From a virus, in IMG/VR virus record IMGVR_UViG_3300005537_000662, positions 1 to 33,456 of that record: a stretch of 33,456 bases of DNA; one strand, 5' to 3'. Both the position numbers and the translations under genes were made by a program. The notes under the pieces are model-generated. The model did not search any database. It was not told the origin of the DNA and was given only the letters and a program-made list of their open reading frames with translations. Of this stretch, positions 1 through 33,456 are shown one piece after another (position 1 is the first letter of the stretch; the number at the start of each line of letters is the position of its first letter).

Positions 1-432
1 ATGCTTACCCAGGCCGGCGTAATCCCGTACCGGGTCGCCGAGAAACAGGTGGAAGTCCTTCTGGTGACGTCCAGAGACACCGGCCGCTGGGTGATTCCCA
101 AAGGGCATGTCGAAGACGGAATGACCCCGCAGGGTGCCGCCTGCCAGGAAGCGTGGGAGGAAGCCGGCGTCGAGGGCGAGATCACCACCACCATGCCGCT
201 GGGCTTCGTGCCTTATCTCAAGCGGATGAAGAACGGCGACACCTGCGGCGCCTCGATCGCGGTGTTCCCGATGCTGGTCGGCAAGCAGAAGAAGAAATGG
301 CAGGAGCGCGGCGAGCGCACCCGCACCTGGTTTCCGATCTCGGAAGCGGCCGGGCTGGTCGACGAGCCGGCCTTGTCGGCTCTGCTGCTGCGGCTGGAAG
401 AGATCTTGCTGGGAGAGATCGAAGCACCATGA
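1..432 (+). CDS. Nudix hydrolase (chromosomal flank)
   Basis: A 143-residue single-domain Nudix protein, of the family that hydrolyses nucleoside diphosphates linked to another group; the substrate cannot be told. The N-terminus (QAGVIPYR) and the segment RWVIPKGHVEDG are typical, and the helix AWEEAGVEG carries the two metal-binding glutamates (E53, E54). Two positions of the canonical box GX5EX7REUXEEXGU differ: E to M at residue 41 and R to Q at residue 49. It resembles the diphosphoinositol-polyphosphate/AldX-like branch by eye. The window begins exactly at the ATG, so its promoter is not visible. It ends 28 bp before the tRNA-derived attachment site and is probably the host gene left of the insertion. 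Confidence 0.85.
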   Translation: MLTQAGVIPYRVAEKQVEVLLVTSRDTGRWVIPKGHVEDGMTPQGAACQEAWEEAGVEGEITTTMPLGFVPYLKRMKNGDTCGASIAVFPMLVGKQKKKWQERGERTRTWFPISEAAGLVDEPALSALLLRLEEILLGEIEAP

Positions 433-459
433 TGCACCATGATGCCTGGGGGACATCGA

Positions 460-504
460 TGGTGAGCGCGCCGGGGCTCGAACCCGGGACCTACTGATTA
501 AAAG
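460..504 (-). repeat. Attachment core, left (tRNA-Lys(UUU) 3' part)
   Basis: On the minus strand this reads as the anticodon loop CTTTTAA, the 3' anticodon stem, variable loop, complete T-arm (CCGGG-TTCGAGC-CCCGG), acceptor strand CGCGCTC and ACCA of a tRNA-Lys. All 45 bases are identical to 9275-9319. The 5' half (acceptor, D-arm) is absent, so this is a displaced 3' fragment and not a working tRNA. The bases just inside the element (TTGA on the minus strand) partly restore the 5' anticodon stem. Confidence 0.9.
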
Positions 505-641
505 TCAATTTTTAGGCGAAAATCACCCAAAAATGGCACCATAAAAACCCATCGGCTTTCATCGGTTTTAATCGGAATACACTAGGATTCATGCGGGTTT
601 GCGGACATCCTGAGCTTGCAATTAAGAGGCAAGTCAGGTTA

Positions 642-674
642 GAGCATGGTGCCACCGAAAGTGCCACCCGCCAC
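642..674 (+). repeat. 33-bp integrase arm-type repeat, left copy
   Basis: This is identical to 9210-9242. Each copy contains two GTGCCAC units five bases apart (GTGCCACCGAAAGTGCCAC). An inverted single unit (ATGGCACC, 533-540) lies between this copy and the core. The position between core and integrase gene, and its recurrence inside the other end, fit arm-type binding sites of the element's integrase. It ends 8 bp before the integrase ATG, so binding could also repress that gene. Confidence 0.7.
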
Positions 675-682
675 GAGGAACC

Positions 683-1930
683 ATGCTCACCGACACCAAG
701 ATACAAGCCGCCCTCAAGGACGCCACCAAAGAGACCATTCTGAGCGACGGAAGCGGAGGAAAGGGCGAAGGCTCGCTGAAGCTTCGTATCCGCCCCGCCT
801 CCGGTGGCAAGTTCTCGGCGTCTTGGGTTGCTGATTGGAAGCGCGACGGCAAGCGCCACCGGGCCATGATCGGCACCTATCCCGAAGTCAGCTTGAAGGA
901 CGCCCGCGCCAAGTTCCAAGCCACCAGCAAGGACGGGACGGCCCAGGCCACAGACGAAGCGCCAGCGGAAGCCCCGGCGCGTACCGTGGGTGAGTTGTTT
1001 GCCGGCTATGTGGCGTCCATGCGGGCTGCTGGGAAGATCAGCGCCGACGACGTGGAAATCAGCCTAGGTAAAGCCGCCACCAGCTTGGGCAAGGACACGC
1101 CTGCTGGGGCCGTCACCACCACCGATGTGTCCAAGGCGCTGGCCGTGATCTACGAACGCGGCGCCCGACGCATGGCCGACCTCACCCGCTCCCACATCCA
1201 CGCCGCGTTCAACTGGGGCATGGCCGCCGCCAATGACTACATGGTACCCGAAGCTGACCGCGTGCCCTGGGGCGTTGCCGCCAACCCCGCCGCCGGTATC
1301 CGCAAGGACGAAGGCGCCAGCACGCCGCGAGACCGCAATCTATCGCCTGCTGAAATTCATCATGTCTGGCAGGACACGCTTGTGGAGTTCCAGGGCTTCG
1401 CGGACCAGACGGGCAAAGTCATCCGGCTGGTGCTGCTGTGCGGCCAGCGCGTGCGGGAGACCTTACGTGTGGACGGCGCGGATGTAGACGTGGCGGCGAA
1501 GCTGTGGCGGATGCCGGCCCACAAGACCAAGGGGAAGAAGCAGCCCCATATCGTGCCGTTGCCGGACGAAGCCGTGGCGATTTTCCAAGAGTTAATCGAC
1601 CAGTATGGCGACGGGCCGCTGATCCACGGCATCACCGAACAGTCATTAGGCCGGGCCGTGTCGCGCTGGTGCGAAGACAACAAGGACAAGGTGGCGCGCT
1701 TCACGCCCCGCGATCTTCGCCGGACGTGGAAGTCCCGAGCCGGCGACGGGCCGAAGATCAGCAAGGAAACCCGCGACCGCATACAGCAGCACGCAAAAAT
1801 CGACACCTCCGGGCGGGTGTACGATCACGCCGACTATCTGCCGGAAATGACCGAGGCAATGGCGAAGTGGGCCAAGTGGCTGGCCAGGGTGGTGAAGGTG
1901 CCGCCTGCCCCGGTGGCGATTGCCGCCTAG
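683..1930 (+). CDS. int: P4-type tyrosine integrase of element A
   Basis: A 415-residue site-specific recombinase that would insert element A into the tRNA-Lys 3' end. The N-terminal arm-binding domain (residues 1-85, with GTYPEVSLKDAR) is followed by a core-binding domain (about 100-205) and a catalytic domain. Catalytic residues seen are R256 (CGQRVRE), the lysine region HKTKGKK (280-286), R343/R346 (FTPRDLRRT), H370 and nucleophile Y380. The first histidine of the HxxR box is arginine, a variant known in P4-type integrases. The start is the ATG after ACGAGGAACC, a close Shine-Dalgarno. It points into the element and is followed by a terminator. Confidence 0.93.
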   Translation: MLTDTKIQAALKDATKETILSDGSGGKGEGSLKLRIRPASGGKFSASWVADWKRDGKRHRAMIGTYPEVSLKDARAKFQATSKDGTAQATDEAPAEAPARTVGELFAGYVASMRAAGKISADDVEISLGKAATSLGKDTPAGAVTTTDVSKALAVIYERGARRMADLTRSHIHAAFNWGMAAANDYMVPEADRVPWGVAANPAAGIRKDEGASTPRDRNLSPAEIHHVWQDTLVEFQGFADQTGKVIRLVLLCGQRVRETLRVDGADVDVAAKLWRMPAHKTKGKKQPHIVPLPDEAVAIFQELIDQYGDGPLIHGITEQSLGRAVSRWCEDNKDKVARFTPRDLRRTWKSRAGDGPKISKETRDRIQQHAKIDTSGRVYDHADYLPEMTEAMAKWAKWLARVVKVPPAPVAIAA

Positions 1931-1963
1931 AACGCGCTGCGCGATTCACTGGCGAGAGTTGGG

Positions 1964-1995
1964 GCCGTCCTGGCTGTGTCGGGGCGGCTTTTTCT
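1964..1995 (+). terminator. Terminator after integrase A
   Basis: A 7-bp stem GCCGTCC (1964-1970) pairs with GGGCGGC (1982-1988) through one G-T pair and is followed by TTTTTCTTT. It lies 34 bp after the integrase stop. Confidence 0.6.
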
Positions 1996-2126
1996 TTGCC
2001 TGCGCTGGGTGAGTCTTAAACCGCGTTTTGGCGTTTCTGCCATGGCAGGAAATCCCGTCCGAGGACTTGAGAAGCGATCAGAAACAACATTGGGTCGTCA
2101 GCAACCGAGTATGAGTAACCGAACAA

Positions 2127-2318
2127 ATGACCCTTAACGTTGTACGCCTTGACCAAATTTTGAGCCGCCTGGGCATTTCCCGCACTGGCCTGCGCAACAT
2201 GATGATCCGAGGCGAATTCCCCCGCCCCACCGGCAAGCTTGGCCGCAATCTGGTATGGCCCACCACGGCGCTGGACGACTACATGGCCCGGCTGAACGGC
2301 CAGAAGGTGCCGGAATGA
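2127..2318 (+). CDS. AlpA-like helix-turn-helix regulator
   Basis: A 63-residue DNA-binding protein of the AlpA/excisionase type. Residues 6-50 show the pattern LDQILSRLGISRTGLRNMM, then GEFPRP, then GRNLVWPTTALDDY, which is the HTH-wing layout of the family. AlpA proteins of satellites control integrase expression or act as excisionase. It begins the replication operon: its stop codon overlaps the next ATG (ATGA), and two more genes follow with the same overlap. The region 2000-2126 upstream probably holds its promoter, though no clear boxes stand out. Confidence 0.85.
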   Translation: MTLNVVRLDQILSRLGISRTGLRNMMIRGEFPRPTGKLGRNLVWPTTALDDYMARLNGQKVPE

Positions 2319-2611
2319 TACACACCCCGAAGGCCGGCGACTTCCCGCACTTCCTGGCGCTGATCGCGGTCCATGAGAACCGGTCCCTCCGCTTCTGCAT
2401 CGCCTGGGACGCGGTGGTTTGCTACTGGACCACGCTTCCCGAACCCGGCAAACCTGCCCGCACTAGCCTGGATCTGGTCAATGCCCTGATCGGCGCACAG
2501 GAAGGCCCGCTGCATTCGCGCCTCAAGCGGCCCGAAATCGTGCGGCTGATCAATGACGCTCAAGCCTTCCTTGGGATGGCGGTCAACATGCAGTTGAAGG
2601 CGCAGGGATGA
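2315..2611 (+). CDS. Hypothetical protein coupled to replication gene
   Basis: A 98-residue protein of unknown function. The ATG at 2315 overlaps the alpA stop, and its own stop overlaps the replicase ATG at 2608, so it is translationally coupled on both sides. The sequence is mixed alpha/beta with no metal-binding cluster, membrane segment or nucleotide-binding motif. Its fixed place between alpA and the replicase suggests a role in replication or its control. An upstream in-frame ATG at 2255 lies inside alpA and is less likely. Confidence 0.7.
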   Translation: MIHTPKAGDFPHFLALIAVHENRSLRFCIAWDAVVCYWTTLPEPGKPARTSLDLVNALIGAQEGPLHSRLKRPEIVRLINDAQAFLGMAVNMQLKAQG

Positions 2612-4485
2612 GCAACGAACGCGATTACAAAGCCTACATGCCAGCCGTCGCCCGATATCTGCTGGGTGAACCGAACCCCGAGCATTCCACCGCGACGGAA
2701 TGGCGATGGGGAACCCACGGCTCCAAGGCCGTAAATCTGGAAAAGGCCGCGTATCACGATCACGAAAGCGGCGACCAGGGCGGTGTCCTGTACATGGTTA
2801 AGCTGCTGGCGAAGGACTTCACCGCCACCACCGATCTGGGCGAATGGCTGGCCGGGCATGGGCTGGCGGCGAACGACAACCAGGCCAGCGACAACGCGCC
2901 GAAGAAGGACCGAGGGCGGCGAGTGGCGTCCTATGACTACCGGGACGCAGCCGGTGCGGTGGTGTTACGGGTCGAGCGGTGGGAGCCTAAGCGGTTTAGC
3001 CAATGCCGCCCGGACGGCAACGGCGGGTGGCTCTACCGGGATATTTACAAGAGCTTCACCCATGTTCCCTACCGCCTGCCCGAATTGCTGGCCGCCGATC
3101 CGTCCGCGCCGGTCTTCGTGGTTGAGGGCGAGAAGGACGCCGACAATCTGGCCAAGCTGGGCGCCTTGGCAACCTGCAACGCAGCCGGCGCCACCAAGTG
3201 GCCGGACGAACTGAGCCAGCATTTCCAGGGCCGTGACGTGGTGATCCTGCCGGACAACGACGAAATGGGTGGGAAACATGCCGACGTGGTGCGCTCCAAG
3301 CTGGCGGGCGTAGCGAAGTCCATCCGCACGGTGGAACTGCCCGGCCTGCCGCCCAAAGGTGACGTGTCGGACTGGATCGCGGCGGGCGGAACGCTCCACG
3401 ATCTGCTGGCGCTGACCCCTCCGATCGCACCGGACAACGACAACAACGCGAGTCACATGGGCATGTATTCGGCGGCGGACATTCCCGCTAACTGGGTTCC
3501 GCCGTATGAACTGACCGAGGATTTGATACCCGCCATCGGGTACGGCTTCGTCTATGGCCCGAGCCATGCCGGTAAGACGTTCTATGTCATCGACCTGGGC
3601 TTACGCATCGCCACCGGACGCAAGTTCTTCGGGCGCCGCACCATGCCCATGGCCGTGGTCTACATCGCTGCCGAGGGAAGCATTGACCGCCGCATCAAGG
3701 CTTGGCAGGTGTTCAACGGCGAGGCGCTTGACCCGTTCTCCGATGCTGTCGAGGAACCGGACGTGAGCAATTTCCATATCATCCCGCAATCCGTCATCAT
3801 GGTAGGCGGCCAAGCCGACCCGGACACCCTGGTACGTGAGATCAAGGCGGTTGAGGCCCGCACCGGCCAGAAAGTCGGGCTGGTCATTGGTGACACCCTG
3901 GCGGCCATGATCCCCGGCGCGGATGAGAACAACGCGGGCGAGATGGGCGGGGTGAACAAATTCAGCCGCCGCATCGCCGCCGCCTGCCAGTGCTTTTTCC
4001 TGATCGTTCATCACAGCGGGAAGAATGAAGAGAACGGGATGCGCGGTTCCGGCGCCTTCTACAATAACTCGGACGTGGTGATTAAGCTGGGCAAGACCAC
4101 CGCCAAATTCGAGGGTTTCGGCATCGTAGTGGCCGAGGTGACGAAAAACCGTGACCTGGGACCGTCGAGCGATATGGCGTACATCCTGCCCACGGTCGAG
4201 GTGGGCCGTTCGCACCAATGGCCGGACAAGGCGATTACGACTTGCGTTGTCAAAGCCTGCCCACCGCCTGAGAAGCCCGACAAGGGCGACCGTCTGACCC
4301 CAGCGCAACAGAAGGTCTTGGACTACCTCAAGAGCCTGGGGCACCAGGGCGCAGGGCCTGGGGCTGTCGCCGCCGCTCTGGCCATGGACAAGAGCAATGC
4401 AGGAAAACGCCTGAAAGAGCTTGAGGCCCGTGAATTGGTCCGCTCTGTGGCAGGCATTTATCAAGCCATCAGTCAGAACGAGTAG
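2608..4485 (+). CDS. Replication protein: TOPRIM + RecA-fold ATPase (RepA/primase-helicase type)
   Basis: A 625-residue replicase likely to drive autonomous replication of element A. Residues about 165-260 form a TOPRIM-like domain (FVVEGEKDADNL at 170-181, then ILPDNDE at 213-219). Residues about 300-520 form a RecA-like ATPase with Walker A GPSHAGKT (317-324), a probable Walker B VGLVIGDT (423-430) and the segment HHSGKN (468-473) seen in RepA-like helicases. The last 60 residues look like a winged helix (TPAQQKVLDYL to LKELEARELV). No CHC2 zinc finger is present. It is the last gene of the alpA operon; a hairpin array starts 8 bp after its stop. Confidence 0.85.
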   Translation: MSNERDYKAYMPAVARYLLGEPNPEHSTATEWRWGTHGSKAVNLEKAAYHDHESGDQGGVLYMVKLLAKDFTATTDLGEWLAGHGLAANDNQASDNAPKKDRGRRVASYDYRDAAGAVVLRVERWEPKRFSQCRPDGNGGWLYRDIYKSFTHVPYRLPELLAADPSAPVFVVEGEKDADNLAKLGALATCNAAGATKWPDELSQHFQGRDVVILPDNDEMGGKHADVVRSKLAGVAKSIRTVELPGLPPKGDVSDWIAAGGTLHDLLALTPPIAPDNDNNASHMGMYSAADIPANWVPPYELTEDLIPAIGYGFVYGPSHAGKTFYVIDLGLRIATGRKFFGRRTMPMAVVYIAAEGSIDRRIKAWQVFNGEALDPFSDAVEEPDVSNFHIIPQSVIMVGGQADPDTLVREIKAVEARTGQKVGLVIGDTLAAMIPGADENNAGEMGGVNKFSRRIAAACQCFFLIVHHSGKNEENGMRGSGAFYNNSDVVIKLGKTTAKFEGFGIVVAEVTKNRDLGPSSDMAYILPTVEVGRSHQWPDKAITTCVVKACPPPEKPDKGDRLTPAQQKVLDYLKSLGHQGAGPGAVAAALAMDKSNAGKRLKELEARELVRSVAGIYQAISQNE

Positions 4486-4492
4486 GGCATGT

Positions 4493-4594
4493 GGTTAGGC
4501 GTGGTCGTGGTGGTTCCCCTATAGAGGGGGAACCACACCACACCACGCCTAACCCCACCGATGCCGGGGCGTGGTTGAGCGTGGTTCAACCACG
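4493..4594. repeat. Hairpin and GTGGTT-repeat array (candidate origin)
   Basis: A 13-bp perfect stem (GGTTAGGCGTGGT, 4493-4505, with 4542-4554) encloses a second stem (GGTTCCCC with GGGGAACC) and a small loop. A second hairpin follows: CGTGGTTGA (4570-4578) with TCAACCACG (4586-4594). The unit GCGTGGT or GTGGTT recurs throughout. There is no T-run, so a plain terminator is unlikely. Its place directly behind the replicase suits an origin, as in P4-like satellites; that function is inferred. Confidence 0.55.
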
Positions 4595-4748
4595 GGAAGA
4601 CCACTGCAACCATGGCACCCCAGAACGGTAAAACTCTCGTCATCACTGGTGGGGATTCGGTTTTGATGCGCTAAATGATTGTGGACATTGATAAGTTTTG
4701 CAGCGAACTGTTGATCGTGCCGTAACCGCTTAAATTGGAGGCAGGGTC

Positions 4749-5393
4749 ATGGACGGTAATTTTCTCAAGGGAGTTGCTGCAATCCTGTGGCCAATCGTGA
4801 CGGCCACGGCGATTTTTTTGTTCCGACTTGAGATCCGATCGCTGATTTCTCGCCTTCGCCGCGTCGGAAAAGGTGTCGCGGAGTTCAGCGAGAGCCGTAT
4901 CGGCGTGCAGGCAATCACTATTCCGCTTGAAGAGGCACTTAAAAACGTCGCGCCCGGTGAAAAGCAGGAACCCTACATCGTTAAGGGGGTGGAAGAGGTC
5001 CGGATTGAGTTAAACAGAGTTCAGCCTGAGGACGCTCACGCCAGGGAATCTCTTTTATTGCTGAGACTGACTCAGAGGAAAACAGAGAGAGATTGGGCGA
5101 TATTCTGGCTCAACATTTTTGCCTCTCAACGCAGTGCATTAGAGGCTATGGCGGCCGAAACCTCAGCGACTGACTTAACTAAATTCTATGATGCCCATGT
5201 CGAAGCATATGAAGCTTATGTCAAGACGCAAGCTTCTCCGGTCCCGGTAGGCACATTTGAAGTTTGGGTGAGATTCTTGGTGGTGAATAACGCCGCAATA
5301 GTCACCGGCAGGAACGGTACGATAACGGAACTTGGGCGGGGCTTCCTTGAGTTTGCCGCGCAACAGAACCTTCCGAGATTCCAGGGCTGGTAA
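4749..5393 (+). CDS. Membrane-anchored protein of unknown function (cargo)
   Basis: A 214-residue protein with one N-terminal membrane segment (residues 8-25, GVAAILWPIVTATAIFLF), a charged helical middle (about 30-150) and a C-terminal stretch (about 165-212, FEVWVRFLVVNNAAIV to ITELGRGFLEFA) that resembles a winged helix. I recognise no family. Base composition is visibly more AT-rich than its neighbours and codon use is looser, which suggests separate acquisition. It has its own upstream gap and its own strong terminator, so it is a single-gene unit between replication and regulation modules, a usual position for accessory or defence cargo in satellites. Confidence 0.75.
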   Translation: MDGNFLKGVAAILWPIVTATAIFLFRLEIRSLISRLRRVGKGVAEFSESRIGVQAITIPLEEALKNVAPGEKQEPYIVKGVEEVRIELNRVQPEDAHARESLLLLRLTQRKTERDWAIFWLNIFASQRSALEAMAAETSATDLTKFYDAHVEAYEAYVKTQASPVPVGTFEVWVRFLVVNNAAIVTGRNGTITELGRGFLEFAAQQNLPRFQGW

Positions 5394-5416
5394 CAACCTT
5401 AAAACCCCAGAACGAC

Positions 5417-5450
5417 AACGGCCCCGCCAGTGATGACGGGGCCGTTTTGC
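5417..5450 (+). terminator. Strong terminator after the membrane-protein gene
   Basis: A 10-bp perfect GC-rich stem AACGGCCCCG (5417-5426) pairs with CGGGGCCGTT (5437-5446) around a 10-nt loop; the T-run is short (TTTT). Confidence 0.8.
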
Positions 5451-5530
5451 TCAAGGGTGGGTCTTGCGAGTGACTTCGTTGGGAAGACCGGCGCAGTGAA
5501 TGGCAGTCCGCCGCGCTGGTGGCGGGACAG

Positions 5531-5773
5531 TTAGTTTTCGCGCTCCGCTAGTCGGACACCCGCTCCGCCGGACATGCTCGGCGTTCCATCCGGAATGAAC
5601 TGGACGCCAGCAAGCACCAATGCCTGTTCTAGGGCTTCAAGGGTGGAGCGATGGCAATTTCCGTCATTCTCAAACCGGCTAATCGCGTTGGGATGCAAGC
5701 CGGATTTGGTGGCCAAATCTCTGATAGACCAGCCGACCAGGGCGCGGGCGGCCCTGCATTGCTCCGGTGTCAC
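5531..5773 (-). CDS. XRE-family HTH regulator
   Basis: An 80-residue Cro/C1-type DNA-binding protein. The HTH spans residues 4-55 (CRAARALVGWSIRDLATKSG then HPNAISRFENDG). A short tail (ALVLAGVQFIPDG) is typical of a widespread small XRE group. The start is GTG at 5773, supported by GAGGGG seven bases upstream. It lies 11 bp behind a 57-residue ORF on the same strand, with which it probably forms an operon divergent from the Ash-like ORF and capsid gene. It probably represses element A's own promoters; no operator was identified. Confidence 0.85.
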   Translation of the reverse strand: MTPEQCRAARALVGWSIRDLATKSGLHPNAISRFENDGNCHRSTLEALEQALVLAGVQFIPDGTPSMSGGAGVRLAEREN

Positions 5774-5784
5774 GCTATACCCCT

Positions 5785-5958
5785 CTATACGCCGACAGCG
5801 GCGCGGATGGCGACGGCGTTTTCGCCAAGCCGATCAGCGATATAGCTAAGAGACTTCTGGATTTCTTCACCGACATAAGACGATCCACTCAGCAAAACGA
5901 GCGTCTCCCCCAGTGCTTCAAGATCACTGATTCTCTCCTCGATATCAGTCCTATTCAT
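5785..5958 (-). CDS. Small acidic helical protein upstream of the XRE gene
   Basis: A 57-residue ORF starting at ATG 5958 (MNRTDIEERISDLEALGETL) and ending in TAG at 5785, 11 bp before the XRE start. It is acidic and helical with heptad-like leucine/isoleucine spacing, so it may form a coiled coil. Third codon positions are GC-rich as in neighbouring genes. The family is not recognised; it may be a partner of the XRE protein, but only the gene order suggests so. Confidence 0.55.
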   Translation of the reverse strand: MNRTDIEERISDLEALGETLVLLSGSSYVGEEIQKSLSYIADRLGENAVAIRAAVGV

Positions 5959-5983
5959 TAGCCCAACTCCACACGCCTAAAGA

Positions 5984-6262
5984 GTGATTTTTTCACAGTA
6001 TATAAATACAAATACATCGTTTCTCGATTGCGTCAAGGGCGGAAGTTTGGCCAACGCCGCGCAAAACGTGTGTCGGCCATTGCAGGCAGAAAAAAGGTAC
6101 TTCCTGACGGGGTGCCGGGCGTGGGTGGCCATTCCCCGCGCCTTCCCAGGTGTGGGAGCCTATTTTAAGAGCACTTTTCATTTACATGCCCAGAAAGAAG
6201 CCTGTTATCAAGGGCTTAGGTATGTAAGGGACACAAAATCAGAGCGTCGGACACCCCTGTAA
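5984..6262 (+). CDS. Ash-like protein (satellite/phage Ash family)
   Basis: An ORF of up to 92 residues whose C-terminal half (ACYQGLRYVRDTKSERRTPL) resembles the conserved ending of Ash/Icd-like proteins of P4-like satellites and other phages, where a VRxxKSxxRTPL pattern is typical. The middle (NAAQNVCRPLQAEKRYF, GCRAWVAIPRA) is also in keeping. The GTG at 5984 is only one possible start and no good ribosome-binding site was found. Function in the family is unclear; cell-division inhibition is reported for Icd-like members. The AT-rich stretch 5985-6015 may be promoter rather than coding. Confidence 0.45.
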   Translation: MIFSQYINTNTSFLDCVKGGSLANAAQNVCRPLQAEKRYFLTGCRAWVAIPRAFPGVGAYFKSTFHLHAQKEACYQGLRYVRDTKSERRTPL

Positions 6263-6543
6263 GCCGCTCTCTGCCTGGGTTTTCGCTTTCTGTCCCCAGG
6301 GTTTCTGCCACTTCCCGCGAAGCCGCCCGCCCTCCCTGGTGCCGATCTCCCGCGCCGACCGCTCCCCGGTAGACGGCGACTGAGCAATAATTTCCCAAAA
6401 AAAGCAGCAATTACGTGTTTGGCGGAAATCGGCCATTCAGTATTCATGGCGGTTAATGTTGGTTCACTGGAGTTCATTAACATACTGATTTTAATGAATA
6501 ATTTGTGTGTACAGGGTGAGTTGTGATTGCGCACCATTAGCGC
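6263..6543 (+). other. Untranslated leader before the capsid gene
   Basis: About 280 bp without a supported gene. The first part is pyrimidine-rich (6263-6350). The stretch 6390-6525 is strongly AT-rich for this window and includes CATTAA (about 6475) and TTAATG (about 6490) as a small inverted repeat, so it probably carries the capsid-gene promoter. If element A is packaged, this leader is one place to look for a packaging site, but none is recognisable by eye. Confidence 0.5.
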
Positions 6544-8157
6544 ATGAACGGACGGCAACCTGCTGCCCGACGATGTGAGAAACCTCAAACAATGATGACA
6601 GCCGAACGCCTCAACGCGATCAAAGGGACCAAACACGTCCGCCTGTTCGATATCGAGGAAGATGCCGACACCACTACCCGCGAAATCACCATTTCGTTCT
6701 CTTCCGAGAACGACGAAGTGGAGACCCGCATGGGTATCGAAATCCTCGGGCACCAGCCGGGTGAAGTGGACATGGAGCGGCTAGCCGCTGGCGGCGCTCC
6801 GGTGCTGTGGATGCACAATTGGGATGACCAGCGCGGCGTCGTGGTCCGCGCTTGGATCGACAGCAATGCGGGCCGTGGCTATGCCGTGGTGCGCCTGTCC
6901 CGGTCGCCCCTGGGACAGCAGTTGTTGCAGGACATCAACGACGGCATCGTGACCAAAGTCTCTGTCGGCTACGAAGTCCGCGCCGGCCACGCTATCGACG
7001 ATGACACTTACCGCGTTACCCGCTGGTGGCCCTACGAAATCAGCTTCGTCTCTATCCCGGCTGACAATTCCGTGGGTGTGGGCCGTTCCTACAGCCCGCA
7101 GGAACAGGCATTCATCGCCGAAATCCAGGCCGCCGGCCCCTCTCACCGCCTCGCTGCCCTGGTGCGCGGCCTTCCCGACTTTACCCATACCATCACTCAG
7201 GAAACCCGCTCCAAAATGATCGTTACCCCGACCACCACCACCCACGCCCCGTCGAACATCATCCGCGCCATGATCACCGAGGCCGAAAACGCGCCGTCGC
7301 TCCATTTCAGCTATGACGGCAACGGCGACGTTAAGCGCGTCACCCCGATTCCGCACGGCTCTCGCAACGAGCTTGATATCCGTTCGCTATCGTTCCCGGC
7401 CCTGACCGTGGGCGACCACAACACCTACATGCCGCGTGGCACCGAGGCCGGCAAGGCCACCACCATGGCAACCGAGATCGCGCGCCGGTCCGTCGTTGCC
7501 CAGGCTGGTGCCAATATCGTGGTTATCCCCTTCGCGCCGAATTCCCTCCCGGGCGAAGTCATGACCCGCACGAATTCCGGCCTGATCGTCGTGCAGCCGG
7601 CAAACGTGGCGCCGGTGGCCGATGGCGCTGAAATCCCCGTGTCCGATCTGCCGTTCCTCCGCGCCGATATCGACCGCGCCACCATCCCCATGCTGGGCGT
7701 GGAGTTCTCGCTGCCTCGCTCGGTCATGCGCCAATATTTCTACGGTGAACTGCCGGACATCCTGATGGCCAGCATCGGCATGGGCATCACCAACGCGCTG
7801 GACGCGCTGTTGCTCGGCGCGCTGGACGCTGCCAACCTGGGCGCGTTCTCGCTGGGCGCTGCCGCCGGCAAGTCGCTGACCTTCGGTGAACTGCGCGGCG
7901 TAATCGGCACCAGCGGGACCGGGGCGACCGTCAACGAGAACCGGGAACTGACCGTTTCCGGCGTCCTGGCCGAACTGTCGAGCGAGACCGCGAATACCTA
8001 TATCGCCGCCTGGGACAGGATGGGCATCGCCCTCGCGTCGAACATCACCCTGATCACCAAGCGGGACAGTGCCGCCTCTGGTTCGGTGGCTGTCACCGCG
8101 CTGCTGAATGCCATGCCTCTGGTGCCGGATGCCTCCTACGCCTGGAAGGTGGCGTAA
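6544..8157 (+). CDS. HK97-type prohead protease-major capsid protein fusion
   Basis: A 537-residue fusion that would both form and mature an icosahedral capsid. Residues about 25-185 are a U35-type prohead protease: probable catalytic H91 (VLWMHNWDD) and S140 (TKVSVGYEV), followed by the signature WWPYEISFVSIPAD (161-174). Residues about 230-537 are the HK97-fold capsid domain, with a serine/threonine-rich linker between. The ATG at 6544 has no clear ribosome-binding site; ATG at 6592 or 6595 (MMTAERL) is an equally good start. This is the only structural gene of element A; portal, terminase and connector genes are missing. The fused form is known from other proteobacterial prophages. Confidence 0.88.
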   Translation: MNGRQPAARRCEKPQTMMTAERLNAIKGTKHVRLFDIEEDADTTTREITISFSSENDEVETRMGIEILGHQPGEVDMERLAAGGAPVLWMHNWDDQRGVVVRAWIDSNAGRGYAVVRLSRSPLGQQLLQDINDGIVTKVSVGYEVRAGHAIDDDTYRVTRWWPYEISFVSIPADNSVGVGRSYSPQEQAFIAEIQAAGPSHRLAALVRGLPDFTHTITQETRSKMIVTPTTTTHAPSNIIRAMITEAENAPSLHFSYDGNGDVKRVTPIPHGSRNELDIRSLSFPALTVGDHNTYMPRGTEAGKATTMATEIARRSVVAQAGANIVVIPFAPNSLPGEVMTRTNSGLIVVQPANVAPVADGAEIPVSDLPFLRADIDRATIPMLGVEFSLPRSVMRQYFYGELPDILMASIGMGITNALDALLLGALDAANLGAFSLGAAAGKSLTFGELRGVIGTSGTGATVNENRELTVSGVLAELSSETANTYIAAWDRMGIALASNITLITKRDSAASGSVAVTALLNAMPLVPDASYAWKVA

Positions 8158-8158
8158 C

Positions 8159-8635
8159 ATGGTGCATCTGCCCGGCTTTCCCGTCAGGCAGGCCGAAGCC
8201 GGGGGCGAACACCCCCCGGCCAAGCGCCGCCGCAGTTGGAACCCCTTTGGTCGCCGCCGGTCGATGGAGTTTGAGAAGAGCCCAATTCAGGAAGAGGCCG
8301 AGGACATGCGCGGCCTGAACAGCGGAGCGACCACCGCCGCCCAGCTACAGCTTGCCGTCGCCATCAGCGGCGCCACGATCAATATCCGCGACTACGGCGA
8401 CGAGCCCGACGAAACGCGGACCCTGATCACCACTAGTTTCGGGGCGTTCTTTATCGAGAACGTCAACTTCCCCGCCCTGGTGCGCAAGAAGTGGCCGGAC
8501 CTGTCTGACAACGATATCGCCCAGGCCTGGGACCAGCTTTGCGACATCATGCGGATTGAGCGCCTCACCGCCATGAAAGCCGCCCGCCAGAGCAAGCCCG
8601 AACGCCGGCACTTCCACCGTGGACTTGACCTGTGA
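8159..8635 (+). CDS. Hypothetical protein downstream of capsid gene
   Basis: A 158-residue protein starting one base after the capsid stop, so it is co-transcribed and probably co-translated. The N-terminus is basic and proline-rich (PPAKRRRSWNPFGRRRS); the middle (GATINIRDYGDEPDETR) is beta-like; the C-terminal third (LVRKKWPDLSDNDIAQAWDQL) is helical. I recognise no family. By position it may be a head-associated protein (connector, decoration or scaffold-like), but the sequence does not prove it. An upstream in-frame ATG at 8108 lies inside the capsid gene and is unlikely. Confidence 0.7.
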   Translation: MVHLPGFPVRQAEAGGEHPPAKRRRSWNPFGRRRSMEFEKSPIQEEAEDMRGLNSGATTAAQLQLAVAISGATINIRDYGDEPDETRTLITTSFGAFFIENVNFPALVRKKWPDLSDNDIAQAWDQLCDIMRIERLTAMKAARQSKPERRHFHRGLDL

Positions 8636-8642
8636 GGATCGA

Positions 8643-8816
8643 ATGACCGACGAAACTAACCCGACGCGCCGTGTGGGCGTATTCCTCGACCGCGAAACTG
8701 AGGAGATGATTAACCAAAGCCGCCGCGACTATGCCCGCGAGACCGGCGTCAGCCTGTCCATGTCCGCCGCGATCATCAAAGCCAGCCGCGAAGGGCTGAA
8801 AGGCACCAGCAAATGA
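8643..8816 (+). CDS. Small ribbon-helix-helix-like protein
   Basis: A 57-residue protein with the layout of a ribbon-helix-helix DNA-binding domain: a short strand (TRRVGVFLDRETEEM) then two helices (QSRRDYARETGVSLSMSAAIIKASREGL). It starts 7 bp after the preceding stop, with GAGGATCGA upstream as Shine-Dalgarno, and is the last gene before a strong terminator. It is probably a regulator of the capsid operon or an antitoxin-type protein; no toxin gene adjoins it. Confidence 0.65.
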   Translation: MTDETNPTRRVGVFLDRETEEMINQSRRDYARETGVSLSMSAAIIKASREGLKGTSK

Positions 8817-8896
8817 GCCTTTCCTGATCAAGATTGCGTGCCGGCCTGGGGGCTAACCTTCCCCTGTTTCGGAGGGCCGCCGGCCCGAATGACAAA

Positions 8897-8930
8897 AGCC
8901 CCGCCGTGGATACCCCGGCGGGGTTTTTCT
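8897..8930. terminator. Bidirectional terminator
   Basis: An 8-bp stem CCCCGCCG (8899-8906) pairs with CGGCGGGG (8916-8923), followed by TTTTTCTTT on the plus strand. AAAA precedes the stem, giving a T-run in the other direction too. It separates the capsid operon from the convergent small gene ending at 8936. Confidence 0.88.
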
Positions 8931-8935
8931 TTGGC

Positions 8936-9115
8936 TTAAGGACACCGGGCAGCAGCTACCACCAGCAATTCGTCGTCGGTCAGCGGCGGATTGTCCGGAT
9001 CGGCCAGGGCGTTTGCAGTGCGCTCCTCGTCCGTCATAGCGTCGATACGGGCGATTTCTTCCGGAGTCATCCTGGGCGGGTTGGCGGGGTCCAGGGTGCG
9101 TCTAACGATTGCCAT
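8936..9115 (-). CDS. 59-residue antitoxin-like protein (BrnA N-terminal type)
   Basis: Translates as MAIVRRTLDPANPPRMTPEE, then IARIDAMTDEERTANALADP, then DNPPLTDDELLVVAAARCP. The DPxNPP and PPLTDDEL motifs resemble the N-terminal, toxin-contacting part of BrnA-type antitoxins; the BrnA of element B has a similar stretch (SDPDTEELTDENA). The DNA-binding C-terminal domain of BrnA is missing and no toxin gene adjoins it. Codon use matches the neighbourhood, and the gene converges on a bidirectional terminator. It may be an orphan antitoxin. Confidence 0.6.
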   Translation of the reverse strand: MAIVRRTLDPANPPRMTPEEIARIDAMTDEERTANALADPDNPPLTDDELLVVAAARCP

Positions 9116-9123
9116 CTGCTATC

Positions 9124-9157
9124 TTCCGCATCATTTGCGCAAAAAATATTAGCGGAA
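9124..9157. promoter_or_regulatory. Inverted repeat upstream of the antitoxin-like gene
   Basis: TTCCGC (9124-9129) and GCGGAA (9152-9157) flank a perfect palindrome TTTGCGCAAA (9134-9143) and an AT-rich tract. It lies directly upstream of the minus-strand start at 9115 and is a probable promoter with operator. Confidence 0.45.
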
Positions 9158-9209
9158 ATTATGACCCGTCGGAATGCGCGTGATACGGGATGAAAACGGA
9201 TGGAGTGCG

Positions 9210-9242
9210 GAGCATGGTGCCACCGAAAGTGCCACCCGCCAC
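9210..9242 (+). repeat. 33-bp integrase arm-type repeat, right copy
   Basis: Identical to 642-674 and 32 bp inside the right core. It keeps the two GTGCCAC units of the left copy and has no gene beside it, so its conservation is best explained by integrase binding. Confidence 0.7.
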
Positions 9243-9274
9243 CGATCCGAAAAGGCGAGAAACCAAGGAAAACT

Positions 9275-9319
9275 TGGTGAGCGCGCCGGGGCTCGAACCC
9301 GGGACCTACTGATTAAAAG
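9275..9319 (-). repeat. Attachment core shared by elements A and B
   Basis: A second identical 45-bp tRNA-Lys 3' part. Beyond the anticodon loop (9320 onward) the sequence is not tRNA, so this is not the intact gene. It serves as right end of element A and, by inference, left end of element B. Confidence 0.85.
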
Positions 9320-9436
9320 GCTCCTGATTATTCAATAAAATCAATGGTGTTTTTCGATGTTCCTGCCCTGTTCACCCCTAATGATATCAATGCCTTATGG
9401 GCGGGCTGAAAAACTTATCAGCCTATGCCCGGGTAT

Positions 9437-9491
9437 TAAATGTACCCCCATAAAATAGGCTTGCCACCCGTATTTATTGGGGGTACATTTA
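9437..9491. promoter_or_regulatory. Inverted-repeat operator of the brnTA operon
   Basis: A perfect 13-bp inverted repeat, TAAATGTACCCCC (9437-9449) and GGGGGTACATTTA (9479-9491), with arms 29 bp apart. It ends six bases before the brnT ATG and so spans the promoter. BrnA antitoxins repress their own operon, so this is a likely BrnA operator. Confidence 0.7.
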
Positions 9492-9496
9492 TCCTC

Positions 9497-9763
9497 ATGA
9501 ACATCACATTCGATCCCGCGAAAGACGCCATCAACACCGAGAAGCACGGCATGTCTTTGGCCGAGGCGAGCGAGATCGAGTGGGAGACCCTGTGGGCCTA
9601 TGAGGACACGCGCGCCAACTATGGCGAAATCCGGATGATTGGCTTCGCTTATATCGGCCTTCGCCTTCACTGCGTGGTCTATACGGACCGTGGCGATGAC
9701 CGCCGCGTGATCAGCCTGCGGAAAGCTAACAAGCGAGAGGAAAAGCGCTATGCCGCCGCTTAA
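9497..9763 (+). CDS. brnT: BrnT-family toxin
   Basis: An 88-residue type II toxin with a RelE-like RNase fold that would stop translation when free. The start MNITFDPAKDAINTEKHG and end RRVISLRKANKREEKRYAAA match the family: an early lysine/histidine pair and the RxISxRxAxxxExxxY signature. The ATG at 9497 follows an operator; an upstream ATG (9440) lies within the operator. It overlaps brnA by 14 nt. Likely job: stabilise element B by addiction or act against incoming phage. Confidence 0.88.
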   Translation: MNITFDPAKDAINTEKHGMSLAEASEIEWETLWAYEDTRANYGEIRMIGFAYIGLRLHCVVYTDRGDDRRVISLRKANKREEKRYAAA

Positions 9764-10088
9764 ACCGGGCCATATCAGCCCTACCGACGAGGAAGACGCC
9801 GCCATCACCGCGGCGATCGCCAGCGACCCCGATACTGAGGAGCTGACGGACGAAAACGCGAAGCGTCTTCAACCGGTCCGTCCGCGCGGCCGCCCGCGGC
9901 TGGACGCGCCAAAGGAAGCTGTTAAACTTCGCCTCGATCAGGACGTGCTCAAGGTCTTTCGCGCGACCGGCCCGGGCTGGCAATCGAGGATCAATCAGGT
10001 CCTGAAGGACAGCCTGGTACACCGCATCCCGTCCCCTGCCCGTCCAGATCCCGATCACGTGGCGAGGCCGGTCAAGAAACGCGGGTGA
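9750..10088 (+). CDS. brnA: BrnA-family antitoxin
   Basis: A 112-residue antitoxin. The N-terminal part is acidic (residues 10-40) and would wrap the toxin. The C-terminal part (KLRLDQDVLKVFRATGPGWQ then SRINQVLKDSL, about 65-95) is the family's ribbon-helix-helix DNA-binding region. The order toxin then antitoxin with overlap is normal for brnTA. It ends convergent with, and overlapping by 17 nt, the last minus-strand gene of element B. Confidence 0.85.
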   Translation: MPPLKPGHISPTDEEDAAITAAIASDPDTEELTDENAKRLQPVRPRGRPRLDAPKEAVKLRLDQDVLKVFRATGPGWQSRINQVLKDSLVHRIPSPARPDPDHVARPVKKRG

Positions 10089-10467
10089 TAGGGGGATATT
10101 CCTCACCGGCGCCACCCTCAGGTGCCGTCTCGCGAATGGCGTTCGCGCCGGCTAGCATATTCTCTATCCGCTCGATCCGCCCAGACATCTCCGTCAGGGC
10201 GGATCGCAGCCCTCCGAAGTCCCGACGCGCCTGCCGCCCGGCCGCAGCTGCGCTGACCGTTCCGGAGATCCCCAGCAGCGGAAGCAGCAGCAGTTGGATG
10301 TCGTTCGAGATGTACAGGACGTCGGTCGCGACCTTGGCGCTGACCAGCTGCAGCAGGCACAGCGCGAACAAAACCCAGAACGACCAAGGCGAGATGACGG
10401 TTGCGGTCACGGCAATAGCCATGCCTTCGCTCGCGCGACCCGCGCGGCGCCAAAGCTTTCGGATCAA
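10072..10467 (-). CDS. Membrane protein with C-terminal coiled coil, unknown
   Basis: A 131-residue protein with two membrane segments (about residues 16-42 and 52-72) and a helical tail (LRSALTEMSGRIERIENML, about 86-104) suited to a coiled coil. Start ATG has GGGGG six bases upstream. It follows the preceding gene by 15 bp and is the last gene of the minus-strand series. No specific family; the layout recalls small phage membrane proteins and low-affinity-iron-permease-like proteins. It carries a variant of the dispersed 17-bp palindrome near its 3' end. Confidence 0.65.
   Translation of the reverse strand: MIRKLWRRAGRASEGMAIAVTATVISPWSFWVLFALCLLQLVSAKVATDVLYISNDIQLLLLPLLGISGTVSAAAAGRQARRDFGGLRSALTEMSGRIERIENMLAGANAIRETAPEGGAGEEYPPITRVS
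10131..10147. repeat. Dispersed 17-bp palindrome, variant copy
   Basis: CGCGAATGGCGTTCGCG: one base differs from CGCGAACGGCGTTCGCG. It lies inside the membrane-protein gene. Confidence 0.6.
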
Positions 10468-10482
10468 TGGAACCCCCGTAGA

Positions 10483-10860
10483 TTAGTGATCGGCCTTCAG
10501 GGCGCCGCGCCCGTTCTTCGGCCCGGGATCGTCATCGTTGTCAGGAACGACCGGGTGAATCATGTTGCCGAGCAGCCTTACTCGCCGCCATTGGGTCATT
10601 CCATAGCCGAGCGTGCTGATCGCCTGGACATGGCACCCCATCTTACCGCAGTTGGCGCATCGCGCCCGCCTGGCCAGCATCACGAGCGACATTTCGGCGC
10701 CCACCTTACGAATCAGCGCCTCGATGTTCACCGTGTGCCAATGAAAGCACGGCCTGGTGCCGGCGATCCCGCCGACGCACCAAAATTGAATGTCAGTCGC
10801 GCCGTGCTTCATGAGGGTAGCGAGAGCGTCCTCGCCAAACCCGTACACCAGTATGGACAT
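10483..10860 (-). CDS. Hypothetical protein with CxxC-CH cluster
   Basis: A 125-residue protein. Residues 68-77 (CANCGKMGCH) hold three cysteines and a histidine that could bind zinc. Earlier segments (TDIQFWCVGG, CFHWHTVNIE) give further Cys/His. The C-terminus is acidic (PDNDDDPGP) and probably unstructured. Not recognised. It lies after the nuclease terminator and is probably transcribed with the membrane-protein gene 15 bp downstream, making an accessory pair at the element's end. Confidence 0.6.
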   Translation of the reverse strand: MSILVYGFGEDALATLMKHGATDIQFWCVGGIAGTRPCFHWHTVNIEALIRKVGAEMSLVMLARRARCANCGKMGCHVQAISTLGYGMTQWRRVRLLGNMIHPVVPDNDDDPGPKNGRGALKADH

Positions 10861-10916
10861 GGAACATAACTAGAACACGCAGCGCCTCATTTTCAAGTGT
10901 GGCGAGCCCAGAAACG

Positions 10917-10948
10917 ACAAAAGGCCCGAGCGCCGAAGCGCCCGGGCC
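10917..10948 (-). terminator. Terminator after the nuclease gene
   Basis: On the minus strand an 11-bp stem (10938-10948 with 10923-10933) closes a TTCG tetraloop and is followed by TTTTG. It lies 41 bp past the nuclease stop and closes the lysis/secretion operon. Confidence 0.85.
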
Positions 10949-10988
10949 CTCTTGCTCCAGTTGTCGTCCCGATGATAGAGGCGATCGA

Positions 10989-11789
10989 TCAGCTGCCGCA
11001 AGCTGCCGCATGCGCGCGCCGCCAGCCCGTCAGGTCGGCCGCCCAGATCGCCGGCCGCGCGACGCGATCGACGCCGGCCGGCAGCGGCAGCCGTATGGAG
11101 GCGTCTCTCTCGACGTCGGCGATCGACCGCTGCCAGGGCGACAGATCCCCTTTGGCGACATCCTGCTGCGGCATCTCGAACGCGACCGCCTCGCCCGTCG
11201 AACGATCGACAAGCACTTTCCAGAACGCGATCGGCACGTCGACCTGGTCGACGCCGATCTTCGCGTCGGTCGTACCGATCACCGGGCCGACATAGACCTG
11301 CAGATCACCACGCGACCAAGCCCAGGCGCGGACCGCCTCCTCGAGGCGCTCCCAGCCCTGCCGGTTGAGACCCGGCAGCTGGGGGGCCATGTTGGCCAGG
11401 CTGAAGCTATCGGACATCTCGCCGGCATCCCATGCGAAGTCCTGGGCCGGCGCTTGGTGCCCGATGTCGTAACCGGATTTCGCATAGTCGACCGGCCGAG
11501 CACGATGACCGGCCGGCAGTCCCTCGTCGGGATGGAAGTTGTTGCCCCGGTCGAGGCAGCCGAGCGTGTGCGGCCCGGTCAGATGGTAAGCCACCCAGCG
11601 AGGAACCAGGTCGACGTCGTCGACGGCGGTTGCATAGCCGGCGTGGCAGATCGGCGTGACGGTCAGATCCGGCGCCGTGGTCGGCGTGCCGTAGGGCAAA
11701 TGCTGCTTGCAGGCCTCGAAGTCGTCAGCACGCGCCTCGACGGCCAACACCGCCCCCAGCAGGGCTGCGACGAGAATGAACTTATTCAT
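10989..11789 (-). CDS. Secreted DNA/RNA non-specific endonuclease (NUC family)
   Basis: A 266-residue nuclease with a signal peptide (MNKFILVAALLGAVLAVEARA, cleavage near ARA-DD), so it acts outside the cytoplasm. The beta-beta-alpha-metal motif is SGYDIGHQAPAQDF (105-118) with catalytic H111; the metal-binding asparagine is probably N142 (LNRQGWERLE). The usual DRGH is DIGH here, losing the arginine; activity is still likely because H and N are kept. It follows a 40-residue membrane protein by 4 bp, with AGGGGG upstream as Shine-Dalgarno. It may degrade host or competitor DNA on lysis, or be a lysogenic trait. Confidence 0.85.
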   Translation of the reverse strand: MNKFILVAALLGAVLAVEARADDFEACKQHLPYGTPTTAPDLTVTPICHAGYATAVDDVDLVPRWVAYHLTGPHTLGCLDRGNNFHPDEGLPAGHRARPVDYAKSGYDIGHQAPAQDFAWDAGEMSDSFSLANMAPQLPGLNRQGWERLEEAVRAWAWSRGDLQVYVGPVIGTTDAKIGVDQVDVPIAFWKVLVDRSTGEAVAFEMPQQDVAKGDLSPWQRSIADVERDASIRLPLPAGVDRVARPAIWAADLTGWRRAHAAACGS

Positions 11790-11793
11790 GATG

Positions 11794-11916
11794 TCAGACC
11801 CCCTCGCCGACCCTGATCACCGTCCGCACCGAGCTGCTGAAGGGCCACGGAGCATAGATGAAGATGATCGGCGCGAATATGAATTGGAATGGGAAGAGGA
11901 ACTTGGCGCCATTCAC
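11794..11916 (-). CDS. 40-residue membrane protein between lipase and nuclease
   Basis: Starts with GTG at 11916, which overlaps the lipase stop (GTGA), and ends 4 bp before the nuclease ATG. It has an aromatic-rich hydrophobic core (FLFPFQFIFAPIIFIYAPWPF) and a short basic tail. It fits the overlap pattern of the operon. Possible role: small holin-like or nuclease-associated peptide; this is inferred from size and position only. Confidence 0.5.
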   Translation of the reverse strand: MNGAKFLFPFQFIFAPIIFIYAPWPFSSSVRTVIRVGEGV

Positions 11917-12563
11917 TGAGACGGCGCGGTATAGGTCGGCATCGGGGACAAGCCCGCGATCGCCAGGCCATACAGCTCGGAGTGATGCGGCGCCACCGGC
12001 CCCCACGGATCGCCCCCCGGCGCCGGCACGTCGATGTTGATCAACTCATAGGGGTGACCGCACCAGGGCGGCACCTCGGTCACCGGATCTCCCTTGTTCC
12101 GGTAGGCCCGCACAGGCACCCGGGCGAGCAGCTCGGCCTGTCGGCTCGAAATGCTGGTCCTGGGCGGCGCCAGCAGCATGACGGCGATCGGCGGCCGATC
12201 GGCCAGCACCAGGTCGCAGGCAAAATCGGTAGCTTCGCCGGCGCCGCGCGAATGGCCCACGACGATGACGTGCGGGCCGATGACGGTCAGGAGGTTTCCG
12301 CGCGCGGCAGCCAGGCCATCCTCGAAGTTCTCGCCGATCCAACCCACGCCCCGTTCAAAGGTCGGCAGCAGGTCGAAGTTGCGGAACCAGTCGAGCGGCG
12401 TGGTCGAGCCGCGGAAGGCGACGACGTCGATTTCGCCGAAGCGTTTCACGCCGACATAGGTCTCGTCGTCCTTCCGGCCCTGAAAGATCAGGTCGAAGGG
12501 AAAGTCGGGCTCATAGGTGCCATGGCAGACCTTGTAGAGGTCCAGCTCTGTGAGGACGGTCAT
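11913..12563 (-). CDS. Class 3 lipase-like alpha/beta hydrolase
   Basis: A 216-residue hydrolase. The motif VVAFRGSTTPLDWFRNFD (48-65) is the oxyanion-hole region of class 3 lipases and VVGHSRGAGEA (101-111) the nucleophile elbow with S105. D159 (NKGDPVTEVP) and a histidine near residue 195 (PHHSELYG) complete a plausible triad. No signal peptide is seen. The ATG at 12563 overlaps the stop of the upstream lipoprotein gene. In a lysis operon it may attack membrane lipids during release or be a lysogenic conversion gene. Confidence 0.8.
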   Translation of the reverse strand: MTVLTELDLYKVCHGTYEPDFPFDLIFQGRKDDETYVGVKRFGEIDVVAFRGSTTPLDWFRNFDLLPTFERGVGWIGENFEDGLAAARGNLLTVIGPHVIVVGHSRGAGEATDFACDLVLADRPPIAVMLLAPPRTSISSRQAELLARVPVRAYRNKGDPVTEVPPWCGHPYELINIDVPAPGGDPWGPVAPHHSELYGLAIAGLSPMPTYTAPSQ

Positions 12564-12763
12564 TTCGGGTTGGGCTCCCTGCAGGCGGGCGAGAACTCGC
12601 CCTCGCGCCAAGCGACGTATCCTTTCGCCAGCTCGGTATCGAAGTTGAATACGGCCGCACCAAAGCCGAGGGCCGCCCCGCCGACAGCAAGGGCCGGCGG
12701 GGCGGCGGGCGCCGCGCATCCGGACAGGATGAGCGCGCCCGCCAGGATCGCGGCGCGGATCAC
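12560..12763 (-). CDS. Small lipoprotein (spanin-like position)
   Basis: A 67-residue protein starting at GTG 12763 (overlapping the upstream stop, GTGA) with a lipoprotein signal ending LILSGC at residues 11-16. The mature part has a glycine/alanine-rich hydrophobic stretch (ALAVGGAALGFGAAVF) and ends PACREPNPK. It lies downstream of endolysin and holin, where outer-membrane spanin subunits are often found, but homology is not recognisable. Confidence 0.6.
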   Translation of the reverse strand: MIRAAILAGALILSGCAAPAAPPALAVGGAALGFGAAVFNFDTELAKGYVAWREGEFSPACREPNPK

Positions 12764-13065
12764 TGCGCGACGCTCGACGCCGCCGGCGGCGACGCGGCAG
12801 AGCACAGCTTCGCGCCGGTCTGATCGACCAGATTGGCGATTCGCTGACCGTTGGCGTCGACTTCGGCCTGAATCACCGGCTGGGCGACCGTGCCGGCCTC
12901 GTCGACGACGCAGCCGGCCAACTTCAGAGCGGCCACATCGGCGGCGAGCTGCTGCTGAGCCTCGGCCGCGGTCGGCAGCTTACCGGTCTCGATGGCGGTG
13001 GTGGCGACACAACCGGACAGGAGAACCGCCGCGGCGGCCGTGAGGGCAAATGAAAAAGAGCGCAT
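12760..13065 (-). CDS. Lipoprotein of the lysis region
   Basis: A 101-residue lipoprotein: signal MRSFSFALTAAAAVLLSGC, with the modified cysteine at residue 19. The mature chain is helical and alanine-rich (AEAQQQLAADVAALKLAGCV) with further cysteines. It has a clear Shine-Dalgarno (GGGAGATCAACATG) just after a terminator and overlaps the next lipoprotein by 4 nt. The two may act as a pair in disrupting or modifying the outer membrane. Confidence 0.7.
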   Translation of the reverse strand: MRSFSFALTAAAAVLLSGCVATTAIETGKLPTAAEAQQQLAADVAALKLAGCVVDEAGTVAQPVIQAEVDANGQRIANLVDQTGAKLCSAASPPAASSVAQ

Positions 13066-13082
13066 GTTGATCTCCCTGTGGC

Positions 13083-13118
13083 GAAAAACAGAAGGGCGGC
13101 CCTAAGCCGCCCTTCTGT
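13083..13118 (-). terminator. Terminator between Ig-like gene and lipoprotein genes
   Basis: A perfect 13-bp stem (13088-13100 with 13106-13118), 5-nt loop, then TTTTT on the minus strand. Downstream genes (13065 to 10989) therefore need read-through or their own promoter. Confidence 0.9.
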
Positions 13119-13140
13119 TGCGATTGATTGATGAGTGCGG

Positions 13141-13428
13141 TTAGGACGCGGCGCCGATCTGCAGGCTGGTCAGCACGGGCTGATAGGCCGAGACCTGCTC
13201 GGTCTGGCTGATGCCGCCGGCGACGATGGTGATATTGGCGGTGCCCTCGGATTCCTGGGTCAGGACCAGATTGGCAGTGCCATTGGTGAAGGTACCGCCC
13301 GAGACGTTGACAACGCCCGGCTGATCCGAGCTGACGCTGACGTTCGGCACTTCGCCGAGGAACGGCCGCCCGTTCTGATCGAGCGCGGTAACGATCACCG
13401 TTTCGGCGGCGGTGGTGAGATAACGCAT
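13141..13428 (-). CDS. Ig-like (Big-type) domain protein, probable virion decoration
   Basis: A 95-residue all-beta protein starting at ATG 13428 with GGAGACACC upstream. The pattern VIVTALDQNGRPFLGEVPNV, then VSSDQPGVVNVSGG, then GTANITIVAGG is that of bacterial Ig-like domains, which decorate phage tails and capsids and bind carbohydrates weakly. It is a single domain without signal peptide, between holin and terminator. Confidence 0.7.
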   Translation of the reverse strand: MRYLTTAAETVIVTALDQNGRPFLGEVPNVSVSSDQPGVVNVSGGTFTNGTANLVLTQESEGTANITIVAGGISQTEQVSAYQPVLTSLQIGAAS

Positions 13429-13487
13429 GGTGTCTCCATTGAGGCTGAAGGAAAAAGCCGCCAGATAAGGCGGGTCGCCGGAAGGAA

Positions 13488-13823
13488 TTAAGCCGCCGGC
13501 GCGGCCAGCGAAGGGTTTACCTTCGCATCCGGTTTGATGAAGAGGGCCAGGGCGATCAGCCAGAACCCCTTGACCAAGACAAAGGGAACGTGCTGCCCAT
13601 CGGGCAGAGCGCCAGCCAGGTCGATCAGCCAGAACGCCGTGGTGGTCAGCGCAACGGTGACGGCGTGCTTGGTGCTGCCTTCCTGCAGGCGGGCGAGGAA
13701 CCAAACCGTAACGACCACGCGGTAGAGATAGAGGGCACCCAGGCCGAACAGGAAAATCACGAACAGCGCCGTAGAGAGCGGCGTCCAGAGCATGAGGATC
13801 GTCATCCAGTCCAAGTTTTTCAT
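13488..13823 (-). CDS. Holin-like membrane protein
   Basis: A 111-residue protein with three or four hydrophobic segments (about 8-30, 32-45, 55-70, 80-97) and a polar C-terminus. Start ATG 13823 with GGGAGCTGAATTC upstream. Directly after the endolysin gene, which is the usual holin place; it would let the endolysin cross the inner membrane. Family not identified. Confidence 0.65.
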   Translation of the reverse strand: MKNLDWMTILMLWTPLSTALFVIFLFGLGALYLYRVVVTVWFLARLQEGSTKHAVTVALTTTAFWLIDLAGALPDGQHVPFVLVKGFWLIALALFIKPDAKVNPSLAAPAA

Positions 13824-13870
13824 GAATTCAGCTCCCTGAAGCATTTGAGAGATTTCGAGGTCCAGCGCGC

Positions 13871-14350
13871 TCACGATTGCAGCGACTGGTATTCGCCGAG
13901 AAACTCGCGATAGAGCCACCCTTCGAGGAAGGTAGCGGCGTCGGGCAAGCTGGCGTATCGCACGCCGAGCTTGGCCTGGAACCGCGCGACCAGGTCGGGC
14001 AGGTTCGCCGAACTGGCGGCCCGGATGGTGATCGCCCCTATCACCCCGTCGGCGGTGATGTGCAGCGCCCCCTGCAGCAGCCGGCCACCGGTGCCGACAC
14101 CGCAGTTGACGTCCGCCTCGAACAGCAGACTGTTGAGCGGCCAGGGCAGTTCGTCGCAGCGCGCCGTGTCCCAAACGTCGCGCTGCAGGATCGCTTGCGC
14201 ATCCGCCTCGGTCAGGTTCGGGATGTCGAGGTTGGGGTAGTACCGCTTGGTGATCCCATACTTGGTCACGCCACCCGGATCATTCGAGTTATTGACCAGG
14301 CCACCCTCGATGCCGAAGGTGATCGGCCACGCGCGCAGAAAATCGCTCAT
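13871..14350 (-). CDS. Endolysin, glycoside hydrolase family 108
   Basis: A 159-residue muramidase cutting peptidoglycan. The N-terminal signature TFGIEGGLVNNSNDPGGVTK contains the catalytic E15 and the DPGG motif; KYGIT follows. The C-terminal half (FQAKLGVRYASLPD, FLEGWLYR) fits the binding part of the family. No signal peptide, so export depends on the holin. The start overlaps the stop of the upstream small gene. Confidence 0.88.
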   Translation of the reverse strand: MSDFLRAWPITFGIEGGLVNNSNDPGGVTKYGITKRYYPNLDIPNLTEADAQAILQRDVWDTARCDELPWPLNSLLFEADVNCGVGTGGRLLQGALHITADGVIGAITIRAASSANLPDLVARFQAKLGVRYASLPDAATFLEGWLYREFLGEYQSLQS

Positions 14351-14541
14351 CGCGGGCTCCCCTTCACGTAGGTTTGAAGTTTCGGATACAGCGGGTGATC
14401 GGGCAGATCGACCCTGGCGACGTCCTGCTGACGCATGATGCGCCGTCGGATGCAGACCTCGGTGGCCACGATCAGCCCGGGCATTTCCTTAGTGTCGAAC
14501 TCGATGCAAAAGGTGTCGGTCGGCTTGAGCAGCTTGACCAT
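14347..14541 (-). CDS. Hypothetical protein upstream of endolysin
   Basis: A 64-residue protein starting at ATG 14541, chosen because GGAG lies six bases upstream and inside the longer reading frame. It overlaps the endolysin start by 4 nt. Beta-rich N-terminus, basic segment (CIRRRIMRQQD), no membrane segment. Function unknown. Confidence 0.6.
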   Translation of the reverse strand: MVKLLKPTDTFCIEFDTKEMPGLIVATEVCIRRRIMRQQDVARVDLPDHPLYPKLQTYVKGSPR

Positions 14542-14555
14542 GGGACGCTCCAATG

Positions 14556-14586
14556 AAAAAGCCGCCGCGGCGAGGCCGGGCGGCTT
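14556..14586 (-). terminator. Terminator before the lysis genes
   Basis: AAGCCGCC/GGCGGCTT stem (14559-14566 with 14579-14586), 12-nt loop, followed on the minus strand by TTTTTCATT. It separates the tail operon from the lysis operon. Confidence 0.75.
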
Positions 14587-14596
14587 GATGTCGAGA

Positions 14597-14613
14597 CGCG
14601 AACGGCGTTCGCG
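14597..14613. repeat. Dispersed 17-bp palindrome, exact copy
   Basis: CGCGAACGGCGTTCGCG, directly after the stop codon of the coiled-coil gene and 11 bp upstream of the terminator stem; intergenic, so not explained by coding. Confidence 0.75.
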
Positions 14614-15021
14614 CTAATGCGGGATTTTCTTCAACAGATCGAGGCCTTGCCCGACGAGCTTGGCCAAGCCATTCCCGAAAAACAGCCCGGCCAGGCCGCC
14701 GCTGCCGCCGATCACGGTCAAGAGCGACAGCGAGAGCGTGCGGCGCCTGGGGGAGCCTTCGGCCGGCTGTTCGACGACGGCGATCCTGCTGGTCAGGTCG
14801 GCGATCGTCTTTTCCTGCGCTTCCATTCGCCGCTTGAACTCTTCCCATCTGCGGTCATCGTTCTCACAGCGCTCGTCGAACCGCCCAAGCAGCCCGGCCA
14901 GCTTCTTCGAGATGTCTTCAAGGATCTTGAATTGCCGCGACCTTTGTCTCTGCCCCTCCTCCATATCCCCCTTCAACTCCCCCACGAGGATTAGCAGCTG
15001 CTGCTCGCCGGTCTCGGCCAT
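14614..15021 (-). CDS. Coiled-coil protein with C-terminal membrane segment
   Basis: A 135-residue protein: a long charged helix (about 10-85) with coiled-coil spacing, an arginine patch (RRR, near 95) and a hydrophobic segment (LLTVIGGSGGLAGLFFGNGL, about 100-120). The layout recalls haemolysin XhlA-type phage lysis accessory proteins. Start ATG has AAGGGGG upstream. Confidence 0.65.
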   Translation of the reverse strand: MAETGEQQLLILVGELKGDMEEGQRQRSRQFKILEDISKKLAGLLGRFDERCENDDRRWEEFKRRMEAQEKTIADLTSRIAVVEQPAEGSPRRRTLSLSLLTVIGGSGGLAGLFFGNGLAKLVGQGLDLLKKIPH

Positions 15022-15031
15022 TTGTACCCCC

Positions 15032-15688
15032 TTATGCCGTCGCAGGCTGGCCAGCCAGGATCTGCGCGATTCTGGAGGGCTGGATGTAGGGTGTCGCGAT
15101 ATAGCTGCAGGTCGCGGTCCCGTCCTCGATGCCGGCACCGGTCCCGCTGGGCGCGGTCGCGCCGGTGGTGCCGGCCGCGCTGTAGGTGAAGACGGTATCT
15201 CCGACCGCCAGCGATGCGCCGGCAGCCACCGGAGTGTTTGCTACCCAGGCCGGGACGGTTGTCAGCGCACCGGAAAGATAGATGCCGGTGCCCGGATTCG
15301 GCCGCTGGTTGACCGCCGCGGCATATTCCAGCAGCGGCGTCACTACTGCCGGGTTGATCGGCGTATTTGTGCTGATCGCCGTCTGGACGCGGAACCAGCA
15401 TTCCTGAATGACCGGGTCTGCCGAGTTCTTGATGGCCAACGCCTCCCCGACCTGGAAGGCGTCATAGAACACCATGGGGTCGAGGTCCGGCTGTACGGCA
15501 GCAGGAGCGGCAAAGACAGGCTCGCCATCTTCCACCGTGCAGGTGAAGCCGGGCTGAACGTTCACCTCGTCGGCGACCTGATATTCGACGGACCCGACCG
15601 GCCCGGACGGCTGCGCCATACTGGCGGAACTGTCCGGGATATGCGCGGTACCGACGACGACGCCATTTTCGACATAAGCGAATTTCAT
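15032..15688 (-). CDS. Tail-fibre-associated protein (assembly or tip)
   Basis: A 218-residue protein starting MKFAYVENGVVVGTAHIPDS, a beginning common in tail-fibre assembly proteins. The middle (VFYDAFQVGEALAIK) is helical; the C-terminal third is rich in G, A, T and S and beta-like (AGTTGATAPSGTGAG). It lies directly behind the largest fibre gene; its ribosome-binding site overlaps that gene's stop. Role in fibre folding or as small tip protein is inferred. Confidence 0.6.
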   Translation of the reverse strand: MKFAYVENGVVVGTAHIPDSSASMAQPSGPVGSVEYQVADEVNVQPGFTCTVEDGEPVFAAPAAVQPDLDPMVFYDAFQVGEALAIKNSADPVIQECWFRVQTAISTNTPINPAVVTPLLEYAAAVNQRPNPGTGIYLSGALTTVPAWVANTPVAAGASLAVGDTVFTYSAAGTTGATAPSGTGAGIEDGTATCSYIATPYIQPSRIAQILAGQPATA

Positions 15689-15692
15689 GGCC

Positions 15693-17564
15693 TTAGACCT
15701 CGACATAGGAAGAGAAGGCCCCGGCGGTTGTGCCCGTGGAGCCGATTACGATGGTGGTGGCCTCCGCGACATAAACCTGCGACAGGCCAGCCAGGGCCGT
15801 GGAAGTCAACGAGGCGTTGATAATCGTCCCGTTAACCGTAACGGCCGAACCGCCGTTCGCGGACCACCAATTGATTGCCACGTTGCAATCAACGGGGGCC
15901 GTGAAGGAGATCGAGGAATTCAGGACGCCACCGATCACGCCGCACGCTTTCGTCTGCGGCTGCGGCTGCATGGTGACCTGCTGGCCGACGACATTGATGG
16001 ACGAGTACCCGACACCTTCCATCATGTAGGGCTGGAGCCAGCCCGTGGTGAGCTGCGCCTTGCCGCCGTACTGCACCTGAATGGAAGCCCCAGCGCCGGC
16101 GGCGCTATCAGAGACGCCGATGACCTGGGCCTTCTGCACGCTGTAGGCCCAGGCGTTGTTCCAAAGGGCATTCGTGGCGGCAGAGCACAGAGTAATATTC
16201 ACCGTCATGCCGGGGCTGAACTGGTTCCCAGCATAGACGTAGCAATCGACGCCGCCGGAGCCGACGATGGGGGCGGTAATGGTGAAAGACGTCGTGGTCT
16301 GCGTCAGGGTCGGAGAGATCGGCACAGCCGCGTGAATGGTGCTGGTGCCGGCCACATAAACGAAGCACCCATCGTCCGGCTGGGGCGAGATCGTCAACAT
16401 CGCGACGGTCGGAGAACCCGAAACGGTCGGATTGAAAGTGGCGCCGATCTGCGCACCATTGGCTCCAATTTTGGCCACATTGACGGTGGTCGTTCCGCCG
16501 CCCCAGGCCACGTAAACGCTGCCATTGGTGGACGGGCACATCATCGGCGGCTGACCTGTGGTCGAGGTCGTGCTTAGAGCAATATTGGCGCCTTGTTGCA
16601 CAAGAGCTGCGTTATATACCTGGGCTGTCAGGCCGGTAGTGCTGGTGTTCGTGCAATTAATTGCTAGAGAAAAGCCGCCGCCGGAAAGGCCCACAATATT
16701 CAAAATTGGCGCGCTGCCATTGACCATGGCGATGGCATTCGGCACGGTTCCGTTGGCCGCGCCGGCATTGGTAAACGCCGACACCTGCGTCGTGATGGAC
16801 GAGGTACCGAAGAAAACCACATACCCGCCACCGCTCAAACCGGCAATGGCCAGATTAGATTGAGGCGTGACCGTGGAGCCCAGGCTCGTAAGGGGGAGAA
16901 CCTGCGCTCCTGCCGCAGAAATTACGCCATGGGAAACCCCGGCCTTACCAGTGTTGAACGTGCAATAGGCGAAATTGCCATTGCTCAGCGGAGCCATGGA
17001 GGTAGCGCCGGCAACGATAGGCGCCGTGGTGTTGACGGTACCTTGCAGGGCGCCGGCGGCATTGAAAACCTGAAAGGACAGAGTGGCGCCGCCGGCAAAA
17101 TAACAGACAGCAAAACCGCCGCCGGTCAGGGCGCAAATATTGATGCTCCCTCCGGCGCCGCCACCACCCGCCGCAACGATTTTCGTCGGGGCGAGAACCT
17201 GAGCGCCAGCCTGGTTGACGATAGAGATGAAAACATTGCCGCTGGCGGTGGTGTCCGCATATGCGATTGCCACGTTTCCGTTTGCGAGCTGGCAGCTGAT
17301 GCGAGACTGAGGGCTGGTCAGCTTCGACGGCCCAAGGAACCCGCTGCTTTGGTTCAGGCTTTGGCTACCGGAGACCACACCCGTAGCAGTCGCCGCCTGG
17401 AGCACAGGGCGCCAATTGGGCGCGGTCGCCGGGTTGTTGGGATCGGCAACGCCATAGACGGTATTGTCGGCCGCCAGCGCCACCATCTGGCCGGCGGTAA
17501 GCGTCTCCCCCGCAACCAGAGCGGCCATGGAGACGGAGGCGATGAGATCGGACGCAAAGCCCAT
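15693..17564 (-). CDS. Large repeat-containing tail fibre protein
   Basis: A 623-residue probable receptor-binding fibre. After a short head (ETLTAGQMVALAADNTVYGV) come about six imperfect repeats of roughly 50 residues (100-420) with the core LSGGGFxVxF and linker NAAGAxxG; examples are ALTGGGFAVCYF, LSGGGYVVFFG and LSGGGFSLAIN. This suggests a beta-propeller or beta-helix. The C-terminal part is beta-rich with few charges. ATG starts immediately after the previous stop, with AAGGATCAG as Shine-Dalgarno. Confidence 0.7.
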   Translation of the reverse strand: MGFASDLIASVSMAALVAGETLTAGQMVALAADNTVYGVADPNNPATAPNWRPVLQAATATGVVSGSQSLNQSSGFLGPSKLTSPQSRISCQLANGNVAIAYADTTASGNVFISIVNQAGAQVLAPTKIVAAGGGGAGGSINICALTGGGFAVCYFAGGATLSFQVFNAAGALQGTVNTTAPIVAGATSMAPLSNGNFAYCTFNTGKAGVSHGVISAAGAQVLPLTSLGSTVTPQSNLAIAGLSGGGYVVFFGTSSITTQVSAFTNAGAANGTVPNAIAMVNGSAPILNIVGLSGGGFSLAINCTNTSTTGLTAQVYNAALVQQGANIALSTTSTTGQPPMMCPSTNGSVYVAWGGGTTTVNVAKIGANGAQIGATFNPTVSGSPTVAMLTISPQPDDGCFVYVAGTSTIHAAVPISPTLTQTTTSFTITAPIVGSGGVDCYVYAGNQFSPGMTVNITLCSAATNALWNNAWAYSVQKAQVIGVSDSAAGAGASIQVQYGGKAQLTTGWLQPYMMEGVGYSSINVVGQQVTMQPQPQTKACGVIGGVLNSSISFTAPVDCNVAINWWSANGGSAVTVNGTIINASLTSTALAGLSQVYVAEATTIVIGSTGTTAGAFSSYVEV

Positions 17565-18803
17565 TTAGCTGATCCTTATGGTGGTGCCGTCGTAATAGGC
17601 GGTGAAGGTCTCGCCCGGCGTATTCCATACGAGCGGGCCAGGCAATTGGCGGTTTGAACCGGGCTTGCAATAGGTCAAGCCGTTCAGATTGAGGGTGAAG
17701 TTATTGGTTCCCCAGGTTCCCCTCGGGTCACTGAAGACCATGGTTTGACCTTGCGCGAGACCCGCCTGGGTAATGGTGATGGGACCGCCCGACGTATCAA
17801 CTGCATACGAACCTGCTCCGAGGGCACCACTGGCCGTTATGGCCTGTGGCGCCGGAGAGAATGTCGGGGATACCGTCTGAAACAGCACACGGATGTTTCC
17901 GGCGCCGTCAGAGATGAACAAAGCGCTTGTCCCGGCCGGCATCACGTAAGGCACCCCAGCGGCCTGGCCCCCGATGCTATCGGCCGCATTCGGAACGACC
18001 GAGGTCGATCCGCCAACGCAATCTACCGAGAAATTAAATCCGTCCCACAGCGTGGTTGTCTCAGCGACATCGAGGGTGCCGAAGCCGACGAAATTGACCG
18101 TGTGGCTGCTGGTTCCGGCCGCCCCGTTGACCTGCACCGTGCCGGTGAAGTTCTGGACAAGCTCATTGGTCTGAACGCCATTCGCCGTGACCCGAATGCT
18201 ATTGTCGGCGGGGCTTAAGGTCAGGTTTCCCGTACCGTCGAGCTTCATGCCGGCGCCAATGCCGGCCTTGGCCAACACACTCAACTGAGACGGCACGATC
18301 GAGGAGATCATCGCTTTGCCGAGCACAGCATCGAAGGCGCCGGCCACGATGCTGTTGGCAAGAATGTCACCCTGCTGCAGGGCCGAGCCGTCATCGCGCG
18401 TCAGAGGGACATTTCCAGGCCCGAAACTGACTTGGCTGGCGCCGGTGTTCGCGTGCACCGCTCGGAACTTGAACTCGAAGCTCTCGGTATAGTTGGCCAC
18501 CGGCGGCACCAACGCGACGACATAGGCATTCGCCGCACCCGTGTCGACCGCATAGTTGCCCGCCGTCGCTTCGACGATCGTCCGGATCGCCGTGGCGAGC
18601 TGATTATCGGCCGTCTTGGACGGAGCAATGCCCGCCGCCGCCAGCACGTTCAGCAGCTCAAGCATGATGGCATTCATGAAATCCGCCGGCACCACCGTCG
18701 GCGGAATATTGGGCACCTGGCCATCGGTGAAATAGCCAGGCGTGCCGGCAGCAGCCGGCGCCGGCAGCGTCGGCGACGCTGTCGCAACGTCAATCTGATA
18801 CAA
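17565..18803 (-). CDS. Tail fibre/collar-type protein
   Basis: A 412-residue fibre protein. The N-terminus (GYFTDGQVPNIPPTVVPADF then MNAIMLELLNVL) is the baseplate-attachment part found in many Mu/P2-like fibres. The rest is beta-rich with repeated sheet motifs and few charges. Start is TTG at 18803 with GAGG seven bases upstream. It lies between the gp48-like tail protein and the larger fibre, the normal place for the baseplate-proximal fibre. Confidence 0.75.
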   Translation of the reverse strand: MYQIDVATASPTLPAPAAAGTPGYFTDGQVPNIPPTVVPADFMNAIMLELLNVLAAAGIAPSKTADNQLATAIRTIVEATAGNYAVDTGAANAYVVALVPPVANYTESFEFKFRAVHANTGASQVSFGPGNVPLTRDDGSALQQGDILANSIVAGAFDAVLGKAMISSIVPSQLSVLAKAGIGAGMKLDGTGNLTLSPADNSIRVTANGVQTNELVQNFTGTVQVNGAAGTSSHTVNFVGFGTLDVAETTTLWDGFNFSVDCVGGSTSVVPNAADSIGGQAAGVPYVMPAGTSALFISDGAGNIRVLFQTVSPTFSPAPQAITASGALGAGSYAVDTSGGPITITQAGLAQGQTMVFSDPRGTWGTNNFTLNLNGLTYCKPGSNRQLPGPLVWNTPGETFTAYYDGTTIRIS

Positions 18804-18812
18804 GGCGCGACC

Positions 18813-19340
18813 TCAAGTGTTGAAGGTGACGTAGGTATGACCCGGCTTCAGCTCGTTGAAGATCCCTTCAAGCGAGGTATCCGGCGCGGTCACCGACCAG
18901 GCGAAGAACTGATCGGTTGTGCCGAGCGTTTGCCCGCATTTGCTCTGCCCGCACCGAAACGGAGCCGAGCTGGTCACGGTCACCGTCACGCCGAGCTGTG
19001 CCGCGAAGGACTCGAAATAGGCAGCGGATTGGCCGCCGCCATTCGCGAACTTCACCACCACCTGTGCCTGCTGCTCCGCCAAGGTGTTGGCGGCCGGCAA
19101 GTTCGGATCGGGCAAAGCGAGCGTCGACTGCCATTCGGGCAGCAGCTGGTCGGTGGTCGCCGGGAAGGCGTCCAGCAGCAGATTATTCCCGGCTGCCGTG
19201 ACCCTCTGGAAGCTCGGCGCCAGACCGGTGATGACCGATGTTTGCACCGAGGACGGATCTCTCGGCCACGCCCGCCCTGGCGGCATGAGCGCCTGAAGGG
19301 CTGACACGAAGTCCGTGACTGAAAAGGTCGGAGCACCCAT
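18813..19340 (-). CDS. YmfQ/gp48-like tail protein
   Basis: A 175-residue baseplate-wedge protein of the Mu gp48/YmfQ type (DUF2313). Features: FVSALQALMPPGRAWPRD near the N-terminus, DQLLPEWQSTLALPDPN (about 64-80), a Cys pair region CGQSKCGQ and ending LEGIFNELKPGHTYVTF, all characteristic. It starts 4 bp after baseplate J, its usual partner. Confidence 0.88.
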   Translation of the reverse strand: MGAPTFSVTDFVSALQALMPPGRAWPRDPSSVQTSVITGLAPSFQRVTAAGNNLLLDAFPATTDQLLPEWQSTLALPDPNLPAANTLAEQQAQVVVKFANGGGQSAAYFESFAAQLGVTVTVTSSAPFRCGQSKCGQTLGTTDQFFAWSVTAPDTSLEGIFNELKPGHTYVTFNT

Positions 19341-19344
19341 CGCT

Positions 19345-20376
19345 TTACTCCCAGGTGATCGCGCCAAGCACCGGAACGGCGTTCGCGGCATTGACGATAT
19401 CGGCCGCCGGCGCGACGATTCCGAACGCCTCGGTGCCTGCCGCCGCGGCGATCGCCGTCTCGATGTCGGTAATGAACACTGTCGAACCCAGGTCGCCTTT
19501 GGTAGCGAACACCGTGGAGATCGCCGCGGCCACGGCCGCCTGGGCGGTCGCGCCGATACCGGCCAGCCCCCTGATGGTGAAGGGAACCACATTGGCCGTC
19601 GGCGCACAGACATAGACCAGCGCCGTGACGGGCTGCCGCAGATAGATATGGTTCGCCACGGCGAGCTGGTCGCCGGCCGCCGCCGAGCCGCGCGGCTCGG
19701 CCGCCGCTACGCCATTTGTTCCCTGCGGTATGCCACCATGCGCCGCCTCGGTGATGTCCAGCATCACGTACACGATGACGGTTCCCACCCCCATGCCGTT
19801 CGGCACCACCCAGGCCCGGGTCACGCCAGGAACCTGCAGCGCCCAGGTCTCATAGTCCGACTGGGAACCACCTTGCGGCGGACTCTGGTAGACCTGCAGC
19901 ATCCGGCTGCGCAGCGAATCATCCTGTTCCAGATCCGCGCCAGGCGTGATGCTTTCTGTGACCGTCCAGTTCGATTGCAGCCCGGCGATCGACGTGCCAA
20001 GCACCAGGATCGTCCCGACATCGCAGGTTCCGGCGGCGCCAGGAACAGAAGCGACGAATTGCACGGTCGCAGTACCATCCGCGGCCACCTGGACGTCGGA
20101 CACCGTACTGTAGGCGGCCTGGTCACCACGGACCAACGGCGTGCCGGCCGGGATGTCCTTGCCCGGCTGACCGGTACCCACCATTGAGGCCTGGCCCTGG
20201 AAGGCGACTGCGATCTCGCGCGTTACTCCCCGCAGGCCAGCCCAGCCTTCGAGGAACTCCTCGGTCGCGGTGAAGGGCACAGCCTGCTGGGAGACGTAGT
20301 CGATGTACCCGTAATTCAGGTTCGCCATCTGCGCCAGGACCTTGCCCGTGATCTGCAGGTTGGAGACCCCTGCCAC
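19345..20376 (-). CDS. Baseplate J-like protein, N-terminus truncated
   Basis: A 343-residue homologue of Mu gp47/P2 gpJ, a baseplate wedge protein. It keeps LNYGYIDYVSQQAVP, EEFLEGWAGLRGVTR, IPAGTPLVRGD and the C-terminal domain. Family members normally have about 25-35 residues before the SNL motif; here SNL is at residues 5-7 after a GTG start (20376). Upstream sequence belongs to another, truncated gene in a different frame. A deletion junction is the simplest explanation. No good ribosome-binding site precedes the GTG, so expression may depend on coupling to the fragment. Confidence 0.8.
   Translation of the reverse strand: MAGVSNLQITGKVLAQMANLNYGYIDYVSQQAVPFTATEEFLEGWAGLRGVTREIAVAFQGQASMVGTGQPGKDIPAGTPLVRGDQAAYSTVSDVQVAADGTATVQFVASVPGAAGTCDVGTILVLGTSIAGLQSNWTVTESITPGADLEQDDSLRSRMLQVYQSPPQGGSQSDYETWALQVPGVTRAWVVPNGMGVGTVIVYVMLDITEAAHGGIPQGTNGVAAAEPRGSAAAGDQLAVANHIYLRQPVTALVYVCAPTANVVPFTIRGLAGIGATAQAAVAAAISTVFATKGDLGSTVFITDIETAIAAAAGTEAFGIVAPAADIVNAANAVPVLGAITWE
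19371..19387. repeat. Dispersed palindrome, partial copy
   Basis: GAACGGCGTTCGCG (19374-19387) matches 14 of the 17 bases exactly. Inside baseplate J. Confidence 0.5.
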
Positions 20377-20551
20377 CCTTGACCTTGGGACCGTCCTCGG
20401 CCTCGAACTGGGGCCCGTCGCCCTTGGGCAGCGGCTTCACCTTCGGATCGACCAGGAAGCCGAGGAGACGCAGACGCTTCTGCGTCGCGAGTTCGCGCTT
20501 GTTGACCAGCACCTTCTCGGGCTGGGCGGCTGTGGCTTCTTCGTCCGACAC
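20377..20551 (-). pseudogene. Truncated gene fused to baseplate J
   Basis: From GTG 20551 (GAGG eight bases upstream) about 58 residues look like a real N-terminus: MSDEEATAAQPEKVLV, then NKRELATQKRLRLLGF, then PLPKGDGPQF. At DGPKVKG the frame enters baseplate J out of phase and becomes arginine-rich shadow until a stop at 20123. So the native 3' end is missing. Original identity unknown. The long (TTG)n-like leader before the start is unusual. Confidence 0.65.
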
Positions 20552-20634
20552 GACAACAACCTCAACAACAACAGAAGGTGTTTTTTTATTTTCGACGGTC
20601 AGTCAGAACGGGCGCGCGAAATGCCCGTGTTCGC

Positions 20635-20681
20635 CGGGTCGCCAGGAAGGACCCATGACACCCCACCCCCCTGGCGACCCG
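20635..20681. repeat. 12-bp perfect inverted repeat
   Basis: CGGGTCGCCAGG (20635-20646) pairs with CCTGGCGACCCG (20670-20681), loop 23 nt with a C-run. It starts 4 bp past the stop of the tail/neck gene. No T-run follows on the minus strand, so it may be an attenuator, a processing site or a recombination scar. Confidence 0.55.
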
Positions 20682-20685
20682 ACGT

Positions 20686-21366
20686 CTATCGCCGCGCGCT
20701 CGACAGCGCCCTCTTCATCGCGGCGCCGAACTCGATGGCGCCATAGGCAGCGATGACCCGCGCGGCACGCGGGCGATAGTCCAGGCGTTGATGAACCTCG
20801 ACGCCGCTGGTCCATTCGACCAGCAGCTTGAGGCTGCCGCGCGCCCTGGCGCCGCTGGCATGGTTGGCTGCACGGGGCCGGGCGCCGCCATTTGCGTTCC
20901 CCGGCCGCTGCCAAATCCCGCTGATCGTGCGGCCATCTCTGAGTTTCACCTTGCCGAAGAAGACGTTGGGCTGCGCCTTCATGCGGGCGATCGCGCCCTT
21001 CGGCAGATTGCCGTATTGGTTGGTGCGCGCATCGATCGGCACCGGCAAGCCGACCTTGCCGCGCAGCAACTGGCGTCCGCCATTAAGGAACGGCTGCAGG
21101 TACTGCGCCTGAATATCCTTGGCGAAGACCAGCGCCGTCTGCGTCGCCTTGGTCGCGGCCTTGACGCCGATCGCTCGTTGCGTGAACGGCGTCGGATGAT
21201 CGAAGGTCTCCGCGATCGCCCGCGTCTCTTCGGCCTGCACCCTCTTCGCCAAGGCGGTCAAGGTCAGAGCCGACGCATAAGGCAGTTGCTTGCGGGCGAG
21301 ATCATCGAGCGCCCGCTGTAAGGGCCGGATGTCGGCGCGGATATCGAGCCTGAAAGACCCCGCCAT
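20686..21366 (-). CDS. Phage tail/neck protein (PTPFT family)
   Basis: A 226-residue protein of a family common in phage tail modules, recognised by DHPTPFTQRAIGVKAATKAT (about 57-76), KDIQAQYLQPFLNGG (83-97) and NQYGNLPKGAI. It resembles HK97 gp10-like or minor tail proteins. The start MAGSFRLDIRAD at 21366 is preferred, just after a terminator. Its usual neighbours (major tail, tape measure) are missing; the next gene is a truncated fragment. Confidence 0.65.
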   Translation of the reverse strand: MAGSFRLDIRADIRPLQRALDDLARKQLPYASALTLTALAKRVQAEETRAIAETFDHPTPFTQRAIGVKAATKATQTALVFAKDIQAQYLQPFLNGGRQLLRGKVGLPVPIDARTNQYGNLPKGAIARMKAQPNVFFGKVKLRDGRTISGIWQRPGNANGGARPRAANHASGARARGSLKLLVEWTSGVEVHQRLDYRPRAARVIAAYGAIEFGAAMKRALSSARR

Positions 21367-21377
21367 CGCCGCCCCAC

Positions 21378-21415
21378 AAAAGAAAGCGCCCACGATCTGG
21401 TAGGACCGTGGGCGC
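21378..21415 (-). terminator. Terminator before the structural genes
   Basis: A 9-bp stem GCGCCCACG/CGTGGGCGC (21386-21394 with 21407-21415), followed on the minus strand by TTTCTTTTG. A regulator gene lies just upstream, so structural genes may need antitermination or a promoter near 21370. Confidence 0.8.
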
Positions 21416-21484
21416 AGAAACCGAAATGTAGCGTTTTTATGAGCTAATTCTGTGTGGTCTGTCGAGAGGAATTTTTACTCGTGT

Positions 21485-22003
21485 TTACTTTTCGTTCTGC
21501 AAGGCCAGGATCAGGTCGACCAGCACCTCACGCTGGAGCTGGGCCAACTGCCAGCGCTGCCGGCTTTTCGGATCTTCCCGCGAGATCTCGTCCCACTTCT
21601 TCCGTCTCGGCAGCGCCCGGAAGATCACCACCTTGATCGCGAACCGATCGACCGGCTTGAGCGTCAGGAGCGTATCGATCACCAGGACGGCGCGGCTGAT
21701 GGCCTTCGCCGACCGAAGGATCACCGTCCGGCTGTCGGCCGAGATCTCGGTGTCGACCAGACCGGCCAGGCCGCACTGACCTCCCCGAAGCGCCGCCGTC
21801 GCCGCATCACCGGGAAGCGCCAAGGTGATCCGGAGAGCTTCCCGAACCTCTTCCTCGATTGCCCGGAGCGCCTCGCCGGTCACCGAGCCGCCGCCGTTGC
21901 CGCCGGCCCGGGCTTTCGGCACCACCGGCATCGCCCGGCGATCGGCGCCGAACTCGTTTCCCACCACCGCCACCTTCAGCCCCTGACCATTCCGCACCGC
22001 CAT
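21485..22003 (-). CDS. Probable late regulator (phage DUF6362-like)
   Basis: A 172-residue protein. The C-terminal third (VDRFAIKVVIFRALPRRKKW then DEISREDPKSRQRWQLAQLQ) has the form of a helix-turn-helix with aromatic and basic residues, similar to small phage regulators placed before terminase or late genes. The middle is helical. Good Shine-Dalgarno (AGGAGAGGCAAATG). Followed by a terminator and then tail genes, which supports a role in switching on late transcription. Not a terminase: no Walker or nuclease motif. Confidence 0.55.
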   Translation of the reverse strand: MAVRNGQGLKVAVVGNEFGADRRAMPVVPKARAGGNGGGSVTGEALRAIEEEVREALRITLALPGDAATAALRGGQCGLAGLVDTEISADSRTVILRSAKAISRAVLVIDTLLTLKPVDRFAIKVVIFRALPRRKKWDEISREDPKSRQRWQLAQLQREVLVDLILALQNEK

Positions 22004-22020
22004 TTGCCTCTCCTGTCTTG

Positions 22021-22213
22021 GCTGTCTAGGCGTTGGAAGTTCACCTAGACAGCGGAAACCCTTGCTTTTGCTGGCCTTGTCGAAGCTGTCTAGGTTGTCA
22101 GGGTAAAAGTCACATACCGCACACGCACGCTACACGTATGAGGAAAAAATCACCCCGACACCCCTGACAGTCCCGACACCCCCTTAATTTCCACGGCTCT
22201 CACGCTGTCTAGG
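22021..22213. repeat. GCTGTCTAGG repeat cluster (candidate origin of element B)
   Basis: The 10-mer GCTGTCTAGG occurs at 22021-22030, 22085-22094 and 22204-22213, and inverted at 22044-22053, so the first and inverted copies form a hairpin with a 13-nt loop. Two CCCGACACCC units (about 22154 and 22172) and an A-run (22145-22149) lie between. It fills the gap after the helicase gene. Iteron-like layout beside replication genes suggests an origin. Confidence 0.55.
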
Positions 22214-22250
22214 CACCTCCTCGCCGCCTCGACAGCCCGGACAGATATCC

Positions 22251-23761
22251 TCAGTCCGTAAGCTCGAAATCCTCGCTCGGCTCGCCCGACGGTTGCGGCG
22301 CTTCCGGGTCGGAACCCCAGTCGATCGGCCAGCGGACCAGATCCTCGAAGTGCTGCCGGCACTCGGCCAGATCGGGAATGTGATAGCCCGAGACACGCTT
22401 GTAGGTTCGGCTCTTGTCGGCGTTGTGAAGCTCCTCGCCATTCGGCCCGTAAGCCTTCACCCACACCTTCTGCCCGCCCTTGAAACCGGCCGGCATCACC
22501 TTGCGCAGAGCGATCCCGAACTGCTCTTTCGAGGGGAGGCGCGCCTTGCTCTTGAGCATCTCCGAATAGGCCCGGAAACTGCGGAAAAGCGCGTCGGTAC
22601 TAATCTCTCGCCGCCAATCCTCATGCTGCGAAAGAAGCCTTCCCTCTCTCAGGCGATCCATCCACCAGGCCTGTAGCTCGGTCATCGAGGCGATCTTCTG
22701 CTCGAACAACCCTGACGTGCTGGGGATCACCCGCACGTCGACGGACTTGAGATCGTAGGCCAGCAGATAGGCCAGCAGGTGCGAGCGCCCGCCCGCGTCC
22801 ATCTCGGTGTCGATCTTCTCGAAGAACTTATGGTCCTGGCGGTTCTCGTTGCCGACGTCGAACACGGCGAAGCGCCGCTCGTCGAAGCTGGCCGGCACCA
22901 CCCAATCGCTGTTCGAGGTGACGATGAGGCGGATCAGGTTGCGGATCGGCGTGGCGTCGACGCCCTTCTTTTCGAGCAGCTGGACGTGCGACGTGATCAG
23001 GCTTTTGAGCCGGCCGTCAGCGACGGGATCGCCGGCCCAGAAGCCCTCCTCGGCCTGCAGCAGCAGCGCATTGGCCATATGACCATTGAAGCCGCCCGTC
23101 AGGTGCTTGGGCTGATCGATGGTGACGTGATGCGAGCCCAGTAGCGAGCCGAAAACCTCGCCCACCTTCGACTTGCCGCTGCCCTTCTCGCCGCGTACCA
23201 CCAGGGCCGTGCCCGGCTTCTTCGTCGGCTGCTGGAACATCTGGGCGAACCAGCCCCAGATCCACTTCTCATGGTCGACATTGCCCCGGGCGACGTTCCG
23301 TTTGATGTGATCGTGGAAGTTCGGGAAATGGTCGACGTGATCGAGCGGATTCCTGGCCTTGGGCGCCGGCTCGACGGCCCATCCGCGCCAGAGGTTGTAC
23401 CACCCGGGCGGAACGCCTTCGGGAGCCATGGCGACCCCGTCATAGGTTTCACGGCGCGGGTGCTTCATCCACAGTGTCCCGATCCCGGCGACCCTGTCGG
23501 TCTCCCCGTCGAGGTATCGCTCGATATCGAACCGCATGCGGAAGGCGCTGACGGCCAGGAACTCGACGGCGGGCCGTCCGTCCCAATCCTGGGTATCGCG
23601 CAGCACCCAGCCGTCGCCGCCCATCAGCACGAAGGCATAGGACTTGTTGAGCTTTTCGACCGCGACCGAGATCTCGTCGTCAGGCTTCGGCGCCTGCCGG
23701 CGCGAATTCTGGCGAGCCTTCCCGCTTCGCTTTTTTGCCTCAGAAAGCGGTATCAAATCGC

Positions 23762-23765
<4 letters not shown>
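22251..23765 (-). CDS. Replicative helicase (P4/VirE-like, DUF5906 type)
   Basis: A 504-residue helicase. Walker A is VVRGEKGSGKSKVGE (about 188-202), the probable Walker B is ALLLQAEEGFW, and sensor IVTSNSDWVVPA with arginine finger region FDERRFAVFDV follows, all typical of superfamily 3 phage/plasmid helicases. It lacks a primase domain, which is supplied by the adjacent DnaG-type gene whose stop overlaps this start by 4 nt. The acidic C-terminus may be flexible. An origin-like repeat cluster follows. Confidence 0.85.
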
Positions 23766-25674
<1,909 letters not shown>

Positions 25675-25678
<4 letters not shown>

Positions 25679-25887
25679 TTGGGAGCGAACCTCCAAGCCT
25701 TCACCTTAGTCGGCGGCAGGCCGTCGCAGAGCAGCCGGAACCAGGCACCGCGAACGGCGTTCGCGCTGCGGTCCGGAAATTCGGCCGCGATCTTCGAAAA
25801 GCTGAACATGGCCCCGACCAGGCGCAGAAGCCGCCGGTCGTCAGCGTCGGACCAGATTGCTTCAGACGGTGGAGTGGCGGCTTGCAT
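25675..25887 (-). CDS. Small Myb/SANT-like DNA-binding protein
   Basis: A 70-residue protein with a tryptophan-spaced three-helix pattern: IWSDADDRRLLRLVGAMFSF, then KIAAEFPDRSANAVRGAWF, like SANT/Myb or GcrA-type domains. Its NAVR codons contain an exact copy of the dispersed palindrome. The stop overlaps the primase start, and its start overlaps the previous gene by 26 nt. Confidence 0.65.
25749..25765. repeat. Dispersed 17-bp palindrome, exact copy
   Basis: CGCGAACGGCGTTCGCG followed by CTGCGG; the same extension occurs after the 30734 copy. Confidence 0.75.
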
Positions 25888-26290
25888 CGACCATCTCCTG
25901 CTGCCTGGCGGCCTCGGCCCGGTGCATCTCGGCGATCACCGGTCCTTCCTCCTGCTCGATATACGAGGCGACCTGAACCGCCACCGCGATCAGCGAGGGC
26001 TTGGTCGCGCCGGTGTCGCTGTCGCTCCAAGGCGACGAAGGCCGATCAGGGAAGAAGCTGGCCGCGAGATCCACGACGGCCTCGCCGCGCTGCAGAAGCC
26101 GGGAGACGAGAAAGGCCTCGTCCTCGGCGGCGATCGCCAGATGAGTGCCGAGCTTTCCGCCCTTGAGGAACAGCTCGCGGACCTTCCCCTCAGCATCCCA
26201 GCCGACGGTCAGCGTCCAAGGAAAGCCATTCCACTGGATCTCGCGGGTGGAATTGCGCCGGCGTGTCGGAAGCCGTTGACGGTCGATCAC
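25862..26290 (-). CDS. TSCPD-domain-like protein
   Basis: A 142-residue protein. Residues 18-78 (WTLTVGWDAEGKVRELFLKG then EAFLVSRLLQRGEAVVDLA) follow the pattern of the TSCPD domain seen at the C-terminus of vitamin B12-dependent ribonucleotide reductases and as free phage proteins. The second half is helical. The motif cysteine is absent. It may modulate nucleotide supply; function is not proven. Start overlaps the upstream stop. Confidence 0.6.
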   Translation of the reverse strand: MIDRQRLPTRRRNSTREIQWNGFPWTLTVGWDAEGKVRELFLKGGKLGTHLAIAAEDEAFLVSRLLQRGEAVVDLAASFFPDRPSSPWSDSDTGATKPSLIAVAVQVASYIEQEEGPVIAEMHRAEAARQQEMVDASRHSTV

Positions 26291-26502
26291 CGATCGCGCT
26301 CCACTTCATAGGCCAGGCCCCGGGCGCGGCCCGCGAGCCACATCAATCCCCGACCGAGGGCCATAGGGCCGCCGGCGATCCAGAACAGCATGTCGCCGCT
26401 CCATTGCAGGATGCGCACGATCGAGCGCCGCGGCCGGCGCCACCGAGATCCGGTCAGGGTATGAAGCGCAAGAAAGCGTGACGAAACGAACGTTCGGGAC
26501 AT
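26287..26502 (-). CDS. Small basic protein with a hydrophobic segment
   Basis: A 71-residue protein, arginine-rich at the N-terminus (GSRWRRPRRSIVRILQW), then a hydrophobic stretch (SGDMLFWIAGGPMALGRGLM) that may be a membrane helix or amphipathic. Overlaps the next gene by 4 nt. No family recognised. Confidence 0.5.
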   Translation of the reverse strand: MSRTFVSSRFLALHTLTGSRWRRPRRSIVRILQWSGDMLFWIAGGPMALGRGLMWLAGRARGLAYEVERDR

Positions 26503-26504
26503 GG

Positions 26505-26813
26505 TCAGTCCTCCTCTTTCGGCGCCGATCGCGCCGCATAGGTATTAGGGGCGGCCTTCGGGCCGAACGACTTGAGATGAAAAGGGGTGCAGTCGAAGAC
26601 CGGCCGGTCCTCGCGATCGGCCCTCGACCTGATCGCGACACCAGTTTCATAGCCCGCGACCAGGTCCGCCTCGTCGGCGCCGAACGGGCAAGGTCCGACG
26701 GCACCGATCTTGACGGCTTCGATCCCGGCCCATTGGGCATGGATCTTGCGCGCGAAGGGCTCTTTGGCCGCGCGGGCGTCCCTGATCAGCTCGTCGAGCT
26801 TGTCGCGATTCAT
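26505..26813 (-). CDS. Small early protein, paralogue of the 27045-27470 product
   Basis: A 102-residue protein. Residues 5-60 (LDELIRDARAAKEPF, WAGIEAVKIGAV, CPFGADEADLVAGYETGV) align with the product of the gene at 27045-27470 (LDQLTADARSEQ, WAGLQAVRVGAD, CPFNATEPDLVSGFLRGV). They differ at the C-termini. Function unknown. Start overlaps the Cys-rich gene's stop; the stop is 2 bp before the next start. Confidence 0.65.
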   Translation of the reverse strand: MNRDKLDELIRDARAAKEPFARKIHAQWAGIEAVKIGAVGPCPFGADEADLVAGYETGVAIRSRADREDRPVFDCTPFHLKSFGPKAAPNTYAARSAPKEED

Positions 26814-27070
26814 AGCAGTTGCCCCTGTCTCTGGAAGCCCGACGGCGGAAGCGTGACCCCGCGGCGCTGCAAGCCACCGCCGGAGGCAATTGGCCGCTCG
26901 ACCTGGTGTGCCTGGAAATCCGACCAGACATGCTCGGCACACGCCCATTCGCCCGCCTTGCCGCGCCGCAGATCGACGCCTCGGCCAAAGCAACCGAACT
27001 GGCCGCAATCAGGCTTCCAGCAGGTGTGAACGAACGGAGCCACGTCAGAGCGCTCCGCCGAGGCGGCCAT
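26810..27070 (-). CDS. Cys-rich zinc-finger-like protein
   Basis: An 86-residue protein with CWKPDCGQFGCFGRGVDLRR then EWACAEHVW: cysteines at about 17, 22, 26 and 44 and H47 suit one zinc site. Typical of small phage early proteins of unknown role. It lies between the two paralogous genes and overlaps both. Confidence 0.6.
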   Translation of the reverse strand: MAASAERSDVAPFVHTCWKPDCGQFGCFGRGVDLRRGKAGEWACAEHVWSDFQAHQVERPIASGGGLQRRGVTLPPSGFQRQGQLL

Positions 27071-27470
27071 ACCGCTCTTCGAACATCACCTCGGCCATCG
27101 TCGGGTGATCGGAGAACGCCCAGAGGCGCCCGGTCGGAACACGGGCGGCTATGGGGCCGCCGTCGGTCACCGATCCCTGCCAGCGGGGCTTCATGCCAAG
27201 CTCGACGCCGCGGAGAAACCCGGACACCAGATCCGGCTCGGTCGCATTGAAGGGGCAGATATAGTCGGCGCCAACCCGCACGGCCTGTAGGCCGGCCCAG
27301 ATCGCGACTAGACGCCGCCCCTCCTCAGTCTGCTCGGATCGGGCATCAGCGGTAAGCTGATCGAGGACCGTCCAGCACACCGCTGGGGGCGGCACAGGCT
27401 GGGCGCAGAGTGCAACCGGCTGAGAGGGCGCCGGCCCGGCCGGTGCGCCCTTGATCTTCTCCCCCCACAT
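27045..27470 (-). CDS. Small early protein, paralogue of the 26505-26813 product
   Basis: A 141-residue protein. N-terminus is proline/alanine-rich (GAPAGPAPSQPVALC), then the paralogous core about 35-95, then RVPTGRLWAFSDHPTMAEV. Start ATG 27470 has GGAG eight bases upstream; the longer frame reading starts inside the previous gene. Unknown function. Confidence 0.65.
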   Translation of the reverse strand: MWGEKIKGAPAGPAPSQPVALCAQPVPPPAVCWTVLDQLTADARSEQTEEGRRLVAIWAGLQAVRVGADYICPFNATEPDLVSGFLRGVELGMKPRWQGSVTDGGPIAARVPTGRLWAFSDHPTMAEVMFEERYGRLGGAL

Positions 27471-27475
27471 CGCGG

Positions 27476-27967
27476 TTACTCCTGGCCCGAGCCGTTCAGG
27501 CGCGCCAGGTGGACCTGCAGCATGTCCTGATAGCGGTTCGCCCGGTCGATTACCTCGGCCACTTCCGCGATGCACCGCTTGAGTTCGTGCGCTTCACGGA
27601 CGCCATCCTCGTCCATCTCGACGACCGACTTGGCGAAGTCGCCGACGCTGCCGGTCAGCTTCGCCACCATATGGGTCGGATCAAGGACCACCGTGGCCTG
27701 CTGCTCGCCGATCGGGACCAGCTCATAGCCGGCGTGACGGGCAAGCTGGCGGGTGACGATCGGATCGCCGACCTCAGCCTCCAGATCGAGGATCACGTCG
27801 GCGGCGAGATGCCATTCGTGGGTGGCCTGGGTGCAGGCGCCGATGGTGGTCTTGTTCACCCGCGTAATGCTCGCCGAGGCTTCGAGACCGCCTGCCCTTT
27901 CGACCAAGCGCCGCGCGGCGGCTTTAAGGGCCAGATAAGCAGCCTGGGGGTGCATACGCGCAGTCAT
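27476..27967 (-). CDS. Phage CII-like regulatory protein
   Basis: A 163-residue protein resembling phage regulatory protein CII (CP76): a HTH-like first half (YLALKAAARRLVERAGGLEA, TRVNKTTIGACTQ), then HLAADVILDLEAEVGDPIVT and RQLARHAGYELVPIG. The C-terminal half is a long helix, suited to oligomerisation. Strong Shine-Dalgarno (AAGGAGAAATTCCG). As third or fourth gene after the Cro-like gene, its place also fits a lysogeny regulator. Confidence 0.7.
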   Translation of the reverse strand: MTARMHPQAAYLALKAAARRLVERAGGLEASASITRVNKTTIGACTQATHEWHLAADVILDLEAEVGDPIVTRQLARHAGYELVPIGEQQATVVLDPTHMVAKLTGSVGDFAKSVVEMDEDGVREAHELKRCIAEVAEVIDRANRYQDMLQVHLARLNGSGQE

Positions 27968-28149
27968 CGGAATTTCTCCTTAACTTTCCAGATTCCAAGG
28001 CCGCCGGCGCATGAGAGGGTGTCTGCGCCACACGGATAACGGGTATTGAGGGATGACAAGGTCAGGAAGAGATTGCACAGGGACGAGTCGACGGCGCTGC
28101 GCGGGGAGCCTATCGTGGCGACCGAGCGGTTTTGAGCCGAACTGGTCAC
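27964..28149 (-). CDS. Possible small coupled ORF
   Basis: A 61-codon frame from GTG 28149, overlapping the upstream stop (GTGA), to TGA at 27964, overlapping the CII-like ATG. Both junctions match the 4-nt overlap habit of the operon. Against it: serine-rich, low-complexity composition and a strong ribosome-binding site for the next gene inside it. It may be just a 178-bp spacer. Confidence 0.35.
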   Translation of the reverse strand: MTSSAQNRSVATIGSPRSAVDSSLCNLFLTLSSLNTRYPCGADTLSCAGGLGIWKVKEKFR

Positions 28150-28361
28150 TCCTCGGAGACGTGGACCTCGCCGATCTCATGATCTTCCCCAGGAAAGCGA
28201 AGTTTGGCCGGGTCACCGCCCAGGAAGACGGCGAATTTCTTTGCGGTCTCGATCACCGTCTCGGCGGTGTCGGTCGACCTGGTGGCGCGGATGGCCAGGA
28301 TCAGAGCTTCCTTGCGGATCTGGGCGGGCGTTTCGAGCGAATTGGTCTTGTTGAAGTTCAT
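28146..28361 (-). CDS. Small helical protein of the early operon
   Basis: A 71-residue protein: helices TPAQIRKEALILAIRATRST and TAETVIETAKKFAVFLGG, acidic end. ATG 28361 follows GAGGTGCCGC. Overlaps the previous stop by 4 nt. A conserved-looking phage protein of unknown role. Confidence 0.6.
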   Translation of the reverse strand: MNFNKTNSLETPAQIRKEALILAIRATRSTDTAETVIETAKKFAVFLGGDPAKLRFPGEDHEIGEVHVSEE

Positions 28362-28705
28362 GCGGCACCTCGAAGGGAGAGAGCAAATTGTTCGACAGCG
28401 CTGAGATCGACATCCCCTGCCCGCAGTGCGGCCACAAGACGAAGAAGACCGTCGGCTGGATCAAGACGCATCACCACCATGTCTGCGGATGCGGCTTCCG
28501 GGTCGATCTGGACGCTGACGAGTTGCTTGCCGGGCTTGGCCAGGTCGGTAAGACGCTGGACAACCTCCGGCGAACGGTTGGCAAGATCGAGTAGGAGATG
28601 GCGAAACGCGCCGATGACCTCTGCAGTCTCGGCGGCGCCTTTGATGATCAACCCTTCGCAGGGCGGTCCACCTATGAGAAGATCGAGGCCGTTCGAGCGC
28701 ATCAT
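28358..28705 (-). CDS. Early operon ORF overlapped by an antisense gene
   Basis: A 115-codon frame coupled by ATGA overlaps to the Cro-like gene upstream and the 71-residue gene downstream. The N-terminal 40 residues (MMRSNGLDLLIGGPPCEG) are outside the antisense ORF at 28388-28594; the remaining part is read from exactly the complementary codons of that ORF. Third-position GC is only moderate in the shared part. It may be real, may be a translational bridge, or may be a shadow; context favours translation. Confidence 0.45.
   Translation of the reverse strand: MMRSNGLDLLIGGPPCEGLIIKGAAETAEVIGAFRHLLLDLANRSPEVVQRLTDLAKPGKQLVSVQIDPEAASADMVVMRLDPADGLLRLVAALRAGDVDLSAVEQFALSLRGAA
28388..28594 (+). 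CDS. Zinc-ribbon protein, antisense to the early operon
   Basis: A 68-residue ORF (TTG start after AGGGAGAGAGCAAA). IDIPCPQCGHKTKKTVGWIK and THHHHVCGCGFRVDLDADEL form a clear CxxC-CxC zinc ribbon known from small alphaproteobacterial and phage proteins. The last part is helical. Codon third positions are GC-rich, better than on the opposite strand. The only plus-strand gene within a minus-strand operon. Role unknown. Confidence 0.65.
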   Translation: MFDSAEIDIPCPQCGHKTKKTVGWIKTHHHHVCGCGFRVDLDADELLAGLGQVGKTLDNLRRTVGKIE

Positions 28706-28914
28706 GCGGCCTGCCCTTCAAGGGCCGGAGCAGCGCCAAAAACGTCCGGCCGCAACCGATGGCGCGAAATGCCCGTCAGCGCCTCGATCCGAAGCACATA
28801 TTCAGCGGGAACACGACGCCATTTTTTGACCGTGTGCCGCGAGAGCCCGACCTGAGAGGCAAGCCACTCAAGGGTATGCCTGTGGGTACGGAGGTATGAG
28901 CGCAGTTCTTCCAT
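28702..28914 (-). CDS. Cro/YdaS-like HTH regulator
   Basis: A 70-residue protein: LRTHRHTLEWLASQVGLSRH and TVKKWRRVPAEYVLRIEALT, the YdaS/Cro-like HTH of phage early regions. ATG 28914 lies 8 bp after a 21-bp operator. It is divergent from the CI-like gene at 29021 and first in the early operon, the normal place for Cro. Confidence 0.8.
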   Translation of the reverse strand: MEELRSYLRTHRHTLEWLASQVGLSRHTVKKWRRVPAEYVLRIEALTGISRHRLRPDVFGAAPALEGQAA

Positions 28915-28922
28915 GCATCGAG

Positions 28923-28943
28923 ATGTACCAACGTTTGGTTCAT
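28923..28943. promoter_or_regulatory. Operator O1 (early/repressor divergent promoter)
   Basis: ATGTACCAA-CGT-TTGGTTCAT: near-perfect palindrome matching O2 and O3 at 30166-30222. It lies between the Cro-like start and the CI-like gene. A degenerate half site (GTTCGTTGGTACA, about 28977-28989) follows on the CI side. Confidence 0.75.
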
Positions 28944-29020
28944 CTAGCAAGGGGCATGCACATCATCTTGTAGGGTTCGTTGGTACAGCCGTCCGAACCA
29001 GCAAAAGGTACAATGCGTCC

Positions 29021-29359
29021 ATGAGCAAGAAAGGCCAGCAATTCCCCCCGCGCCCGCGACTAAAACTAATGCGCGAGCGCGCCCAGCTTTCGCAAGAAGC
29101 TGCGGGTGAAGCAATTGGCGCGCATAGAACCCAAATCGCCAAACTTGAGCGCGGCGAAGGAAATCTTACAGACGTACGGATGCGGCAACTTGCAAAAGCT
29201 TATGGCTGCGAACCATGGGAATTGTTTGAAGAAGCCCCACTTCTGACGCCAGAGGGCCGCGCCCTTCTACCTATACTTGAGCGCGGTGACGCCGATCAAC
29301 TTCCCCAACTTCTTCAGTATGGTCTGGATCTGTTGAAGAAAGAGCGGCATCCGGCATGA
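29021..29359 (+). CDS. CI-like XRE repressor (short)
   Basis: A 112-residue repressor candidate. HTH: LKLMRERAQLSQEAAGEAIG, HRTQIAKLERGEGN (about 14-50). The C-terminal part is a helical dimerisation tail (LLPILERGDADQLPQLLQYG). No S24 autocleavage domain, so induction is not by RecA cleavage of this protein. Start ATG 29021 is preferred; the longer frame runs through the operator. Lower GC than its neighbours. Confidence 0.8.
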   Translation: MSKKGQQFPPRPRLKLMRERAQLSQEAAGEAIGAHRTQIAKLERGEGNLTDVRMRQLAKAYGCEPWELFEEAPLLTPEGRALLPILERGDADQLPQLLQYGLDLLKKERHPA

Positions 29360-29459
29360 GCGCACGCGCTCGATTTAGGAATGCCCTTTGGCCGGCAGGA
29401 CTAAGCTCCTGAAAGACCTTCAGGATCTGGAAGATCTGCAGCCGTCTCACCTCATTCAT
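29271..29459 (-). CDS. 62-residue ORF convergent with the repressor gene
   Basis: MNEVRRLQIFQILKVFQELS then PAGQRAFLNRARALMPDA: a helical, basic small protein. GGGGAG lies eight bases before the ATG and is part of a palindrome CCCCAATTTGGGG (29470-29482), which could hide the ribosome-binding site or be an operator. The 3' end overlaps the CI-like gene by 89 nt in antisense, so its transcript could also act on the repressor mRNA. Confidence 0.5.
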   Translation of the reverse strand: MNEVRRLQIFQILKVFQELSPAGQRAFLNRARALMPDAALSSTDPDHTEEVGEVDRRHRAQV

Positions 29460-29836
29460 GGCCGCCACTCCCCAATTTGGGGTATGCCGATCACAATGAC
29501 CATCGTATAACAGCGCCTCTGAGAGGGGCGCCCTGAGAATCGATCTAACATGGGGGTAATCTTCGAGATTGCGCCTGATGCGCCCCGACCCGCTGGCCAG
29601 CGGTAGGGTGGGGCTGTGTGTACAGCAGTGCGGCATTCCCGTGCCGTGGTTCGACGAGCGAGGAACTCGTCACCCCCACCCGCCACAGGCGAGTAGGAGC
29701 GGCGACACCCTGGCACGACTAATGCGCGCTGTCCAGTCCTTGAATTGTGATCGGCATCACGCCATTTGCTCGCGCTGTGATCTACCTCACAAGGGGCGAA
29801 GACTTCCTCAAATAGTCCCGCCCTTACAGTCCGACG
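29460..29836. other. 377-bp intergenic region with CRP-like sites and hairpins
   Basis: No convincing gene. It contains the palindrome at 29470-29482; the 14-mer ATTGTGATCGGCAT at 29744-29757 and inverted at 29484-29497; two CRP-type sites, TGTGA-N6-TCACG (29746-29761) and TGTGA-N6-TCACA (29776-29791), exactly 30 bp apart; and a strong hairpin (29582-29614, GCCCC.ACCC with GGGTGGGGC) enclosing CGCTGGCCAGCG. A structured RNA with regulated promoter is possible. Confidence 0.5.
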
Positions 29837-30061
29837 CTATGCTTCGCGCGCCTTCGGCCCTCTTCCAACACCAAAGGCCAGCCATTCCGGAGCTGTGCCT
29901 GTTACCTTCGCGATCGCTTCGAAAGTCGCCAACCGCGGTTCATTAACCTCGGTTTCCCAGGCCGCAACCGTCTGCTGTGACGCATGCAGCAGATCGCCCA
30001 GTTCGGCCTGGCTCAATGCCGCCGCGATCCGCGCTGTCGCAATCCTCTTTCCCCAGCTCAT
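29837..30061 (-). CDS. XRE-family HTH regulator
   Basis: A 74-residue HTH protein (WGKRIATARIAAALSQAELG, ASQQTVAAWETEVNEPRLAT, EWLAFGVG), complete Cro/CI-type domain without effector domain. Start ATG 30061 preferred over a longer frame that runs through the operators. It is divergent from the plus operon at 30280 with O2 and O3 between. It may be the second arm of the lysogeny switch. Confidence 0.8.
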   Translation of the reverse strand: MSWGKRIATARIAAALSQAELGDLLHASQQTVAAWETEVNEPRLATFEAIAKVTGTAPEWLAFGVGRGPKAREA

Positions 30062-30165
30062 GCGACGATTTGACAGCGCCCACCGTTCACTCTCTAACCA
30101 CGTATCATGGTAATTCCGCGCGATCTTCACATTTGATGACGGGCAACATCGGTTCGCGGCCCTAA

Positions 30166-30222
30166 ATGTACCAACATTTGGTTCATTTAGGCGTTGCGCA
30201 TATGAACCAACATTTGGTACAT
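30166..30222. promoter_or_regulatory. Operators O2 and O3 (second divergent promoter)
   Basis: O2 (30166-30186) reads ATGTACCAA-CAT-TTGGTTCAT; O3 (30202-30222) is the same in opposite orientation, ATGAACCAA-CAT-TTGGTACAT. Centres are 36 bp apart. They lie between the divergent genes at 30061 and 30280. Confidence 0.8.
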
Positions 30223-30279
30223 CATGTCTCCGGCGGTCGCAATTAGAGACCCCTGACACACCGTTGGAGACACGAAACC

Positions 30280-30534
30280 ATGAGTGCCACCATCCACCAA
30301 TTCCCTCAATTGAGCATAAAAGCTGAGGCCGCGCGCCGCGTCGCGGCCCATTTGATCGTCTCGGCCGAGGCGATTAAGCCCGATACCGAGGCTGTCCTCG
30401 GAGGCTTGATGCAGGCGACCTTCGAGGTCGCCACGAATTCCACCCAGCCCCATATCGGCCGCAAGACGGTCAATTCCCTGCGCCAGCTCGCCGACCTGAT
30501 CGAGATGATCGATAAGGCCAAGAGCGTCCACTGA
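30280..30534 (+). CDS. Hypothetical protein, first gene of the integrase operon
   Basis: An 84-residue helical protein (IKAEAARRVAAHLIVSAEAI, TVNSLRQLADLIEMIDKA). GGAGACACGAAACC precedes the ATG. First gene after O2/O3, overlapping the next by one base (TGATG). Unknown function. Confidence 0.7.
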   Translation: MSATIHQFPQLSIKAEAARRVAAHLIVSAEAIKPDTEAVLGGLMQATFEVATNSTQPHIGRKTVNSLRQLADLIEMIDKAKSVH

Positions 30535-30767
30535 TGCGCTTCGGCTTTCGCAGCGTCACCGCCGCCTATGGGCGGCTGACCCAGCCCCAGCTCAAGCTGG
30601 TGTCGAGACTGTGGAACGGTGAGGACGTCCGCGCCTACTCAGCCGGCGTCCACCACAGAACGCTCTACGCCCTCTTGGATAAGGGCATCCTCGCCTGCGC
30701 GGCCACGACCTGCAAACTCTCTCTAATCCCGCCCGCGAACGCCGTTCGCGCTGCGGAGGGAATTTGA
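30534..30767 (+). CDS. Small wHTH-like protein
   Basis: A 77-residue protein; TQPQLKLVSRLWNGEDVRAY then HHRTLYALLDKGILACAATT looks like a winged-helix layout. The 3' end holds an exact copy of the dispersed palindrome (codons for NAVR), right before the next gene's ribosome-binding site. Confidence 0.65.
   Translation: MRFGFRSVTAAYGRLTQPQLKLVSRLWNGEDVRAYSAGVHHRTLYALLDKGILACAATTCKLSLIPPANAVRAAEGI
30734..30750. repeat. Dispersed 17-bp palindrome, exact copy (other centre base)
   Basis: CGCGAACGCCGTTCGCG, followed by CTGCGGAGGG, 19 bp upstream of an HTH gene's ATG. Confidence 0.75.
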
Positions 30768-30769
30768 CC

Positions 30770-31174
30770 ATGACCGAAGTTCGTCCTTTCGACCGCATCG
30801 TTGCCGCCCTCAAGGAACGCGGCATATCCGAGACCCAAGGTGCCAAGAACGCCGGTCTCAATCCCTCGGCAATTCCGAACGCGCGCCGCAACAACGGCAA
30901 CATGGCGCTCCCGACCATCGAGGCCTTCGCCAAATCCCTCGGCTGTTCCGTGGCTTCCCTGCTCGGCAGCGAAGCTCAGGCTGCCGAGCAACCGGCCGCC
31001 GCGCCGACCGCCTCCCCCCTGTATCGGCTGGTCAAGGACGCTCTCCCGATCGAGAAGCGCCTGCAGGGCGCCCGCGCCCTTGTCGTCTACTTCGCCACCG
31101 ACGTCGACCGCGAAGAGTTCGTCGACATCTTCCAGCAGGCCAAGCCGAACTGCCAGACCGTGAGGGTTCCATGA
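30770..31174 (+). CDS. HTH regulator with C-terminal domain
   Basis: A 134-residue protein: HTH about residues 6-58 (FDRIVAALKERGISETQGAK, NARRNNGNMALPTIEAFAKS), alanine/proline linker, then a small domain (IEKRLQGARALVVYFATDVD). ATG 30770 is preferred over TTG 30764. Possible regulator of the integrase operon; overlaps the next gene by 4 nt. Confidence 0.7.
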   Translation: MTEVRPFDRIVAALKERGISETQGAKNAGLNPSAIPNARRNNGNMALPTIEAFAKSLGCSVASLLGSEAQAAEQPAAAPTASPLYRLVKDALPIEKRLQGARALVVYFATDVDREEFVDIFQQAKPNCQTVRVP

Positions 31175-31419
31175 CCGATACGCCAATCTACCCACATCTA
31201 CAGGTCCAGGATGATGAACGCGACATCGAGGACGCCGTCGCCCTAATTGGCCCCGACGCTAAGCCGTCGGGGCGCCTTCGCTTCCTGACAGACATAGTGT
31301 CGGGACGTCTTCAGCAGGAATGGCGCGGCGAATATGGGCGTATCTGGCTCGATGTTCCGATGATCCAGCTCAAACACACCTTCCAAAACCACACGCACGT
31401 CACGGAGACGCTGAAATGA
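31171..31419 (+). CDS. Hypothetical protein
   Basis: An 82-residue protein coupled on both sides by 4-nt overlaps. Acidic N-terminus (QDDERDIEDAV), then IVSGRLQQEWRGEYGRIWLD. No motif recognised. Confidence 0.6.
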   Translation: MTDTPIYPHLQVQDDERDIEDAVALIGPDAKPSGRLRFLTDIVSGRLQQEWRGEYGRIWLDVPMIQLKHTFQNHTHVTETLK

Positions 31420-31715
31420 CGAACGCCGTTCGCGACATCACTCTTCCGCCGGGCGCTGCTGAGCACCTGCGCGGCATGATCTACTCCCAGGGCCTATCGA
31501 TCCTCAAGGTTCTGCACTCCTGCCGATCCATCATGGTGGACAGCCCGAGAGGACTGTATGAAATCGACAACCCGTTTCAATGGACGCCCATTGACGACAT
31601 CGCGGAGGTTCTGACCCCACGAGTCCGCCTTGCACCGCCTCACCCCCAGGAACGGCGGCGGCGAGCCCCCGGTGCGCCCTGCAGTATCCGTTTGGTCGAG
31701 GGAGTGTCGGCATGA
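31416..31715 (+). CDS. Hypothetical protein starting on a palindrome copy
   Basis: A 99-residue protein, MTNAVRDITLPPGAAEHLRG at the start. Codons 2-6 are part of a variant of the dispersed palindrome (31418-31434), so binding there would sit on the translation start. C-terminus is basic and proline-rich. Coupled by overlaps on both sides. Confidence 0.6.
   Translation: MTNAVRDITLPPGAAEHLRGMIYSQGLSILKVLHSCRSIMVDSPRGLYEIDNPFQWTPIDDIAEVLTPRVRLAPPHPQERRRRAPGAPCSIRLVEGVSA
31418..31434. repeat. Dispersed palindrome, partial copy
   Basis: CGAACGCCGTTCGCG (31420-31434) matches 15 of 17 bases exactly, overlapping the start of the gene at 31416. Confidence 0.6.
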
Positions 31716-32152
31716 ATATCGTCTGCAAAGGCTCGCTCCTCCTCGGCACCGCTTGCCAGAGCTGTGTCAAGTGCCAGGCCGAACGAGGAGATCTGGCCGA
31801 TCAGAAGGAGCTGATCGCGGTCCTGAAAGACAACCTCGCTCTGTACCAAAGCCGCGACTCCCACCACCTCTGGCGCGGAGCGTGCCGTCACCTGTGGATA
31901 ATGGACCCGGATCACATGACCCCTTGTCCGATCTGCACCGCCAAAAGTGAGAGCCTTCTGACGACCGCCGAAACCGACGTCTTGGATATGAGCAGCGAGC
32001 TGTGGAATGCGATTGTCCATCTGAGCGATCACCACCCTGCAGATCTCGCTGAGACCGCCCGCGACATTCACAATATTCAGAACCGAGTGATGGCGCGCGT
32101 CGCGCGCCGCAACCTCGCTTGGAAGAGGTCCGTGGATGCCAAAGCCCCCTGA
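31712..32152 (+). CDS. Cys/His-rich hypothetical protein
   Basis: A 146-residue protein. CQSCVKC (15-21) and CPIC (about 72-75) with nearby histidines (HHLWRGACRHLW) suggest a zinc-binding fold; the rest is helical with an acidic middle. Unknown; overlaps the previous gene by 4 nt and the next by 17 nt. Confidence 0.65.
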   Translation: MNIVCKGSLLLGTACQSCVKCQAERGDLADQKELIAVLKDNLALYQSRDSHHLWRGACRHLWIMDPDHMTPCPICTAKSESLLTTAETDVLDMSSELWNAIVHLSDHHPADLAETARDIHNIQNRVMARVARRNLAWKRSVDAKAP

Positions 32153-32417
32153 CAACTGGCCCGCCGGCGCGATCCCGCGCTGCCTCGACGTCAGCCAGGC
32201 CGCCTTCTATTGCGGCAACCTCTCGGAGACCAAGTTCCGCGACCTGGTCAAGGAAGATGCCAAAGGACGCCGGCCGATCCTTAAGCCCGTCCCGCTGAGC
32301 CCGGGCCGGATGGGATGGCTGCGCGAGCAGCTCGATGAATGGCTTGACCGCCAAGCCGGCCGGCAGCAGCCTGACGGCAACGCAAGCGATTGGATGGCAT
32401 CCCTTGGTGAAGATTGA
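32136..32417 (+). CDS. Excisionase/AlpA-like protein
   Basis: A 93-residue DNA-binding protein with a MerR-like winged HTH: CLDVSQAAFYCGNLSETKFR, then PLSPGRMGWLREQLDEWLDR. Gene directly before the integrase, sharing its mRNA and overlapping it by 11 nt, the classic excisionase place. Shine-Dalgarno GGAAGAGG. Confidence 0.8.
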   Translation: MPKPPDNWPAGAIPRCLDVSQAAFYCGNLSETKFRDLVKEDAKGRRPILKPVPLSPGRMGWLREQLDEWLDRQAGRQQPDGNASDWMASLGED

Positions 32418-33456
32418 CCTTCCCTACGCCTGGACGCAGACGGTCAAGGGCCGGAGCTACACCTATTATCGCCGCGACGGGCAGCGCATCCCCATAAAAG
32501 GGGTGCCTGGCACGCGGGAATGGCTCGATGCCTATTACCGCATCCACGAAAGCTTCGAGGCGCCTGCAGCACAGGGCACCAAGCCCGGGTCGCTCGGCGC
32601 CCTGGTGGAGCACTTCCTGTCGGCGCCGGAGTTCACGAAGCTGGCCAACAAGACCAAGGGCGACTACCGGACCCACCTGGACTACCTGAAAAGCAAGCAC
32701 GGCCAGCTGCCGGTCGCGACGATGCCTCGCGACTTCGTCCTTGGCCTTCGCGACAAGATGGCGAAGACCCCGCGCAAGGCGGACTACCTGGTAGCGGTGC
32801 TGAAGCGCCTCCTCAATTTTGCCATCGACCGCCCCACTACCTACAGGCTCACTCATAACCCGGCAGCCAAGATCAAGTCGATCGCCTCGACGGAAGGTTG
32901 GGCTCCCTGGGAAGAGTGGCAGATCGCCAAATTCCGAGCCCATTGGAAACCGGACACGGTCGAACGCGTCGCCTTCGAGATGCTGCTTAACCTCGGCCAG
33001 CGCGGCGGCGATACCTGCGCTATGGTGCGCAACCAGTATTTCAACGGGTCCGTAGCGGTAAAGCAGGAGAAGACCCGGGCGCGCGTCTGGGTGCCTGCCT
33101 CTGACGAGCTGGCCGACGTTCTCGACGCCTGGCTAGCGAAGCACGACCACATCGCGATTCTAACCCTCGACAGCGGCGCGGCGATGAAGATCCACTACTT
33201 TCGCAAGATGATGGCCGCCGCGTTCCAGGCGGCCGGCATCGAGGGCGTAGTGATCCATGGTCTCCGCTACACCGCGGCAACGGTCCTGCACGAGGTCGGC
33301 TGTGATTGGGAGACGATCGGCTCGATCACCGGCCACGCGACCGCCCAGATGGTGAAGAAGTACACCGAGAAGAAGCGCCGGGCGAAACTGGCGATTGCCC
33401 GCCTCAACCGTGCCCGCGGAACGAAGCAAAAACGGTCGAGTGAAAAACCGGACTGA
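32407..33456 (+). CDS. int: Tyrosine integrase of element B
   Basis: A 349-residue recombinase if GTG 32407 is the start; ATG 32335 would add 24 residues read inside the excisionase gene. The core-binding domain covers about 50-150 (GSLGALVEHFLSAPEFTKLA). Catalytic motifs: LGQRGGDTCAM (Arg), KQEKTRARVWVPA (Lys), HGLRYTAATVLHE (HxxR), GSITGHATAQM (second His) and nucleophile Tyr in KKYTEK. Not closely similar to integrase A. The stop codon is the last codon of the window, so its attachment site should lie just beyond. Confidence 0.92.
   Translation: MKIDLPYAWTQTVKGRSYTYYRRDGQRIPIKGVPGTREWLDAYYRIHESFEAPAAQGTKPGSLGALVEHFLSAPEFTKLANKTKGDYRTHLDYLKSKHGQLPVATMPRDFVLGLRDKMAKTPRKADYLVAVLKRLLNFAIDRPTTYRLTHNPAAKIKSIASTEGWAPWEEWQIAKFRAHWKPDTVERVAFEMLLNLGQRGGDTCAMVRNQYFNGSVAVKQEKTRARVWVPASDELADVLDAWLAKHDHIAILTLDSGAAMKIHYFRKMMAAAFQAAGIEGVVIHGLRYTAATVLHEVGCDWETIGSITGHATAQMVKKYTEKKRRAKLAIARLNRARGTKQKRSSEKPD

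Follow-up and report, generated by a model that had tools for sequence, protein, structure and literature searches.

An 8,815-bp island with a fused protease-capsid gene belongs to an unnamed lineage of putative phage satellites in Proteobacteria

How might an element of less than 9 kb that carries a capsid gene, yet no portal or terminase, obtain a particle? This question is raised by an island in the viral record IMGVR_UViG_3300005537_000662, of which we analyzed positions 1 to 33,456; this whole stretch of 33,456 nucleotides is referred to as the window. The island is intact, measures 8,815 bp (460-9319), and is flanked on both sides by a direct repeat of 45 bp without mismatches (460-504 and 9275-9319), which matches the tRNA-Lys(UUU) gene at its 3' end. 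The tRNA is incomplete in both of these copies. A third identical copy, starting at window-equivalent position 33,507 and thus 51 bp beyond the window end, does complete it, and the full tRNA-Lys gene sits beyond an adjoining 24-kb prophage. The location of this third copy shows that the island and the prophage lie in tandem at one tRNA-Lys. Inside the attachment repeats, a perfect 33-bp repeat (642-674 and 9210-9242) carries paired GTGCCACC motifs at both ends of the island. This 8-mer was not found outside the two 33-bp repeats in the first 9.6 kb, and the paired motifs are probably integrase arm sites. The DNA flanking the island is ~77% identical to Azospirillum, the closest match among plasmid and chromid records, and the host is therefore taken to be an alphaproteobacterium.

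The features of the island are listed in Table 1. An earlier note on this DNA had described a P4-type integrase, AlpA, a replicase with an origin-like array, and a fused protease-capsid protein in under 9 kb. Matches in Pfam and PHROGs bear out the integrase, the replicase, and the fusion, and the array is evident from the pentamer count: 11 GTGGT/ACCAC pentamers fall within ~130 bp at 4486-4615, compared to 91 in the whole 33.4-kb window. PICI origins are likewise located directly 3' of the replicase (PMC6092414). The match of the AlpA-like product to Pfam AlpA itself was below the cut-off (0.004), but its position and its HTH_17 and phrog_66 matches fit AlpA. The replicase shares 50% identity over 275 aa with that of the related satellite L049. 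The 214-aa protein encoded at 4749-5393 is probably cargo; the G+C content of its gene is 52%, compared to 60% for the element.

Table 1 Features of the island, with positions in the window
Feature	Position	Strand	Basis
Attachment repeat, left	460..504	-	Perfect 45-bp repeat; identical to full tRNA-Lys(ttt) past the neighbouring prophage (prophage B)
33-bp repeat with two GTGCCACC motifs, left	642..674		Repeat and motif count; putative function
Tyrosine integrase, P4-type, 415 aa, reads into element	683..1930	+	Pfam Arm-DNA-bind_3 7e-10, Phage_integrase 6e-8; phrog_1 9e-47
AlpA-like excisionase/regulator, 63 aa	2127..2318	+	phrog_66 2e-5, HTH_17 2e-5
118-aa protein, function unknown	2255..2611	+	ORF immediately upstream of replicase; no family
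Primase/helicase-type replicase, 625 aa	2608..4485	+	AAA_25 4e-27, phrog_239 1e-33, phrog_906 3e-30
Origin-like GTGGT/ACCAC array	4486..4615		Directly 3' of replicase; putative function by analogy to PICIs (PMC6092414)
214-aa protein	4749..5393	+	Weak phrog_18019 (0.002) only
XRE-family repressor, 80 aa	5531..5773	-	HTH_3 1.4e-7
57-aa protein beside repressor	5785..5958	-	ORF; no significant family (Pfam, PHROGs)
Prohead protease (aa 1 to ~190) fused to predicted HK97-fold capsid (aa ~236-537), 537 aa	6544..8157	+	PHROGs, NCBIfam, AlphaFold, Foldseek
Protein X, 158 aa, conserved after capsid gene	8159..8635	+	Profile built without the window, 4e-11
Ribbon-helix-helix (RHH) protein, third cassette gene	8643..8816	+	Profile built without the window, 2e-6
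59-aa ORF, function unknown	8936..9115	-	ORF only
33-bp repeat with two GTGCCACC motifs, right	9210..9242		Repeat and motif count; putative function
Attachment repeat, right	9275..9319	-	Copy common to island and neighbouring prophage

In agreement with the earlier note, terminase, portal, tail, and lysis families were absent from the 16 ORFs scanned against Pfam and PHROGs; small terminase and tape measure, which occur in some relatives, are both missing here. The ORFs of the element also gave no Pfam or PHROG match to the P4-like decoration and size genes Psu, Sid, and Delta. Overall, we found site-specific integration with an inward tyrosine integrase, a primase-replicase followed by a putative origin, and the lack of tail, lysis, and a full packaging set, by which Gram-negative PICIs are recognized.

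The capsid gene product matches phrog_617 (1e-42, for the protease), phrog_4523 (9e-38), and the NCBIfam protease/capsid fusion (1e-38). Its protease part shares 57% identity with the MCP fusion encoded on phage contig L009 and 40-57% with the N-terminal capsid-fusion part in phages of the ep3, Bas97, Mica, Persinger, and PPpW-3 type. It retains motifs with His, Ser, and Glu (MHNWDDQR, KVSVGY, and YEISFVSIPAD), whose residues we take to be catalytic as in HK97-type proteases. The capsid part behaves differently: tblastn of residues 222-537 returned no match in 50,697 phage genomes at E 0.01, the capsids of three other family members likewise returned none, and protein X was absent from the same 50,697 phages. 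The absence of both capsid and X argues that they are satellite genes and not recent leftovers of a phage. The capsid-family profile also gave no meaningful match to PDB sequences. Structure prediction for the capsid domain alone, using an alignment of 13 sequences, gave an AlphaFold model with a pLDDT of 75.5 and a pTM of 0.72; a model of the full-length fusion (pLDDT 35) was dropped. In Foldseek, the best solved structures in the PDB were all HK97-fold shells (E 1.4e-8), and the top viral predicted matches in BFVD were major capsid proteins (E 2.4e-11). On this model, the island capsid domain is predicted to adopt the HK97 fold. A reading as an encapsulin was considered, since encapsulins share the fold, but the fusion to a prohead protease within a mobile element argues against it.

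A like layout is found in myoviruses of the ep3/Bas97/Mica/PPpW-3/VP882 type, which share the protease-capsid fusion. These are, however, complete phages of ~40 kb, and ~200 residues, an extra delta/scaffold segment, lie between their protease and the mature capsid domain (PDB match, profile positions 399-664). The corresponding gap in the fusion of the window is ~45 residues, which indicates that the delta/scaffold segment is essentially missing.

Searching with the capsid domain led to ~9 kb enterobacterial plasmids, E. coli islands, and Burkholderiaceae islands, and the cassette order capsid, X, RHH was found in Alpha-, Beta-, and Gammaproteobacteria alike. When the window was left out of the profiles, these still recovered its X and RHH proteins in this order (Table 1). 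X varies from 104 to 172 aa among members and matched none of the families in Pfam, PHROGs, PADLOC, and NCBIfam. These findings place the element in an unnamed lineage defined by the capsid-X-RHH cassette, of which we found no published description in an incomplete literature search. Capsid matches were present in 65 of 5,426 E. coli genomes, a frequency that, like others for the family, was estimated from sampled genomes by one-sequence or small-profile searches. In the copies opened, the E. coli islands sit between yhdJ and fis; their capsid gene is annotated merely as a hypothetical protein. The Burkholderiaceae relatives are integrated at tRNA-Ser and tRNA-Pro. The earlier note had proposed a search for the same gene order at tRNA-Lys sites elsewhere; homologues occur at tRNA-Ser, tRNA-Pro, and fis, but no second tRNA-Lys copy was found. 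Close relatives of the element were absent from 392 related and 385 class-level genomes, and no new loci emerged when viral contigs were scanned more widely, either with the capsid profile or with two other members. The 10.7-kb plasmid RHOAph of Rhodovastum was excluded from the family; it encodes a protease-capsid fusion of its own, but this matches in the protease only, and X and RHH are lacking.

Members of the family are of similar size. Between the attachment repeats, the island of the window spans 8,815 bp, L028-L030 span 8,647, 8,794, and 8,555 bp, L045, L047, and L049 span 9,061, 9,975, and 9,670 bp, and L057 spans 9,807 bp, where some of the size-defining repeats are merely 14-18 bp long and several lie at a tRNA end. 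The E. coli elements measure 9,380-9,750 bp and the plasmids 8.9-9.3 kb. Family elements overall fall between 8.5 and 10.0 kb, and at least 12 elements with defined bounds keep both cassette and size. Scans with Pfam and PHROGs of eight elements, namely that of the window and seven homologues (L028-L030 and, beyond these, four Burkholderiaceae elements), detected neither a portal nor a large terminase, and none is annotated in the E. coli copies or plasmids examined. The earlier view of a satellite-type element, and not a deleted prophage, is corroborated by this consistent lack among the homologues. Capsid and X are under purifying selection (dN/dS mostly 0.1-0.3), with values of 0.08-0.30 for the capsids of relatives. 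The protease is missing from most relatives, whose capsid stands alone, which implies that the lineage can do without it; the Burkholderiaceae element L045, at tRNA-Ser, has the same protease-capsid fusion layout as the window.

The protease of the island and the small terminase and tape measure of relatives trace to one myovirus group, which is why we predict an ep3/Bas97/Mica-type myovirus with a fused protease-capsid as the helper. In the scan that included the four Burkholderiaceae elements, the small-terminase family was matched in three members and the tape-measure family in two. In six relatives, the small terminase (TerS) shares 37-56% identity with TerS of the ep3/Bas97/Mica group. 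Among the tape measures, those of L047 and L057 share 48-49% identity with one phage of the helper group, and those from E. coli 42-47% with several others. The captured genes would act on maturation, packaging choice, and tail length, whereas the capsid itself is satellite-specific. No counterpart of X was found in eight helper-type phage loci. This genome yielded neither a GpA-type large terminase nor a second fusion capsid; no resident helper of the predicted type was thus found, and the helper would come from outside. Fusion-capsid loci were detected in a single genome from the same family and in five from the same order.

We propose that the island is an integrated Gram-negative PICI-type satellite from the capsid-X-RHH lineage that would build a small shell mainly from its own capsid; based on sequence comparison and a structural model, we give this reading about an even chance of being correct. 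Upon infection by an ep3/Bas97/Mica-type helper, the island would excise via Int/AlpA and replicate from its own origin. A small shell would then be assembled mainly from the island's capsid protein and matured from inside by the fused protease. Protein X may guide this assembly, because the fusion has next to none of the usual scaffolding (delta) segment. Portal, terminase, and tail would be supplied by the helper, and in relatives the helper-derived small terminase and tape measure would bias packaging and tail assembly. If one copy is packaged, a 9-kb genome would suggest a T number of 3 or 4, given a helper of 41 kb. The clustering of sizes would fit a small head of fixed size, but ~9 kb is typical of PICIs generally (average 9.5 kb, PMC10803314), and size is therefore no proof of a small head. 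Also counting against this reading are the capsids of most relatives, which have no protease, the failure to find a resident helper, and the example of Ccm described below.

An alternative is that the satellite capsid co-assembles with the helper capsid, for example as pentamers, into a small mixed shell. There is a direct precedent in Ccm of SaPIbov5, a satellite-encoded capsid homologue that alters head size: in its solved structure it supplies the pentamers within a mixed shell of small size, and it forms no capsid by itself (PMC8569155). Likewise, PmCI172, which carries a capsid homologue, gives small heads with a contractile-tailed helper (PMC6092414), and the majority of relatives, which lack a protease, might use the fused one of the helper. 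However, Ccm is recognizably homologous to the capsid of its helper, and co-assembly usually needs a closer match than we found. The capsid of the window shows no tblastn similarity to the capsid domain of the presumed helper and nearly none by profile (hhalign probability 2%, E 0.02, with the HK97 fold itself shared and the helper a predicted one), and yet the protease reaches 57% identity. That the protease is fused to the satellite's own subunit also agrees with a shell in which this subunit predominates, and we regard co-assembly as unlikely, if by no means negligible.

Still less probable in our estimation is that the capsid-like protein interferes with assembly of the helper or can be dispensed with, and that, as in EcCICFT073, concatemers are packaged into helper heads of full size. 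In EcCICFT073, deletion of the capsid-like gene neither relieved interference nor abolished transfer (PMC6092414, PMC10111431). On the other hand, the three-gene cassette is strongly conserved over three classes under purifying selection, and the maturation protease is kept in two distant lineages (the window and L045). A deleted-prophage remnant that kept its capsid gene by chance is very improbable: deletions do occur, as the adjoining prophage at the same tRNA-Lys has no head genes among its ORFs scanned, but precise attachment and arm repeats, an inward integrase with an AlpA-like gene and replicase, the same cassette and size in many elements, and a capsid domain unlike that of any known phage all speak against it.

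Placed among known systems, a satellite with only a capsid is an already known kind. The note's statement that the capsid is the only structural gene is correct for this island, but its novelty was overstated, since 21 of the 29 reference Gram-negative PICIs carry a capsid gene (PMC10111431). With these, the island shares int, replicase, a putative origin 3' of the replicase, an AlpA-like gene in the fitting position, a late zone that often includes a capsid, and a size of ~9-15 kb, and the fis site of its E. coli relatives is also theirs (PMC6092414, PMC10111431). The reference elements are, however, all gammaproteobacterial with lambda-like or Pasteurellaceae capsids, whereas this element is alphaproteobacterial and combines a capsid of predicted HK97 fold that has no match in phages with a fused protease and the partners X and RHH. 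PICMIs have a similarly very small gene set of int, AlpA, and replicase, but they lack a capsid function and are packaged as concatemers in full-size heads of the helper (PMC10803314). They occupy the fis site, in contrast to the capsid-bearing island at tRNA-Lys. An own capsid gene is also present in cf-PICIs. These encode a full head and packaging set with their own portal, connectors, and terminase, all of which are lacking here; the seven relatives likewise have no portal or large terminase. A portal/TerS/TerL cluster of the cf-PICI sort adjoins the E. coli relative in L025. What is new is the X-RHH lineage, which extends to Alpha- and Betaproteobacteria, together with a protease fused to the capsid, the missing delta segment, a tape measure carried by relatives, and the helper group that we predict.

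A more far-reaching version of our proposal, which we advance tentatively and consider somewhat doubtful as a whole, is that a widespread satellite family makes complete small heads from its own HK97 capsid without a scaffolding domain, some members with a fused protease, and docks these onto the portal, terminase, and tail of ep3-type phages. As some members replace the tape measure, one 9-kb element would reshape head, packaging specificity, and tail.

If true, ownership of a head by a satellite needs little: a single capsid gene and one partner, with the remaining machinery borrowed. PICI-type satellites with capsids would be extended to Alphaproteobacteria and Betaproteobacteria. The results also name a helper phage group and tractable relatives, the fis islands of E. 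coli, such as that of EF7-18-51, and the 9-kb plasmids, all of which allow a direct test of capsid size control without a classical scaffold. Relatives that share cassette and size in other Proteobacteria suggest a group of virus parasites that make their own shell and take the rest from a helper.

The satellite shares its tRNA-Lys with a 24-kb prophage lying in tandem with it, which spans window positions 9320-33456 and continues to window-equivalent position 33,507 (same numbering past the window end). In addition to its integrase, this prophage encodes a primase, a helicase, repressors, a baseplate, a tail fibre, and an endolysin; no terminase, portal, capsid, or tape measure was found among its scanned ORFs. 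It looks head-deleted and would be unable to serve as a helper. Its ribonuclease toxin gene overlaps a second small gene, and the two probably form a toxin-antitoxin pair. Within the satellite itself, the 214-aa gene of low G+C content is possibly a cargo or defence gene.

Features of the satellite and the neighbouring prophage
Feature	Window position	Element	Remarks
214-aa gene	4749-5393	satellite	G+C 52%, clearly lower; without family
Toxin-antitoxin pair (probable)	9440-10088	prophage, left end	toxin matches phrog_4399 (3e-31)
Integrase	32335-33456	prophage	

In the E. coli contig L025, the capsid satellite is immediately preceded by a portal/connector/HNH/TerS/TerL cluster with the appearance of a capsid-forming PICI (positions 1-5035), which suggests two satellites in tandem.

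The E. coli plasmid CP077066.1 (hit H44) contains two capsid matches; its length of 17,382 bp is approximately twice 8.7 kb, and it may be a dimer of the 9-kb satellite plasmid. On the Rhodovastum plasmid RHOAph (L019, NZ_OW485609.1; 10.7 kb), genes for ParA and a DUF3987 replicase accompany one for a protease-capsid fusion, and the plasmid's annotation contains neither terminase nor portal. RHOAph possibly represents a second capsid-only satellite line, unrelated to the first.

Several related satellites (L016, L026, L027, L033-L035, and the Burkholderiaceae elements L047 and L057) carry the gene for a tail tape measure protein that is full-length (656-763 aa) and derives from the presumed helper group, the ep3/Bas97/Mica-type myoviruses. 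Possible roles of this satellite-borne protein are the determination of tail length or of DNA entry specificity.
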